Assembly: GCA_019744895.1 (NCBI GenBank)
Contig: JAIETV010000003.1
Span: 1-64,000 of the forward strand
Length of the DNA: 64,000 nt
Direction of reading: 5' to 3'
DNA from: Candidatus Babeliaceae bacterium
GTDB taxonomy: Bacteria > Babelota > Babeliae > Babelales > Babelaceae
Of the stretch, positions 1-64,000 are shown in pieces (position 1 is the first letter of the stretch; every line of letters begins with the position of its first letter). A program made the position numbers and the translations under genes. Below the pieces are notes generated by a model. It was not told where the DNA came from. It did no database searches and was given only the letters and a program-made list of their open reading frames with translations.

Positions 1-2
1 CA

Positions 3-275
3 AAAAAAGCCTTCTATCGAGTCTTTTGTGAAAAACTTAATTCCGGCTTAGATCGAATTCACGTTAAATTATTACGCTATACTCATTACAAACATACTAA
101 TCGCATGCCTATAGATTTTGACCTTTTTGAAAAATACAACCCCACATTAAGCGCTCATTTTTTACACCAAACGCTAGCTTCTTTACCATCCCCTTTCAAA
201 GAGCATGTCATTAGGCGTTTTAATATCGTAAGAAAGACAAAAACTTTCTGGGAACGAATAAAAAATCTGTTATAA
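3..275 (+). CDS. C-terminal end of an unrecognised protein (5' truncated)
   Basis: An open frame enters from the left edge in frame 3 and ends at TAA, giving the last 90 residues of a protein. The tail is basic and aromatic-rich (ends WERIKNLL) with no membrane segment. I recognise no family; the pattern of scattered His, Tyr and Arg is compatible with a soluble enzyme. It is supported as coding by its uninterrupted length and plausible amino-acid composition. No function can be assigned without the N-terminal part outside the window. Confidence 0.6.
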   Translation, partial: KKAFYRVFCEKLNSGLDRIHVKLLRYTHYKHTNRMPIDFDLFEKYNPTLSAHFLHQTLASLPSPFKEHVIRRFNIVRKTKTFWERIKNLL

Positions 276-313
276 TAAATGTTAGAAAATAAACCTACAT
301 TACTGTCAATTAT

Positions 314-895
314 ATGATACAAAAATTCTACTTTCTCTTTATATTTTTTTTCTTGACTGCTCATTCCCAAGAAATTTTACTCAAAGATTTTGCCGTCTTC
401 AATGAAGAAAGTCGAGTTCAAATGCTATGTGGACTTTCAAGAGGCATATTAAACAATCCACACTTAATAGTACCGGACCATCAAGAATGCACAACAACAC
501 TTAAATCTCTTTTTGATCAACAAATAAAAGAAGGTCTACCTGCTTTGAAAAATTCTTACGATCCTCAATATCAAAGATTCGATGCATTTATTACAGAAAC
601 TTTTCTTGAAAAGCTTGCAGATACAGCTAATAATTCTAAATGGTGCATAAATAACAAACGACTTTATTTCTCGGCAGTTGGTCATATGATACAACTGCAT
701 TGCAATGCAAAGAAAATTGCAAAAAAATTATTAGAAATGGACAGATCAAAAGAATTTTCTCAAATGCTAGTTGATGCTTTACATCAGGAAGAAATTGGCA
801 TAGCTATTATAGATAGGCAAAATATGTTGCAAGGGATGATTGATTTTGAAACTGAAAATACTTGTCCTTATCTTGAACGTATAACTCAGCAATAA
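314..895 (+). CDS. Exported protein of unknown function, 193 aa
   Basis: The N-terminus is a short basic tip followed by a Phe/Leu-rich hydrophobic stretch (residues 4-16) ending near AHSQ, a good Sec signal peptide, so the mature protein should be periplasmic or secreted. The mature part is mostly helical in character and has several Cys residues (LCGLS, ECTTT, WCIN, HCNAK, NTCPY) that could form disulfides outside the cytoplasm. No clear Shine-Dalgarno sequence precedes ATG 314; a TATAAT at 271-276 could be its -10 box. No family recognised. Confidence 0.75.
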   Translation: MIQKFYFLFIFFFLTAHSQEILLKDFAVFNEESRVQMLCGLSRGILNNPHLIVPDHQECTTTLKSLFDQQIKEGLPALKNSYDPQYQRFDAFITETFLEKLADTANNSKWCINNKRLYFSAVGHMIQLHCNAKKIAKKLLEMDRSKEFSQMLVDALHQEEIGIAIIDRQNMLQGMIDFETENTCPYLERITQQ

Positions 896-994
896 CCCCA
901 CTTCCACTTAAAGAGTCACAAAGTCTTGTATTTATGAATCTCACCCACGTAGACTAGGTATAAGGGACAAATACGTAAGAGGGGGAAAACTGTA

Positions 995-3367
995 ATGAAA
1001 AAAAATCTCAAATCGTCTGTTCATGACAGCATTGCGTCAGAAATTTTGCCGGTGATACCAACTATGGACATCGTGGTCTTTCCCCGCATGATTGTACCGC
1101 TTTTAGTGCTTGACGAACGGATCATTAAGGGTATTCAAAAAAGCATCGACGATGATAGCAAAAAAGTTTTCCTTATCGCCTCGCGTAAGCAATCCCATAA
1201 CCACCAAGGCGCAATTGGCACCAAAGATCTCTACGAAGTCGGCACCATAGGCTCAATTATGCGCCTTATTAAAATTCCTGAAGGCGGCATCAAAATTTTA
1301 GTTCAAGGTATCGATAAAGGTATCGTAAGTTCTATTAGCGCTGATCAAGAACTCCTGAATGCTACAGTGCATCCGATAGCTTCACAAGAAAATCTTGATA
1401 CCCCAGAAATTAGTGCCATTATTAAGAATATTAAAGCGATATCTGAGTCTATGTCCCTTGCAGGCCAATCATTAAGCCCAGATTTTCATCTGATACTTTC
1501 AAAAATGCATGATCCTGAAAAAATTGCGGAATTTATTTTATCACATTTGTCACTTAATGTTGAGGCAGCGCAAAAACTCTTAGAATCTGAAACTTTTATA
1601 GAATTTCTTGAAGAACTTTATTTACTTATTTCACAAGAAATTGAAGTAAGCCAGACACAAGAGCGCATTAAAAATAGCACACGCGATTCTATGAATAAAT
1701 CCCAAAAAGAGTTCTATCTTCGCGAACAACTTAAAGCAATTAAAAAAGAACTTGGTGATGAAGAGACTCAAGAAGTTGAAAAAATTCGTGCGAAATTAGA
1801 TTCGTTGACATTGCCCGAGGAAGCCCGCTCTGAAATTTCACGCCAAATGAACAGACTTGAAAAAACGTCTCCAGATTCTATGGAGGCAGCAGTTTTAAGG
1901 AATTATCTTGATCTTGCACTTTCATTACCATGGGGTGTCGTTACAGAAGATAATCTTGACCTTGCCCATGCACAGCAGGTTTTAGATGAAGATCACTATG
2001 GGCTCAAGGAAATTAAAGATAGAATTTTAGATTTCATTTCGATAAAAAAATTAAAAAAAGATGGATATGCACCCATTTTATGTTTTGCCGGCCCACCAGG
2101 AACGGGCAAAACCTCTTTAGGTAAATCAATTGCACGCGCGCTTGGTAGAGAATATTACCGTGTTTCACTGGGGGGTGTTAAAGATGAAGCTGAAATTCGG
2201 GGCCACAGAAGAACTTATGTGGGCGCCATGCCCGGAAGATTTATTCAAGGCATGCGCAAGGCCGGCTCATCAAATCCAGTTATTATCATAGATGAGCTTG
2301 ATAAAATCGGTGCAGATTTTAGGGGTGACCCATCAGCTGCAATGCTTGAGATTTTAGATCCACAACAAAATAAAACATTTTACGATAACTATTTGGGTAT
2401 CTCTTTTGATTTTTCGCAAGTCTTGTTTATAGCAACGGCCAATAATCTGGAAAATCTTTCAGAACCACTTCGTGACCGTATGGAAATTATTTATTTGAGT
2501 GGCTACACAAGTGAAGAGAAAAAAGAAATCGCAAAAAAACATTTGGTTAGCCGAGCTATTAATGAAAGTGGTCTACTTGAAAGCCAATTTAGTATCTCAG
2601 AAGAAACACTCCTTGATATTATTAATAGCTACACTCGGGAAGCAGGTGTGCGCGAATTAGATCGAACATTAAAAAAAATCTGCTCGAAAATTGCCAGAAC
2701 CTTTGTTGAAAAAAACATTGTTGAAATAATTACTAAAGAAAATCTTGAACAATATTTGGGACCGCGAAAATTTGTAGATGATGAATACGATCACCGTGCA
2801 ATGATCGGCATAACCAACGGCCTTGCATGGACCTCGGTTGGCGGCGAAATTCTTAAAATTGAAGCTATCACCATGCCGGGTAAAGGCAGATTACTCCTTA
2901 CAGGCCAACTTGGCGATGTTATGAAAGAGTCTGCTCAGGCGGCTATGAGTTATGCATGCGCTCATGCACAAGAATTTAAAATCGACCCGAAAATGTTTAC
3001 GGATTATGATGTACATATCCATGTTCCTGCCGGCGCAATTCCAAAAGATGGCCCTTCTGCTGGTATAACCATGCTTACTTCGATTCTTTCAGCACTTACG
3101 CAAAGGCCTATCAATGCAGAATTTGCCATGACCGGTGAACTTAATTTACGCGGCGATGTCATGCGCATCGGCGGGGTAAAAGAAAAGATATTAGCCGCAA
3201 AACGAAACCATATCACGCATATTATCTTGCCGCATAAAAATAAAAGTGATATCGCTGGGCTTGAGGAAATTACTAAAGATGTTGAACTTATTTGGGTTAA
3301 TCATGCAAATGAAGTTCTTAAGCATGTCTTAATGCCAGAAGAAATTAAACCTGTGACAGTCATATAA
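995..3367 (+). CDS. lon: ATP-dependent protease Lon (La)
   Basis: Cytoplasmic AAA+ serine protease that degrades misfolded and regulatory proteins. At 790 residues it has the usual Lon length. Order: N-terminal LON substrate-binding domain (about 15-205), coiled linker, AAA+ module with Walker A GPPGTGKT at 366-373 and Walker B IIIDELDK, then the Lon protease domain with the catalytic serine in DGPSAG (Ser688) and the catalytic lysine in GGVKEK (about 731). A purine-rich AGAGGGGG at 978-985 lies about 9 bases before the ATG and fixes the start. It is monocistronic, ended by a strong hairpin. All catalytic residues are present. Confidence 0.98.
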   Translation: MKKNLKSSVHDSIASEILPVIPTMDIVVFPRMIVPLLVLDERIIKGIQKSIDDDSKKVFLIASRKQSHNHQGAIGTKDLYEVGTIGSIMRLIKIPEGGIKILVQGIDKGIVSSISADQELLNATVHPIASQENLDTPEISAIIKNIKAISESMSLAGQSLSPDFHLILSKMHDPEKIAEFILSHLSLNVEAAQKLLESETFIEFLEELYLLISQEIEVSQTQERIKNSTRDSMNKSQKEFYLREQLKAIKKELGDEETQEVEKIRAKLDSLTLPEEARSEISRQMNRLEKTSPDSMEAAVLRNYLDLALSLPWGVVTEDNLDLAHAQQVLDEDHYGLKEIKDRILDFISIKKLKKDGYAPILCFAGPPGTGKTSLGKSIARALGREYYRVSLGGVKDEAEIRGHRRTYVGAMPGRFIQGMRKAGSSNPVIIIDELDKIGADFRGDPSAAMLEILDPQQNKTFYDNYLGISFDFSQVLFIATANNLENLSEPLRDRMEIIYLSGYTSEEKKEIAKKHLVSRAINESGLLESQFSISEETLLDIINSYTREAGVRELDRTLKKICSKIARTFVEKNIVEIITKENLEQYLGPRKFVDDEYDHRAMIGITNGLAWTSVGGEILKIEAITMPGKGRLLLTGQLGDVMKESAQAAMSYACAHAQEFKIDPKMFTDYDVHIHVPAGAIPKDGPSAGITMLTSILSALTQRPINAEFAMTGELNLRGDVMRIGGVKEKILAAKRNHITHIILPHKNKSDIAGLEEITKDVELIWVNHANEVLKHVLMPEEIKPVTVI

Positions 3368-3388
3368 CGTATACTATGTTTTTATTAC

Positions 3389-3425
3389 AAAAATGACGGT
3401 GAATTAAATTTTACCGTCATTTTTT
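3389..3425 (+). terminator. Intrinsic terminator after lon
   Basis: Perfect 12-bp stem (AAAAATGACGGT / ACCGTCATTTTT) with a 12-base loop, running into a T tract, 21 bases after the lon stop codon. Confidence 0.9.
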
Positions 3426-3542
3426 ATTGATGAAATAAGAAGATTATCAATTGGTGGAGGTGCATTGCAAACATATCATGTGCATTAAAAAAATAAAGTG
3501 CTATACTACCTACTAACTGATTTTTATCATAAAAACTTCTGA

Positions 3543-4991
<1,449 letters not shown>

Positions 4992-4996
4992 AACTC

Positions 4997-5245
4997 ATGA
5001 AATTGAATATATTTTCCACAACACGAGTATTAGAATATGATATCAGCTATCTTGAGGTCGATACATCAGTAGGAAATTTCGTTATTCTTGAAGGTCATGC
5101 GCCGTTATTATTACTTTTATCTTCTGGCAAACCGATTATTTTTTGCAAAAAAGATAGCACGGAAACCTTTGAGCAATTAATTCCCGCCCACGGCGGCATT
5201 TTAAAGGTTACGCGTTGGCAGGCTACTATTATTATGAATGAGTAA
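4997..5245 (+). CDS. atpC: F1 ATP synthase subunit epsilon, short form
   Basis: At 82 residues this matches only the N-terminal beta-sandwich domain of epsilon (motif GNFVILEGHAPLLLLL, then HGGILKV). The C-terminal two-helix domain, which in many bacteria inhibits ATP hydrolysis, is missing, as in some other compact epsilon subunits. It starts 5 bases after atpD. The identification rests on position and on the GHAP-type motif. The missing inhibitory helices suggest a rotor without epsilon-type auto-inhibition (inference). Confidence 0.85.
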   Translation: MKLNIFSTTRVLEYDISYLEVDTSVGNFVILEGHAPLLLLLSSGKPIIFCKKDSTETFEQLIPAHGGILKVTRWQATIIMNE

Positions 5246-5590
5246 TTATAAGTTTTCTTGAGGGAATTCTACAAATTGGTTATCTTCTATATCCCAGAAT
5301 ACAACTCTTTTTTCGGTCTCTTCGTGCAGACTAATTGCTAAATATTTACCACTAGCACTCCATAAAAGACTCTTTACCAGAACAGTTGTTCTTTTTACAG
5401 TAGGCTCTTTGGGTGAGATCAAGACAGACCTAAACTTATCTTTTTCACCATTTACCAAAAGATAAAGATAAACGCAGTTATCTCCCTCACTTTCAGCCAT
5501 ATAATGCTTATGCAAAGCAGTTACTTTATGTTGCATGGAATATAAAGGCACAGCACATAAAAAAATAAATTGCATACCCTTTAGATCCAT
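5246..5590 (-). CDS. Small exported protein with one beta-propeller-like blade
   Basis: I take the start at 5590 because AGGAAA lies just upstream on the minus strand; a longer reading frame up to 5767 would run into the divergent protease gene. The 114-residue product has a short hydrophobic N-terminal segment (FIFLCAVPLYS) and a C-terminal part, LLWSASGKYLAIS then VVFWDIEDN, that looks like a single WD40 or TolB-type blade. One blade cannot form a propeller, so it is either a remnant or a small adhesion or assembly module. It converges on atpC with no gap. Confidence 0.6.
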   Translation of the reverse strand: MDLKGMQFIFLCAVPLYSMQHKVTALHKHYMAESEGDNCVYLYLLVNGEKDKFRSVLISPKEPTVKRTTVLVKSLLWSASGKYLAISLHEETEKRVVFWDIEDNQFVEFPQENL

Positions 5591-5752
5591 AGTATTTCCT
5601 GACATTATAAAAAGGCATAAACGACTTAACACTACATAAATCACTCTTTTAAAGCAATAAATTATTCGTAAATTAGTTTGACAGAATTTAAATTCTAGCG
5701 TAAATTCATATTTGTAACTAATAAAAAATAATATCCTTAGGGAAAAACGTAT

Positions 5753-6745
5753 ATGAAAATGACTCAATTACCATTCTATACTCTTATTTTTATGGCCTTC
5801 GTGCAGGCCGAAACGGCAAAGAACATCTATATCGAAGAACTTACTGCTTTCAAAACATCTCCGGATTATCAGTTGATTTTTAATGAAGATGCAAACCCAA
5901 TATTACAAGCAATAGAACGTGATATTGAAAACTGCCAACACCTTTCGTGGCTTCAACGCCTTATTCGCTCTACGTTTTTATCTCAAGATGTAATTGTTGT
6001 AACGCCAAAAACTATGCCTAAGCTGTATAGTTATATTGAAATTCTATGCAAAACTTCTGAAATAAAAACACCAACTGTATTTCTTACCAGAGAAAAAGGG
6101 TTATTTAATGCTGCAGCACAGAAGCTTCTTATGAGCACGGGTGCTATTATTATTGGGCAAAAATTATTACTTGAAACTTCTGATAAAGAGTTTGAATCAA
6201 TAATAGCTCATGAAATAGGCCATATTAAATATAACCATGTTAACAAAACTATAGCTATTAATTTTCTTGCATTTTTTGGTTCATGGGCAGGATCGTATTA
6301 TCTCTTAAACAAGCAAATAAATAATCAACAAGTTGCTATAGTATCATCTCAGTACCTAGCGATTTTTGCCTCGTTAATTGCAACATCAATTATTATTAAT
6401 AAAAGGTTTGAAAAAGAAGCTGACGAATTTGCTTATAAAGGTATGAATAAAGGCGAGGGCCTCGCTGAGTTTTTTAAACATTTGCAAGTAAAAGAAGAAA
6501 CTGAAGAAACAGATTTCAATCATACTTCTGACAAACTCAAGGCAAGCAGATCTGAACTTTCTTTATATAGTTACGCAGGCTTATCAACAAGTTATTTTTT
6601 AGCTAAACTTGCTCATAAAATCGATAAAGCCTATAGGTGGTTTTATCATAATACACCTTTTTGCGTACATGCAAGCCCAGAGGAGCGTATAAAGGCTGTT
6701 CGAGAATACTTAGATTCTCATACAATCGTTGCACAAACAGCTTAA
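5753..6745 (+). CDS. Membrane-associated M48-family zinc metalloprotease
   Basis: 330 residues with an N-terminal signal peptide (FYTLIFMAFVQAE), the zinc motif HEIGH at about 152-156 and the third-ligand motif FEKEADEFAY about 65 residues later. Between them lie two hydrophobic stretches (around 165-185 and 195-215) that would be membrane segments, as in HtpX and Ste24-type proteases. The signal peptide places the catalytic part outside or at the inner membrane, suggesting protein quality control in the envelope. A second M48-like protein is encoded at 36152-36853. Substrate unknown. Confidence 0.85.
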   Translation: MKMTQLPFYTLIFMAFVQAETAKNIYIEELTAFKTSPDYQLIFNEDANPILQAIERDIENCQHLSWLQRLIRSTFLSQDVIVVTPKTMPKLYSYIEILCKTSEIKTPTVFLTREKGLFNAAAQKLLMSTGAIIIGQKLLLETSDKEFESIIAHEIGHIKYNHVNKTIAINFLAFFGSWAGSYYLLNKQINNQQVAIVSSQYLAIFASLIATSIIINKRFEKEADEFAYKGMNKGEGLAEFFKHLQVKEETEETDFNHTSDKLKASRSELSLYSYAGLSTSYFLAKLAHKIDKAYRWFYHNTPFCVHASPEERIKAVREYLDSHTIVAQTA

Positions 6746-6766
6746 AAAAATTGAATTTAAAATTGA

Positions 6767-6809
6767 ATGAGCCTAGAGTTATAATAATCATAACTTTAGG
6801 CTCATTTTT
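6767..6809 (+). terminator. Terminator abutting the next start codon
   Basis: 16-bp stem (ATGAGCCTAGAGTTAT pairs with ATAACTTTAGGCTCAT, one G-U type mismatch), 7-base loop, then TTTTT directly joined to the ATG of the HerA-like gene at 6810. It ends the M48 transcript. A TATAAT at 6780-6785 inside the hairpin could drive the next gene, which has no Shine-Dalgarno sequence. Confidence 0.8.
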
Positions 6810-8426
6810 ATGTATAAACAAAAAGAAAAATTAGTCCAACCCACTGCAGCTATTGGCAGGGTTATAGCGGGATCGCTTTCAGATGGCTTTGTAATGCGTA
6901 TCAGTTCAAGTGTTGATCTTGATAATCTTAAAGCCGGAACGTTTGTCAGTATTATAGGAACTGAATATCGTTTTTTTTCAATGATTACTAATATATACCT
7001 TGAACAGCTTCCTAGCCAATTGGTGCAATATCCACCAACACATACTAATACGTTACTTTGGCAGCGGGTTAAACAACATTATTTGCACGCAACAGCCGTT
7101 TTGCGCCCTATGGTGACATTAAATAATCGGCTTGAAAGGTCACCGGTAACGAGCATTCCAGCTCATTTTTGCACTGTTACCCGAGTTAACGCGCAGGAGA
7201 TCACCGCGATATTTGGTAGTGAAAAAGAAGATTCTGAAACTTATTTTTCTATTGGAACACCTTTAGAAATGGATGCTTCAGTATGCCTTAATATGCCAAA
7301 ATTACTTGAACGAAGTAACGGCATATTTGGCAAAACCGGAACAGGCAAAACATTTTTAACACGCTTGGTGCTTGCAGGCGTTATTAAAAATACTAATGCA
7401 GTTACGCTTATTTTTGATATGCACAGCGAATATGGCCTACAAGCTCGCAAAGAAGGCTCACATGAATCATTCGTCAAAGGCCTTAAAACACTTTTTCCCA
7501 ATAAAATTGCCATTTTTTCGCTCGACCCTGCATCCACAAAACGGCGAGGTGCGTCCCCGGATGTTGTTATTAAATTAAGTTATCAGGCTCTTCAAGTAGA
7601 AGATATTTTATCATTACAGCAGGAGCTTAATTTGCACCCAACCGCTTGTGAATCGGCCTATCTACTTGAGGCGAAATTTAAAAATAATTGGCTTAACGTA
7701 CTGCTTTCATCAGCAGATAGACTAAAAGAACTTGCGCAAGATATCGGTTGTCACCCGGAATCGCTAACGGCACTTCACCGCAAATTAAAACAGATTCAAC
7801 GATTACCCTTTTTTGATCAATCATTAACGCACGATATCGTGATTGAACAACTCCTTGAATATCTGCAACGGGGCGTCTCTGTAATCATAGAATTCGGCAA
7901 TTTTACTTCAACATTCTGCTACTTATTGCTTGCAAATATTATTACCCGACGAATTCATGCGCTCTATATTGAAAAAACAGAAAAATTTCTGGGCTCTCAT
8001 AAAAAAGAAGATGAGCCCAGAAAGCTTCTTATTACCATTGAAGAAGCACATAAATTCTTAAATATTCAAACAGCACGCCAAACTATCTTTGGCACAATTG
8101 CCCGTGAAATGCGCAAATATTATGTTTCACTGTTGGTGATCGATCAGCGCCCTTCTGGGATCGATCCTGAAATATTATCGCAATTGGGTACCAAAATCGT
8201 CGCACAATTAAGTGACGAAAAGGATATTCAAGCTGTGCTAACTGGTACTCATGGCAGTCAAGAGTTAAGAACAGTTTTATCGACTCTTGATAGTAAAAAA
8301 CAGGTACTCTTGATGGGACATGCTATCCCTATGCCTATTGTTATTCAAACACGATCATATGACGAAAGCTTCTACGCAGCGCTGACGCAAGCAACTCCTC
8401 GTGCTAGTCTTGACCAACTTTATTAA
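6810..8426 (+). CDS. HerA/DUF87-family ATPase (FtsK-HerA superfamily)
   Basis: 538-residue hexameric-type DNA-translocase ATPase. The N-terminal part (IGRVIAGSLSDGFVMRI, 15-100) looks like the HAS beta-barrel; Walker A is GKTGTGKT at about 174-181; Walker B is ITIEEAHKF; an arginine-finger region QRPSGIDPEIL and a C-terminal DUF87-type segment follow. HerA homologues work with the NurA nuclease in end resection or with defence effectors. No NurA, SIR2 or other nuclease gene is adjacent, so the partner is unknown. The start is at the very end of the preceding terminator with no ribosome binding site; the barrel motif begins only 15 residues in, which supports this start. Confidence 0.85.
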   Translation: MYKQKEKLVQPTAAIGRVIAGSLSDGFVMRISSSVDLDNLKAGTFVSIIGTEYRFFSMITNIYLEQLPSQLVQYPPTHTNTLLWQRVKQHYLHATAVLRPMVTLNNRLERSPVTSIPAHFCTVTRVNAQEITAIFGSEKEDSETYFSIGTPLEMDASVCLNMPKLLERSNGIFGKTGTGKTFLTRLVLAGVIKNTNAVTLIFDMHSEYGLQARKEGSHESFVKGLKTLFPNKIAIFSLDPASTKRRGASPDVVIKLSYQALQVEDILSLQQELNLHPTACESAYLLEAKFKNNWLNVLLSSADRLKELAQDIGCHPESLTALHRKLKQIQRLPFFDQSLTHDIVIEQLLEYLQRGVSVIIEFGNFTSTFCYLLLANIITRRIHALYIEKTEKFLGSHKKEDEPRKLLITIEEAHKFLNIQTARQTIFGTIAREMRKYYVSLLVIDQRPSGIDPEILSQLGTKIVAQLSDEKDIQAVLTGTHGSQELRTVLSTLDSKKQVLLMGHAIPMPIVIQTRSYDESFYAALTQATPRASLDQLY

Positions 8427-8499
8427 TTTCTTGAATTCAACATTCTTTATACATGATAATAAAGTGAACATATGTTAAAAATAATATTACAGGAATTTC

Positions 8500-8997
8500 A
8501 TGAATATTTTACCCTATATACATAATGCGCTAGGAATTTTTGAAACTAATCTCACGATATGGCATTTAATTCTTCGCGGCCTAGTTGTCTATATTCTAGG
8601 AATTCTTCTGATCCGCCTGAATAAGCGCTTTATGGGCTACAGAACTGTTTCGAATTTTTTCTTATATATTATTATAGGATCTATTTTGGCAACAGCAATT
8701 GTTGGACCATTATTTTATCAAACACTTGGCATGGCGACTTTTCTTTTTATTCTCAACTGGATTGTAGTTAAAATTGATTTTTATACGAAAAATTTCAAAA
8801 TTATTCGAGAAGGTGAACCTCTTGTTTTAATAGAAGATGGAAAAATTAGATTGAAAGCTTTACAAAAATGCTTAATTACTGAGAAAGATTTACATATTTT
8901 ATTACGAACACAAACCGGTACCACAGACCTTACAAGCATTAAAAAAGCGTATTTTGAAAATTCAGGACAGGTGAGTTTTATTTTTAAAAAATCATAA
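8500..8997 (+). CDS. YetF/YcaP-like (DUF421) membrane protein
   Basis: 165 residues: three membrane segments (about 20-40, 52-72, 76-95), then a cytoplasmic domain with the pattern EGEPLVLIEDGKI and LITEKDLHILLRTQTG, typical of the DUF421 family. Family function is not settled. AGGAA six bases before ATG 8500 gives the start. It stands alone between the HerA-like gene and the TPR gene. Confidence 0.8.
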   Translation: MNILPYIHNALGIFETNLTIWHLILRGLVVYILGILLIRLNKRFMGYRTVSNFFLYIIIGSILATAIVGPLFYQTLGMATFLFILNWIVVKIDFYTKNFKIIREGEPLVLIEDGKIRLKALQKCLITEKDLHILLRTQTGTTDLTSIKKAYFENSGQVSFIFKKS

Positions 8998-9098
8998 AAA
9001 CCCGTCAGACCTGTCAAAGAGAAAAACAATCTGTAAAAAAAATTTAAATCGGTTAAACTATTAAAAATTAATAATAATCTTTCTACACTGAAAATTTT

Positions 9099-9869
9099 AT
9101 GACACAAACAATTGTAGATGTAAAAGCTCGTCTTATGACAAGCACATTGCAAACCCCCTATATTTATTATACTTCCGTTGAAGGTATTAATGACCAAGCT
9201 CAACACGCGTTAACTGCTGCAAATGGTTATTTTCAAGACAATAACCCGCAAAAAACCTTAGAATATTATCAAAAGGCGGTAAATGCACAGTCTTATTCTT
9301 CACATCTACTGAGCAATTTAGGGTCAATGCAATGCGCTCTTGGCTATGTCCAAGATGGCCTTGCACATCTCAAAAAAGCGGTTGCAGGTGAAAAGCCGGC
9401 TTCTGCAGCTTTATATAACTTAGGAACGTTTCTTTCAAGTAATAACATGCATGAAGACGCAGAAAAATACCTTAAAAAAGCTATAGAGCAGGAGCCGCAG
9501 GCTTCAGCATTTTATAACAATTTAGGAATTGTTTACATGTATCTTCAGAAGTTTGACAAAGCGCATGAAATGTTTGAAAAAGCAATCGAAAATGACGCAA
9601 ACTTTGATTACGCCTATAACAATTTAGGTATGCTTGATTACGAAAAAAGTAACTATTCAACTGCGCACTCATGGCTTGAAAAAGCATTTGCATTAAACCC
9701 TAATAATTTCACAACACTCAATAATTTGGCTATTGTGCATTTTATGCAAGAACCGGAAAACCCAAACAGAGCTTTTGAATTACTCAAAAAAGCTTCTGAA
9801 CTTAATCCTCATTTCAGAATGCCGCTTTATAACCTTGGTTTTATTGCAGTTTTCACTCATAAAGTTTAG
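9099..9869 (+). CDS. TPR-repeat protein
   Basis: 256 residues with at least five 34-residue tetratricopeptide repeats from about residue 35 (for example SAFYNNLGIVYMYLQKF and YAYNNLGMLDYEKSNYS). There is no signal peptide, so it is probably a cytoplasmic scaffold. It sits nine bases before the amino-acid ABC operon and may be co-transcribed with it, but the repeats give no hint of a partner. No Shine-Dalgarno sequence is evident before the ATG. Confidence 0.85.
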   Translation: MTQTIVDVKARLMTSTLQTPYIYYTSVEGINDQAQHALTAANGYFQDNNPQKTLEYYQKAVNAQSYSSHLLSNLGSMQCALGYVQDGLAHLKKAVAGEKPASAALYNLGTFLSSNNMHEDAEKYLKKAIEQEPQASAFYNNLGIVYMYLQKFDKAHEMFEKAIENDANFDYAYNNLGMLDYEKSNYSTAHSWLEKAFALNPNNFTTLNNLAIVHFMQEPENPNRAFELLKKASELNPHFRMPLYNLGFIAVFTHKV

Positions 9870-9878
9870 ATTATTGAC

Positions 9879-10637
9879 ATGAAAAGCTTACAAAAAATTA
9901 TCATGATTCTAATGGTTGCCACTGCTGTAGCAACTATTCGCTATTGCTCAAAGCCAACAAGACGCAATTCTGAAATTGTTGTCGGCACAAGTGCCGATTT
10001 TGCTCCTTTTAGCTTTATTGATAACAGCGGTACGATTGTTGGGTTTGATATAGACCTTATTAAAGAAATCTTTTCTCGCTTACAAACCGAATATCATTTT
10101 GAGAATATGCCTTTTGAGACACTTTTAACTCAAATGCAATTTGGTTCGATAGACGTTATTGCAGCCGGTATGTCACATACTCCCGAACGCGCAGAGCACG
10201 TGCTTTTTAGCACCCCTTACATTGAAGCAGATCCTTTGGTGATTGTTACTTTAAGTAATAATAAAACAATCAATTCAGTTAATGATCTGAGTGGCAAAAA
10301 TGTTGCGGTAAATCAGGGATATGTCGCGGATCTGCAACTTTCTCAAAAACCTGAAATTAATTTATTAAGACTTCCAAGCATCAGTGATGCAGTACTTGCA
10401 CTGAAACATGGCAAGGTTCAAGCATTTGTTACCGGCGGTGGTACTATAAAACCATTACAAGACGCACTTGGTTCAGAAGCTATTCGTCTTATATCTATTC
10501 CAGAATTACAAGAATATACTGCGCTGGGTATTTCAAAAAAATCTCCTCAATTAAAAGAAAAAATAGATATGGTTTTACAGGAAATGCAAAAAGACGGCAC
10601 GTTGACTGTATTAAAAGAAAAATGGCATTTAACATGA
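9879..10637 (+). CDS. Amino-acid ABC transporter, periplasmic binding protein
   Basis: 252 residues of the SBP_bac_3 family: a hydrophobic N-terminal signal or anchor (about 5-25), then VVGTSADFAPFSFID and GFDIDLIKEIF, the classic start of GlnH/HisJ-type proteins, and LSGKNVAVNQGY in the second lobe. It captures an amino acid, probably polar, in the periplasm for the permease encoded next. The Cys after the signal region is preceded by Arg-Tyr rather than a proper lipobox, so lipidation is doubtful. It overlaps the permease gene by 16 bases. Confidence 0.93.
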   Translation: MKSLQKIIMILMVATAVATIRYCSKPTRRNSEIVVGTSADFAPFSFIDNSGTIVGFDIDLIKEIFSRLQTEYHFENMPFETLLTQMQFGSIDVIAAGMSHTPERAEHVLFSTPYIEADPLVIVTLSNNKTINSVNDLSGKNVAVNQGYVADLQLSQKPEINLLRLPSISDAVLALKHGKVQAFVTGGGTIKPLQDALGSEAIRLISIPELQEYTALGISKKSPQLKEKIDMVLQEMQKDGTLTVLKEKWHLT

Positions 10638-11290
10638 TTGATTTTTCTCCCGTATTTGAAAGAACTCCCGAGCTTCTGAAAGCAACTGGTGTCTCAGTTG
10701 CGCTTGCAATGGGTGCATTATTAATCGGCTCACTTTTAGGTACGTTATTAGCAATTCTTGAGACATCCGGTTCATCTGGAGCACGTATGCTTATTAAAAT
10801 ATATACTACCATTTTACGTGGTACACCTATGCTTATTCAGATTGTTTTTATATATTATATCGTCAGCAATTACCTTCACTTAAGCGCTTTTTTGTGCGCA
10901 TTAATCGCTATCGGTATGAATAGTAGTGCCTATATCAGTCAAATTATTAAAGCGGGTATCCGTTCTATATCAATAGGTCAGCTTGATGCTGCACAAGCCT
11001 TAGGCATCCCCCGAAGAGAATTATTAAAATCAGTTATTTTGCCGCAAGCTATAAGAACCGTGCTGCCGGCTTTAGGAAACGAAGCTATAACGCTTATAAA
11101 AGACACCAGTTTGGCTTCTATGATTGGAGTAGGCGAGCTCTTTTTTGTAGGCAAAACTATCATATCACAAACGTACGACGCGCTATCCATATATATTGTT
11201 CTTGCTTGCATGTATATGCTTTTAACCATCAGTTTATCGTACGCTATAACCATTTTAGAATCAAAGCTTTCCTATCATGCTCGCAATTAA
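10622..11290 (+). CDS. Amino-acid ABC transporter, permease
   Basis: 222 residues, HisMQ/GlnP type, with about five membrane helices and the EAA loop seen as LDAAQALGIPRRELLKSVIL, the contact site for the ATPase. ILRGTPMLIQI is the usual RGTP(L/P)L motif of this family. A single permease gene means a homodimeric channel. Overlaps both neighbours (16 and 14 bases), so the three genes form a translationally coupled operon. Confidence 0.95.
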   Translation: MAFNMIDFSPVFERTPELLKATGVSVALAMGALLIGSLLGTLLAILETSGSSGARMLIKIYTTILRGTPMLIQIVFIYYIVSNYLHLSAFLCALIAIGMNSSAYISQIIKAGIRSISIGQLDAAQALGIPRRELLKSVILPQAIRTVLPALGNEAITLIKDTSLASMIGVGELFFVGKTIISQTYDALSIYIVLACMYMLLTISLSYAITILESKLSYHARN

Positions 11291-11975
11291 AAACATTACA
11301 AAACATTTCGGCTCTAAGGCGATACTCCATGATGTTTCTTTACAACTACCAACCGGAAGTATTGGCGTGTTACTTGGCTCATCTGGGACAGGAAAATCTA
11401 CGCTCTTGCGCATTATTGCCGGACTTGAAAAAAATGATTCAGGATCAATTTTCCTAGACGCCGATTATCTAAGCCCAAATAAAGTGGGCATGGTTTTTCA
11501 GCAATTTAATTTATTTGAAAATTTAACCGTTATAGAAAATATCACTTTTGCGCTTAGCAAAGGCCGTACTCATATGCCAGCTGCACAGGCAGATGATATC
11601 GCACGCAAACTTTTACAACAATATGACATGCTCGAACTTGCGCAAAGCTTGCCCGAAGAGCTTTCTGGTGGCCAGCAACAGCGTGTTGCTATTTTGCGTA
11701 CCATTGCACAAAAACCGGCTGTTATATGCTTTGATGAGCCAACATCTGCACTTGACCCATTATTAAAAACCCATATCGCACGAATGATAATTGAATTGTC
11801 ACAGTCGGGGTATACTATTCTGGTTGCAACGCATGATGTTCAATTGGTTGAACAGTTACCATGCACTATATTTTTAATGCACGCAGGTTCGATAGTAGAG
11901 ATAGCCGATTGGCATATATTCAAAGAGCAGCCGCAAAATTTTACTAAAATTAAAAAATTTATCTATCATTCATAA
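11277..11975 (+). CDS. Amino-acid ABC transporter, ATPase
   Basis: 232 residues, GlnQ/HisP type. Walker A GSSGTGKST (about 34-42), signature LSGGQQQRVA, Walker B VICFDEPTSALD and the H-loop ATHD are all intact. It powers import by the preceding permease and binding protein. It is the last gene of the operon; 430 bases without a protein gene follow, containing a hairpin-rich stretch and a terminator. Confidence 0.95.
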   Translation: MLAIKNITKHFGSKAILHDVSLQLPTGSIGVLLGSSGTGKSTLLRIIAGLEKNDSGSIFLDADYLSPNKVGMVFQQFNLFENLTVIENITFALSKGRTHMPAAQADDIARKLLQQYDMLELAQSLPEELSGGQQQRVAILRTIAQKPAVICFDEPTSALDPLLKTHIARMIIELSQSGYTILVATHDVQLVEQLPCTIFLMHAGSIVEIADWHIFKEQPQNFTKIKKFIYHS

Positions 11976-12175
11976 TAAACCCAGATAAGTGGTTCTTTAC
12001 CGTATGCAAAAAATGACCCGCGCTGGAAAACACGTTGAAAAACTTCCATAGGAGTTAAAATAAGATTTTTCTAATTCCGATTGTTGCAACTTGTCGATTA
12101 AGAAGCAATTAGTGCAAGATTACAATGTTTTTTTACACTCAAAAAAAAATAAGAAAAATAATCAAAATAACTCGC

Positions 12176-12341
12176 TTGACTTTACACAAACAGATTGTTA
12201 GTCTCAACCAAAGTTAAGTAGATATATTTTCCTACTCACTAAAATTTGTTCTAAAAAAACGTCCCTAAATGAACAATTCATTCTAGAATTGTTCTCCCCC
12301 CTAACCCTTCAGCTTTTAATCGAGTTGAAGGGCTTTTTTTA
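12176..12341 (+). ncRNA. Putative small structured RNA with promoter and terminator
   Basis: The 430-base gap after the ABC operon has no convincing gene but holds a transcription-unit-like layout. TTGACT at 12176-12181 and TAGTCT at 12199-12204 form a weak promoter with 17-base spacing. Three hairpins follow: AGTAG/CTACT near 12220-12240, GAACAATTC/GAATTGTTC at about 12270-12293, and a terminator stem CCCTTCAGCT/AGTTGAAGGG at 12305-12332 running into seven Ts. A CCCCCC tract lies between the last two. The transcript would be about 130 bases. It does not match 6S, tmRNA, SRP or RNase P RNA as I know them. It could also be a long 3' leader ending the ABC operon. Confidence 0.4.
12305..12340 (+). 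terminator. Intrinsic terminator
   Basis: 10-bp stem with one G-U type mismatch, loop TTTAATCG, then a run of seven Ts. Ends either the ABC operon or the putative small RNA. Confidence 0.85.
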
Positions 12342-12403
12342 GTCTATATTATTCTTGCACTATGCTGTGTGAGTGAAATCAAATTATTTAGCCGGACATG
12401 CTA

Positions 12404-12601
12404 TTATTTTTCAAAGACAATCTTTGATTCGCTACCGCACTGCAGCACTTTAAAAGCTTTGCCTGTGTCACGAATATGGCCATGCGCAATAATGTCATAA
12501 TCTGCATGGAGCCAATCATTATCATATTCAAAAATATTTCGAATTGATGCAGTATTTATGATTTGAAAATACAAAAAAATCATGCATATAAATTTTTTCA
12601 T
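12404..12601 (-). CDS. Small exported protein, 65 aa
   Basis: Start chosen at 12601 (MKKFICMIFLYFQ), because AGGTG lies six bases upstream on the minus strand; the ATG at 12610 is too close to that site. The N-terminus is a typical signal peptide. The mature part of about 45 residues is acidic and His-containing (DYDIIAHGHIRDTG) with a single Cys. No family recognised; it lies alone. Confidence 0.55.
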   Translation of the reverse strand: MKKFICMIFLYFQIINTASIRNIFEYDNDWLHADYDIIAHGHIRDTGKAFKVLQCGSESKIVFEK

Positions 12602-12713
12602 AACATGCACCTATCGCCATTATGAGCTTTTTTAAAACACTATAGTATATATAACGTAAAAGATATTTTAATTGCTAGGTATTAAAAACAGTAGATAATT
12701 ATTAAAGTTAAAA

Positions 12714-13229
12714 TTACTTAGAGTAAATAACCACAGTCGCATCGATGGTCAGTAAATCTTGCGCAGATTGCGTGCATGCACACTTGCTCCAATGACAGAG
12801 ATAGTTTTTTTTATGCTCTTGGAGGAATATGTAAAAATTTTCAAATGTTCCCGTAAATATCAATTTAATGGTCGTTGCCTTAAAGTCTTTATATTGAGCA
12901 ATACTATTTTTTTCGATCGTCACAGAGCGCGTTTTGAGCCCATTTTTTAAAAGCTCTTTTAAAAAGTGGTTATGATCGGCTGCAAAAGCAATTTTTTGTT
13001 TAATTGTTTTGAAATGTAATGAATTGGTGAGATTATTTTGCTCAGCTTCTCGGCTTAAAACGCATGCATTTTCAAATTTATCTTTAGAAGATTTGAGCTT
13101 TCTGCGCAATGGTGTAAATGCAACGTACCACCAGCTTGAAAATATCGATAGTAGAATAGTGAAAGTAATGCCCCATCGCACATTCGACGAGGCTGATAAA
13201 AAAAATATTTCTATGTTTTTAAAAATCAT
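12714..13229 (-). CDS. PilO-like membrane protein
   Basis: 171 residues from MIFKNIEI: one membrane helix (about 18-38), a helical coiled stretch, then an alpha/beta region with the pattern IKLIFTGTFENFYIFLQE. That arrangement (TM, coiled coil, ferredoxin-like fold) is typical of PilO/GspM-like inner-membrane platform proteins, but similarity is only structural in style, so this is an inference. The start codon overlaps the end of the M23 peptidase gene by 11 bases, indicating coupling. No other pilus genes are in the window. Confidence 0.5.
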   Translation of the reverse strand: MIFKNIEIFFLSASSNVRWGITFTILLSIFSSWWYVAFTPLRRKLKSSKDKFENACVLSREAEQNNLTNSLHFKTIKQKIAFAADHNHFLKELLKNGLKTRSVTIEKNSIAQYKDFKATTIKLIFTGTFENFYIFLQEHKKNYLCHWSKCACTQSAQDLLTIDATVVIYSK

Positions 13230-14421
13230 GCTTGGTCCATTGCATAGGGTCAACTTGAATATCGTATATTCTCATCTCCCAATGCAAGTGATACCCACTT
13301 GCGTATCCTGTCATTCCTAATGTTCCAACAGGAGTGCCCTTTTTAATCTTTTGACCAACTTCGATTTTGCCATAACTATCCAAATGATAATAAAGGGTAA
13401 TCACACCACATCCATGGTCTATGCCAACAGTAAGTCCACTATGAGCATAGCGCTCTTTAATAACAACCACGCCATCCTGACATGCCCATATAACACTTTT
13501 CGGGCGTCCGAGCAAATCTATTGCATTATGAGGATATTTCCCTCTGTCTTGAGTTGTTCTGATCGTGCCAAATTCAGTAGAAATGCCTGTCATATCGCAG
13601 GGTATATAAAATACTCCATGCCAAAGCTTTTCTGGCGGTGAAGCTTGACTCATATTTTTTAACGCAGTTTCAAGCAAATCCGCGGGTAAGCCAAGTTCTG
13701 CCTCTTTTTGTATTTTTTCTTTCTGTACCGACAATTGTTGTTTTTTAAAGGGATACATGACCACATGAAATTTATTATCAAGAGTTGTTGTATTGCCTAC
13801 AAGATCTTCTATTTCTATGGCAAAAAGATACTCATTGGGAACTTCTTCTGCGCTAATAGGGACAAAACATTCGTAGATGTTTGATTTTGCCATTTCAGGC
13901 ACACAGGGATAACTGTGTGAAAGAGCTTTTATTACAGCAGATTTAATAGGCTTGTTGACTTGAAATTGCACATGTAGTGTTCTGCCCTGAAATACTTTGA
14001 ACTCAGTATCTAATTTAACAAAAGCTGCCTGTAAGGGAGTATTGTCTACGGTGAAAGTAATCTCTTTTACGGTAGTATTCCTGTTATAAGAACCATCTTG
14101 CGCTTCAATTTTAAGCGTATGCCTACCATTACTAATTACTTTTGAAAGTATCGGCATAACTCTTTCAAAATGGGTGCTATTTATCTTGAATTTATTAACA
14201 AGAGGTTTGTCATCAACCCACATTGAAAGCGTTTTTATACGATAATCGCCTTTGACTGTTAATAAACACTCTTTATCCCCTGCATAATAACCGCCATTCT
14301 GCATATCTGAGATTTCAATAACAGGACCAGAGTGCGTGCCAAAATATCGGTATCCCTGGTATCCTACGATTGCAAAAATGATAAAAAAAGCAAAATATAT
14401 AAAACGTGAATTGAAAAACAT
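13219..14421 (-). CDS. Membrane-anchored M23 (LytM-type) peptidase
   Basis: 400 residues: N-terminal membrane helix (about 5-22), a long Ig-like beta-rich periplasmic region, and a C-terminal M23 domain. The zinc-binding pattern is intact: HNAIDLLG (His and Asp), YYHLDSYG and HLHWEM. It should cut peptide cross-links in peptidoglycan, or act as an activator if inactive, but the residues suggest an active enzyme. It is followed by the overlapping PilO-like gene, pointing to an envelope-spanning assembly. Confidence 0.88.
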   Translation of the reverse strand: MFFNSRFIYFAFFIIFAIVGYQGYRYFGTHSGPVIEISDMQNGGYYAGDKECLLTVKGDYRIKTLSMWVDDKPLVNKFKINSTHFERVMPILSKVISNGRHTLKIEAQDGSYNRNTTVKEITFTVDNTPLQAAFVKLDTEFKVFQGRTLHVQFQVNKPIKSAVIKALSHSYPCVPEMAKSNIYECFVPISAEEVPNEYLFAIEIEDLVGNTTTLDNKFHVVMYPFKKQQLSVQKEKIQKEAELGLPADLLETALKNMSQASPPEKLWHGVFYIPCDMTGISTEFGTIRTTQDRGKYPHNAIDLLGRPKSVIWACQDGVVVIKERYAHSGLTVGIDHGCGVITLYYHLDSYGKIEVGQKIKKGTPVGTLGMTGYASGYHLHWEMRIYDIQVDPMQWTKHDF

Positions 14422-14573
14422 GCTTAAACTCGCGGTTTTGGTGACAATATAGTGCGCTTATTGGCACAAATTTGATTAAGTTTCTCCAAATATACCCATT
14501 TTTTGCCATTCTGTGAACATATAAACCCTTTTTTTACCAATCTGTCGATCTGAAGCCAAAAACGAGCACCCCT

Positions 14574-14601
14574 TTGACGGCTAGCCCAAGTACTCTATAC
14601 T
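14574..14601 (+). promoter_or_regulatory. Sigma-70-type promoter
   Basis: TTGACG (14574-14579), 16-base spacer, TATACT (14596-14601). Predicted start near 14608 gives a leader of about 58 bases before the exported-protein gene at 14666. The 16-base spacing and TATACT recur at 41694 and 48497. Confidence 0.75.
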
Positions 14602-14665
14602 TTAATTATACGCTTACGTGAAATTAATTCATAACTTAAACTTCATCTTGAAAGGAAAATACCTT

Positions 14666-15085
14666 ATGAAAAGAACACATAAAGCTATTAAATTATCACT
14701 ATTTGGCCTTGCGGCCCTTGTTGCACTTGTTGGCGCACCCGCAATTTCAGCAAAAGAGCATATCACCCAGCAAACAGAAACGGTAAAAACCCCTGAAGAG
14801 CAGGCTCTGGAAATTATTAAGCCATTCTTTTGTGATCCTGAATATATAGTAAACAAATCTTTTTCTGAAATGTGCTGCCAAGTGGCAAGTATTCTTCAAA
14901 ATTCTGAAGATCCAATTCTAAAAGAGCTTGCAAAAGCATTAACTGAAGTATGCAAAAAAGGTAAAAATCCTATGGCAGTTGGTTTAGCCTTAAAGAAATA
15001 TGAGAACATCATAAAAGAGTTTATTGGTGAAATGTTACCCGGAACCATTTTATATGCTCGTCTTCAAAAAGCGTTAAAAATATAA
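14666..15085 (+). CDS. Exported protein, 139 aa
   Basis: Start at ATG 14666 is favoured by GAAAGGAAA just upstream and by the classic signal peptide it gives (MKRTHKAIKL, a hydrophobic Ala/Leu/Val core, cleavage after AISA). The mature part is helical with five Cys residues (FFCDP, MCCQV, VCKK) and a basic C-terminus. It has its own promoter. No family recognised; secreted or periplasmic. Confidence 0.75.
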   Translation: MKRTHKAIKLSLFGLAALVALVGAPAISAKEHITQQTETVKTPEEQALEIIKPFFCDPEYIVNKSFSEMCCQVASILQNSEDPILKELAKALTEVCKKGKNPMAVGLALKKYENIIKEFIGEMLPGTILYARLQKALKI

Positions 15086-15129
15086 ATCCCCAGTCTTAAA
15101 CAAAGACAGGAAATGGCTAGGTTATTTAA

Positions 15130-15159
15130 AAGTGCCGCAGAATAAAACTTGCGGCACTT
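15130..15159. terminator. GC-rich hairpin between two exported-protein genes
   Basis: Perfect 10-bp stem AAGTGCCGCA / TGCGGCACTT with a 10-base loop. It is not followed by a strong T tract on the plus strand, so it may be a weak terminator or an mRNA-stability hairpin for the gene ending at 15085. Confidence 0.5.
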
Positions 15160-15191
15160 AATTTGAAAAAAAAGTTAAAAGGAAGAAAAAT

Positions 15192-15653
15192 ATGAAAAAT
15201 AGAACAAAGCAATTGATTTTTTCTTTGATCACGTGTCTCACGGTTGGTAATGTTATTTATACTGCGCCAAGCGATAATCAAGAATTTATGGAACAAATCA
15301 AAAACAAAGTATACCCAAGCCATACAGGCCCTAAGCCTACAGGATCTACTGATCAATTAGCACGTGGCATTCGGGATACAGCAATAGGCGCAGCTTTTCT
15401 TGGCTTAGCTGGCGCGTTAGCCGTCAAAGCTCCCCACAGAATATTTAATTCCATGTCATTTAGAAACAGTGCTTTGAGTAATACTGCAAAAATCGGCGCT
15501 CTATATGTAAGCCTTAGTGCAGCAGTACCAGCGGCTATTTTAGGTGGCACCGGCTTGGAAGTAGGCATGGCTGGAATAGGTAATTCATGTATCAGCTCTG
15601 TTTCTTATGTCATCAATTCAATAAAAGACCTTGAAAAACGATATCGCAAATAA
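15192..15653 (+). CDS. Exported protein with hydrophobic Gly/Ala-rich core, 153 aa
   Basis: Signal peptide at residues 1-24 (MKNRTKQLIFSL, ending near YTAPS). The middle has two Gly/Ala-rich hydrophobic stretches (about 60-80 and 97-130) that could insert into a membrane, separated by a basic segment. AAAAGGAAGAAAA upstream is the ribosome binding site. A strong terminator follows at 15679. No family recognised. Confidence 0.7.
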   Translation: MKNRTKQLIFSLITCLTVGNVIYTAPSDNQEFMEQIKNKVYPSHTGPKPTGSTDQLARGIRDTAIGAAFLGLAGALAVKAPHRIFNSMSFRNSALSNTAKIGALYVSLSAAVPAAILGGTGLEVGMAGIGNSCISSVSYVINSIKDLEKRYRK

Positions 15654-15678
15654 AGAAGTTACGAGTTACATTTCATAT

Positions 15679-15714
15679 AAAAGCGCCATGAGCAATAGCC
15701 GTGGCGCTTTTTTT
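15679..15714 (+). terminator. Intrinsic terminator
   Basis: 12-bp stem AAAAGCGCCATG / CGTGGCGCTTTT (one G-U pair), loop AGCAATAGC, followed by seven Ts. Confidence 0.9.
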
Positions 15715-15733
15715 AAGATTTCTTAAAAATTCA

Positions 15734-15742
15734 TGGTATACT
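15734..15742 (+). promoter_or_regulatory. Extended -10 promoter for mnmG
   Basis: TGG directly followed by TATACT (15737-15742) fits an extended -10 element; no good -35 is seen. The leader to ATG 15781 would be about 32 bases, without a Shine-Dalgarno sequence. Confidence 0.5.
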
Positions 15743-15780
15743 TTTAAACAACACTACTAAATTTAAAAAAATATTAAATC

Positions 15781-17628
15781 ATGAATAACCCACAAAAATT
15801 CGATTTTGATGTCATTGTCGTAGGTGCCGGGCACGCCGGCAACGAAGCCGCCTATGCCGCATCCAGAATGGGTTCAAAAACCCTGCTTATTACGTTAAAT
15901 CGCGACAAAATTGGCCATATGCCCTGCAATCCAGCAATTGGAGGCATTGGCAAGGGGCATATTGTTTTTGAGATAAGTGCTTTGGGTGGCCTCATGCCCC
16001 AATTATGCACTCAAACCTATTTGCAAGCCAGAATGTTGAATACCAGCAAGGGACCAGCGGTTCAGGGTCTCAGACTCCAGATCGATAAAGTGGAATATAA
16101 CAAATTAAGCCAAAAATACCTACAAAATACCCCTAACCTTACTATTTATATGGGCATGGTGGAAAAATGCCTTTTAAACGAACAAGGATCTGTTATGGGC
16201 GTAGTTACTAGAGAGGGGTCTACCTACACAGGCAAAACAGTAATTTTAACGACAGGAACCTTTTTAAATGGCCTCATTCATACCGGGCAGGTTAACTATG
16301 CAGGTGGCCGTCAAGCAGAAGAGGCTTCGGTAGGCTTACCAGCTTTCCTGAAAAGTCTGAATTTAACCATGGGAAGACTTAAAACGGGTACTCCTGCACG
16401 CTTAATACGCTCTAGCATTGATTTTTCTCAGATGGAACGGCAAGGATCTGACAAACTGGACGCACTTTTTGAATTTTCGCCCCATACAGTTACGCATAAA
16501 ATGGACTGCTTTGTTACCTATACAAACCAGAATACTCATGACGTAATCAGAAAAAACTTTCATCTATCGCCTATTTATACGGGGCACATTAAAGGCACTC
16601 CGCCACGTTATTGCCCATCTATTGAAGATAAAATTTCCCGCTTTGCACACAAAGACGCACATCATATTTTTGTGGAACCAGAAAGTGCAAGCAGCGACGA
16701 AGTTTATCCAAATGGCCTTTCAACATCGTTGCCACTACCGGCCCAACTTGAATTTCTGCGCACTATTAAGGGCTTTGAAAACGTTGAAATCGCTCGTCCC
16801 GGTTATGCTATTGAATATGATTACGTTTCTCCAAAGGAATTACATCATACCCTTGAATTAAAAAAAATTTCTGGCTTATTTCTAGCAGGCCAAATCAATG
16901 GAACTACCGGTTATGAAGAGGCTGCTGGTCAAGGTATTGTCGCAGGGATCAATGCACATCTTAAAGCGCATAATCAAGAGCCATTTATTCTTGACCGTAA
17001 TGAAAGCTATATCGGCATTATGATCGATGATCTTGTTACGCATGGAGCAGATGAGCCGTATCGCATGTTTACCTCGCGCGCAGAGCGTCGCCTGGTCTTA
17101 CGGCAAGATAACGTTTTTAAACGCTTTCACAAACGTGCCTATGGGCTAAATTTAATTTCTAGAGAAATGCATGATGCAATCGAAGCAGAAAGCAACATTG
17201 TTGTTGCAGTAACTGAGAAAATAAAAAATCATAAAGAATATATCACCATTATTCAAAAGCTGGGAGCTGGCGATAGCAATTACGCATATGAAGCCATTAA
17301 TCGCCTAAGTGAGCAGCAGCTAACAACGCGCGCTCAAGCATCAATTTTTGCAGAACTTTTATATGGCCCTTATTTGCATCGTGAACAGCGTGAAATAGAA
17401 AAAATGCTTCATTACAAAGAGTTGGTTATTCCAGAGACTCTTGATTACGCAGATATTTCTGGGTTATCGAGTGAACTACGGCAAAAACTTGCAAAAATAA
17501 AACCGGCAACTATTGCACAAGCGGCTCTTATTCAAGGCATGACCCCTGCAGCAATCTCCCTTTTGATTTTCACGTCTCGGGCTTATTTGAATACGACATC
17601 CCAAGAACAACCGCAAAGCGTATGGTAA
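15781..17628 (+). CDS. mnmG: tRNA uridine-34 carboxymethylaminomethyl-modifying enzyme MnmG (GidA)
   Basis: 615 residues, usual family length. FAD-binding motif [15 protein letters not shown] lies near residue 12, [11 protein letters not shown] follows, and the internal GxFLNG-type motif appears as TGTFLNG. With MnmE it installs the 5-carboxymethylaminomethyl group at the wobble uridine of certain tRNAs. mnmE is not in the window. The gene overlaps lgt by 7 bases. Confidence 0.97.
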
Positions 17629-18440
17629 CATTTAGTTTCAATCCAGAAATAGTTCATATTTTAGGTCCATTTTCAGTACATATCTACGGCATTTTTGTGG
17701 CGCTTGGCATAAGCGCATTTATTGCTTTAAGCTTTAATCATTCATTGCGAAAAAAATATATCAGTTCAGCGCTTTACGAGAAACTTATTATTTTTACGAG
17801 TATTATAGCGTTAGTGGGCGCGCGGGCCCTGCATATTGCAAGTGAATGGGGGGCATATCATACTTTTACGCAAATGATCTCTGTGTGGAATGGCGGCCTT
17901 TCTATTTTAGGCGCTATTGCAGGAGGTCTTACTTTTGTACCACTTTTTCTATGGTATTATAAAATTTCGGTATTACCTATTCTTGACTTGGGTGCCCTTT
18001 ATATCCCGTTAGCCCAGGCCATTGCCCGATTAGGATGTCTGTTTGGGGGATGTTGCTTTGGTTGTGCTACCGCATCAACTTGGTCAATTATCTATACCCA
18101 TGCAAGCTCCCATGCCCCGCTTAATACGCCATTGATTCCTACTCAATTATATAGTTCATTAATATATGGTGCTATTTTTATCGTATTACAGCTTATATAT
18201 AGAAATTTTAAGGTGCAGCCGGGCATGCTGGCTGGATTGTATCTTATTTTTTCAAGTCTGGAGCGTTTTGCCGTCGATTTTTATCGTGGCGACAGAATTA
18301 TTAATAGCATAGATGCACTTATTTACACATCTAGTCTCTCTTTACATCAATGGATAAGCCTTGGTCTCATATGCGTAGGTATGATATTTATCCTATTTTC
18401 TGAAATTTTAGCAAAGAAAAACCCCGCTACACGAAAGTAA
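17622..18440 (+). CDS. lgt: Prolipoprotein diacylglyceryl transferase
   Basis: 272 residues with about seven membrane segments. It transfers diacylglycerol from phosphatidylglycerol to the lipobox Cys of lipoprotein precursors. Family marks: [13 protein letters not shown] at the start, [11 protein letters not shown] (the catalytic His region), [10 protein letters not shown], and [12 protein letters not shown] in place of the usual RIGNFxNxE. The last motif is divergent and Cys-rich. Translationally coupled to mnmG. Its presence implies lipoproteins, in line with the LolD-like ATPase at 26086. Confidence 0.92.
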
Positions 18441-18448
18441 CGGGGTTT
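18418..18448 (-). terminator. Terminator for the minus-strand gene, overlapping the lgt stop
   Basis: 12-bp stem AAACCCCGCTAC / GTAACGGGGTTT with one mismatch; on the minus strand it runs into TTTTTC. The lgt stop codon lies inside the hairpin, so convergent transcripts share this short space. Confidence 0.75.
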
Positions 18449-18459
18449 GAAGTAATATA

Positions 18460-18969
18460 TTATATTTCTAAATCTGTCGGATGTATGGCTCTTGTTTCAA
18501 AAAAATCGTTATAGGCAGCAAATCGCTGAGCTTTTCGCGCATCTCCATAGTTATCTTTTATCAATTTGGCTAAATCATACATAAGATTGTAATATTCTTT
18601 TCTAAGCTGAGCAGTTTCTTTTTGCGCTTCTGTTTCTAGAGGCTCTGCATAAGGAATTATTGGTTCTTTTTTGTTTCCGCCTCGTGAAAACTGAACACCT
18701 GGGTGTAAAGCATTCCTAATGCCATTAAATCGCATCCTGTATCCATTCATTAAATCTTCAAGAACAGCATAAGGTAATTGCTCGAACTCTTTAAATTTCG
18801 CTCCTAGCATTTCAGGATCCATTTTTGCCTCATCAAAATAATCCAAAGCGCGAGCAGAACGACCATCAGCAGGAGTTTCGGAAATTGTAGCCTCTACAAC
18901 TTCTTCACCATGCATAGCTGAAAGTAGAAATGGTGCAAAAATTGCACTTACCATAAGTAATTTTTTCAT
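18460..18969 (-). CDS. Exported protein, 169 aa
   Basis: Signal peptide MKKLLMVSAIFAPFLLSAM, then an acidic linker and a helical, charged body (YFDEAKMDPEMLGAKFKEFEQLP; the first 20 residues shown are cut here to a general description: alternating Glu/Lys helices). It ends with ETRAIHPTDLEI. No Cys in the mature part. AAAAGG precedes the ATG on the minus strand. No family recognised. Confidence 0.7.
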   Translation of the reverse strand: MKKLLMVSAIFAPFLLSAMHGEEVVEATISETPADGRSARALDYFDEAKMDPEMLGAKFKEFEQLPYAVLEDLMNGYRMRFNGIRNALHPGVQFSRGGNKKEPIIPYAEPLETEAQKETAQLRKEYYNLMYDLAKLIKDNYGDARKAQRFAAYNDFFETRAIHPTDLEI

Positions 18970-19148
18970 TTTTGAACCTTTTTATTTTTTTTAAAAATTT
19001 TTTATATTTTTCTAAAACTCACTTTCAGTCTAGCAAAAAAAATTAAAAATTGCAAGCTGAAAAATATCATAAATTCAATAGTAACGTTTGAGAGCATCAA
19101 TTATTACTTGAGCTTATTGGATATATTACACAAAAAAATCTTAAAGGT

Positions 19149-19154
19149 TATACT
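19149..19154 (+). promoter_or_regulatory. -10 box placed just before the dnaG start codon
   Basis: TATACT at 19149-19154, with TACACA 16 bases upstream (19127-19132) as a poor -35. The predicted transcription start (about 19161) is within 2-3 bases of ATG 19163, and there is no ribosome binding site, so the mRNA may be practically leaderless. Confidence 0.5.
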
Positions 19155-19162
19155 GAATAGCT

Positions 19163-20950
19163 ATGAATATTTTCTCTATTATTAAAACACATATTCACAT
19201 TTTGGATGTTATCCAAGAGTATACCACTCTGAAAAGGGCAGGGAACTACTGGAAAGGGCAATGTCCCTTTCATCATGAGCGAACGGCATCCTTTACGGTG
19301 AGCCCTCATAAAGAGATATTTTACTGCTTTGGCTGCCACAGTGGAGGCGATGTAGTAGCATTTATAACTAAAGTTGAGCGTTGCTCACCTCTTGAAGCGG
19401 TAAAGCATCTTGCAGACCGGTATGCGATCCAACTGCCGCAAGAAACCGTAAAACAATTTACCGCCAGTAAACATGAAAAAGAGCTGTATACACATGTACA
19501 TGAAATGGTAGCAACCTGGTGCATAGAGCAATTCAAAAAATCTCAAGCTGTTCAAGAGTACTTAAAAAAGCGTGGAATAACCCAGTCTAGTATCGCTAAC
19601 TTTTCAATCGGCTATTTTCCTGGTGGGCAACAAAGTATAAAAAGACTGCTTGCCTTCTGTAAGCAAGCCAATATTTTGGCGCAGGATCTTATTCACGCAC
19701 ATATTTTGCGTGAAGGCCAAGCTGGATTCTATAGTCCATACGAAGAACGGATAACGTTTCCTATTCATGACTCGTTAGGGCGCGCTTGCGGCCTAGGAGG
19801 GCGTATCTTTATGCCTGAAGACTCGCGCGCAAAATATTACAACTCCCAGGACCACCCTTACTTTTCAAAAGGGAGCATTTTATACGGATTTCATCAGGCA
19901 AAAAAATATATTCAGGAAACCGGAACAGTATATTTGGTTGAAGGGTATCTTGACTGCATCGCCTTTGCACAAGCGGGAATGCCGCAAACTGTCGCAACCC
20001 TTGGCACTGCTTGCACAGTCGAACATATAAAAAACTTATCACGTTATGCTCAAAAACTCTATACCGTCTACGACGGTGATTCTGCTGGACAAAAGGCTGC
20101 ATTACGCCTTACTCAATTATGCTGGGATGTCGACCTTGAGCCCTATGTAATTCAACTTCCCCTAGGCGATGACCCCTGCTCATATGTGGCCAAAGGGGCC
20201 GCTGTAAAGAATTTAGTAGATAATGCAGTTACAATTTTTGAATATTTTATACAAAAAACAGTAGAAAATAGCAGTGGCATCGAATTAAGCTTACAAGAAC
20301 GTATGTCTCGGATAAAATCGATTATAGAGCTTATAGCCCAGATTCAAGACCCGATAAAACAAGATTTATTACTCCAAAAAGCTGCGCAGGCTTGCCAAGT
20401 GCCTTACGATAATCTCAAAAAAAATTTGATTGAAAGAGCACGCCGCCACGTTGCGATTAGCCCTGAAATCACACATAAAAATGTTCAGAAAAACGAAGCC
20501 AATACTTCTTTTGAAAAAGTAAATACACAAATAGAAATTAGTGATTTGGAGAAAAAAATATTTTCTGGTATAATAAGTAGAAAATATCTTCTAAAACCAG
20601 AAGAGCACGCCTTTTTGAAACTTGCATTTTCCTCTTATTTATTTCCGATTATCGAGCGATTCCAAGCATATAAAGATCAATTGAACGAAGTTTCTATCAC
20701 AGATCTATGTGCTGACCATGAAAAGGAGTTTATCGTATCATTATTAATGGAGGATGAAGTTCAAGGGCAAGGGCCTGCGCTAGAGGAACTTTTTTCACAG
20801 TTTTATAAAAAACGATGGAAAATGATAGTAAACGGTGTCAAAATTAAAATAGCTCAGGCTCAGAAATTGAATAAAAATCAAGAATTAGAAACCATAATAG
20901 CTCAATTTCAGAATCTCAAGCAAAAATTGTTTATGAAAGACCAAGTATGA
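19163..20950 (+). CDS. dnaG: DNA primase
   Basis: 595 residues; makes RNA primers for replication. N-terminal CHC2 zinc finger (Cys34, His37, Cys55, Cys58), central catalytic TOPRIM core with VEGYLD and YDGDSAG, and a helical C-terminal helicase-binding region. It forms the classical dnaG-rpoD pair with a 4-base ATGA overlap. The start matches the family N-terminus closely even though no ribosome binding site is present. Confidence 0.97.
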
Positions 20951-22893
20951 CGCGTAGTAAAACTTCTGCTAAAACGGCAGCTAAAGAAGTGCGTAAAAGC
21001 ACACCAACAAAAAGCAGCTCAAAAACTGTTGTTGCACCTACAGGCAACCGTGAGCTTGATCTTAAACAAGAACTTACTGAAGGCCTTCTTGATAAAGGAA
21101 GACGCACCAATGTGTTGACCTATGAAGAAGTTATGGATTTTGCTGAAGCAAATAATTTCACCGAGCAAGAGATCAGTGACCTTTTAAAAACTATTGAACG
21201 TGAAAATATAGAGCTTTTAATGCACGATGAGCTTGAAGCGGGTGCGGAATTAGAAGAATTTGCCCAGGATGAAACCACTACGGCAGCCCGTAAATTCACC
21301 GGTGACATTGAAAGCACCTTTGATTTTACAGAAGAAGACGAGGACGCATCAGAATCTGAAGATGACCCGGAAGCTGACGACACCCTTAAAGAAGCTGCTG
21401 AATCAAGTTATATGCCTGATGGCGTTAAATGCTACTTACGTGATATCGGCAAAATACCTCTTTTAAATAAGAAAACGGAAACGGTTATTGCAGAGCAGAT
21501 TGCATCATGTAAAAATGACAGCATTGAAGCGCTTTCAAAGTTTCCTTTTATTCACAAAGAGCTGATCGCAATTGGCGAAAAATTAAGTAAAGACAACTCA
21601 ACATTAAAAGATATTATTCAGTTTTCTGAATTCGGCGAAGAGAATCTGCCAAAATATGAAGAAGAGAAAGATAATCTTTTAAAAAAGATTAACGAAATTC
21701 AGCAACTTATCGATAATGAAGAGAAAATCTATCGTAGCTACCGTGGCAAATTAGAGACTGATGCTCAGAAAAAAGCAATGTTGCATGAAGTCAAGAAAAA
21801 CAAAGAAGAGATCAGCAAAAAAATCCAATCCATTAAATTTTCCAATAAATTAATTCGTAAATTAGTTAAGCGTATCGAAAAAGCGCTTGCAAAAATAGAT
21901 GAAAAAAATCAACTCAGCCGACAATGTAAGCAGGATATCGCCGAATTAATCACACAAAAAAATAGTGATGCCGAACAAAAAGAGCAACTGGCAGAGCTTG
22001 AATCGACCATGCGTGCCGCACAAAAAAGTGTAAAAAAAATCGAACATGAAGTAGGTCTACCTTATGACAAAATCATTCAGCTTTTTAAAAAGCTGGTGAG
22101 TTGCCAGGAAAAAGACAAGCGCGCAAAGGATAATTTAGCGCTTGCAAACTTACGTTTGGTTGTTAATATCGCTAAAAAATATGTAAACCGTGGGTTGCAT
22201 TTTCTTGATCTTATCCAAGAAGGTAATATTGGTCTTACCAAAGCAGTTGAAAAATTTGAATTTGAACGTGGATACAAATTTTCTACGTATGCAACCTGGT
22301 GGATACGTCAGGCAATTACGCGTGCTATTGCCGACCAATCACGTACTATTCGAGTGCCTGTACATATGGTTGAAACGCTCAATAAGATTAATAAAATCAA
22401 GCGCACCTTTATTCAGGAACATGGTCGTGAACCATCTCATGCCGAGCTGTCTAAAGAATTGAATATTGATGAGAAAAAAATTAAAAACATCATCAAAATT
22501 TCTAAAGAGCCTATATCGCTAGAAACACCAGTTGGTGATAGTGAAGATGCATTCATCAAAGATTTTATTGAAAATGAAAATGATTTCTCGCCAGCCGATA
22601 CGGTTGCAAATAGTGACCTTAAAGAACGTGTTCGTGAGGTTCTTAAATCGTTAACGCCCCGAGAAGAAAAAGTACTTAAAATGCGTTTCGGTATTGATGT
22701 TGCATCAGAGCATACTCTTGAAGAAGTCGGTAAAGATTTCGGGGTAACACGTGAACGTGTTCGACAAATTGAAGTAAAGGCTTTGCGCAAATTGCGCCAC
22801 CCTTCACGAAGTAAACCGTTACAGACATTCTTTGATAAAGAGTACGAATTTTCAGCTGAAGAAGCACTTGAAGAAGACAGTGATGAAGAATAA
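20947..22893 (+). CDS. rpoD: RNA polymerase primary sigma factor
   Basis: 648 residues. Region 1.1 near 40-90, an acidic linker, a long helical insertion (about 210-370, many Lys/Glu), then region 2 ([20 protein letters not shown] for -10 recognition), region 3 and region 4 with the helix-turn-helix [11 protein letters not shown] for the -35 box. The well-conserved region 2.4 and 4.2 agree with the TTGACA/TATAAT-like promoters seen in the window. Coupled to dnaG by an ATGA overlap. Confidence 0.97.
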
Positions 22894-22925
22894 GAAATTA
22901 CAATCAAGAAAGGTTAATTAAATAT

Positions 22926-24224
22926 ATGGGACCCATAGCAGATAGTAGTATATATACGAATGTGATAATGTTTGTTATTTCACTTGGGTTTTGTGCTCTC
23001 TATTCATTTTTAGAGACCACTATTACAGCGATGCGTCTTTTTAAACTCAAGGAAATATCACAATCGACATCTGGCTATAAAAACCTTCTTGCGACACTTG
23101 AAGAGCATCCACACCGCATTTTTTCTGCAATTCTTATTGCAAGCTGTCTTGCAAACGTAGCTGCTGCAAATGCCGGTTCAGCAATTACGCAATATTTTTT
23201 TGGTTCGTGGCCTGTTTCTTATATCCTAGATATTATTCTTACTTCTGCAGCCATTCTAGTCTTTGGTGATGTGATCCCTAAAAACGTGGCCAAAGCTCTT
23301 GGTGACAAAATGTTCCCTTATACGTTAGGGGTTACGGCCGTCACTTATTATGCTTTAAGCCCGTTTGTTTATCTGCTTGTTAAAATATCAGATTTTGTCG
23401 TAACAAAGGTCGGAGAGAAAACCAATGTGCAATCAGAAAGTATTACCTCGGAAAAGGAAATACAGTTTCTTATTGACTATATCTATGAAAAAGGTCTCAT
23501 GGAGACTGAAAAAACAGCAATGCTTAGAAGTATTTTTAAGCTTGGTACAACAGGTGTTCGTGAGATTATGATCCCTTCAACTAATGTTATCGCTATATCA
23601 AGCCAAACATCTCAAAAGGAAGCGTTAGAGCGGTTTAAAAAATATCAATATTCCCGTTTTCCTGTTTATGATGGCGCAATAGATAATATCATAGGCATGC
23701 TCCATTTGAAGGATCTTTTTGTAGCCTTTTTACATCATGAAGATAAACCTATCAAAAGTATCGTTCGCCCCATTTTGTTTATTCCCGAAAGCATTAAAGT
23801 TAACCAGCTTTTAAAAGAGTTTAAGACACAGCAGATGCACATCGCCATGGTTCTTAATGAACATGGTAGTATTATTGGTCTTGTTACGCTTGAAGATGTG
23901 CTAGAAGAGATCGTGGGGGAAATTAGAGACGAGTACGAAGAAGTTAATGAAAAAATTATTGCTCTTAAGCATGATAGCTGGTTGGTTGACGCAAGCGTTG
24001 AACTTGATAAACTTGCCGCGTATTTTAATATTACTTTTGAAACAGAAGACGCAATCACGTTAAGTGGATTTCTTATAGAAAAGTTGCAACGCTTGCCAAA
24101 AAAAGGCGATCGTTTCACCTATAAAACGTACAATTTCCAGATTCAACAGGCAAGTCAAAAAAGAATTTTACAGGTTCTCATTTTTGCCCATGCAATGCCA
24201 GAGACGCTAGAAAGCACTGATTAA
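22926..24224 (+). CDS. CNNM/HlyC-type membrane protein with CBS domains
   Basis: 432 residues: DUF21 membrane domain (four helices in the first 150 residues, with the VFGDVIPKNVAKALG signature), two CBS domains (RFPVYDGAIDNIIGMLHLKD and the pair ending LVTLEDVLEEIVGEI) and a C-terminal CorC_HlyC domain. Proteins of this family are linked to magnesium or cobalt efflux and sometimes called hemolysin C; no toxin role is implied. It follows rpoD by 32 bases and may be the last gene of that operon. Confidence 0.92.
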   Translation: MGPIADSSIYTNVIMFVISLGFCALYSFLETTITAMRLFKLKEISQSTSGYKNLLATLEEHPHRIFSAILIASCLANVAAANAGSAITQYFFGSWPVSYILDIILTSAAILVFGDVIPKNVAKALGDKMFPYTLGVTAVTYYALSPFVYLLVKISDFVVTKVGEKTNVQSESITSEKEIQFLIDYIYEKGLMETEKTAMLRSIFKLGTTGVREIMIPSTNVIAISSQTSQKEALERFKKYQYSRFPVYDGAIDNIIGMLHLKDLFVAFLHHEDKPIKSIVRPILFIPESIKVNQLLKEFKTQQMHIAMVLNEHGSIIGLVTLEDVLEEIVGEIRDEYEEVNEKIIALKHDSWLVDASVELDKLAAYFNITFETEDAITLSGFLIEKLQRLPKKGDRFTYKTYNFQIQQASQKRILQVLIFAHAMPETLESTD

Positions 24225-24244
24225 TCTCTTACCATGGAGTCATT

Positions 24245-24652
24245 ATGAAAAAATGCGTGATTTTATTTCTTTTTTTTTTAAACTTACTTATAGTGGATAT
24301 TTCTTCACAACCTGTTTATAGTGAAGATCAGGAATTTAATAAATTCTTAAAAGAGCTTTCGTATTATCAAAGTCAAATTCTACAGAAAAAAGGCCCTGAT
24401 AGGGCATTTACTGACTTACTTCAAGTTAGAATTTCAAATTCGTTAAAAAAACTCCGCTTATATGCATCAGTATGCGGTGTTAGCAATACGTACAAGGCTT
24501 TATGCAATGATGGAACTGAATGTGAGACGTCGGTTTTTACTGAAGCGGGTTCGCTTGCATACCATTGGAACGAGCCGGCATTATTCATTTCAATTTTAAA
24601 TCGTTATGGATCTTTAGTAGCTTCTTTGGATCTTCATATAAAGAATTTATAG
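24245..24652 (+). CDS. Exported protein, 135 aa
   Basis: Signal peptide MKKCVILFLFFLNLLIVDISS. The mature protein is helical at first, then has three Cys (VCGVS, LCNDGTECE) that could pair outside the cytoplasm. GGAG seven bases before ATG 24245 marks the start. It lies 20 bases after the CBS-domain gene. No family recognised. Confidence 0.7.
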   Translation: MKKCVILFLFFLNLLIVDISSQPVYSEDQEFNKFLKELSYYQSQILQKKGPDRAFTDLLQVRISNSLKKLRLYASVCGVSNTYKALCNDGTECETSVFTEAGSLAYHWNEPALFISILNRYGSLVASLDLHIKNL

Positions 24653-24721
24653 TAAATTTATGCTCGTATTTGGTACTATCGTTTGCAGTAAGATATTAAT
24701 TTATTTTTAAGGAATATTTTG

Positions 24722-25189
24722 ATGAAACAGACGCGTATATTATTTTTTGCCGCAATGGCAACAAGTTCATTTTGCATGAAAAGCTCTTGCTTACTTGAAT
24801 CAGATTCTAAATGCCATAATTGCAAACCAACGTTACAAAAACCGAGTGATTCAGGGCAAACGGGTAAAGTCGTAATAGCAAGCTTTTTAGCAATGTTTGC
24901 CAATTTCTTGAATATGGTTACCAATCCACGCGATAAAGAAGCTTTGGTGCAAGGTAGCATGGGGATAGCACAAAGTTTGGCCACAATAGCAACTGAAGCA
25001 TGTAAATGTGTAGAGCTTGATCAAGTTTCAGCGGAAGAAATGCTTACTTATGTCACTACAGAATGTGCTAAAGCAAACGTGGATGCTGAATTAACTAAAA
25101 GTTTAACACGCGCTATTAAGGATGAATTTTACAAAAGCACGCATCTTTCTGACGCAACCCGTGCATACTATAAAAATTATAGTGAGTAA
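24722..25189 (+). CDS. Exported Cys-rich protein, 155 aa
   Basis: The ATG at 24722 follows AAGGAATA; an in-frame TTG just before is not needed. Signal peptide is MKQTRILFFAAMATSSFC. The region after it carries Cys residues in SSCLLES and SKCHNCKPT, followed by a hydrophobic Ala-rich stretch and more Cys (ACKCVE, TECAKAN). The pattern suggests a disulfide-stabilised helical protein. No family recognised. Confidence 0.7.
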   Translation: MKQTRILFFAAMATSSFCMKSSCLLESDSKCHNCKPTLQKPSDSGQTGKVVIASFLAMFANFLNMVTNPRDKEALVQGSMGIAQSLATIATEACKCVELDQVSAEEMLTYVTTECAKANVDAELTKSLTRAIKDEFYKSTHLSDATRAYYKNYSE

Positions 25190-25203
25190 TGCCCGTTTTA
25201 CTC

Positions 25204-25494
25204 CTAAGGTCCGCCTGTGTTTGGTTCAAAACCGCTTGTTATTACGGTCAAGTTTAGCGGTTTTTTTGCAAAGAAACTAGCATTACTCCCTCTTTTTAGA
25301 GCCGTTTTTTTGCAAGAGAAATGTTTTTGTAGTGCTTCCAATTCACGCATTTGTTCTTGAGAAAGGCTTTCTTCAGGCATCAAACTAAGCGTTTTTAAGC
25401 GTGCATTTTTTACATAGTCACTATCGGCATCGCCCATGGCTTGCGCAGTTAAAAAAATTGTTAGCATTATACAAAAAAACAGTATATTTTTCAT
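25204..25494 (-). CDS. Small exported protein, 96 aa
   Basis: Signal peptide MKNILFFCIMLTIFLTAQAM; the mature 76 residues start acidic, then form a Glu-rich helix (LSQEQMRELEALQKH) and end in a basic, Ser/Asn-containing tail. It follows the Nudix gene by 17 bases on the same strand. Function unknown. Confidence 0.6.
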   Translation of the reverse strand: MKNILFFCIMLTIFLTAQAMGDADSDYVKNARLKTLSLMPEESLSQEQMRELEALQKHFSCKKTALKRGSNASFFAKKPLNLTVITSGFEPNTGGP

Positions 25495-25511
25495 AACCGC
25501 TCCTAGTTGTT

Positions 25512-25964
25512 TTAATTTTCAGAAAATCGCTCTTCTTCTTCCAAAAATTCATGCGCTATATGCAAAATATGCTGCGCATTTTGGTAAGTTAATCTATTAA
25601 AAGCATCTTTGTAGGGCAACCAGACAAAGCCCACATGCTCATGTGAAATGATCACCTCTTGGGACTCTGCTTTGCCTAAAAAGAAAATAACTTTCTTGTC
25701 TATTTTAATCTTTTGTCCCCGCTCAGTCTTACTAAAAATATATTCCAGCGATTCTTGAAAATTATCTTTAATAATTGCCGTTAAGCCCGTTTCTTCTTTA
25801 AGCTCACGCAATGCCGCCTGAGTGAACGTCTCACCTTTTTCCAGTTTTCCTTTGGGTAAATCCCAATGACCACCTGCATAATGCAATAATAGATACAAGC
25901 GTTCATCTGCTTTCAGGTCATTTACATAGGCAATAACCCCTGCTGAAATCTCTTTTTTAATCAC
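25512..25964 (-). CDS. Nudix hydrolase
   Basis: 150 residues. The Nudix box is complete: GKLEKGETFTQAALRELKEE plus TGL, matching G-x5-E-x7-R-E-U-x-E-E-x-G. The flanking VIAYVNDLKADERLYLLLHY and HWDLPKGKLE resemble diadenosine-tetraphosphate hydrolase-type members. It would hydrolyse a nucleoside diphosphate linked to another group in the cytoplasm; exact substrate cannot be told from sequence. Confidence 0.92.
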   Translation of the reverse strand: MIKKEISAGVIAYVNDLKADERLYLLLHYAGGHWDLPKGKLEKGETFTQAALRELKEETGLTAIIKDNFQESLEYIFSKTERGQKIKIDKKVIFFLGKAESQEVIISHEHVGFVWLPYKDAFNRLTYQNAQHILHIAHEFLEEEERFSEN

Positions 25965-26085
25965 GGCTTTAGAACCTTACATTTTTTTTGTTAACTATCA
26001 TTAGTTAGAGTAATCTTTTTTTGATTTATCGCAATAGAGTTACTAAATCTATAAGTCGCGCAATTCAGAATTTTAATGAATTAGA

Positions 26086-26784
26086 CTATAAATTGTCACA
26101 CGGGTATGCGTCTACTATTTTCCCTTGGTGAATAGTAATGGTACGTTGCATTTTCTGAACAATCTCAGGGTCATGCGAGCTAATAATAACCGCGCAACCA
26201 AACTGCTGCGCACTTGATAGGAGTAATTCACCTATTATTTTTTTATTTTCTTTGTCTAAATGAGCAGTAGGTTCATCAGCAAGAATAAAGGGTGGGCGCA
26301 TCATAAGCGCGCGTGCGACTGCCACACGTTGTTGTTCTCCACCAGAAAGCGACGCTGGCCATGCCGCAGATTTATGCTCCAAGCCTACCTTAGTTAAAAG
26401 TTCACGGGCCTGCATTTCTGCAACTGCTAAAGAAAGGCCTGCAATGCGCCCCTTAAGGGAAATATTTTCTAAAACAGTAAGCTCATTAAGTAGATACGAA
26501 TATTGAAAAACTATTCCGATATGGTATTGCAAATGCAATCGCAACTTTTGCGGGGGAAAGCGCTGCGTATCGTGCCCATCATAGAATACAGTTCCTGAAG
26601 TTACTTTTTCTATACCACTTAGTATATTAAGTAACGTCGATTTTCCAGTACCTGAAACACCAGTAACTGCATATGTTTGTCCCTGCACAAATGTATAAGA
26701 GCTCTCTGTGAATAACGATATAACCTTGCCACCCTGAATAAATTCTTTGGAGATATTTTTTAATTCAATTGAATGCTTTGTCAT
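26086..26784 (-). CDS. LolD-like ABC transporter ATPase
   Basis: 232 residues with Walker [10 protein letters not shown], signature [10 protein letters not shown], Walker [13 protein letters not shown] and H-loop SSHDPE. Sequence style ([19 protein letters not shown] region, [16 protein letters not shown]) is that of LolD/MacB-type ATPases, which energise lipoprotein release to the outer membrane. No LolC/E permease gene is adjacent. It is placed directly downstream of alr on the minus strand with a 13-base gap. Confidence 0.85.
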
Positions 26785-26797
26785 CTAATTTTCCTTT

Positions 26798-27934
26798 TCA
26801 AACCACTATGCGAGGTATACTTGGCGAAATTCGGGCCAAAAACTCAAGATGCAATGAATCTGTAACAATAGCAAGGTCTTCAGGGGTAATGCCAGGAAAG
26901 TCTCCGCAAAGAACGACCTCGTCGTCAATTCTAACAGATCCTACTGCAGAGACATCGATAACCATAAGATTCATAGAAATAATACCCACAATGGGCGTGT
27001 AAGAGCCTCGCACTAGTACCCCAGCTTTATGTGATAATCCTCGAGGATAACCATCAGAATACCCGATAGGCAAAATTGCTATTTTCATTGCTTTTGGTGC
27101 AATAAATGTGCGGTGGTAACCCACTGCGTCACCTGCGCTGATATGTTTGACATCTATAATGCGAGTCTTCCAGGTTAATAGTGGCCGCAATTCTAGTTCA
27201 GGGTTCAATGCCAAAATGCGCTGTTGCTGCAATGGTGACTTCCAGATGCCATAGGCGTTACTGCCGATTCTTACACCATCATAGCTATATTCATGGGATA
27301 TATGTAATGCCCCTGAAGCCAGAGCGTGCTTAAAAAGCTTTTTACCCAGGGTGACTTCTACGGCATGTGCAGCGATATCGAATCTTTTTAGTTGGTTTTT
27401 TGTGAAAAAATAATCACTATTATTGGTATCAGAAAGATGCGTAAATATGCCTTTAATGCAAATGCCCTCCAGGCGTAATATTTCTTTAATAGTATTTGGT
27501 AAATGTTCGTCTTGCTTAAATCCAAGCCGAGACATTCCGGTGTCTATTTCTAGATGAACAGAAATTGTTTTTTTCATGTGCTGAGCGCTCTTAGAAAGCA
27601 TATGCGCGGTATGCATATCTGCAAGCGTATATGTTATGTCATATTCAACAAGATACTCTATGTCATCATCGACATAAGCAAGAACTAAAATGGGTTTAGT
27701 TACACCTTGCTTTCGAAGACAAACAGCCTCAGTAATGCCAGCAGTAAAAAGCCAGGAAACATTGCTGTTTTCCTGGCATAACTTTCCCATAAGCTCAAGC
27801 CCATGGCCATAGGCATCTGCTTTAACGACAACGCCTAAAACGGTAGGCGAATCGATGAAATTTCTCAGTTTGCTCATGTTATGGTTAAATGCTTTGGAGT
27901 CTATTTCAATCCATGTTCGATGACTATTTTTCAT
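26798..27934 (-). CDS. alr: Alanine racemase
   Basis: PLP enzyme making D-alanine for peptidoglycan. PLP lysine is Lys38 in VVKADAYGHG; the second-domain Tyr is in AGDAVGYHRTF; SMNLMVIDVS replaces the usual SMDQxxVD. Start at 27934 (MKNSHRTWIEID) matches the family N-terminus and overlaps the preceding gene by 11 bases; an ATG at 27976 would add 14 mostly basic residues. 378 residues fit the family. Works upstream of the MurE-type step encoded at 56430. Confidence 0.94.
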   Translation of the reverse strand: MKNSHRTWIEIDSKAFNHNMSKLRNFIDSPTVLGVVVKADAYGHGLELMGKLCQENSNVSWLFTAGITEAVCLRKQGVTKPILVLAYVDDDIEYLVEYDITYTLADMHTAHMLSKSAQHMKKTISVHLEIDTGMSRLGFKQDEHLPNTIKEILRLEGICIKGIFTHLSDTNNSDYFFTKNQLKRFDIAAHAVEVTLGKKLFKHALASGALHISHEYSYDGVRIGSNAYGIWKSPLQQQRILALNPELELRPLLTWKTRIIDVKHISAGDAVGYHRTFIAPKAMKIAILPIGYSDGYPRGLSHKAGVLVRGSYTPIVGIISMNLMVIDVSAVGSVRIDDEVVLCGDFPGITPEDLAIVTDSLHLEFLARISPSIPRIVV

Positions 27935-28544
27935 TAATAATTTGCGGTTTTTGACGTATTTTTTTTTCTTTTTCAACCTCAGCTTTTGAGCCGTTATGCT
28001 CTTCAGGCTTCATTACAACAGGTATCTTTTTGCCCTGCTCTTCTTTTACTAAAGGTACAGAAAGAAGTAATTTCGTTCCGCTATATTCAGCCGAAATCCC
28101 TGATAGATCAACTCCCACGGATATCATCTGCTGCATGCATGACGAACCCTGGTATGCGCTGTAAGCTTGGTCATGTTTTTTTTCCTCATGCATTCTGCTG
28201 CACAATGAAATAGCCAGCGCGTGCTTTGAAGATTCAAGGTGCAGCGACAGCATATGCTCAAGCCCTTTAATATCAACCGTTACTTTATTATTTTTGTGAG
28301 TAATAGATATATCATCGGAGCTAACTTTTTTTCCCGTATCAATAGTTACTGAAACGGCTGATTCACTTTTTTCTAAAGTGAAAGAAGGTGACTCATGAAC
28401 ATGCATACGGGTATTTAGTGAATTAAAGCTATTGTACATCTCATCAAGCTCCCGGCCCCACTCGGAAAATATACTCTGATAATAGCGTGCATGCACGAAT
28501 ACAGCAAAAAAGTTTAGGCCTAAAAAAAGCATCTTATAATTCAT
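27924..28544 (-). CDS. Exported small-heat-shock-like (alpha-crystallin) protein
   Basis: 206 residues with a signal peptide (MNYKMLFLGLNFFAVFVHA). The body resembles an Hsp20 domain: SDDISITHKNNKVTVDIKG, later VDLSGISAEYSGTKLLLSVP and an I-x-V tail motif (KKIPVV). A longer loop than usual, with Cys and His, sits between strands. Small heat-shock proteins are normally cytoplasmic holdases; a signal peptide implies an envelope chaperone. The C-terminal part is highly charged. It overlaps alr. Confidence 0.6.
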   Translation of the reverse strand: MNYKMLFLGLNFFAVFVHARYYQSIFSEWGRELDEMYNSFNSLNTRMHVHESPSFTLEKSESAVSVTIDTGKKVSSDDISITHKNNKVTVDIKGLEHMLSLHLESSKHALAISLCSRMHEEKKHDQAYSAYQGSSCMQQMISVGVDLSGISAEYSGTKLLLSVPLVKEEQGKKIPVVMKPEEHNGSKAEVEKEKKIRQKPQIINEK

Positions 28545-28755
28545 AAAAAACTCCTTATTAGTAATAATTTAAATGGTTTTTTGCATACTTAAGTCTAAAT
28601 TTTGCGCATAAAAAATGCAAGATTTAACCAGATAAAAAAATATCATCAATAAGATGAGTTTTTATCAAAAAATAGCTTAAATCATTGATTTTTCGATAGA
28701 AAAAAACATACACTCTAAGTATAGAATAAATAACCAAGATTAAAGGGAGTTTTTC

Positions 28756-29559
28756 ATGAAGAAAAGAAGTTTATTTTTACTGGTAAGCGCTTTGCTTATC
28801 GTTTCTGCTGATCTTGCTTATCTCTATGGCAGAGGAGGTGGAGGCGGTGGCCGGGCAGGCGGTTTTGGTGGTGGTCGTGGAATGGGTGGCGGCGGACGCA
28901 GCATGGGTGGAGGTAGTCGTGGAATGGCCGGTGGTGGCCGCAGCTTTAGTGGTGGCAACCGTGGCATGTCAGGCGCTCGATACTCAGGTAGCGGCGCACG
29001 TGCTGGTGCAGGCCGTGCCGGTACCTCAAGGCCTGCAGGACGGCCAGGTTCTCGCCCTGGTAATGGTTCTAGGCCGGGCTCAGGCTCACGCCCTGGACAA
29101 GGCAACAGAGACAACCAGGGAAACAGAAACGTAAATAAAAATGTAAATAGAAATTGGAACCATGGCGGTTACGGCTACTGGCGCGGCGGCTATGGCGGTT
29201 ACGGCTGGGGTGCATTCGGTCTTGGTCTTTATTTACCACTTACTCTTGCTGCTGCTTATGGCATTGCAAACTCAGGCGGTTCAAGTGACACGACAATAAT
29301 AAACAATTACCCACCTACGCAGGACTATGATGCTTCACAAAACGAAAATTATGATTATGACGCTCAAGCAGGCAATGGTGGCGAATATGTACCGAAAGTG
29401 CCACAAGACGCAGTCTTTATTTCGCCAGAGATGATGAATGACCCTCAAGTTAAAAAGGCTTTAGCGGCAATGCGTTCACAGCAAGGCGAAGATCTAAATG
29501 ACGCTTCTACTGATGCGGCTCTGCAAAAAGCCCGCACAGCACTGAAAGCGAAGTCATGA
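28756..29559 (+). CDS. Exported glycine/arginine-rich protein
   Basis: 267 residues. Signal peptide about 1-22, then a low-complexity region of GGG, RGMGGG and SRPG repeats to about residue 130, a Tyr/Trp/Gly segment (GGYGYWRGGYGGYGW), a hydrophobic stretch LYLPLTLAAAYGIA and an acidic C-terminal domain (EYVPKVPQDAVFISPEMM). Codon use in the repeat part is much more GC-rich than its surroundings, as expected from Gly/Arg codons. Possible surface or nucleic-acid-binding role (speculative). AAAGGGAG precedes the ATG. It overlaps the next gene by four bases. Confidence 0.8.
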   Translation: MKKRSLFLLVSALLIVSADLAYLYGRGGGGGGRAGGFGGGRGMGGGGRSMGGGSRGMAGGGRSFSGGNRGMSGARYSGSGARAGAGRAGTSRPAGRPGSRPGNGSRPGSGSRPGQGNRDNQGNRNVNKNVNRNWNHGGYGYWRGGYGGYGWGAFGLGLYLPLTLAAAYGIANSGGSSDTTIINNYPPTQDYDASQNENYDYDAQAGNGGEYVPKVPQDAVFISPEMMNDPQVKKALAAMRSQQGEDLNDASTDAALQKARTALKAKS

Positions 29560-29789
29560 AAAGAATAGTAACATTACTCGGTTGCGTGCTTTTTAGCACG
29601 CAACTGATAGCTGAACATTCGTGGGCGCAGTGTGAAGGTTGCGTTAATGGCTCACAATATCGTTCAATGAAAAGCAGCTTTGACCCGGAATGGAAACGCT
29701 GGAATGAAGGTGATACCTGTGAATCATGTGGTAACACCTTTGGGCAGTCATGCCAAGAAGATGATTCTGAACTTGTTAACCCTGTTTAG
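29556..29789 (+). CDS. Exported protein with two CxxC motifs, 77 aa
   Basis: Signal peptide MKRIVTLLGCVLFSTQLIAE, then QCEGC and ESCGNTFGQSC, two Cys pairs able to bind metal or form disulfides. Overlap of ATGA with the preceding gene shows it is part of the same operon. No family recognised; a partner of the Gly-rich protein is plausible. Confidence 0.75.
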   Translation: MKRIVTLLGCVLFSTQLIAEHSWAQCEGCVNGSQYRSMKSSFDPEWKRWNEGDTCESCGNTFGQSCQEDDSELVNPV

Positions 29790-29801
29790 TCAGGAATTAT
29801 C

Positions 29802-30056
29802 ATGAACAGAGCTTTTCTTTTTCTTGTATGCCTTGCCGGATGCATAACGCTTCAAGCAGGGCGTTATCGTAATAATACGGGTTTTGGGTATATAGGCATT
29901 AACGCAGGCATAGCGTTGCCATTGGGTGGCGTGTATTGGGCAGATGGCCCACAGGGCTCAAACCCCTATTATGGAACTCCGGTTAATTACGGTGGGTTTC
30001 CTGCGCCTTACGGATATGCTGCATACGCTGGACCTGTTGTGTATTGGGGATGGTGA
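29802..30056 (+). CDS. Exported Gly/Tyr/Pro-rich protein, 84 aa
   Basis: Signal peptide MNRAFLFLVCLAGCITLQAG. The mature part is rich in Gly, Tyr, Pro and Trp (GIALPLGGVYWADGP, NYGGFPAPYGYAAY, VVYWGW at the end), like small surface or coat proteins. Third gene of the run starting at 28756, 12 bases after the second. Confidence 0.7.
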   Translation: MNRAFLFLVCLAGCITLQAGRYRNNTGFGYIGINAGIALPLGGVYWADGPQGSNPYYGTPVNYGGFPAPYGYAAYAGPVVYWGW

Positions 30057-30149
30057 TATAAAAAATCTTAATGGGACCATATATGAAGATAAAAACAAAA
30101 AAATCACTTTTAAACCATTAAAAAGCATAAAAAATTGAGTGGAATCACA

Positions 30150-31130
30150 ATGGGCCTCTATAAAATATTTATTTTTACTTTAACTACGCTCAGCCTAAAT
30201 GGTATGCAAAGCATGCAGCAAGAAATAGAAAATGCTCTATTGTCTTCACCTATAAAAGATTTCGATGCATTTCCTGAGACAGTACAAGGTCAAGAGCTTG
30301 CTGAGAAAATAAAAAACCTTACGCAAGAAGAAAAAAATGAACTTTTGAAGAAACTTTCACAATTTTATTTGCCACATAACCCTGCCGAGCCGACCTATGC
30401 AAAAAAAGCTCCATATCTAAAACTCATCTGTCTGAGTGGCGCAGAGGTAAATTATAATTTTGAAAGACGCGGGTTTAGACAAAATCTTTTAAGTAATGCG
30501 ATTATGCATAACCATGAAAAAATGGTGAAGTTTTTATTAGAACATAATGCAAAAACCCAAGATACTGATTATATTTCTGGGCCATTATTGAATATCACAA
30601 AAAGCTATCCCCTTGCACAATTACTTGTTAAGTATGATGCATTAAAACCCTATGCAGACAATACAGAACTACAAAAGCAACTATTAATCAGCAATTTTTC
30701 AAACAGTTCGTATGATTCGCGCCTGATTCGTTTATATAAAAAAGAACTGAAACAAAGATATAACATTCAATTAGATGCGCGTATTGCAACAGCAGACAAT
30801 CAAGAAACTCTTTTACAAGCACTTTGTAAAAGTGCACATTCACGAACGCAAGTAGATTTTTTTGATAAATTGTTAATGCTTCTTCAAGAAGGTGCAGTAG
30901 ACCTGAGTAAGCGTAATTTTTTTGATTCACCACAAAATATCATACAAAATCAACTCAATGATTATCCAGACAACGCAACGCTCCAGTTGGCTCACAAGCT
31001 GTTAAGCGAACTTTATGAAGAACCGAACTTACTTAAGCTATTTTCTCAGGAAAATAAGCAGCCTACAAGTGCCCCGGCAATAACCTCAAGAATCTCTTCC
31101 AACCGGCAGTTACCTACTATCAGCGAATAA
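30150..31130 (+). CDS. Exported ankyrin-like repeat protein
   Basis: 326 residues from ATG 30150; an upstream in-frame TTG at 30135 is less likely. Signal peptide MGLYKIFIFTLTTLSLNGM. Around residues 95-145 there is one ankyrin-type unit (LSNAIMHNHEKMVKFLLEHN) with weaker flanking units. Ankyrin proteins mediate protein-protein contacts and in intracellular bacteria may be effectors, but here the export signal is Sec-like. Tail is Ser/Pro-rich. The 330-350 residues fit a small solenoid. Confidence 0.65.
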   Translation: MGLYKIFIFTLTTLSLNGMQSMQQEIENALLSSPIKDFDAFPETVQGQELAEKIKNLTQEEKNELLKKLSQFYLPHNPAEPTYAKKAPYLKLICLSGAEVNYNFERRGFRQNLLSNAIMHNHEKMVKFLLEHNAKTQDTDYISGPLLNITKSYPLAQLLVKYDALKPYADNTELQKQLLISNFSNSSYDSRLIRLYKKELKQRYNIQLDARIATADNQETLLQALCKSAHSRTQVDFFDKLLMLLQEGAVDLSKRNFFDSPQNIIQNQLNDYPDNATLQLAHKLLSELYEEPNLLKLFSQENKQPTSAPAITSRISSNRQLPTISE

Positions 31131-31172
31131 GATATATCTTGAAAACATAAAACTTACTTTTTATTTTTTCCC

Positions 31173-33290
31173 TCATATTCCCATGTCATTAAAGAATGCA
31201 TCGCTATTGGGTTCACGGCCAAGAAAATCGCAGAGTAGCGCATAAGGGTCTTTGCTGCCGCCCATTCCGATTACCATATCGCGGTATCGGGCGCCAACTT
31301 CACAAGATAGTCCCTGTTGTTTTATATAATCAAATAAATCAAGCGCAAAAACTTTTGACCATAGGTAGCCATAATACTGCGCGCCGTAGCCCATTAAGTG
31401 GCCAAACGATGCTATAAAATTCTCTTCTGGGCAATACTCCTGGTACGGCATCAAACGCTCAAAAAGAAGTTGGTATTCCTGTTTCATATCGTCATCCACA
31501 CGCTCATTAAAGCAGGCAAGCGAAAGATAAGCAAGCGAAAGCTGACGCTTTATAAACATTCCCGTATCGATATTTTTTATAGTAATGAGTGCAGCAATAA
31601 GCTCATCATGCAGCTTTATGCCAGATTTGTAATGCCCGCTAATACGTTTGAGTACTTCGGGCTGCCAAAGCCATTCTTCAAGCATCTGTGACGGCAACTC
31701 AACAAAATCACGTTTCACATGGGTTCCTGAAAATGCATTAAGCTCAGTTGCTGCACACAGCGCGTGGACAGCATGGCCAAATTCATGAAAAAAAGTATTA
31801 ACATCATGACGCAGCAATAATGCAGGTTTTTCACCGATTGCTTTGGGAAAATTGGCAATCACTATAGAAACTGCCGGTATAATTCGGTTACCCTTTTTAT
31901 CACGTAACGCATGAATCATGCTCCCATGGCAGGCATGCGTATATTTATTATCACGGGGATGCAGATCAAGAAAAAGATAGCCCAAAAGTTGGTTTTTTGA
32001 TGAAGCCTTAATAAGTTTAACATCGTTATGCCAGAGGCGGTCTGCATGCGGCAACTTTTTGATATCGATCTGTTCAAAGTGCACGTCTAAAAATTCTTCA
32101 TATAACTCAAGCAATGCTTCTATGGTTTTTTCAAGTGGAAAATACTCTGCTATCGCCCGTTCATCTATGGCAGCATGTTTCTTTTTGTAGTGCGCCATGA
32201 CATACCGGGCATCCCAAGGCTTTAATCTGCCCTGTGCGGTTAATGTTATCTCTTTAGGTAATTCACGGACAAATGCTTCAAATTCGTGTTCTGCCTTGCG
32301 GTGCACACGTTGTTCAATATCCTTCAAAAAATGTTCCACCCGCTCCGGGCTGCCGGCCATACTATCATCAAGATTGCAATGCGCATATGATGAATAGCCT
32401 AAAAGTTGTGCTATGGCGTGGCGGACCTTAATAACTTTTTTTAAAATTTCACTATTTTCAGGGTGAGCACGGTTGTTAAACTCATTCCATAGCGCCTTGC
32501 GAGTCGATTCCACAGTACAATTTTCTAATACCAAATCCATGGTTGGGTAATCTGTTTTAAGGGTATACGTGTCGGCACCAGGATTTAAAAATGGAGCTAC
32601 TTGTTCGTCGGTTAAGCCAAAAAGATCTTTTCGTGAAACAGTTATAGAACGAACATCTTTTGCGATATTAATCTCAAACTGTTGTGTAAATTGGACAAGC
32701 TCTTTTTGTAACTCTTTAAGCTTTGCTTGTTGTTCTTCAGCAAGGTCATACCCAGATCGTTTAAAATCTTTAAGCGATTCTGAGATATAAAACTCTTCTT
32801 CTGCATTTAAATGTTCCTGAGCTTTGCTGCCATTAACATAGTCAATAAAGGCAGAATAAATATCTTTGTTCAAAGAAAGCGTGTCCACAAAAAAAGTTTG
32901 GAGCTCCATTTCAAGTTGCTGGGCTGCATCACGCAGTTCTTTTTCAGGGTAAATCATGTGACTTAATGAAATAACACTCATTACTTTTTCACAATCTGCA
33001 TTCATGGTATCCAGAGCGCGACACGTATTTTCAAAAGTTCTTTCTGTTGCTGGAATATTCTTAAGAATCGCAAGACGCTCACGTGTCAAATTTTTGACCT
33101 TTGTTACCAGATCTTGCATTTGAGTGACGGTGCGTGGACATAATGCAAGAGCATCGTCAGGAGTGGAAATAACATCTAAAATGGTTTTTGATGATCTTGT
33201 TTGTGCCATAAGTTTTCCTTGAATCTGGTAGATATACCATGCAACAGGCATGAGCCCGAGTATAAAGACGATAGTTCTAATACGCTTCAT
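31173..33290 (-). CDS. M3-family oligopeptidase with N-terminal membrane/signal segment
   Basis: 705 residues, the length of thimet oligopeptidase/oligopeptidase A. Zinc motif HEFGHAVHA near residue 497 with the third-ligand Glu (EEWLWQPE) further on. N-terminal RTIVFILGLMPVAWYIYQI is a signal or anchor, unlike cytoplasmic PrlC, so peptides are probably cleaved in the periplasm. It may supply amino acids to the importers in the window. An unlinked gene with 76 bases before uvrB on the same strand. Confidence 0.88.
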   Translation of the reverse strand: MKRIRTIVFILGLMPVAWYIYQIQGKLMAQTRSSKTILDVISTPDDALALCPRTVTQMQDLVTKVKNLTRERLAILKNIPATERTFENTCRALDTMNADCEKVMSVISLSHMIYPEKELRDAAQQLEMELQTFFVDTLSLNKDIYSAFIDYVNGSKAQEHLNAEEEFYISESLKDFKRSGYDLAEEQQAKLKELQKELVQFTQQFEINIAKDVRSITVSRKDLFGLTDEQVAPFLNPGADTYTLKTDYPTMDLVLENCTVESTRKALWNEFNNRAHPENSEILKKVIKVRHAIAQLLGYSSYAHCNLDDSMAGSPERVEHFLKDIEQRVHRKAEHEFEAFVRELPKEITLTAQGRLKPWDARYVMAHYKKKHAAIDERAIAEYFPLEKTIEALLELYEEFLDVHFEQIDIKKLPHADRLWHNDVKLIKASSKNQLLGYLFLDLHPRDNKYTHACHGSMIHALRDKKGNRIIPAVSIVIANFPKAIGEKPALLLRHDVNTFFHEFGHAVHALCAATELNAFSGTHVKRDFVELPSQMLEEWLWQPEVLKRISGHYKSGIKLHDELIAALITIKNIDTGMFIKRQLSLAYLSLACFNERVDDDMKQEYQLLFERLMPYQEYCPEENFIASFGHLMGYGAQYYGYLWSKVFALDLFDYIKQQGLSCEVGARYRDMVIGMGGSKDPYALLCDFLGREPNSDAFFNDMGI

Positions 33291-33365
33291 TGTTACCCTT
33301 TTTTAATGAATAAACTTTAAGATACCCATAAAATATGAAAGTAGCAAAAACTATACTTAAAGCAG

Positions 33366-35345
33366 CTAGAAGCTGTCTTTTACCAACGCCTTAAGCTCCA
33401 TCCATTGCTCACGAAGTGCAATTGCTTCTTCAAACTTAAAGTTCTGCGCGGCATGCTCCATCTGTGCTTCAAGCTCAAGTATTTTGCTTTGAATATCTGC
33501 TGAATTAATCTTGCCAGCATCTTTTGATGAGTCAGCCTTCTTTTTGCCTTTACGGGCTTCTATAATAGCTTTTTGAATAGGCGAAATCGATTTAGTTACC
33601 TCGCGCTGAACCGTCTGCGGGATAATACCATGCTTTTTGTTATAGGCCTGTTGCAATATACGTCGTCGGGCTGTTTCGTCCATAGCAGCCTGCATTGAAT
33701 TGGTAATTTTATCTGCGTATAGAATAACTTTAGATTCACTGTTTCGCGCTGCGCGCCCAATGGTTTGAATCAAGGAACGCTTATCTCGCAAGAAACTTTC
33801 AACATCGGCATCCATAATAGCAACCAATGCAACTTCAGGAAGATCAAGGCCTTCACGAAGTAAGTTTACGCCCACTAAACAGTCAAAAACGCCTTGACGA
33901 AGCTTATGAAGCAATTCGGTACGTTCAGGGGTTTTAATATCAGAATGTAAGTAACATACCTTAATCTGCTGCTCTTCAAGATAATGAGCAAACTCTTCTG
34001 CTAATTTTTTAGTAAGCACGGTAATAAGCGTTCTAAAGCCTTTTTCGCGCGTGTTTTTGACCTCTTTAATTAAATCGGCAATTTGGCCTTCACGCTTATG
34101 CACTTCAACAACTGGATCAATAAGTCCGGTGGGCCTAATAATCTGTTCAACGATAGTGTCGCTTTTTTGAAGCTCATAATCACCCGGTGTTGCTGAAACG
34201 AATATCACATCATTGAAATATTTTTCAATCTCAGAAAACTGTAACGGCCTATTGTCATAAGCGCTTGGCAGCCTGAAGCCATATTCAATGAGTGATGTTT
34301 TTCGTGCGCGGTCGCCCGCGTACATACCACGTAGCTGTGGAATCGCAACATGTGATTCATCAATCATTAAAAGGAAATCTTGAAAGAAATCAAACAAGCA
34401 AAACGGGGCTTGGCCTGACAAACGACCGTCAAAGTGAACCGAGTAATTTTCGATTCCTGGACAAAAACCGCGCTCTTTTAAAAGCTCCATATCATGCGTT
34501 ACGCGTGCCTTTATGCGTTCTTTATATACTTGGTTTTTTAATGTCGGTGCGTACTCATCCAATTCGGCTTTAATGCTTGCAAGAGCCGCATCCTTTTTTT
34601 CTTGCGTGGTAACAAAATATTTTGCCGGAAAAATTAAGGTATTATCGAGCTCACTTACTACCCTATTTTCATGCTTAGTCACCCAAGAAAGCCGCTGAAT
34701 GAAGCTTCCATACATTTCTATACGTAATTTCTCTTTTTGATAGGGGAGATTAACTTCAATAACATCACCCTGCACCTGAAAGGTCCCCGATGAGCGTTCG
34801 ATATCGTTTCTGGCGTATTGAATAAAAATGAGTCTTTTTATAAGCTCACCACGCGAAATTTCTTGGTTTAATGTTAATGAAAAAGCTAGATTTTTATAAT
34901 CTGCAGGGTTTCCCAAAGAATAGATGCATGAAACTGACGCAATAACAATGGTGTCCTGCCGATTAATCATGCTGGCAGCAGCTTCTATGCGTAAGCGCTC
35001 TATCTCGGAATTAACCTTTGTCTCTTTTGGGATATATATATCCTGAGCCGGCAAATACGATTCTGGCTGGTAATAATCGTAATAACTAACAAAATAACAG
35101 ACTTTGTTTTCGGGAAAAAAGAGTGAGAACTCTTCATATAACTGAGCAGCTAATGTTTTATTAGGGGAAAGAATCAACACCGGTTTACTCTGCTGGGCTA
35201 TGACATGTGCCATAGTAAATGTCTTTCCTGACCCTGTCACCCCTAAAAGAGTAGATTTACCTGGCCTAGATTCAACGAGTTTCTGTATCGCCCTTGGTTG
35301 GTCGCCAGAAATCGGAAACGGGGAATGTAGCTTAAATATAGTCAT
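33366..35345 (-). CDS. uvrB: Excinuclease ABC subunit B
   Basis: Damage-verifying helicase of nucleotide excision repair. Start at 35345 (MTIFKLHSPF) gives 659 residues, the family norm. Walker A GVTGSGKT at 35-42, the beta-hairpin YYDYYQPESYLPAQD, DEXH-type box LMIDESHV, helicase motifs SLIQTIGRAARN and a C-terminal UVR motif with EEAIALREQWMELK. The longer start at 35381 is rejected: it lies upstream of the predicted promoter. Next to a terminator of the upstream gene. Confidence 0.97.
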   Translation of the reverse strand: MTIFKLHSPFPISGDQPRAIQKLVESRPGKSTLLGVTGSGKTFTMAHVIAQQSKPVLILSPNKTLAAQLYEEFSLFFPENKVCYFVSYYDYYQPESYLPAQDIYIPKETKVNSEIERLRIEAAASMINRQDTIVIASVSCIYSLGNPADYKNLAFSLTLNQEISRGELIKRLIFIQYARNDIERSSGTFQVQGDVIEVNLPYQKEKLRIEMYGSFIQRLSWVTKHENRVVSELDNTLIFPAKYFVTTQEKKDAALASIKAELDEYAPTLKNQVYKERIKARVTHDMELLKERGFCPGIENYSVHFDGRLSGQAPFCLFDFFQDFLLMIDESHVAIPQLRGMYAGDRARKTSLIEYGFRLPSAYDNRPLQFSEIEKYFNDVIFVSATPGDYELQKSDTIVEQIIRPTGLIDPVVEVHKREGQIADLIKEVKNTREKGFRTLITVLTKKLAEEFAHYLEEQQIKVCYLHSDIKTPERTELLHKLRQGVFDCLVGVNLLREGLDLPEVALVAIMDADVESFLRDKRSLIQTIGRAARNSESKVILYADKITNSMQAAMDETARRRILQQAYNKKHGIIPQTVQREVTKSISPIQKAIIEARKGKKKADSSKDAGKINSADIQSKILELEAQMEHAAQNFKFEEAIALREQWMELKALVKDSF

Positions 35346-35351
35346 ATTTCG

Positions 35352-35360
35352 ACTATACCA
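35352..35360 (-). promoter_or_regulatory. Extended -10 promoter, leaderless uvrB
   Basis: On the minus strand TGG-TATAGT (-10 at 35357-35352) ends 6 bases before the uvrB ATG at 35345. Transcription would begin at or next to the A of the start codon; there is no ribosome binding site. No -35 is seen; the position falls in the neighbouring terminator hairpin. Confidence 0.55.
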
Positions 35361-35367
35361 TAAAACA

Positions 35368-35410
35368 GTGGTTACCACCATAGCTACCTAAGCTGTTCGG
35401 TGGTAACCAC
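35368..35410 (-). terminator. Terminator between 35438 gene and uvrB
   Basis: Perfect 12-bp stem GTGGTTACCACC / GGTGGTAACCAC with a 19-base loop that has its own AGCT pairing. On the minus strand it is followed by TGTTTTATGG. It ends the gene at 35438 and overlaps the uvrB promoter region. Confidence 0.75.
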
Positions 35411-35437
35411 TTTTATAAAGTTACGTATTTTTATGTT

Positions 35438-36028
35438 TTATTGCTGTTTTGAAGCCTCTATAACAAGAGCATTAAGTTTTGCCACATAGTAATCACTACG
35501 TGCTGCACTTGCACCTGTTGCTTCAATTAAATCTCTGTTGATATGTTGTTCATTCTTTAAAAACTCATCTTGTAGTTCTTTAGCTAATACATCAACATGA
35601 TAATATAAAGCATTTGGGGCTTCTTGCTGCGGAATTTGGTCAATAAATGCGCGAAGTAAGTCAAAAACTTCTAAGCATTTTTGTTGATCTTCAGGCAAAT
35701 AAACTCTATAACCGTCAGTTCTTAAAATATCAGTAATATAGTCCTGATAAAAATCGTCGCCATCTTGCTTGAATACATTATCGATTTTCCTGAAAAGTTC
35801 ATTTGCTGTAACAGGTTGCTTTACTGGATTTTTAACTTCATGCAAACAAGCGTTTTGCTGGGTGAAATAAACAGACGCCATGTAACCGAAAATTGCTCCG
35901 ACACCGGCATAGAGTAATACTGTACTGATAGGAATAGCATATGAATTATCGCCACAATGTATTGCGCTTGGTGCAAATACTGCTGCTGTCAGGGCTGCAA
36001 AAAGTAAAGATTGTTTGATTAATGTCAT
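35438..36028 (-). CDS. Exported or membrane-anchored protein, 196 aa
   Basis: N-terminal signal-like stretch MTLIKQSLLFAALTAAVFAP, then a second hydrophobic segment (about 32-52, LLYAGVGAIFGYMASVYF), so it may be anchored in the inner membrane. The C-terminal 140 residues are soluble and helical with acidic patches (DGDDFYQDYITDIL). AGGAGG on the minus strand gives a strong ribosome binding site. No family recognised. Confidence 0.7.
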   Translation of the reverse strand: MTLIKQSLLFAALTAAVFAPSAIHCGDNSYAIPISTVLLYAGVGAIFGYMASVYFTQQNACLHEVKNPVKQPVTANELFRKIDNVFKQDGDDFYQDYITDILRTDGYRVYLPEDQQKCLEVFDLLRAFIDQIPQQEAPNALYYHVDVLAKELQDEFLKNEQHINRDLIEATGASAARSDYYVAKLNALVIEASKQQ

Positions 36029-36151
36029 AAAAACCTCCTAAGATATACTGAGATCGTGATGAAATCAGATCTCTCAATTAATATTAACAAATAGAGTATT
36101 TTTGTCAAAGTTATAGCATGATAGCAGCTCTTGATGGGTGTTTTAGGAAAT

Positions 36152-36853
36152 TTATATAGAAGTATTAAAAAAGAAAGAGCTATCTGTTGGATTTTTAGAC
36201 CATTTTTGTAATTGATCGACATAGCGCAATAAGTGCTCTTTTGATCGGTAGCCGGCAGAAGAATTAGTAGTTCTAAAATGTGTATTTAAATAATCTTTTG
36301 TTTTTTGGTACCCATCAAGCATTAGCATCATTCTTGCTGCAAAACGATCTGCATAGCGTTCTTCAAACCATTTGTTGAAAGCAAAAGATAAAATTACAGA
36401 TGGAATAATAGAGCAAGCTAGCGAAGAAATCTTTGGCCTTGCTGCAAAAAAAAGACTACTAGCTACAACAGATATAAAACACCCTTTGGAAAAATATGCC
36501 GATTGGGCATGCCCTAATTCATGAAAAAGCGCATAATCGTTATATGAAATCTTTTTTTGAGAGGCAGGATTTTTAGACTTTTCTAAAATCCCAGCCTGAA
36601 CTTGGGGACTTAACGATATAAAGGGATCTGGATACCTCACATAGTAGCCGTCGCTATTTCTAAATTCGCCATTTATACCATAAGATTGGTCATTATCCAA
36701 TTTAAATTTAACATCACGCGAACCTACTTGTTGCGCCATACTCATGCAATAGACAAGAACCTGATCTCTTTCTTGAGAGGTCAATGAAGAGAGTTGCGTA
36801 AAATTGTATGCAAGTAAGACTACAGATATCATTTTTTTGGTAATACTATACAT
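36152..36853 (-). CDS. M48-like metalloprotease, exported or membrane-bound
   Basis: 233 residues from MYSITKKM (AGGTG five bases upstream decides the start; a longer frame exists). Signal/anchor at the N-terminus, zinc motif HELGHAQSA around residue 130 and EERYADRFA about 50 residues later as the third ligand, with hydrophobic segments between, as in HtpX-type proteases. Similar in layout to the protease at 5753 but shorter and divergent. Envelope quality control is a reasonable guess. Confidence 0.75.
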   Translation of the reverse strand: MYSITKKMISVVLLAYNFTQLSSLTSQERDQVLVYCMSMAQQVGSRDVKFKLDNDQSYGINGEFRNSDGYYVRYPDPFISLSPQVQAGILEKSKNPASQKKISYNDYALFHELGHAQSAYFSKGCFISVVASSLFFAARPKISSLACSIIPSVILSFAFNKWFEERYADRFAARMMLMLDGYQKTKDYLNTHFRTTNSSAGYRSKEHLLRYVDQLQKWSKNPTDSSFFFNTSI

Positions 36854-36935
36854 TCTAGCACCTGATTTATTAAGTAAGGTGTTATTTTTTGCCACTTCTT
36901 ATAATATTACCAAATAGAAATTTTTATGTCTAAGG

Positions 36936-37598
36936 CTATCCCAATAAGTCATTATGTGGCCCCTGTTGCCAATCTTCACTGAACTTTTCGATTCCTGCTT
37001 GCGAAAGTGGATGGTCAACAAGCTCGTTAAACACTTCAGGTGGCATAGTAATAGCATCTGCACCAAGAAGAATCGAACCCTCAACCTGTTCTTTTGTCCT
37101 GATGGAGGCTACCAAAAGCTCTGACTCATAACTGTAGGTGTCAAGCATTTCCTGAACCGATGAGGCAATTTCAAGACCATCAATGCCATTGTCGAATAAT
37201 CTGCCGATGAAAACAGAGATATAGTTCACGCCAAGCTTTGCTACTTCAAGAGCCTGGCTTAAACTAAACACTAGTGTGACATTAACAGGGATATCTTCTT
37301 GAATAAGTTGCGCAATAACGGGTAGATATTGTGCACAGCAGGGAATTTTAACTACCATAGTGTCTGTTAAACGTGCGATAACACGCGCTTGTTCATATAC
37401 TTTGTGAGGTTCGTGCTCTGTTACTTGCAAATTTATTTCAGCTTCTGGCAATACGCGTACAATTTCTCGCACTATTTTTAAGGGTGATTCTTGTTGTGCT
37501 TTAAGTAAACTTGGATTAATAGTTACTCCATCAATTAATCCTGTTTGAGCATATTCGGCTATTTTTTTATAGTCTGCAGAATCTAAAAAAATTTTCAT
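36936..37598 (-). CDS. Transaldolase / fructose-6-phosphate aldolase family enzyme
   Basis: 220 residues, the short TalC/FSA subfamily. MKIFLDSADYKKI start, DGVTINPSLL, the Schiff-base lysine in MVVKIPCC, and FIGRLFDNG. Either transfers a dihydroxyacetone unit in the non-oxidative pentose phosphate pathway or cleaves fructose 6-phosphate; sequence alone cannot separate them. The start codon overlaps the stop of the preceding gene (TAATG). It supplements glk and pgi in sugar metabolism. Confidence 0.9.
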   Translation of the reverse strand: MKIFLDSADYKKIAEYAQTGLIDGVTINPSLLKAQQESPLKIVREIVRVLPEAEINLQVTEHEPHKVYEQARVIARLTDTMVVKIPCCAQYLPVIAQLIQEDIPVNVTLVFSLSQALEVAKLGVNYISVFIGRLFDNGIDGLEIASSVQEMLDTYSYESELLVASIRTKEQVEGSILLGADAITMPPEVFNELVDHPLSQAGIEKFSEDWQQGPHNDLLG

Positions 37599-38056
37599 TA
37601 TATACCTTTTTTATCTAAGAATTTTGTTTCTTCAAGCTCCTTTTTTACCGCTTGTAGCCTTGCATCAGTATTCTTTTGGTCAATAAGCATTATTATTTCT
37701 TCCCAAAGCTTTTTTTGTAAAAACATCTCGGAAAAAACTTGTGGATATTTTCGGAGATATTTTTGAAAATTCGGATCTTTAAATTTTTTAAAGCAGCGAA
37801 CTACATTTTTTGCACGTAATTCAAATAACGCGTCGTTAACTTCAGGCTCTTGAGAACTATATTTTTGCACAAGGTCTCTGAGCGAAACTACTTCAGAGTA
37901 AGACAGCAATCTTGATTGATCTGTTTCATATGCAGTACAAAATTCTATAAATGTATTACGGTATTTTTCTGCTTCAGCCTGCTCATAGCTGGGTGGCATG
38001 TCTAAGGCCAGCATGCTTGAAACATATAACGTTATTACTACAAGCTTTTTCACCAA
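37598..38056 (-). CDS. Exported protein, 152 aa
   Basis: Signal peptide MVKKLVVITLYVSSMLAL; the body is helical and highly charged (YSSQEPEVNDALFELRAK) with a Lys/Glu-rich C-terminus. TAATG overlap with the aldolase gene shows co-transcription, but the function of an exported protein there is unclear. No family recognised. Confidence 0.65.
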   Translation of the reverse strand: MVKKLVVITLYVSSMLALDMPPSYEQAEAEKYRNTFIEFCTAYETDQSRLLSYSEVVSLRDLVQKYSSQEPEVNDALFELRAKNVVRCFKKFKDPNFQKYLRKYPQVFSEMFLQKKLWEEIIMLIDQKNTDARLQAVKKELEETKFLDKKGI

Positions 38057-38158
38057 AAATAACCCTAACTTTTAAACTACACTAAAAAATAATTCAGCTT
38101 TCAATTTCAAAAACAAATAACTATCAGGTTTAGGTAGTATCCATACTATACAGTAAAA

Positions 38159-38192
38159 AAATCTAGGGACTTTTTTCAAGTCCCTAGATTTT
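38159..38192 (-). terminator. Intrinsic terminator of the 38206-38646 gene
   Basis: Perfect 14-bp stem AAATCTAGGGACTT / AAGTCCCTAGATTT with a short loop; on the minus strand followed by a T run. Confidence 0.88.
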
Positions 38193-38205
38193 ATAGCTCA
38201 ATAAT

Positions 38206-38646
38206 TTATCTTCCTGCTTTTATAATGCTCCTGTATTTTTTTATAATTCCAGTTAAAAGAAGATCACACGGCGCAAAAACTTGTGGGTCTTTAACTTTTT
38301 CTAATTGCTGTTTTAAATATGCTATTTGTTCAGCTGTGACTTTTTCTTTAGAGCATTTGATGGCATTGCTTACTTTTTCAATACGCCATTCAATTGCACG
38401 CTCATGTCCTTGGTCTGCTGAATCGTTCAAATAACGTTCATAAAGCTGAAGACGATATATACTTCTTTCATCATCAAAAGGATCTCCGGATATTAAAGGC
38501 ACTTGGCTTAACAAAACATACGCTTCATTATATTTTTCCTGAGGCGTTAGTGAGTCATTATAAACTGGCAAATCATCTGGCAGCTCGAATCCCTTAGAGA
38601 CTACTAACAGCGGCAAAAGAGAGGCCAAGAGAATTATTTTTTTCAT
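38206..38646 (-). CDS. Exported protein, 146 aa
   Basis: Signal peptide MKKIILLASLLPLLVVS. The mature part has helix-turn-helix style units (EKYNEAYVLLSQVP, YERYLNDSADQGHERAIEW) that resemble SEL1/TPR repeats weakly, and two Cys. It follows leuS by 11 bases and ends with its own terminator. No family recognised. Confidence 0.65.
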   Translation of the reverse strand: MKKIILLASLLPLLVVSKGFELPDDLPVYNDSLTPQEKYNEAYVLLSQVPLISGDPFDDERSIYRLQLYERYLNDSADQGHERAIEWRIEKVSNAIKCSKEKVTAEQIAYLKQQLEKVKDPQVFAPCDLLLTGIIKKYRSIIKAGR

Positions 38647-38657
38647 AAATTTTTTTT

Positions 38658-41108
38658 TTAAGATAGGTTTACTACAAAATTTACCATTTTATGCGGCACA
38701 TAAATAGTTTTTTTGATTGTTTGACCAGCAAGCCATTTTGAAATCGACTCACGCGCAAGCGTTTCGACTTCAACCTGGCTGGCATGCGTAGAAACTACGA
38801 TAGTGCCGCGCAATTTACCGTTAACTTGAATGGCGATCGTGTCATTTAATGTTACAATATATTCAGCGTCAAAGGTTGGCCAAGAACAATCTTCTAGTTT
38901 TTTAGCTAAAAGAACTTCTAAAAGTTCACTAGCCATATGTGGCGCCATACTTGATAACAGGACAAAAATCTTTTCAGCAGAGAGCATACTGAATTTCATA
39001 CCCTTATCCAGGGCATCATTAACAAACTCCATAAAGGCAGCAAGTGCCGTGTTTGGTTTATACAAATCCAAGCGCTCCTGAAAATCTTTTATAAATCTAT
39101 TAAGACGCTCAAGTACATCGCGAGAATCTTGCGCATCTTTTAAAACAATTTCCGGTTGAATAAAATAGTTCCATAAGCGGTTTGCAAAACGTTTGATACC
39201 TTGCAAGCCGTTATCTTGCCATTCACAATCAAGCTCGGGTGGCCCCATAAAAAGAATATACATACGCAAAACATCACTACCGAATTCTTTAACCATATCG
39301 TCAGGGTTAACAACGTTACCTTTAGATTTGGACATTTTCTCAACAAGGCCAGACTTTTCTGAATACTTATTTACCATGCCTTGATTAAACAAGTGAGTAA
39401 ATGGCTCATTAAATGGCAAATAACCTAGATCATATAATACTTTTACATAAAAGCGTGAATATAATAAATGCAAAATCGCATGCTCAATGCCACCAACATA
39501 CAAATCTACCGGCAACCAATAATCGATGTCTTCTTTCTTGAATGGCCCTTTATTATAATCAGGGTCTGGATAACGCAAAAAATACCAGCATGAGCCTGCC
39601 CATTGAGGCATGGTATTTGTTTCACGCTGAGCAGGGCCGCCACAGTCTGGACATAGAACGTTCACCCATTCGCGTATTGCGGCCAAAGGAGATTCGCCGG
39701 TGCCTGTTGGTTGATAATTTTTAACATCAGGCAACGTAACTGGCAGTTGATCTTCTGGTACCGGTATTATACCGCATGCTCCACAATGTATAAGAGGAAT
39801 CGGCTCGCCCCAATAGCGCTGACGAGAAAAAAGCCAATCACGTAATTTATACTGAGTTTTTTTAACCGCGAAACCCTTTTCAACAGCATAATGCATAAGG
39901 TCATCGCGTATCGTGCCTGCAATGTTGCCCGCGTAGGGTGTCGGCTCTAAAAGAATGCCGTTTTGCATATCTGTATAACAGACTTCAAGATTTTCTACAC
40001 GCGTGCGAAATACAGGGTCCTGTGGAACCAGCACAACTTTGAGTGGGATAGCGTATTTTTTTGCAAAAGCAAAATCGCGTTCGTCATGCGCAGAGCATTT
40101 TACAATGCCTGTGCCATAGTCTGCAAGCACAAATTGCGCAACCCATATAGGTAAATCTTTGCCTGTTACAGGATCTTGTAAGTAACGGCCGGTAAATATA
40201 CCAAGCGGCTCTTTTACAAACCGTTCTTTATCGCGGTTACGCTCAATAACCATGCGTTCGCAAAAATCTAAAATTTCATGTTTGTTTGCAACACCCTCAA
40301 TAAGTGTTGGCAATAATGGGTGATCTGGGGCTATCACTACAAATGTATCTGCATAAAAAGCTTCAAAGTGTGTTGAATAGGTCTGAATCTCTAAGTTAGT
40401 ATCTTTAACATATGCAGTAAATAATAAACCTTCAGATTTGCCAATCCAGTTGCGCTGCATAGATTTTACTTTTTCCGGCCAGTCAAGTTTATCAAGACCG
40501 TCCAGTAATTTTTCTGCATAATTGGTAATACGTAGCACCCATTGCCGTATCTGCTTAACTTCAACACGAGTTCCACAACGCTCGCAATGTCCATTGATAA
40601 CCTCTTCATTAGCAAGGCCGGTTAAATCCTTTGGACACCAGTTAATGGGCATATTAGCCTCATAAGCTAGTCCTGCTTTATACATCTGCAGAAAGATCCA
40701 TTGGGTCCAATGGTAATACTTCGGGTCGGTAGTATTGAGTTCTTTTGTCCAGTCATATAATGCTGCAACGTCTTGTAATTGACGTTTGAATGTCGCGATA
40801 TTTTTGGCGGTATTTATGGCTGGTGGTATCCCATTTTTAATTGCATCATTTTCAGCTGGAAGACCGAAAGCGTCCCAGCCCATAGGATGCAAAATATTAT
40901 ACCCCTGTAACCATTTGATTCGTGTATATACATCAGAAAGCACATACCCGCGCCAGTGGCCCACATGCAACCCTGCCCCTGAAGGATACGGGAACATATC
41001 TAAACAGTAGTATTTTTTGCCTGAGCCGGCAGGCTTACTTGCCGCAGGTGGTTTTTCTTGCCATCGTTTCTGCCATTTTTTTTCTATGGCACGCGTATCA
41101 TAATTCAT
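38658..41108 (-). CDS. leuS: Leucyl-tRNA synthetase
   Basis: 816 residues, class I enzyme that charges tRNA-Leu. HIGH appears as HVGH in [20 protein letters not shown] as [13 protein letters not shown] near residue 590; an editing (CP1) domain with the conserved [11 protein letters not shown] segment lies between, and an anticodon-binding C-terminus. The zinc-knuckle Cys (CERCGTR) is present. Monocistronic or read with the small exported gene downstream. Confidence 0.97.
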
Positions 41109-41145
41109 AAAATATTCTTTTATTGTGAAGTAAACTACGCTCTTA

Positions 41146-41598
41146 CTATAACGTATTTTTGCTCTTTATTCCATGGCACATGAGCTTGCCCGCTCTTACT
41201 GAAAGAGATTTTTCCAAGCCATACTTTTGAGCAAATAACTTGCTGCCAAAAATGCTTACCCTGTTGTGTTTCCTTTCGTAGGCTAACCAATTTAAGGCAA
41301 GAGCCTTACGAATATGTTCATCATGTACCCCATCAAGAAAATTTTGTCGCACAAGCTGATCACTACAACAGGCTAATGCCTCTGGCAAGCAACATTCTGT
41401 GAATATTCCAAAAAAATCTGGTACCGATTGAGGAATTTCTTGCGCTTCTTGGTCAATTTGTTTTTTTATAACATTTTCACGCGCTTTAATTTCAATTGCT
41501 GCCCGTAATATAACAGGCAAGCTTGCACGCTCCTGATAGTTATCCATTGCTGATAATATACGCATCAAAAAAATCATAAGACAGCAGAACTTTTTCAT
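41146..41598 (-). CDS. Exported protein, 150 aa
   Basis: Signal peptide [18 protein letters not shown]. The body is helical with a Cys cluster ([16 protein letters not shown]) in the middle, and a basic C-terminal half ([19 protein letters not shown]). Lies just upstream of leuS on the same strand, 37 bases apart. No family recognised. Confidence 0.65.
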
Positions 41599-41693
41599 AA
41601 CAACCTATACTTTTTTTAACAAGATATTATCTTCTTAAAAAAGTATAATTAAAAACTTGATACAAAAAATAGATTGATCTTACTCCGGCACGC

Positions 41694-41721
41694 TTGCCGT
41701 TCAACGCCGTTTGCATATACT
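41694..41721 (+). promoter_or_regulatory. Sigma-70-type promoter
   Basis: TTGCCG (41694-41699), 16-base spacer, TATACT (41716-41721). Leader of about 32 bases to ATG 41761, with no ribosome binding site. Spacing identical to the promoters at 14574 and 48497. Confidence 0.55.
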
Positions 41722-41760
41722 TAATAGTAGTAAATCCTAACCCTAAAGCCCAAAATTACC

Positions 41761-42387
41761 ATGAATACTCAAACACCCCCAATCGCACCCGTTTACAACT
41801 CAACCCATGACGAGCTTATTTTAGTTGTGCCACGCACCTCTTTTGATGGAATAGATTCTTGGTATGGCCTTATTCCAGTAAGCGACACTGATTATGCTGA
41901 ACTTATTGAAACAAATAAGCAATTTTTGCCCCGTTCTGTAATGGAGACAGACCCGACATACAAGCAGATTATTCCTTACCTGGTGTACACGCATAATGGC
42001 AAATATTTTTTAATGCAGCGCCAATCAAAAGCAAGCGAGACGCGCTTACAAAGTAAATACAGCCTCGGTATTGGGGGACATATTAGACAAGAAGATATAC
42101 AAGGTGTTGATATTGCAACATGGGCACGCAGGGAATTTGAAGAAGAAGTAGTTTTTAATGGCTCGTATACTATAGAGCCACTTGGGCTTTTAAATGACGA
42201 TACTAATGATGTTGGCAAAGTACATATCGGTTTTGTATTTTTATTACATGGAGATTCTGCTGATATTACCGTCCAAGAAGAGCTCAAAAGCGGAGCGCTA
42301 TTAACCCTTGATGAATGCAAAATTCTTTATTCTTCTATGGAGACATGGAGCCAAATTATTGTTGATTATCTTGAAAAAAAGAAATAA
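41761..42387 (+). CDS. Nudix-fold phosphoesterase-like protein
   Basis: 208 residues. A Nudix-box variant reads GGHIRQEDIQGVDIATWARR, then EFEEEV: the REFEEE core is kept while the Gly-Glu spacing is longer than in the standard box. Resembles the COG4112 type of predicted phosphoesterase. Cytoplasmic, with no signal peptide. Its substrate is unknown. No Shine-Dalgarno sequence is seen. A second, standard Nudix protein is at 25512. Confidence 0.75.
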   Translation: MNTQTPPIAPVYNSTHDELILVVPRTSFDGIDSWYGLIPVSDTDYAELIETNKQFLPRSVMETDPTYKQIIPYLVYTHNGKYFLMQRQSKASETRLQSKYSLGIGGHIRQEDIQGVDIATWARREFEEEVVFNGSYTIEPLGLLNDDTNDVGKVHIGFVFLLHGDSADITVQEELKSGALLTLDECKILYSSMETWSQIIVDYLEKKK

Positions 42388-42416
42388 TCTAACCCAAAAA
42401 AAGTGAGAGTGTGGTG

Positions 42417-42782
42417 ATGACGATATGGTTAGCTTTTGTTTTATTGGCATGCTGCGTTAAAACGGAAATATCCGGAAGCCATGAGCAATTACAAAAAACG
42501 ATCGCCTGGCTTAAAAGTGAATACGAATCTGAACGTAAAGCACTGAGAACATCATATTTTTTTTTAGGCACATCGGCTTGTTTTGCAGGGCTTATAGCTG
42601 CAAAAAGCTTTTATACAGATGGCAGTGAGCAAGAATTTCCAAAACCGGAGCATATGTGGATGGCTGGCATAGGTATAGCTCTAGGAACAGTTATGAGTTT
42701 ACATCAGCTTGCTCGGTCACAAGAGATAGATGAGCATATCAAAAATTTAACATATATTTTAGAACAAAAAGAGGGATATTAA
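42417..42782 (+). CDS. Small membrane or lipoprotein-like protein, about 121 aa
   Basis: ATG 42417 is preceded by in-frame GTG codons; any could start, so the exact N-terminus is uncertain. The first 16 residues are hydrophobic and include LLACC, a poor lipobox. A second hydrophobic segment (SACFAGLIAAK) and a third (about 85-100) follow charged stretches, the last part being helical (QEIDEHIKNLTYILEQK). No family recognised. Confidence 0.6.
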   Translation: MTIWLAFVLLACCVKTEISGSHEQLQKTIAWLKSEYESERKALRTSYFFLGTSACFAGLIAAKSFYTDGSEQEFPKPEHMWMAGIGIALGTVMSLHQLARSQEIDEHIKNLTYILEQKEGY

Positions 42783-42927
42783 GTTAAATACCCCTGTTTT
42801 TTATCAAGATTCTAGAAAAATTTAATCATGTGCACCTAAATAATTTAGGCCATCTAAATCTTTGCCGGTTAGTAAGCGCTAGCGCTGTTTTTAATAGTAA
42901 AAACAGAGCCCAAAATATGAAAGTTTC

Positions 42928-43407
42928 TTAATCTGGTTGTTGCAAATCGAGCTCATCCAAGGGAGCTTTAAATCCATTTAAACGCTCCATTAATAACTCT
43001 CTTTGCGTTTTATTTGTGCATGCCAATAAGCGTCTAGCCGCGTAAACTTGAAAAATAGTTGCTGCAGAAGCTACACGTCCATAATTTTGTCTAAGTTGAT
43101 TGTTAAAATCTTCAGAGGCTATGGCACGTGAACCGAATATACCAAGAACTAAGGCGCTCGGTCTATTTTTAAGGAGCTCTTCACCTTCTTTTTTAAGCTT
43201 TTCTGCCAATCGCCCATTAATATTTTGCACGTGCTCGACTTCTTCCCAACCAGGAGATTTATCAGCTTGATTTACCTTAATAGTGGCTTCAGTTAGTTTT
43301 TGAAAATAATTAATAGCCGTCTCTTGCCATGCTCGAGCTTGGTAATGACCATAGAATCCTGAACTAAGAATACCTAATCCTGTTAGCACTGCACCTGCAA
43401 AAAACAT
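42928..43407 (-). CDS. Membrane-anchored protein, 159 aa
   Basis: One N-terminal hydrophobic segment (FFAGAVLTGLGILSSGFYG) and a helical soluble part (about 130 residues) with Lys/Glu-rich coiled-coil-like stretches and one Cys. AAGGGG on the minus strand gives the ribosome binding site. No family recognised. Confidence 0.65.
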   Translation of the reverse strand: MFFAGAVLTGLGILSSGFYGHYQARAWQETAINYFQKLTEATIKVNQADKSPGWEEVEHVQNINGRLAEKLKKEGEELLKNRPSALVLGIFGSRAIASEDFNNQLRQNYGRVASAATIFQVYAARRLLACTNKTQRELLMERLNGFKAPLDELDLQQPD

Positions 43408-43765
43408 AGCGACCCCTTAATTTCACCTTAAATGATGTATTTTTTAATTGTCTGAATATAATTAAAAATATTTAATTATCTATAAAAGTCAATTAGAAGT
43501 TGATTTTTCACCTAAAAACAGCTCTTTTGAGGGCTAAACTACTGTTTTTATTGTTCTAGATTTAAGCATTAATTAACTTCTGTGAGAGAGTCCAGAGGCA
43601 CATTAATTTCAGCTATTTTTTTGGCTACTTCTTTTCTTGACTGGCGAACTCTTTGTGAATCTGCGTGAACTTGCCGGGCATGATCCCTAAATTCAATTGA
43701 ACCAAAAAGCCTACAGCAAAGAGTTCTTAATAAGGCTTATTAGCGTTAATGTCAACTGATTATGT
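43408..43765. other. 358-base gap with a start-less open frame
   Basis: Between the gene at 42928 and pgi, the minus strand from 43736 to 43569 stays open for about 55 codons and ends in TAA, with a plausible protein-like composition (FRDHARQVHADSQRVRQ and KKIAEINVPLDSL). It lacks an ATG, GTG or TTG start, and a stop at 43737-43739 closes it upstream. It may be the remnant of a lost gene. The rest of the gap (43408-43568) is AT-rich without a gene or a convincing hairpin. Confidence 0.35.
43569..43736 (-). pseudogene. Possible gene remnant
   Basis: About 55 open codons without a start codon, ending VPLDSLTEVN. Charged, Arg/Glu-rich and helical-looking. Could be a decayed exported protein; no homologous stretch was noticed elsewhere in the window. 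Confidence 0.3.
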
Positions 43766-44974
43766 TTAAGTTTTCATCAATAAAGCACGAGTTTCTTTTT
43801 TGTATAATTCCACCTGTGGTTGATCAAACGGATTAATCTCCATGAGCATACCAAGATATACCGTTTCGAGCATTTTATACTGCATAAAATGCCCGATATC
43901 AAAAGCAGAGTTTTTACGAAAATGAAACGTAAAAAAGGGTTTTTTATTGAGTTGATACGAGCGCTGAACGCCGTCGATAATAGCATGCTGAATCTCCTGA
44001 ATAAAAAGATCGGCTTGCAGGTTACCAGCCTGCAAAAATAATGTATCAGGAACAGGAGTTTTTCCCGGATATTCTGCCGGTATTAAAAAAGAAGTGACGA
44101 TTATCTGATTGCCGCCAAAATAGTACTGCAGCACCGAATGCAGATCTTGAGACCCAATAGAAACGGTTGGCAAAAAGCCTTTGTTATCTTTGCCTAAACT
44201 TTCGCCAATCAATTGCCGCGTCCACCCTCCCAGTGCTGCATAATGGGGCATAAAAATAAACGTGTCATGTACCAGATAACCGGTTTGAAAAAGATTATAC
44301 AGTGACTCTGCAGTCTGTAAAGGTTGAGTAATATCAACTGATTGAGCCCCAGCAAGAAGGTCTGCTAAGTCGCATTTAAGAAATCGCAATAGAGTAAGAC
44401 CTGCTGCAGAAAAAACAGAATAGCGACCACCGATACTTCTGGGTATAGCAAGCACGTTCACATTATCTTTTTTACATGCTTGCCATAAGGGCGAATCTCC
44501 ATCAGTAACCACGCATAAATTTTTTTGATAATCATTTGGCTGAGTTTTTTTTAAGATTTCAAAACACACCGATGCTTGAGACGCAGTTTCAAATGTGGCA
44601 CCTGTCTTAGAAACAACGAATGTCATAACTCGCTTTGAAGTATCCTGCAATAAAGTCGTATACCAAATAACAAATGAACTGAAAGAAAATGAATCTATGC
44701 TAGTAAGCGCATGAAACCGTACACGGGGGGTAGTATATTCCTGAGGATTTAAAGCATCATACAGTGCTTGAACCCCAAAATGTGAGCCGCCAATGCCGAT
44801 AAGAATAACATCGGTAACCGTATCGCCTGAAAGTTTTTGATATACCGACTGTATATTTTCTAAAATAGAGGTATCATAGATAATTTTTGAAAAAGAAAGT
44901 GGCGTTGAATAATCCCCCACAGATAATTTTTCTATCTTCTGCAAAAGCTTTTGAATGTTTTTTTCACTATTCAT
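43766..44974 (-). CDS. pgi: Glucose-6-phosphate isomerase
   Basis: 402 residues with the SIS-type motifs of this family: IGIGGSHFGVQALYDAL, VSKTGATFETAS, IGGRYSVFSAAGL, and the active-site segment QHAIIDGVQRSYQLNKK. Interconverts glucose 6-phosphate and fructose 6-phosphate. Shorter than the 550-residue E. coli enzyme, near the compact bacterial form. Overlaps glk by 4 bases, so the first two glycolytic steps form one operon. Confidence 0.95.
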   Translation of the reverse strand: MNSEKNIQKLLQKIEKLSVGDYSTPLSFSKIIYDTSILENIQSVYQKLSGDTVTDVILIGIGGSHFGVQALYDALNPQEYTTPRVRFHALTSIDSFSFSSFVIWYTTLLQDTSKRVMTFVVSKTGATFETASQASVCFEILKKTQPNDYQKNLCVVTDGDSPLWQACKKDNVNVLAIPRSIGGRYSVFSAAGLTLLRFLKCDLADLLAGAQSVDITQPLQTAESLYNLFQTGYLVHDTFIFMPHYAALGGWTRQLIGESLGKDNKGFLPTVSIGSQDLHSVLQYYFGGNQIIVTSFLIPAEYPGKTPVPDTLFLQAGNLQADLFIQEIQHAIIDGVQRSYQLNKKPFFTFHFRKNSAFDIGHFMQYKMLETVYLGMLMEINPFDQPQVELYKKETRALLMKT

Positions 44975-46017
44975 AAGACTCCACGGCTAAGCAATGTATA
45001 ATAATAAGCCCCACCGTATAAACTTACCTGATAATCTTGAATAAGAAAAACCGGAATTTTTTCAAGCAACGTTTTATGTTTTGTATGGTTTGTAAATTGA
45101 ATTAAAAAATAATTATCCTGAAACATTTTTTTATTTTTTGCCGCTATACCACCTGCTATATACAGCCCGCCACATGCAACTGCCTGCAAAGCAACCTGTT
45201 GCGCATAACGCGCATAGTATGTAAGGTAATATCTAAATGCTTGCTTGCAGCGCTCATCATATTCGCTATAGCGCGAGATATAATCTGGCTTAAAACCGCT
45301 CTGGTCAATTTCGCGTGACATTTCAGTAGCTCTGTACCTATTGTTTTGCCCTAAAAACTCATAGATATACCGCAAACCTTTGCCACTCAGTACATTTTCC
45401 CAACTTATAGGTAATGTCATTATTTCTTTTTCCTGTATAAAACTAACCAATTCATGATCAAATGAATCACGAGGAGCAAAATCTGTATGCCCACCCTCAC
45501 TTGCCATAGGAATATACTCTTTAAAAGTATTTGACCAAACCGCATACGACTGGCCCAAGCCTGTTCCGGCGCCAATAAATGCTTTTTGGCCATGCTGTTT
45601 AATAGGAATCTGATTAATGCTGAAAGTATTTTCTACCAGATGATATCCGCATGCAACTGAGATAAAATCATTGATAATAAATATCTCTGAAACTCCCGTT
45701 ACCCGCATCAGATCACTTTTATTTAGCGTGAAGGGCAAATTGGTAGGTTTGATACTATGCTGCTTGCCGCATAAAAAGCCCGCGACTCCAATTACTATAA
45801 CAGAAAAACGAATATGCCTTTCTGCTGCTATTTTTTCAATAAGATCTTGCAATGTTTTGGAAAAATTTACGATTTCCTGGCTGGGCTGTTTATAATACTC
45901 TAAAAGTTTATACTCCCCCTGCATAAGGTCTATAATGCCAAAATTGGCGTTAGTGCCACCGATATCTGCAACAAGAATATGAAATAGTTTTTTTGCATCT
46001 TCCATACCCTGAAGCAT
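44971..46017 (-). CDS. glk: Glucokinase
   Basis: Phosphorylates glucose with ATP. GGTNANFGI in VADIGGTNANFGIID near the N-terminus, FIINDFISVACG, the hinge motif AGTGLGQSY and SEGGHTDFAPRD are all as in E. coli-type Glk. Start is uncertain: ATG 46017 (MLQGMEDA) or 46005; the frame extends to a TTG at 46041. About 348 residues. Its presence implies access to free glucose, perhaps from a host. Confidence 0.93.
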   Translation of the reverse strand: MLQGMEDAKKLFHILVADIGGTNANFGIIDLMQGEYKLLEYYKQPSQEIVNFSKTLQDLIEKIAAERHIRFSVIVIGVAGFLCGKQHSIKPTNLPFTLNKSDLMRVTGVSEIFIINDFISVACGYHLVENTFSINQIPIKQHGQKAFIGAGTGLGQSYAVWSNTFKEYIPMASEGGHTDFAPRDSFDHELVSFIQEKEIMTLPISWENVLSGKGLRYIYEFLGQNNRYRATEMSREIDQSGFKPDYISRYSEYDERCKQAFRYYLTYYARYAQQVALQAVACGGLYIAGGIAAKNKKMFQDNYFLIQFTNHTKHKTLLEKIPVFLIQDYQVSLYGGAYYYTLLSRGVL

Positions 46018-46061
46018 AAAATAATCGCTTGACCAAAACAAGATCTTTTTGTTAACTCATA

Positions 46062-46069
46062 AGTATAGT
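46062..46069. promoter_or_regulatory. Overlapping divergent -10 boxes
   Basis: AGTATAGT can be read as TATACT on the minus strand (46067-46062, towards glk) and TATAGT on the plus strand (46064-46069, towards the thioredoxin gene at 46107). Neither has an evident -35. If real, the two promoters would compete. Confidence 0.35.
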
Positions 46070-46106
46070 CGTAAAATTTTCTCACCCCTTAAAAAGAAAT
46101 TTCAAA

Positions 46107-46496
46107 ATGAATTATAAATTCAAACTACTCTTATTGGCTATTACATGCACCTATTTATACGTACAGGCAGGCGTTATTCATATTGCATCATTTGATCAGC
46201 TTAGTTCAATTATAAAAAGCACCAAAAATGTGATAATAAAGTTTTATGCGGATTTTTGCCCGCCTTGCAAAAACTTTGCGCCTTTATACAAGCAAGTTTC
46301 TGAAGAGCAAACGTTCAATTCAGTAACGTTTGTAGAGGTTAATACTCAACAATGTCCCGACATTGCCCGGTCTTATGGGGTTCAATCTATTCCTATGATG
46401 GTTTTTGTTAAAGATCAAAAAAATATAGGTACTCAGACAGGTGGCAAGACTATAGGTCAATTTCGAGCCCTTATTAAAAGTTACTTTTCCCTTTAA
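46107..46496 (+). CDS. Exported thioredoxin-like protein (CPPC)
   Basis: 129 residues. Hydrophobic signal peptide (residues 4-21), then a thioredoxin fold with the active-site motif FYADFCPPC at 46-54 instead of WCGPC, and the cis-proline loop QSIPMMVF. CPPC motifs tend to make a more reducing enzyme (family knowledge). It probably acts on disulfides in the periplasm. Starts a run of short plus-strand genes. Confidence 0.88.
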   Translation: MNYKFKLLLLAITCTYLYVQAGVIHIASFDQLSSIIKSTKNVIIKFYADFCPPCKNFAPLYKQVSEEQTFNSVTFVEVNTQQCPDIARSYGVQSIPMMVFVKDQKNIGTQTGGKTIGQFRALIKSYFSL

Positions 46497-46575
46497 AATC
46501 TATTGCTTTTAAAGAATTCAACACGTTATACTTATAGTATATAATCAGTTTATAAATAGAAAGATGAGTATAACC

Positions 46576-46833
46576 ATGAAAAAAAATATAATTTTGGGTA
46601 TTGCCTTTGCACTTTCTGCCATAACCTCAGTGAAAGCAGATCAATCGCCATGCCCTGAAACTTCAGTTCCATTGGCTGGCTTAACTCCAAAAGAAATAGG
46701 CGATTATAGAACAAGGTGTAAAATGCAGGTTGACTTTGAACAAATGACCCTGACCCCTTTGCAAATGGCGCCATCTGTTGAAGCTGGCAAATTTGGTATA
46801 CGCGCCGAAGGCGTGAATTCCCCTGCTTATTAA
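46576..46833 (+). CDS. Small exported protein, 85 aa
   Basis: ATG 46576 (MKKNIILGIAFAL) gives a good signal peptide ending after VKA; ATG 46564 in frame is an alternative. TATAAT at 46540-46545 is a likely -10 box. The mature 62 residues contain two Cys and a Met/Leu/Pro-rich middle (TPLQMAPSVEAG) and end NSPAY. First of four consecutive short exported-peptide genes. Confidence 0.65.
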   Translation: MKKNIILGIAFALSAITSVKADQSPCPETSVPLAGLTPKEIGDYRTRCKMQVDFEQMTLTPLQMAPSVEAGKFGIRAEGVNSPAY

Positions 46834-46867
46834 CTCTTTTAAGAGCATTTAAAGCATCAACAATTCG

Positions 46868-46908
46868 AACCTGAAAACAGAAATAACTCTTTCTGGATTC
46901 GGGTTTTC
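46868..46908 (+). terminator. Imperfect terminator-like hairpin
   Basis: Stem AACCTGAAAACAGAAA / TTTCTGGATTCGGGTT with a few mismatches, then TTCC. Ends the transcript of the gene at 46576 (weak support). Confidence 0.5.
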
Positions 46909-47009
46909 CAAGCGTTAAATTTTCTGTTAAAAGCAGTAGAATCTATTGATTTTAAAATACTCTATATATTATAATTAAAATAATAGTTTAACTATGAAAA
47001 AGGGGAAAT

Positions 47010-47165
47010 ATGGAACAAATATTAAAATTAGTAATGTTATTGCTAGTGTCTGTCTCAACACTCTATGCAGCCGCGCCACAAGCACTGACTGGCAAAAAGC
47101 AGCAGAAGGCTTTAGCTATGTATACGGTACCATCAACATATGGTGAACCTGATAATATTTATTAA
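47010..47165 (+). CDS. Short exported peptide, 51 aa
   Basis: GGGGAAAT just before ATG 47010. The first 20-22 residues (MEQILKLVMLLLVSVSTLYA) are a complete signal peptide; a mature peptide of about 30 residues follows with a basic middle (GKKQQKAL) and an ending YTVPSTYGEPDNIY. Supported by the ribosome binding site, signal peptide and similar genes on both sides. Confidence 0.7.
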   Translation: MEQILKLVMLLLVSVSTLYAAAPQALTGKKQQKALAMYTVPSTYGEPDNIY

Positions 47166-47199
47166 TTTTTTAAAAAAATTTTAGAAAAAAAGGAATACC

Positions 47200-47373
47200 A
47201 TGAAAAAAATATTATTACCATTATCGATCTTATCGATCTGGGTATTACCTGGATTAACGATACAAGCAGCCACAACTCAAGAACAGACTGATTCATTAGG
47301 TGAATACGCAGCCTACAAACCTTCAAAAGGTAGAATACTGATGGGTTTTTCTGTGCCGCAAAGTGCTGATTAA
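47200..47373 (+). CDS. Short exported peptide, 57 aa
   Basis: AGGAAT six bases before ATG 47200. Signal peptide residues 1-24 (MKKILLPLSILSIWVLPG, ending IQAA), then a mature part of about 34 residues ending GFSVPQSAD. This ending is shared in style with the next gene (GVPQATD), so the two are likely paralogues. Confidence 0.75.
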   Translation: MKKILLPLSILSIWVLPGLTIQAATTQEQTDSLGEYAAYKPSKGRILMGFSVPQSAD

Positions 47374-47417
47374 GATGACTGTATTTAAGAATATTGAAAA
47401 AATATAAGGATATTGTA

Positions 47418-47609
47418 ATGAAAAAAATAATACTTGCATTTATTTGTGTAACTAGTGGAGCGATTTTGGCGCTTGCTTCAAGCAGTGTATATGCGTATGC
47501 TCCAAGTAATAATCCAAAAATAAAAAACCAAGAACCCACAGCACCAACATGGCAACAAGTATATTACACATCTGAAGCTTTCATGGGTGTACCACAAGCT
47601 ACTGATTAA
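47418..47609 (+). CDS. Short exported peptide, 63 aa
   Basis: AAGGATAT before ATG 47418; a longer frame from 47394 is unlikely. Signal peptide ends near SSVYA. Mature part of about 37 residues, Pro/Asn-rich then YYTSEAFMGVPQATD. The C-terminus resembles that of the preceding gene. Function unknown; secreted signal, bacteriocin-like peptide or surface peptide are all open. Confidence 0.75.
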   Translation: MKKIILAFICVTSGAILALASSSVYAYAPSNNPKIKNQEPTAPTWQQVYYTSEAFMGVPQATD

Positions 47610-47650
47610 AACACTAGAAAACTTAATTTTTAAGATAAAGGGGATGAATA

Positions 47651-48094
47651 ATGAAAAAACATTTATTACTTACAATTACGATAGTAACAACTTCAATGCT
47701 TTATTCTGAACCGCAGGAATTGGAACCGGTTACTGAAATAACGCCCAAACAGATAGAATCTAGCAAAGAAGATGCATTAAATCTACCTACCCCACCTGCA
47801 GAAATTAAAGCAGAAGGTGTTAAGGAGGTTGACTTAAAAATAACCGCAACACCAACAGAAAAATTATCTCAGACAAAAAAACAATTTTCACAGATGGAGC
47901 AGGAAGAGCAGATTAACTATTTAAAGCGTAAAGTTGATAAACAGCGCGAAAAAAATAAAAAAATGCGCTCAGAAATAAAGCACCTTGAACAAGAAATTAA
48001 TTATTTAAAAGACAAGATTTCAGATGCTCATGCAAAAATAAAAGATATTAAGGAAAATCACTTAAAAATAAAAAAGGGACTAGATGATGTGTAA
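47651..48094 (+). CDS. Exported coiled-coil protein, 147 aa
   Basis: Signal peptide MKKHLLLTITIVTTSMLYS, a Pro/Glu-rich linker (EITPKQIESSKEDALNLP) and a long heptad-rich coiled coil from about 75 to the end (EEQINYLKRKVDKQREKN). AAGGGG upstream. The end overlaps the next gene by 11 bases. A periplasmic spacer or oligomerising partner is plausible. Confidence 0.75.
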   Translation: MKKHLLLTITIVTTSMLYSEPQELEPVTEITPKQIESSKEDALNLPTPPAEIKAEGVKEVDLKITATPTEKLSQTKKQFSQMEQEEQINYLKRKVDKQREKNKKMRSEIKHLEQEINYLKDKISDAHAKIKDIKENHLKIKKGLDDV

Positions 48095-48248
48095 TTGTAA
48101 TCACAAAAGTCGTAAAGACGAGCAAAAATGTTGCTGTAATTGCCACGGCAAAAGCAATATGAAAAAAGACTGTAGTAAAAATACGGTCGAGCCGGTAAAA
48201 GAAGAGCCAAGCGATGAAAAAAGGGGGAATTATGAAAAACAATTCTAA
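48084..48248 (+). CDS. Cys-rich miniprotein, 54 aa
   Basis: Starts MMCNCNH; seven Cys in the first 30 residues (CNC, then CCCNCHG, then DCSK) with a His in each cluster, followed by a charged tail (EPVKEEPSDEKRG). No signal peptide: a metal-binding, metallothionein-like or zinc-knuckle protein in the cytoplasm (inference). AAAGGGAC precedes the ATG. It overlaps the coiled-coil gene by 11 bases and the next gene by 17 bases, which supports real translation in a tight operon. Confidence 0.65.
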   Translation: MMCNCNHKSRKDEQKCCCNCHGKSNMKKDCSKNTVEPVKEEPSDEKRGNYEKQF

Positions 48249-48420
48249 TAAAAACCAAAACAATTGGAACAAAGAAAAGTGGGAAAAAAAGAACAATAAC
48301 CCATCTTCTGAAAATCTAGTAAAAGAAACATCTTCACAGGAATCTTCAATGGGCAAATATGTTCGTGAAGAAAATAACCATAAGCATGAAGAAAATTGGT
48401 CTAAAAATAACAAGCGTTAA
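48232..48420 (+). CDS. Asn/Lys-rich hydrophilic miniprotein, 62 aa
   Basis: AAGGGGGAATT directly before ATG 48232 makes this a strong start; an upstream in-frame ATG at 48214 lacks one. The product is extremely hydrophilic and probably disordered (KNNSNKNQNNWNKEKWEKK, then Ser/Glu-rich, ending SKNNKR). No signal peptide. It ends 17 bases before a terminator at 48437. Confidence 0.6.
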   Translation: MKNNSNKNQNNWNKEKWEKKNNNPSSENLVKETSSQESSMGKYVREENNHKHEENWSKNNKR

Positions 48421-48436
48421 TTTTTAGAAAATTAGT

Positions 48437-48461
48437 AGGGGGCTACAAAGCCCCCTTTTTA
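48437..48461 (+). terminator. Intrinsic terminator
   Basis: 8-bp stem AGGGGGCT / AGCCCCCT, loop ACAA, followed by TTTTT. Ends the short-gene array. Confidence 0.88.
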
Positions 48462-48496
48462 ATAATTCTTATCAGATCGACATTTTCGAACTCAGA

Positions 48497-48524
48497 TTGA
48501 CAAAAAAACTCCCTACTCTATACT
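48497..48524 (+). promoter_or_regulatory. Sigma-70-type promoter
   Basis: TTGACA (48497-48502), 16-base spacer, TATACT (48519-48524): a near-consensus promoter. Leader of about 37 bases to ATG 48569. Confidence 0.85.
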
Positions 48525-48568
48525 ATATAATATATATTACTATTATTAAATTATTTGGAGTTTGTGTT

Positions 48569-49117
48569 ATGAAATCGAAAGTTCTTATACTAATTGGAAG
48601 CACTTTTTCTTTTTTTGCAGCCCAATCTAATACCCTACAAAAACCTGAAGCCGATACTACTTTATGGGATATAGTCCCAAAAATTACCCTAGAGCGGACA
48701 ATCTATACTGGCGCAGGCCTTGCAGTATGCTATGGTGGCTATAAAGTTTTAAGCAACGAAACACTTATACGCAATATGAAAGCGTTATATAACTTCTTAA
48801 CCACGGGTAGCGTTGTTTCTGAATCTGAAATTCAAGCAAAAAAGGCTCGAAGAGATGAAAAAAGAAGGGCTCAGAAAGAAGTTGCAGCCACCCTTGAGGG
48901 GCATACACATCGCTTATTAACACTCCAAGCAACGCTTGATATACTCAAAGAAAATTCTGCACAATATGTTACTAAAAAAGATTTAGAACAATTAGCAACA
49001 AAAGCCGATATTCAAGCGCTTCATGCAAAACTTGATACCGTTATTCAACAAACCAAAGGCGTTGCATTTGCTGAAGGTCTTTTTGCATCAAGAAATGTAA
49101 CGTATGCTACAGCATAA
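48569..49117 (+). CDS. Exported/anchored coiled-coil protein, 182 aa
   Basis: Start at ATG 48569 (GGAG upstream and behind the promoter). Signal peptide MKSKVLILIGSTFSFFAAQ; a second hydrophobic stretch around residues 46-60 (YTGAGLAVCYGGYKVL); then a long Lys/Arg/Glu-rich helix with TKKDLEQLATKADIQALH, likely a coiled coil. It could be an envelope-anchored rod. No family recognised. Confidence 0.7.
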   Translation: MKSKVLILIGSTFSFFAAQSNTLQKPEADTTLWDIVPKITLERTIYTGAGLAVCYGGYKVLSNETLIRNMKALYNFLTTGSVVSESEIQAKKARRDEKRRAQKEVAATLEGHTHRLLTLQATLDILKENSAQYVTKKDLEQLATKADIQALHAKLDTVIQQTKGVAFAEGLFASRNVTYATA

Positions 49118-49167
49118 AAATTGGCGTTTGCAAAAAATTGCCGCTTAAACGTGCTGAAACTCTATAA

Positions 49168-49197
49168 AAAAAGGGAGCCAAAGCTCCCTTTTATTTT
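49168..49197. terminator. Bidirectional terminator
   Basis: Stem AAAAGGGAGC / GCTCCCTTTT with a 4-base loop between the convergent plus-strand gene and nrdB; A and T runs flank it on both sides. Confidence 0.85.
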
Positions 49198-49200
49198 TTT

Positions 49201-50223
49201 CTATTCCCACTCGAGAGAACCGGCCGTTTGGTATTCTGTAACACGCGTCTCAAAAAAGTTTTTTTCTTTATTTAAATCCGTCGATTGCGATAACCAAGGA
49301 AACGGATTTTCTTTGCCGTATTGTTCAGGTAATCCAATACGCGCTAAACGCCTATCTGCAATATGCTCAACATAGTGTGAAAACTGTTGCGCATTGATTC
49401 CCAAAAGACCTTGTGGACAAGCATCAAATGCATAGGCGCATTCAAGCTCAACAGCCCGCTTAATAAGACTAACAATATTATCTTGAAATTCTGGAGTCCA
49501 GACTTCCGGATTTTCTGCTTTAATTGTGTTAATCAAATCGCAGCCAAATGCTAAATGAACACTTTCATCACGCATAATATATTCAAATTGCTGACCAATG
49601 CCGATCATCTTATTTTGTCTACGCAATGCAAGCATCATCGCAAAGCCTGCATAGAAGAAAACGCCTTCCATAATAACATAATACCCCACAAGATCATGTA
49701 AGAACTTTTGGATATCGGCAGTTGTTTTAACCTCAAAGTTTGGATCAAATATCGATTTGGTGAGATTAACCACGAAATCATCTTTTTCTTTGATCGATGG
49801 AATAGTCTGATACATAGTATAAATCATCTCAGGATCTAAACCCAAAGAATCGCAACAATAGATGAATGTATCAGTATGAACAGCCTCTTCATATGCCTGA
49901 CGTAACATATACTGACGGCATTCAGGATTTGTTACATGCTTATATACTGCAAGTACAATATTATTTGCCGTCAATGATTCTGCCGTAGCAAAAAAACCAA
50001 GATTCCATAAAATAAGTCGACGCTCGGATTCTGTTAAAACAGTCGTTGATTTCCACTGTTCAACATCCTGCTGCATACCAATCTCTTCTGGGGTCCAGTT
50101 ATTGGCAATACCATCTTTATAATGCTGACGTGCCCATGTGTAGCGCATCGGCAGAATTTTGTTAGGATCCATATTAGAATTGCTAATAATCCCTGTTTTT
50201 TTTATTTTAGTCACTATTGTCAT
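49201..50223 (-). CDS. nrdB: Ribonucleotide reductase R2 subunit, class Ic type
   Basis: 340 residues. Metal ligands match the R2 family: Glu82, Glu113, His116, then Glu in MEGVFFYAG and Glu/His in RDESVHLAF. Compared with E. coli NrdB, Asp84 is replaced by Glu82 and the radical Tyr122 by Phe120 (EAVHTDTF, 38 residues after Glu82, exactly as in E. coli). This is the signature of class Ic R2, known from Chlamydia, where a Mn/Fe cofactor replaces the tyrosyl radical. It follows nrdA by 16 bases on the minus strand. Confidence 0.95.
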   Translation of the reverse strand: MTIVTKIKKTGIISNSNMDPNKILPMRYTWARQHYKDGIANNWTPEEIGMQQDVEQWKSTTVLTESERRLILWNLGFFATAESLTANNIVLAVYKHVTNPECRQYMLRQAYEEAVHTDTFIYCCDSLGLDPEMIYTMYQTIPSIKEKDDFVVNLTKSIFDPNFEVKTTADIQKFLHDLVGYYVIMEGVFFYAGFAMMLALRRQNKMIGIGQQFEYIMRDESVHLAFGCDLINTIKAENPEVWTPEFQDNIVSLIKRAVELECAYAFDACPQGLLGINAQQFSHYVEHIADRRLARIGLPEQYGKENPFPWLSQSTDLNKEKNFFETRVTEYQTAGSLEWE

Positions 50224-50239
50224 AATAACCCTTTATTTT

Positions 50240-52708
50240 TTATTGACACGATTCGCAATCAGTGTTTTCTATAGAGCATGATTTTTCACTGCTATCATTC
50301 TCGAATGAACGCTTTTGTGTGAACCCGTACGTTTTTGCATCGAGGGTAGATTTCTCTATCTGTGAAGCGCCCAGAGTTCTCAAATAATAGGTAGTTTTTA
50401 GTCCACAATTCCATGCGGCACGATACACATCATCAAGTTTTTTGCCAGAAACACCTTTAATAAAAACATTATGCGACTGACTCTGATCGATCCATTTGCC
50501 TCTTTCAGCAGTGATTTTAATCATCCATTGGGCATCAAGCTCAAAGGCGGTTAAATGCTTCTGACGAATCTCCTGCGGTATCCGTGTTATCTGTTGCAAA
50601 TCACCATCACGGAACTTGATCTCATCAATCATAGCCTGATCCCATAAACCGATTTTTTTAAGATCTTCAACCAAATAACTATTAATAACCGTAAACTCTC
50701 CGCTGACATTAGACTTAACGTACATATTTTTGTACATAGGCTCTATGCATGGATAGCAACCGGCGATAGTTGATATCGTTGCAGTAGGAGCAATAGCCAT
50801 CATATTTGAATTGCGCAAGCCGTAAGATTTAACAGATTCTTTAAGACTAATCCAATCAAGACGCTGTGTACGCGAAACAGAAATCGGCATGCCGCGTTCT
50901 TTTTCCAATATGTCAATAGTGTCAAGGGGGAATATTCCACGGTCCCATTTTGAACCTTTATATGATGCATACGTTCCACGCTCTTCAGCTAATTTATTTG
51001 ATGCTTTGATAGCAAAATATGATATATATTCCATGCTTTCATCGGCAAATTGCAACGCTTTTTCAGAAGCAAAAGAGATATTCATTTTACATAATGCATC
51101 TTGAAAACCCATGACACCAAGGCCGATTGGGCGATGTTTTTTATTTGAGCTTTCCGCTTCTTTTGTAGGATAGAAATTAAGATCAATTACATTATCAAGC
51201 ATGCGAATAGCCGAAGTAACAGTTTTTTCTAGTTCCTGAACATTCAGTCCTTTTTCAGTGACAAGACGCTCCAAATTTACCGAGCCAAGATTGCAGACAG
51301 CCGTTTCTGTTTCAGAAGTATTCAGGGTAATTTCTGTGCACAAATTTGATGAGTGCACAACACCTGCATGATCTTGAGGCGAACGTATATTGCACGGATC
51401 TTTAAACGTGATCCATGGATGGCCCGTTTCAAAAAGACGTGTCAACATCTTACGCCACAATTGCTTTGCAGGAACCGATTGATGTAAATCTATTTTACCT
51501 TCACGCGCCTGCTGTTCATAGTGCATATAACGCTCTTCAAAAGCCCTACCGTATATATGGTGCAAATCAGGCGTTTCATGCGGAGAAAAAAGCGTCCAAT
51601 TTTCATCATTAATAACACGCTTCATAAAAAGATCTGGTATCCACGTGGCAGTGTTCATGTCATGAGTACGGCGTCGATCGTCACCCGTATTTCTACGAAG
51701 ATCGAGAAAATCTTCAATATCTATATGCCAAACTTCCAAATAGGCACACTTGCCACCACGCCTAATACCGCTGCGGGTAATCGCCACAACAATATCATTT
51801 GCGATTTTAAGATAAGGCACAACACCCTGACTTGTCGCCTTTATACTTTTAATATAAGCGCCGGTACCACGAATATTAGACCAATCTGTCCCTATGCCGC
51901 CTGCCCATTTAGAAAGCTGCGCATTATCACCCATGCATTTAAAGATATGGTGTAAATCATCGTTGACTGTAGATAAGTAACATGAACTTAGTTGAGCAAC
52001 AGGTAAGCCAGAATGGAATAGTGTAGGCGTTGAGGGAACATAAGAAAGCGTTGAAAGAATTTCATAAAACTCTAAAGCACGCGCATTTTTATCCTTCTCA
52101 TCGAGCGCTAAACCCATAGCTATACGCATCCAAAAAGCTTGTACTGTTTCATAACGTTGACCTTGATAACGCAGCAGATAACGTTCATACAACGTTTGCA
52201 TGCCGGTATAGTGCAGCAGCGCATCACGCTCTAAAATCAATGCATGGCTCAGGCGCTCTAAGTCATAATCCTGCATTTTTGGATGCAATAAATTTTCCTT
52301 ACAAGCACGCACAATATTTTCGATAAAGATATGGCGATAACGTATCTGATATTCTTTTTCAGAATAAACTTTTCCACCTAATTCACGAAAAAGTTTTTGC
52401 TGCAATAAACGCGCAGCTACAATGCTATAAGCAGGATCTTTTTCAATGAATGTAACCGCAGCAAGAATCAATGATTTTAACACATCGCTTGTACTTATAC
52501 CATCAAATAAATTACGCAATGTTTCGTGCATAATAAGTTCTGAAGATATTATTTCTTCATAACCGATCGATGCGCGTTTAAGCAGAGCATCTATTTTTTG
52601 GCGATCAAACGAAAAAATTCGTCCATCACGTTTTTTTACTATCGACACCGTTGCTGATGACGTAAATGTCATCGTTCCAGTCGCCGAAACTGTTTTTTGT
52701 ATATCCAT
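50240..52708 (-). CDS. nrdA: Ribonucleotide reductase R1 subunit
   Basis: Reduces ribonucleotides using the R2 radical. Start 52708 (MDIQKTV) is favoured by GAGGG upstream on the minus strand; 822 residues. One N-terminal ATP-cone domain (VKKRDGRIFSFDRQK) for allosteric activity control, catalytic-domain Cys in SSCYLS and the TAVCNLGSVNLE segment, NLCTEI, and a C-terminal redox pair DCESCQ for reduction by thioredoxin. Co-transcribed with nrdB. Confidence 0.96.
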   Translation of the reverse strand: MDIQKTVSATGTMTFTSSATVSIVKKRDGRIFSFDRQKIDALLKRASIGYEEIISSELIMHETLRNLFDGISTSDVLKSLILAAVTFIEKDPAYSIVAARLLQQKLFRELGGKVYSEKEYQIRYRHIFIENIVRACKENLLHPKMQDYDLERLSHALILERDALLHYTGMQTLYERYLLRYQGQRYETVQAFWMRIAMGLALDEKDKNARALEFYEILSTLSYVPSTPTLFHSGLPVAQLSSCYLSTVNDDLHHIFKCMGDNAQLSKWAGGIGTDWSNIRGTGAYIKSIKATSQGVVPYLKIANDIVVAITRSGIRRGGKCAYLEVWHIDIEDFLDLRRNTGDDRRRTHDMNTATWIPDLFMKRVINDENWTLFSPHETPDLHHIYGRAFEERYMHYEQQAREGKIDLHQSVPAKQLWRKMLTRLFETGHPWITFKDPCNIRSPQDHAGVVHSSNLCTEITLNTSETETAVCNLGSVNLERLVTEKGLNVQELEKTVTSAIRMLDNVIDLNFYPTKEAESSNKKHRPIGLGVMGFQDALCKMNISFASEKALQFADESMEYISYFAIKASNKLAEERGTYASYKGSKWDRGIFPLDTIDILEKERGMPISVSRTQRLDWISLKESVKSYGLRNSNMMAIAPTATISTIAGCYPCIEPMYKNMYVKSNVSGEFTVINSYLVEDLKKIGLWDQAMIDEIKFRDGDLQQITRIPQEIRQKHLTAFELDAQWMIKITAERGKWIDQSQSHNVFIKGVSGKKLDDVYRAAWNCGLKTTYYLRTLGASQIEKSTLDAKTYGFTQKRSFENDSSEKSCSIENTDCESCQ

Positions 52709-52752
52709 ACATCCCTCACCAATCGACATCCACTGGAAAATTTAGAAAAAAA

Positions 52753-52775
52753 AATCTATTCAGTTAGAATAGATT
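52753..52775 (-). other. Inverted repeat in the nrdA leader
   Basis: Perfect 9-bp arms AATCTATTC / GAATAGATT, loop AGTTA; on the minus strand the repeat is followed by eight Ts, 44 bases before the nrdA start. It may be a weak attenuator or an operator. It does not match the NrdR box as I know it. Confidence 0.45.
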
Positions 52776-52989
52776 ACAAAATTTAAGCACTTAGATAATG
52801 TAACAGTTCGATACCGGAGAATCAACAAAAATTATAACTTTTTTTTTCAAAATATATTGTTCATTTTTCTTGCATTTGCAATGCCATTTTAATCTAATTT
52901 GTAATTTAAAAAAAGAGAGTATATTTTGTTATAATAATTTGTGTATGCTGTGCATAGTATTATTTTATTTATTTTCTAAGGAGACTTTT

Positions 52990-53514
52990 ATGAAAAATCT
53001 TTCCCTCTATACATTACTTGCAACGTTAACCGTTGGGGCAACACCACTGTTAATCTCTGCAAAAACCCTTATTAAAAGTTCTGCTTCCGCTAAGGCAGAA
53101 AAACATGCTTACAAAGAAATTCAATCTGAAGAAGAGTTTGCTGCTGAAATGTCAAAGCCAGGAACAATTGTTGTAAAATTCCATGCGCCATGGTGCAGTT
53201 TCTGCAAAAAAATGGAGCCTGAGTTTGAAAAAGCTGCTGGAATGATGAAAAGTGATGCAAGATTCCTTTCTGTTGATGTAGATAATCCAAAACTAAAAGA
53301 TCTTGCACAAACCTTTAAAGTAATGGGTTTACCAACAACGGTTATTATTACTGTTAAAACTGGTTTCATGACAACTGCAGAACTTGAAAAAGCAGTCTCA
53401 CAAGCAACTGGTAAAGCATATGGCATGAAAACAACCGCTGTTCCTGCGCCTACCGAAACACCTGCTGCTCCAGAAAAAATGGCGCCAAAAAAAAAGAGCG
53501 TTAGAAAAAATTAA
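52990..53514 (+). CDS. Exported thioredoxin-like protein (CSFC)
   Basis: 174 residues from ATG 52990 (AAGGAGAC upstream). Signal peptide ends near LISA; thioredoxin fold with active site APWCSFC (Cys69, Cys72) and cis-Pro loop GLPTTVI; C-terminal Ala/Pro/Lys-rich tail (PTETPAAPEKMAPKK). Likely a periplasmic disulfide enzyme. A TATAAT at 52930-52935 is a probable -10 box. Second exported thioredoxin in the window. Confidence 0.88.
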   Translation: MKNLSLYTLLATLTVGATPLLISAKTLIKSSASAKAEKHAYKEIQSEEEFAAEMSKPGTIVVKFHAPWCSFCKKMEPEFEKAAGMMKSDARFLSVDVDNPKLKDLAQTFKVMGLPTTVIITVKTGFMTTAELEKAVSQATGKAYGMKTTAVPAPTETPAAPEKMAPKKKSVRKN

Positions 53515-53539
53515 CTTCCCATAACGCATACCAAACTTT

Positions 53540-53570
53540 AAGAGGGCTCTTTGTGGAGCCCTCTTATTTT
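53540..53570 (+). terminator. Intrinsic terminator
   Basis: 10-bp stem AAGAGGGCTC / GAGCCCTCTT, loop TTTGTG, then ATTTT. Confidence 0.88.
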
Positions 53571-53633
53571 ATTGAAAAAAAATATGCATGAGATAGTCTA
53601 AGCTCAAGAAAAAAACCATTAACCTGAGTACCT

Positions 53634-53864
53634 ATGAAAAAAATATATCTGTTTGCGATTTTGTTTGTTTCAGTAATGTGTGCAGGCAATAAGTACTACC
53701 AAAATGGTAGTAGAAAAAATCGAACCCATAAAGTTAAAGCCTCCGATTGCTTAGACCAGCGCAAAAAATTTAAATCACAACCCTCTCCCATTAAACTTCC
53801 ACCTGCAGATCCAATAGATCTAATGCTTCCTTTTCTAGCAATGCTTCGTATTGCGCAGCAATAA
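53634..53864 (+). CDS. Small exported protein, 76 aa
   Basis: Signal peptide MKKIYLFAILFVSVMCAG, then a basic Asn/Lys-rich segment (KYYQNGSRKNRTHKVK) and a Pro-rich, hydrophobic end (IKLPPADPIDLMLPFLAM). No family recognised; its end touches a bidirectional terminator. Confidence 0.6.
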   Translation: MKKIYLFAILFVSVMCAGNKYYQNGSRKNRTHKVKASDCLDQRKKFKSQPSPIKLPPADPIDLMLPFLAMLRIAQQ

Positions 53865-53900
53865 AAAAGAGGCTCGCATTATCTGCGAGCCTCTTTTTTT
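53864..53900. terminator. Bidirectional terminator
   Basis: 16-bp perfect stem AAAAAAGAGGCTCGCA / TGCGAGCCTCTTTTTT with a 5-base loop, between the exported-protein gene and the convergent pyrophosphatase gene. Confidence 0.92.
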
Positions 53901-53914
53901 GAGAAACTAGTTTT

Positions 53915-55909
53915 TTATTTAAGCGCTACAAGCAATAATGCAACCATAGACATAAGCTTAATAAGAATATTCAGAGCTGGGCCGGATGTATCTTTAAATG
54001 GGTCGCCTACCGTATCACCAATAACCGCTGCGCGATGCGCTTCTGAGCCTTTGCCACCAAAATGCCCGGCTTCGATGTATTTTTTTGCATTGTCCCATGC
54101 GCCACCACCATTTGCCATCATTAATGCAAGAGCAATGCCACACACGGTTGCGCCAACCAAAAGACCCCCAAGCACTTGAACACCCGATGTGAATCCAAAT
54201 ATAAATCTAATTAACACAGGAACTGCAACAGTGATAAAGCCGGGTAAAATCATTTCACGCAACGAAGCTTTTGTGCTGATTGCAATACAACGTTCGTAAT
54301 CAGGCTTTGCCGTGCCCTCCATAAGGCCAGGTATTTCTCTAAATTGACGGCGTACCTCAACAACCATTTTAAGTGCTGCATCACCTACTGAACGCATGGT
54401 AAGTGCAGAAATCCAAAATGGCATAGCAGCGCCAACAAATATACCTGAAAGCACAAGTGGATTAAGAAGATCAAGGACTGAAATGCCGGCTTCAAACTTG
54501 AATACTGCAAAGACGCTTAATGCCGCAAGAGCTGCAGAACCGATAGCAAAACCCTTTCCGATTGCCGCAGTAGTATTACCTAATGAATCTAACTTATCAG
54601 TAATGGCACGCACATTTTTACCAAATGCTGCCATTTCTGCAATACCGCCAGCGTTATCTGCAATAGGGCCGTATGCATCAACAGTCATAGTAATGCCAAC
54701 TGTTGCAAGCATAGCAACTGCTGCAAGAGACACGCCAAAAACGCCGCCGCCGTAAGTAAATGCGCAAACTACGCTGCAAGCCAAGAAAATCATGGGTAAT
54801 ACCACAGATTCCATGCCAACAGATAATCCATAAATAATATTTGTTGCAGCACCCGATTCTGAAATTTTTGCCAATCTTGCAATAGGCGTTGAAGATGTAT
54901 AATATTCGGTAATAAGACCGATTACTACACCACTCACGCAACCGATAACCAACGACGTGTATAATTCAAAATCAATACTCATTGCACTCATATAATAAGC
55001 GGTTGACGCAAGAAAAATAGCAAGCGCTACATACGTTGAATTACGCAATAATGTCGCGGAACTGCTTTTCAAAACTAATACAGAAAGAAGGCCAACCAAT
55101 GAGCTGAATAATCCCATTACACAAACCATTAACGGAAAAGTAACATATTCGGTTAAGCCAGCATATTTTTCTGAAGATATGGCAAGTAAAATAGATGATA
55201 TCATTGCAGTAACATATGATTCAAAAATATCTGCGCCCATGCCTGCCGTATCGCCCACACAGTCACCCACGTTGTCAGCAATAACTGCCGGGTTGCGAGG
55301 ATCGTCTTCAGGAATATTCGCTTCGAGTTTACCAACAAGATCTGCCCCAACATCAGCAGACTTAGTGTAAATACCGCCACCAACACGGGCAAAAAATGCT
55401 ACAAGAGAGGCACCTACGCCGAATGCGGTAAATAGTACCGGGAAGTTAGGCATATGAAGCATAAAATAGAGCACGCCAGCAACACCAATTACTCCAAAAC
55501 TTGCAACGGTAATACCCATGACTCCGCCACCAAAGAACGCTACTAAAAATGCTGAACGCTCGCCATGATTTTTTGCAGCAATAGCAGTGCGTACGTTTGC
55601 TTGCGTGGCCGCATGCATACCAATAAGGCCTGTCAAAAGTGAAAGAAATGAGCCGGACAAGAAGCATAAAGCTGCCGTAAGACCGCTTATAGCTACCAAA
55701 AGGGCTGAAATAAGAGCAATAACAAGTCCTATAATGGTATATTCCTCTTTTAAAAAGGTCATTGCGCCCAAGCGAATAGCACAAGAAATATCGTATGCTT
55801 TTTTGTCGTCAACTTTAAGAGCCATAATGTAGTAGAGAAGCAACCCTACTGCACCTAAGCCGGCAAAACCGCTAATGAGCGCCCACATCGGGGCCATTAA
55901 TTCCGTCAT
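53915..55909 (-). CDS. hppA: Membrane-bound ion-translocating pyrophosphatase
   Basis: 664 residues, about 15 membrane segments. PPi-binding motifs are [18 protein letters not shown] and [18 protein letters not shown]; the C-terminal motif is [25 protein letters not shown] has Ala where potassium-independent enzymes have Lys, so this is the potassium-dependent type. It uses PPi from biosynthesis to pump protons or sodium. Whether the ion is H+ or Na+ cannot be settled here. It suits an energy-limited lifestyle. Confidence 0.96.
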
Positions 55910-56000
55910 GTATTCTCCGTTATAATTATTATTAGAATATAGTGAGATTTTTAAAAATATCTTTTAGATTAATGGGTTTCACGATTCTTGTAAAGATTAG

Positions 56001-56423
56001 CTAAACGCCACCTATCTCTGAAATCGCCAGCTGAACTGCAGCTAGGGCAAACCCCTGAGCATCTTCCAATAAATAGCGAGCACCCGTATTGTTTTGCTGA
56101 GCAAATTCATGAACTAGTTCACTCAGGGTGGTTTGGCAACCCGCTTTCTTTTTTATTTTTACTAATTGATAAAAACTCTGCACGGCCTTTAAGCGAGCTT
56201 GATATACATTTTTTAGCGAATTGTCATTATTTGGAAATACTAGTTCAAGAGGGCGTCTAGCACCTGCCGGTTCTTTGATATAATCGGCGATCGCATTAAA
56301 ACCCGGGGTCATATTTGCTTTTAACTCATTAAAACGCTTAGCGCAATCAAAGCCCAAACTTCCAGCGTTGACTGTAGATATAAAAAATAAAAAGGTAAAA
56401 AAAATAAACTTATTTTTCACCAA
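56001..56423 (-). CDS. Exported protein, 140 aa
   Basis: Signal peptide MVKNKFIFFTFLFFISTVNA, then a helical mature part with two Cys (FDCAKRF, AGCQTTL) and a basic middle. It starts 7 bases after the AGCS-MurE stop on the same strand, so it may be the last gene of that operon. No family recognised. Confidence 0.65.
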   Translation of the reverse strand: MVKNKFIFFTFLFFISTVNAGSLGFDCAKRFNELKANMTPGFNAIADYIKEPAGARRPLELVFPNNDNSLKNVYQARLKAVQSFYQLVKIKKKAGCQTTLSELVHEFAQQNNTGARYLLEDAQGFALAAVQLAISEIGGV

Positions 56424-56429
56424 TATTCC

Positions 56430-59183
56430 TTAAAGTGAATTGAGAATTTCACGTTCACTAAAATGCTGTTTTTCACCCTGCACAAGCTGGTACTCATCCG
56501 GGCCCTTGCCAAGTAGTGCGATGATGGCGCCCTCTTGAGCAATGGAGTAAGCATATTTAATCGCCTGGGCACGATCATATTCAATATGCACTTTATGCAT
56601 AAGATCTTCAGGAATTCCTGCAAGAATATCCTTCATGATATTTTCTGGATCTTCAGAACGCGGGTTATCTGTTGTTAAAATAACATTCTGCGCATATTCA
56701 ACAGCCAAACCGCCCATAAATGGTCGCTTAACTGGATCCCGATCTCCGCCTGCACCGAATACCACAATAAGCTGTTTGGTTTCACCTTGTAATGTTGAAA
56801 GCACCGCTTTCATAGAAGATGGAGTATGTGCGTAATCGATGTAAGCAACAATATCGCGGGCAAGTTTATATTTATTAAGGCGACCCGGAACGCCCTTAAA
56901 TGAATAGACAGCCTGTTGTAAAATTTCAGGCAAAATTCCTATAGAACGTCCAAAAAGATACGCCATATGAATATTATGAATATTAAAAGTTCCCAATAGA
57001 TGATTATTTTCAAAAACCAGCTGATCTATATAGCAGCTTACGCCTGCACTTGATGAGCCGATTATAGAAATATCATTAAGGCTACTTAATTGAGCATCTA
57101 GACAAAGAGAGCGCAATGAGCTCACCAGCGAATCATCTCCATTTAAAATGACAATACCATTTTTTTTAAGCTGTTTAAAAATAGAAACTTTTGCAGCAAA
57201 ATAATCTTGTTGTGTTGGATAGAATTCTGCATGCTCTTGACTAAAATTTGTGAAAATAATTGCATCGAATTCAATGCCATGCACACGATGCAAACTCAAT
57301 GCTTGCGCAGCAACTTCGATCACTACCCACTCAACTCCTTGCTGAACAGATTCATGCAAGAACATATGAATATAATCTGGCTGTTGCGTTGTTAACTCGG
57401 TTTGGTATTCATGAGAAAGTATCGCATTGCACACAGTGCTCAGGCGAGCGGTTTTAAAGCCTGCCGTTTTTAGCATATGTTCAAGTAAATAAGTTGTAGT
57501 GGTCTTGCCTTTTGTTCCTGTTACTGCAATACATTTTAATTTTTTTGCAGGATAATTATACGCATGCGCACTTAATTCAGCAAGAGCTTTGCGGGTGTTT
57601 TCTACACGATAACTAGAGATTTTTGATAGAGCATGCTGCATGTCTTTTGAAACATGCGCTTTTTGATCTAAAACTATTGTTGTTGAACCACGCTTAAGAG
57701 CTTCTGATATAAATTCAGTGCCATCCTTTCTTGTTCCTGGAATAGCAACAAATGTTGACCCAGGGCCCACATTATTAGTATGAGCAGCAACTTTATACCG
57801 AGCTGGCAAGTTCTTAACTGATTCACTCTGGTTCTTAACAAGAAGCCTATTTTTTTTTTCGTCTTGATTAAAGGCTCTTACGATGAGTGGCAGCAGCATC
57901 ATTAAGCCATAAATATTCATAATGAGCATGCCGGCGTTTGCGATATCAACAGCACTCCAAACCACTGCAGCGGCACTAAATACCCCGAAAAACGACATGC
58001 ATGCATATATAAACGTATACCATTGTGTTGACACATGTGGCATTAAAAAAAGCCAGCATTCGCGGCCAATATAGGCATATGCAACTAAAACACCAAGACC
58101 GAATGAGATAGATAAAAAGGTTACAATAATTTTTCCATAGACGCCAAACAATGTTTCAAAGGCAGCACTTGTTAGGGCGGTACTTGTAAGGCCACTGTCC
58201 CAGACACCACTTGCAACGAAAATCAGTAATAATAAACAACAGACAAGATGATTACTTATCATGATCGAAGCCATGGACATAACACTGTTTTTAAAAGGCT
58301 CTTTGCCGCCGGTTGACCCGAATAAGATGCCTGCCGTACCAAGACCAAGCTCGGTAGCACTCACCGAGCGTGAAATGCCATAACGCAAAGCCGTCTGCAT
58401 AGTATAGCCCATACTGGCACCGGCAAGTGCTTGCCAGGTAAATGCATATTCCATGATGAGCGTTAAAGCTGCCGGAATAGCTGGTGCGTGATATATCAAA
58501 AGTGCGCCTATACAGATAAAAAACAAACCTACCTTAAGGGGAATAATTTTTTCAGAAAAACTGATGATTCGACGCGATCCACCATATAATACATAGAGCA
58601 TGACCACAAATAAGATGACCGCAATAAGCGGCTTACTAAAACCGGTAAGTCGTTCAATGCCAATCGTCATAGAATTACACTGCATTGCGCAGCCCGCGAC
58701 AAAACTTGTTAATAAACAAAAAAATGCATAAAGTGCGGGCAAAAAAAAGTTGCCTGGGACAAGCTGTAAATAAATCATAGGGCCACCACGAAAGGTTCCC
58801 TGCTTATTTTCATCAATAAAATAGCTGCTTGCATATACCTCAACAAAGCGGAGTGCTATGCCAAAAAAGCCTACTATAAAAATCCAAAAGGCTGCTCCCG
58901 GGCCACCGGAAGCTATAGCAGTTGCCATGCCAGCTGCGCTGCCATTACCCAATGATGCGCTGAGTGTATTTAAAAAAGCCTGTAGTGGCGTTATGTATTC
59001 AGTGCCGGCTTTTGATATGGGCGATGGGTGAAAAACGTAGTACCAAGATTGCCAAAAATAGCGAACTTGCACCCATTTAAAAGCTATTGTCATTATGATG
59101 CTTATTGTTAGCATTCCAATTACTAACGGCCAGCCCCATAAAAAATCACTTATTCTATTAATTGCGTTTTCGATCGTGTACAT
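56430..59183 (-). CDS. Fused AGCS amino-acid:cation symporter and MurE ligase
   Basis: One uninterrupted 917-residue frame. Residues 1-455 form an AGCS-type alanine/glycine:cation symporter (ASLGNGSAAGMATAIASGGP, FRGGPMIY, LGLGTAGILFGSTG) with about ten helices. After a charged linker, residues about 462-917 form a Mur ligase: TGTKGKTTTTYLLEH (ATP loop, Lys560), FTNFSQEHAEFYPTQQDYF, GDRDPVKRPFMG, and DNPRSE (839-844), the motif of meso-diaminopimelate-specific MurE. The N-terminal UDP-binding part is slightly short. Function inferred: cytoplasmic MurE tethered to a symporter. Upstream is a second AGCS paralogue whose end overlaps this start by 26 bases. Confidence 0.9.
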   Translation of the reverse strand: MYTIENAINRISDFLWGWPLVIGMLTISIIMTIAFKWVQVRYFWQSWYYVFHPSPISKAGTEYITPLQAFLNTLSASLGNGSAAGMATAIASGGPGAAFWIFIVGFFGIALRFVEVYASSYFIDENKQGTFRGGPMIYLQLVPGNFFLPALYAFFCLLTSFVAGCAMQCNSMTIGIERLTGFSKPLIAVILFVVMLYVLYGGSRRIISFSEKIIPLKVGLFFICIGALLIYHAPAIPAALTLIMEYAFTWQALAGASMGYTMQTALRYGISRSVSATELGLGTAGILFGSTGGKEPFKNSVMSMASIMISNHLVCCLLLLIFVASGVWDSGLTSTALTSAAFETLFGVYGKIIVTFLSISFGLGVLVAYAYIGRECWLFLMPHVSTQWYTFIYACMSFFGVFSAAAVVWSAVDIANAGMLIMNIYGLMMLLPLIVRAFNQDEKKNRLLVKNQSESVKNLPARYKVAAHTNNVGPGSTFVAIPGTRKDGTEFISEALKRGSTTIVLDQKAHVSKDMQHALSKISSYRVENTRKALAELSAHAYNYPAKKLKCIAVTGTKGKTTTTYLLEHMLKTAGFKTARLSTVCNAILSHEYQTELTTQQPDYIHMFLHESVQQGVEWVVIEVAAQALSLHRVHGIEFDAIIFTNFSQEHAEFYPTQQDYFAAKVSIFKQLKKNGIVILNGDDSLVSSLRSLCLDAQLSSLNDISIIGSSSAGVSCYIDQLVFENNHLLGTFNIHNIHMAYLFGRSIGILPEILQQAVYSFKGVPGRLNKYKLARDIVAYIDYAHTPSSMKAVLSTLQGETKQLIVVFGAGGDRDPVKRPFMGGLAVEYAQNVILTTDNPRSEDPENIMKDILAGIPEDLMHKVHIEYDRAQAIKYAYSIAQEGAIIALLGKGPDEYQLVQGEKQHFSEREILNSL

Positions 59184-60516
59184 AAAAAGCTCGTACCCCT
59201 TTTTGAATTTCTGGCATCAACCACATAAGCCCGTAGAGGTTACTTATAATAAGAGCCGCATTAACAACATCTATAGCATTCCACAATATGCGCACTTCAA
59301 CAAGCGCACCAAAAAGTGCCATGAAACAAAAAATGAGACTATACCAGAAAAGGTATTTTCCGCCTGTTAAGAACGACCAACATTGACGACCAATATACGC
59401 ATAAGCGATTACACAACCAATACCAAACATCATGGCAAGAATATTAACTATCCAGCCGCCAAAAGAACCGAATGTCGTTTCATAGGCTTGAATGGTCATT
59501 CTAATATCACCAAATTCACTCTGCCATGCACCCGTTGCAACAAAAAGCCACATCAAAAGAAAGCAGACGCCAAAATTACTAATCGACGTAGTTGCAAGCG
59601 ATATAATCCCGCTACGAACAGGGCTTGAAGTGCCTGTTGTACCAAAAATAATTCCGGAGGTTCCGACGCCAACCTCTGTAGCATTAATTGAACGAGCAAG
59701 GCCAAAGCGCAATGCCGACTGCATGGTATAGCCGATAAGAGCTCCTCGCGCAGCATGAAGCGTAAAGGCATGCTGAGTCATAATAACAAGTGCGCCCCAA
59801 AGTGAATTAATATTAGTGAATAAAACCAACAGTGTTGCAACAAAAAAAAGTCCTACTTTTATTGGTGTTATTGCATCAGAAACCTTTATGATGCGCTGGG
59901 CACCCCCGACCATGATATAGAGTAAAAATAAAAACATTACTGCTGCAATGGCATAAATATTCCATGCAGTCATTTTTTCTAAGCCCAAAGCAATAGAATT
60001 GCATTGCATAGCATTACCGGTAACAAAAGTTAACATCAAACAAAAAAAAGCATAAAAATACGGCAGCCATGACCCACCTGGCACGCGAGCAAGATAGACC
60101 ATAGGGCCACCACGCATTAAGCCACCCGCCTGCTTTTCTGTGAATGCGGTACTTGCATATACTTCAGCAAAACGAATTGCCATCAAGAAAAACCCGAGAA
60201 AAAAGATCCAAAATCCTGCGCCTGGCCCGCCGCTATACATAGCGGTTGCCATACCCGCAAGACTTCCGTTGCCCAAAGATGCACTTAGCGCATTAATAAA
60301 CGCCTGAAATGGCGTAATATAGTTTTCGCGGGCTTCAGCTTGAGCACTTTCTGCTTTTAACAAATACTGCCATGACCGCATAAAATATCTAAATTGAATA
60401 CCACCAAAAGCAAACGTCATAATAAAGCTAACACCCATGATGCTAATAATAAGAGGCCAGCCCCATAAAAAACCGCCTAAATTTTTAATCAATTCATCTA
60501 ACTCTACATAAGTCAT
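59158..60516 (-). CDS. AGCS amino-acid:cation symporter
   Basis: 452 residues, full length for the alanine/glycine:cation symporter family. Closely parallels residues 1-455 of the fused protein: GFLWGWPLIISIMGVSFIMT, ASLGNGSLAGMATAMYSGGP, RGGPMVYLARVPGG, VGVGTSGIIFGTTG. It imports alanine, glycine or a related amino acid with Na+ or H+; the exact substrate is unknown. Clearly a tandem duplicate of the upstream transporter domain. It overlaps the fusion gene, so they are co-transcribed. Confidence 0.94.
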   Translation of the reverse strand: MTYVELDELIKNLGGFLWGWPLIISIMGVSFIMTFAFGGIQFRYFMRSWQYLLKAESAQAEARENYITPFQAFINALSASLGNGSLAGMATAMYSGGPGAGFWIFFLGFFLMAIRFAEVYASTAFTEKQAGGLMRGGPMVYLARVPGGSWLPYFYAFFCLMLTFVTGNAMQCNSIALGLEKMTAWNIYAIAAVMFLFLLYIMVGGAQRIIKVSDAITPIKVGLFFVATLLVLFTNINSLWGALVIMTQHAFTLHAARGALIGYTMQSALRFGLARSINATEVGVGTSGIIFGTTGTSSPVRSGIISLATTSISNFGVCFLLMWLFVATGAWQSEFGDIRMTIQAYETTFGSFGGWIVNILAMMFGIGCVIAYAYIGRQCWSFLTGGKYLFWYSLIFCFMALFGALVEVRILWNAIDVVNAALIISNLYGLMWLMPEIQKGVRAFYVHDRKRN

Positions 60517-60534
60517 GCTAATCTCCTATACCTT

Positions 60535-60553
60535 TGTATCTCTTTAAGATACA
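60535..60553. other. Inverted repeat in a divergent intergenic region
   Basis: Perfect 7-bp arms TGTATCT / AGATACA around CTTTA, between the divergent AGCS and yqgF genes. It could be a small operator; no regulator is evident nearby. Confidence 0.3.
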
Positions 60554-60613
60554 CTCTATTTAAACGATTTTGGTAACAAGTACCATAAGTTTTAATTATA
60601 GAAGAATACCGCT

Positions 60614-61051
60614 ATGTTGACAAACAAACCTCTTAATCTGCCAGCTGGAAAAATTGCTGCTCTTGATTTGGGCGACCAATGGGTCGGCATCGCATTATCT
60701 GACAGCACACGTACATTGGCAAAACCATTTACCACCATAACGTTTCACGAGTATTTGCCGGCTTTAAGAAAATTCATTGAAGAACAAAAGCCTGCAGCTA
60801 TTGTTATTGGGTACCCAAAGACGATGCGTGGCACAGAAAGCGATCAGACAAAAAAAGTGATCGCACTTCATGAAGACCTTCAGAAGGAGTTTCCTGAAAC
60901 TCTATTTGTTTTGTGGGACGAGCGCTTAAGCAGCAAGCGCGCACAAAGCGCTAGCCCGGCTCGCACTAAAGAAGAAAAATTAAAATCACATGCTATTGCA
61001 GCAGCTTTTATCCTGGATTCGTATTTACAATTTTTGAGCTATCATGCATAA
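60614..61051 (+). CDS. ruvX: YqgF/RuvX-family nuclease
   Basis: 145 residues. AALDLGDQWVGIALSD, VIGYPKTMRGTESDQTKKV and LWDERLSSKRAQ match the YqgF family (putative pre-16S rRNA processing nuclease / Holliday junction resolvase). The acidic residues in DLGD and WDER that line the active site are present. Cytoplasmic. Its last 8 bases overlap the next gene. No Shine-Dalgarno sequence is seen. Confidence 0.93.
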   Translation: MLTNKPLNLPAGKIAALDLGDQWVGIALSDSTRTLAKPFTTITFHEYLPALRKFIEEQKPAAIVIGYPKTMRGTESDQTKKVIALHEDLQKEFPETLFVLWDERLSSKRAQSASPARTKEEKLKSHAIAAAFILDSYLQFLSYHA

Positions 61052-61490
61052 ATTTTTTTTAACCCGTCTATCACTAATTATTACAATAGTAATTGCATCA
61101 TCAAGTTTTTTTATTAACTGCATGGAAAAAAGTAGGGAAGCAGATCGTAAAAGTAAATATAGAACAAAGTGTTATCAAGAATTTTGCAAAATAAAAAACC
61201 CTGAAGCTTTCCAAAAAATTTTAAAGGAAACGGGTGTTGATCAGCAAGATCTGCAACACGCTTTTAGGCTTTATGCCATAAACTGCAGCGGTAAACTTCC
61301 TATAACTAAAGAACGCATAATTCAATTGGCTGAAAGATATCGAGAAATACTTGCTTATGATCAAAAAAGAAAAGAAAAGTCTCGAGCAGCGCCTAAACGC
61401 GCCACCTCCAACGAGATCCAAGAGCCTGACGTTGGTAAAACGTCTAGGCCTCAAACTGATAAAATGAGTGTCCCTTATCTGTTAAATTAA
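61044..61490 (+). CDS. Exported protein with one repeat unit, 148 aa
   Basis: Signal peptide residues 5-25 (LTRLSLIITIVIASSSFF). One copy of the repeat unit is seen at about 58-103: KILKETGVDQQDLQHAFRLY, then LPITKERIIQLAERYREIL, the same unit that occurs four times in the gene at 62270. The tail (PQTDKM...PYLLN) is shared with the gene at 61629. Basic, Lys/Arg-rich in the C-terminal half. No family recognised. Confidence 0.75.
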   Translation: MHKFFLTRLSLIITIVIASSSFFINCMEKSREADRKSKYRTKCYQEFCKIKNPEAFQKILKETGVDQQDLQHAFRLYAINCSGKLPITKERIIQLAERYREILAYDQKRKEKSRAAPKRATSNEIQEPDVGKTSRPQTDKMSVPYLLN

Positions 61491-61716
61491 ATTCAACTAT
61501 CACCCCATGTCGTTAAATTATTTTTAAAAGCAGCTAAAAAATACAACTTATCGACAATAAATTTCTGAGTTAGATAGAATACTATTTAGAAAAAAGTATA
61601 TATTATTATATTTAAAAAAAAAGATATCATGGTAGGATACTCTATAAAACGTATATACTCAACTGCACTGCTTGCAATAACTATGGCCCCTTTATTACTC
61701 ACGTGCAGTGAAGCGT
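61449..61716 (+). repeat. Repeated cassette, copy 1
   Basis: Runs from the last 40 bases of one gene (CCTCAAACT.ATAAAATG, then YLLN-coding end), through the AT-rich spacer, the promoter-like block and the first 25-30 codons of the next gene (MVGYSIKRIYSTALLAIT). The signal-peptide and promoter parts match copy 2 at about 90 per cent by eye; the spacer part is more diverged. Confidence 0.7.
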
Positions 61717-62132
61717 CTCCCTTTGATGGACTAGATAAACTAGATGATGATGCTATGCAAGGCTCTTCATCCACTGCAGGATCATCTTCAGCTCAGCAAG
61801 AATTACCTGATTATTATGATGACGATGAGATTACCGTTGCAAAAGCTCTACTGGAATTTAGAAACATATCAAAGGTAGCTCAAAAAGATTATCGTAAACG
61901 CTATGAAAAATTATTGAATCTAGCTAAAAAAAACGAAGAAAGAATTAAAATTGCTGAAATAAAATTTGTTCAAGATCGATTGCGTGAAGCTACTGAAAAC
62001 CGTCGCGAGTATGAAAGAGCTAGAAAAGAAAGATATCGTAAAAAGGTTCGTGAGGCTCGTCAGGTAGCTTTTGCTAGAGCAGTATCTACGCCTCAAACTA
62101 ATAAAATGCAAATCAATTATCTATTAAATTAA
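61629..62132 (+). CDS. Exported Lys/Arg-rich helical protein, 167 aa
   Basis: N-terminus MVGYSIKRIYSTALLAIT is almost identical to that of the gene at 62270 (signal peptide, then an acidic Ser-rich linker). The body is a single charged helical stretch (KKNEERIKIAEIKFVQD) without the repeat unit of the neighbouring genes. The tail NYLLN resembles the end of the gene at 61044. It looks like a chimera of its two neighbours. Secreted; function unknown. Confidence 0.75.
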   Translation: MVGYSIKRIYSTALLAITMAPLLLTCSEASPFDGLDKLDDDAMQGSSSTAGSSSAQQELPDYYDDDEITVAKALLEFRNISKVAQKDYRKRYEKLLNLAKKNEERIKIAEIKFVQDRLREATENRREYERARKERYRKKVREARQVAFARAVSTPQTNKMQINYLLN

Positions 62133-62355
62133 ATTAAAATTTAAATCAATTTTGTAGCGTATTTTTATTATGGCTTAAAAAATTACAATATATTGACAGT
62201 GAATTTCTGAGTTAAATAGAATACTATTTAGAAAAAAGTATAGATTATTATATTTAAAAAAAGGATATCATGGTAGGTTACTCTATAAAACGTATATACT
62301 CAACTGCACTGCTTGCAATAACTATAGCGCCTTTATTACTCATGTGCGGTGAAGT
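62091..62355 (+). repeat. Repeated cassette, copy 2
   Basis: Second copy of the element at 61449-61716, with the same order: gene end, spacer, TTGACA at 62193-62198 with TAGAAT at 62217-62222 (18-base spacer), ATG and signal-peptide codons. Direct orientation. Confidence 0.7.
62193..62222 (+). promoter_or_regulatory. Promoter inside the repeated cassette
   Basis: TTGACA, 18-base spacer, TAGAAT. Copy 1 has TCGACA and the same TAGAAT, so both downstream genes would be driven by sister promoters. Confidence 0.5.
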
Positions 62356-63373
62356 GCCTTACGCTGATATGCAAGATGAATATGCTATGCAAGGCTCTTC
62401 ATCAACTGTAGAACCATCTTCAGATCAAGAAGAACTGCATGATGCTGATACGGAAATAATTGGAGCTGCAAACGTTCTACTGGGATTTAAAGGCACGTCA
62501 GTCGAAACTATAGCCCAACAAAGGGGCTTATCTGATCAAACAGTGGCTCAAGCAGTTTTATATATATCAGAAAACCCCGAAACACCACTACCCTCAACGA
62601 ATGTATCATATACGGCAGAGCAAATTACGCAAGCGGCTAGAAATTGGGTTGAAAGAAAAGCTATAAGAGTTCAGCAACTTGCTCAATTAGATAAAAATAA
62701 AATCTTACGCGATACAGGTGTTAGTAAAAAAGAGCTAGATCAAGCGTTCGCTTATTATCGTCATTATTCTGCAGGCGCGCTCCCTACTACACGTAAACGA
62801 ATACAAGAGCTTGCTAGAATGTATCAGAATAAATTGCAAAGACACAAAAATTACCTAGCACGTAATAAAGCAGAATTTGCCAAGATAGATACAGAAGAAA
62901 AAATAAAAGAAATCGCGCAGCGTGAGGGAGTAGATGAAAAAATAGTTAGAAAAGCGTTTATTCAGTATCGTAGAAATTCTGGTGGCGAGCCCCCTATAAC
63001 ACGTGAACGGATACAAGAGCTTGCTAGAATGTATGATGAAGATCTTGCCCTGCATAGCGAAAGACGTAAGTTCAATAAAGCAGATTTTGCCAAAATAGAT
63101 ACCCCTCAAGAAAGACAAGCCATAGCTGAGCGTGAAGGGATATCTCTACAAGAGGTTGAAAAAGCATTTGCGTATTATCGTATTTATCCTAATGGTCCGC
63201 TTCCTACTACACGTGAACGGATACAAGAGCTTGCCAAAAAACGTGATGAGTATCTTAACAAAAATCGTGAAGCTCAAAGACTATCCCGGCAAAGAAAAAG
63301 ACTTGCGGGTAAAGCTTCAACACGCGCAGGCAATTCAGCGCCAAAAACTATGAGCAACTCTGATAACACATGA
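62270..63373 (+). CDS. Exported protein with four repeats of about 66 residues, 367 aa
   Basis: Signal peptide as in 61629, an acidic Ser/Glu-rich linker, then four units: a diverged first one (TIAQQRGLSDQTVAQAVLY) and three clear ones built as short helix, LDQAFAYYRHYSAGALPTTR, RIQELARMYQNKL and a Lys/Arg-rich spacer. Units 2-4 repeat KAFIQYRRNSGGEPPITRER and KAFAYYRIYPNGPLPTTRER. The C-terminus is basic. No family recognised; possible surface, DNA-binding or host-directed protein (speculative). Confidence 0.8.
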   Translation: MVGYSIKRIYSTALLAITIAPLLLMCGEVPYADMQDEYAMQGSSSTVEPSSDQEELHDADTEIIGAANVLLGFKGTSVETIAQQRGLSDQTVAQAVLYISENPETPLPSTNVSYTAEQITQAARNWVERKAIRVQQLAQLDKNKILRDTGVSKKELDQAFAYYRHYSAGALPTTRKRIQELARMYQNKLQRHKNYLARNKAEFAKIDTEEKIKEIAQREGVDEKIVRKAFIQYRRNSGGEPPITRERIQELARMYDEDLALHSERRKFNKADFAKIDTPQERQAIAEREGISLQEVEKAFAYYRIYPNGPLPTTRERIQELAKKRDEYLNKNREAQRLSRQRKRLAGKASTRAGNSAPKTMSNSDNT

Positions 63374-63475
63374 TGCACAAAACTTTGAGCTCTTGTCTTT
63401 CAAATGGCACGAATACGTTAACAATTTAAAAAATAGCCCTAAACCCCACCTATACGAGGCTTTATTTTTTAATAA

Positions 63476-63505
63476 TTGACAAATTACAACTCTTTCAAGT
63501 AAGAT
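63476..63505 (+). promoter_or_regulatory. Sigma-70-type promoter
   Basis: TTGACA (63476-63481), 18-base spacer, TAAGAT (63500-63505), before the zinc-ribbon gene; leader about 14 bases with AGAAGGAG as ribosome binding site. Confidence 0.6.
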
Positions 63506-63526
63506 CTTTTGTAGAAGGAGATACGT

Positions 63527-63706
63527 ATGAAGTGTTCAAAATGTAATGGGCTCATGGTAGTCCAATCATTTTTCGATCATTTTTTAAACTTTGATGGCTG
63601 GAAATGCCTTAATTGTGGAAAAATAATGGTCAAAAAAGAAAAAACCATTGAGTTCGACGCATTTAGTATTTTCTATCAACAACAGAAAAATAGTAGTAAA
63701 AATTAG
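63527..63706 (+). CDS. Zinc-ribbon miniprotein, 59 aa
   Basis: MKCSKCNGLMVV, then WKCLNCGKIMVK: two CxxC knuckles separated by about 20 residues, a classic zinc ribbon, then a charged tail (KTIEFDAFSIFYQQQ). AAGGAG six to seven bases before the ATG gives a strong start. Small soluble ribbon proteins often bind nucleic acids or proteins; exact role unknown. Followed after 10 bases by tsaB. Confidence 0.8.
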   Translation: MKCSKCNGLMVVQSFFDHFLNFDGWKCLNCGKIMVKKEKTIEFDAFSIFYQQQKNSSKN

Positions 63707-63716
63707 CTCCCATAGC

Positions 63717-64000
63717 ATGCATCATACATCTAGAAAAAACAATACATTTTATCTTGTTGTCAATAGCGGTTACCAAGCAGTAGGTATTGGTCTTTATTGT
63801 GATACCGAAAATGTAAGTACCCTGTCGCTTGATAAAAAGACGGTAAGTGCATTTTTAATGCAGTCAATACTAGAACTCCTACAAGAACATGCTCTTAAAT
63901 TTTCAGATCTTTCTTTTATAAGCACACACTCAGGCCCAGCACCTTTTACGACTTTACGCGTAGGCATTGCAACGGTAAATGGTATAGGTTTTGCAACAGG
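63717..64000 (+). CDS. tsaB: tRNA threonylcarbamoyladenosine biosynthesis protein TsaB (3' truncated)
   Basis: First 94 residues only, cut by the window edge. FYLVVNSGYQAVGIGLY at the N-terminus, then the hallmark THSGPAPFTTLRVGIATVNG, matching the GPGSFTGLRIGxATAKG motif of TsaB. It partners TsaD in making the universal t6A37 modification. ATG 63717 has no clear ribosome binding site. Confidence 0.9.
   Translation, partial: MHHTSRKNNTFYLVVNSGYQAVGIGLYCDTENVSTLSLDKKTVSAFLMQSILELLQEHALKFSDLSFISTHSGPAPFTTLRVGIATVNGIGFAT

What the first reader, a model, noticed from the sequence alone, without database searches (positions are those of the whole stretch)
56430..59183. Amino-acid symporter fused in frame to a MurE ligase
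A single 917-residue frame joins a full AGCS symporter (about 1-455) to a MurE ligase (about 462-917) with an intact ATP loop at Lys560 and the DNPR motif of meso-diaminopimelate-specific MurE. I know of no described enzyme with this architecture. Ideas: the importer supplies an amino acid (possibly diaminopimelate from outside) straight to the ligase, or it merely anchors MurE at the membrane near MraY and MurF. A separate AGCS copy encoded next to it would let the fused copy specialise.
Basis: partly seen in the sequence, partly recalled or inferred. Interest (0 to 1): 0.9.

Follow-up and report, generated by a model that had tools for sequence, protein, structure and literature searches.

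The report
Amino-acid importer fused to wall-building ligase
In one genus of tiny, probably host-dependent bacteria, an amino-acid importer and MurE, the enzyme that adds the third amino acid to the cell-wall building block, are a single protein; the two are separate neighbouring genes in most of the phylum, which appears unable to make the usual third amino acid and may have to import it or its precursors.

Summary
Window 56430-59183 (minus strand) is one 917-codon frame: a complete AGCS transporter, a short linker and a complete MurE. It is not an assembly error: two other species of the genus (71-76% identical, separate MAG records) carry the same fusion with linkers of other lengths, frame kept, without the homopolymer this linker holds. 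No other genome of 101 in the phylum has it. Elsewhere a distinct AGCS clade lies directly before murE as a separate gene; that pair is the fusion's source. The transporter's predicted C-terminus is cytoplasmic, so MurE would sit on the inner membrane face. It is the genome's only murE. dapA and dapB were found in none of 101 genomes, dapF not in this genus, so the third wall residue is imported or made another way. Genomes with dapF never have AGCS next to murE, and most have a canonical MurE active site; AGCS-linked MurE differs (AAQAL, GKGPDEYQ). That contrast rests on two evolutionary changes only. The transported substrate is unknown. A possible start codon survives at the old MurE start, so free MurE may also be made. 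"Importer feeds MurE" is plausible, unproven.

The parts
56430..59183 (-). Fused AGCS-MurE gene, 917 codons plus stop
   Evidence: same fusion in G001 and G002
57840..59183 (-). AGCS-type transporter half, residues 1-448, 11 predicted TM helices, C-terminus predicted inside
   Evidence: PF01235; 6cse by sequence and fold; topology
57786..57875 (-). Linker region, residues 437-466; variable in length and sequence between the three species; model weakest at 451-456
57850..57859 (-). Run of ten A (T on the + strand) in the linker, absent from the linkers of G001 and G002
57807..57809 (-). In-frame TTG (residue 459) at the place of the start codon of free-standing MurE proteins; TTG in G001, ATG in G002
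   Evidence: use as a start not shown
56433..57791 (-). MurE half, residues 465-917
   Evidence: TIGR01085 402.6 bits; 1e8c by fold
57501..57521 (-). ATP loop TGTKGKT, residues 555-561, Lys560
57300..57317 (-). EVAAQA, residues 623-628, where dapF-type MurE and M. tuberculosis MurE have the EVSSHA form
56658..56669 (-). DNPR, residues 839-842
56487..56510 (-). GKGPDEYQ, residues 892-899, in place of GKGHE of canonical MurE
59158..60516 (-). Separate AGCS gene, tandem paralogue of the fused AGCS (49% identical), overlapping the fused gene by 26 nt

Best explanation
A genuine two-domain membrane enzyme. Shown: an AGCS transporter and MurE are one open frame in three species; the frame derives from two adjacent, often overlapping genes that stand in this order in most genomes of the phylum; a ribosome that finishes the AGCS in frame must run on into MurE, because no stop lies between. 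Inferred: the transporter's C-terminus is cytoplasmic, so MurE is tethered to the inner face of the membrane. Inferred and less certain: the pair exists because the transporter brings in the third stem-peptide amino acid, or a direct precursor of it, in cells without dapA and dapB, and fusion keeps uptake and ligation together in place and amount. Channelling through the protein is not claimed. The confidence given is for the functional tie (uptake serving MurE); that the fusion is real I hold at about 0.97, the membrane tether at about 0.85.
For: Same fusion in G001 and G002, frame kept, both halves under purifying selection. AGCS-A precedes murE on the same strand in 56 other genomes, within 100 nt in 49. 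AGCS-A is a clade of its own apart from unlinked AGCS. dapA, dapB absent from 101 genomes, lysA nearly so, dapF absent here, while murF, mraY and transpeptidases are present. dapF genomes lack the AGCS-murE pairing, 0 of 20 against 58 of 66. AGCS-linked MurE has its own active-site motifs. Topology and model.
Against: The substrate of AGCS-A is unknown. dapF changes only twice on the MurE tree, so the exclusion is mostly one deep split. G003 has AGCS-A but no murE match; G009-G011, G040 and G076 have murE with no AGCS-A found; G004 and G005 have AGCS-A, dapF and murE apart. The known AGCS structure binds alanine, far smaller than DAP.
Confidence: 0.4

Rival explanations
1. Neutral or purely spatial fusion: two co-transcribed, nearly overlapping genes lost the stop between them. 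MurE works as usual and is merely carried on the membrane; the transporter's substrate (for example alanine or glycine for general use) has no special tie to MurE.
For: Neighbouring genes overlap by 4-23 nt in several relatives, so one small indel or stop loss makes the fusion. G003 keeps AGCS-A without a murE match; several genomes have murE without AGCS-A.
Against: The AGCS-A to murE order is kept across about a dozen families; the fusion has been kept in three species through saturated synonymous divergence; AGCS-linked MurE has a distinct active site.
Confidence: 0.4
2. The transporter brings in cysteine, serine or another small amino acid that the CBS-like enzyme turns into lanthionine, which MurE then adds. 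The import role is real but the ligase substrate is made in the cell.
For: A CBS-like gene is in 92 of 101 genomes, also here, next to dapF in 12 of 13 dapF loci looked at, absent together with murE in G003 and G034 (p 0.0013); no cysE above cut-off. F. nucleatum makes lanthionine for its wall with a PLP enzyme and has no DAP synthesis (PMC11602996, PMC9600241). AGCS proteins are known for small amino acids.
Against: The CBS-like enzyme is below every curated cut-off and not closest to a proven lanthionine synthase; dapF genomes have the CBS-like enzyme too but not the AGCS-murE pair; the p-value rests on two genomes.
Confidence: 0.2
3. Two products: the fusion plus a free MurE started at the old MurE start codon inside the frame. 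The fusion would then be partly a by-product.
For: TTG, TTG and ATG stand at the homologous position in G000, G001 and G002.
Against: No clear ribosome-binding sequence in front of the codon; TTG also codes for leucine, and two of the three species no longer have ATG.
Confidence: 0.25
4. Sequencing or assembly artefact in the linker.
For: Run of ten A in the linker.
Against: Same fusion in two other species without the run.
Confidence: 0.02

Closest known systems
MurE ligase (TIGR01085; E. coli 1e8c, M. tuberculosis 2wtz)
   Same: All three domains, ATP loop, DNPR; best fold match by target-length TM-score 0.84
   Different: Fused behind a transporter; SSHAL changed to AAQAL and GKGHE to GKGPDE
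AGCS family transporter (PF01235, TIGR00835; AgcS 6cse)
   Same: Full-length family match and fold, TM-score 0.83 by target length
   Different: Own clade (AGCS-A), changes at positions such as T366V, W370Y, N80S and M219K in AgcS numbering; carries a ligase
Mur enzyme fusions (MurE-MurF of Bordetella, MurB-MurC, MurG-MurC, MurC-Ddl, MraY-MurG; PMC6420597)
   Same: A Mur ligase joined in one chain to a partner encoded next to it
   Different: The partner here is a solute transporter, not a wall enzyme
Lanthionine wall pathway of Fusobacterium nucleatum
   Same: No DAP synthesis; a PLP beta-replacement-type enzyme present; a DapF homologue in the sister lineage
   Different: CBS-like enzyme rather than CysK1; no dapF in this genus; transporter linked to murE; no chemistry known

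Membership tests
MurE ligase | Whole-protein match above the curated cut-off with all three Mur domains | tested here: met
   402.6 bits against 257.3; three Pfam domains
MurE ligase | ATP loop and DNPR motif | tested here: met
   Lys560 loop; DNPR 839-842, also in G001 and G002
meso-DAP-specific MurE | DNPR plus the GKGHE-type loop that holds the distal amino group | tested here: inconclusive
   DNPR met; GKGHE replaced by GKGPDE
meso-DAP-specific MurE | Adds meso-DAP in an assay | not testable with these tools
   no bench data
AGCS transporter | PF01235 match over the whole domain and AgcS fold | tested here: met
   TIGR00835 narrowly under its cut-off
AGCS transporter | Cation-coupled alanine or glycine uptake | not testable with these tools
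   pocket-region residues differ from AgcS
Mur enzyme fusions | One continuous frame kept by selection in more than one species | tested here: met
   three species, frame kept, dN far below dS
Mur enzyme fusions | Both partners are wall-synthesis enzymes | tested here: not met
   one partner is an AGCS transporter
Lanthionine wall pathway | DAP synthesis absent and a lanthionine-forming PLP enzyme present | tested here: inconclusive
   dapA and dapB absent; enzyme is CBS-like, activity unknown
Lanthionine wall pathway | Lanthionine in the wall | not testable with these tools
   no chemistry

The most novel reading that the evidence does not exclude
The fusion is a scavenging short-cut: the transporter takes up the third stem-peptide amino acid (DAP, lanthionine or a similar diamino diacid) from the host or its bacterial prey and hands it to the MurE on its own cytoplasmic tail, so that wall synthesis is tied to uptake at the membrane.
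Probability: 0.25. Interest if true: 0.88.

Novelty: new variant of a known kind. Interest (0 to 1): 0.66.

Why it matters
Mur fusions described in the paper read here join wall enzymes to each other; none with a solute transporter was mentioned there or found in the papers searched. Gene fusions are good hints of functional coupling, and this one points to a testable answer to an open question: where intracellular bacteria without DAP synthesis get the third residue of their wall peptide. It also exposes two types within the phylum, one with dapF beside a CBS-like gene and mostly canonical MurE, one with a transporter beside an altered MurE.

Tried and rejected
Frameshift artefact: rejected by the two sister species. 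Independent fusions in G094 and G077, suggested by long open-frame counts: rejected, stops lie between the genes. Specialisation of the fused AGCS copy: rejected by consensus counts. Naming the substrate from pocket residues: changes seen against AgcS do not point to one substrate, and the AgcS paper is not held. Rfam over 55900-61000: nothing. cysE: only weak matches under the cut-off. Paper search for MurE + fusion protein + symporter + peptidoglycan + diaminopimelate: no paper. Simple hydropathy alone gave 12 peaks; the 11-helix scheme uses anchors that I set by hand after the AgcS fold.

Full report
Observation. The minus strand of 56430-59183 reads without a stop for 917 codons. Residues 60-445 match the sodium:alanine symporter family (PF01235, E 1.8e-68) and 465-915 match MurE (TIGR01085, 402.6 bits against a cut-off of 257.3). 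The ATP loop (Lys560) and DNPR (839-842) are present. A second AGCS gene (59158-60516) overlaps the fused gene by 26 nt on the same strand.

Is it real? The linker contains a run of ten A, where a sequencing error would matter. Their linkers differ in length and lack the run, yet all three stay in frame. Synonymous sites are saturated (dS about 2-4 where computable) while dN is 0.15-0.17 in the AGCS half and 0.18-0.26 in the MurE half. Of 101 genomes in the phylum only these three show the fusion.

Where it came from. In 56 other genomes an AGCS gene precedes murE on the same strand; in 49 its stop lies within 100 nt of the aligned MurE start, and in several the genes overlap by 4-23 nt. These AGCS proteins form one clade (AGCS-A), apart from the unlinked AGCS proteins sampled (scores to the fused AGCS above 270 bits for whole AGCS-A proteins, below 170 for the others). 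The fused and the separate AGCS of the genus are two branches inside their family's clade, so a tandem duplication. Of 56 columns conserved in AGCS-A the fused copies differ at one and the separate copies at four to six: the fused copy is the conservative one.

Anatomy. An 11-helix scheme with K+R summing to 16.1 in inside loops and 2.3 in outside loops puts the C-terminus in the cytoplasm. AlphaFold gives mean pLDDT 86.6, two folded units and a weak linker at 451-456; pTM is 0.57, so their relative placement is not known. Foldseek finds E. coli MurE (TM-score 0.84 by target length) and AgcS 6cse (0.83).

Supply of the third residue. dapA and dapB were found in none of 101 genomes although the controls ring; lysA is essentially absent; dapF is in 24, not in this genus. 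There is one murE here, and murF, mraY and transpeptidases are present. The wall pathway runs, but the usual third residue cannot be made by the standard route.

Two types of MurE. Among 86 genomes scored, murE is paired with AGCS-A in 0 of 20 with dapF and in 58 of 66 without (Fisher p 1.7e-13). MurE of most dapF genomes has the canonical SSHAL and GKGHE forms; MurE of the AGCS type has mainly AAQAL and GKGPDEYQ. In S. aureus MurE a glutamate of a different loop, Glu-460, holds the distal amino group of the third residue (PMC3829189); that it is the GKGHE glutamate is my reading. G004 and G005 have dapF with AGCS-type MurE motifs. On the MurE tree dapF changes only twice, so the contrast is mostly one deep split and the p-value overstates it.

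A CBS-like enzyme. In 12 of 13 dapF loci looked at, dapF sits next to a cystathionine-beta-synthase-like gene. That gene is in 92 of 101 genomes, this one included (C1:209494-210399). The two genomes of at least 90% completeness without it, G003 and G034, have no murE match either (p 0.0013). No cysE above cut-off was found. F. nucleatum, without DAP synthesis, makes lanthionine for its wall with a PLP enzyme (PMC11602996, PMC9600241); its DapF homologue turned out to be mainly a histidine racemase, a warning against reading function from the name. Lanthionine is therefore a candidate third residue in this phylum, by inference only.

Mechanism. Shown: one frame, two intact domains, conserved in the genus, built from a conserved gene pair. 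Inferred from topology: MurE tethered at the inner face of the membrane. Hypothesis: AGCS-A brings in the third residue or a precursor. Against a strict tie: G003 has AGCS-A and no murE match; G009-G011, G040 and G076 have murE and no AGCS-A found. An in-frame start codon survives at the old MurE start in all three species, so free MurE may also be made.

Known relatives. Described Mur fusions join wall enzymes (MurE-MurF, MurB-MurC, MurG-MurC, MurC-Ddl, MraY-MurG; PMC6420597). Papers on the phylum report a complete mur pathway in Chromulinavorax (PMC6561590) and its absence in Babela massiliensis (PMC4378268); the passages read do not mention a transporter-MurE fusion. I file this as a new variant of a known kind: both halves belong to known families, the joining is new to the sources searched.

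Noticed in passing
L083-L087, L088-L094 (dapF loci): dapF is adjacent to a cystathionine-beta-synthase-like gene in 12 of 13 loci although dapA and dapB are missing: a possible lanthionine-epimerising pair for the wall.
   Followed up: partly
window 58533-58535 (Lys217) and AGCS-A generally: A lysine in TM5 is kept in 99% of AGCS-A where AgcS has Met219; from memory, ApcT has a TM5 lysine at the sodium site, so AGCS-A may not be sodium-coupled.
   Followed up: no
G034 and G003: G034 has no murE and no murF match although 95% complete, and G003 (one contig) has no murE match: likely wall loss or reduction; both also lack the CBS-like gene.
   Followed up: partly
L097 (G090), 2819-6950: A second, recent tandem duplication of AGCS-A directly before murE (AGCS, AGCS, MurE), not fused.
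   Followed up: no
window 61044-63373, + strand: Three neighbouring small predicted secreted proteins; two begin almost alike (MVGYSIKRIYSTALLAIT...) and two end alike (...YLLN).
   Followed up: no
G025:C113:2286-3443: The only strong lysA match in the phylum, on a separate contig of an 85% complete genome; possibly contamination.
   Followed up: no
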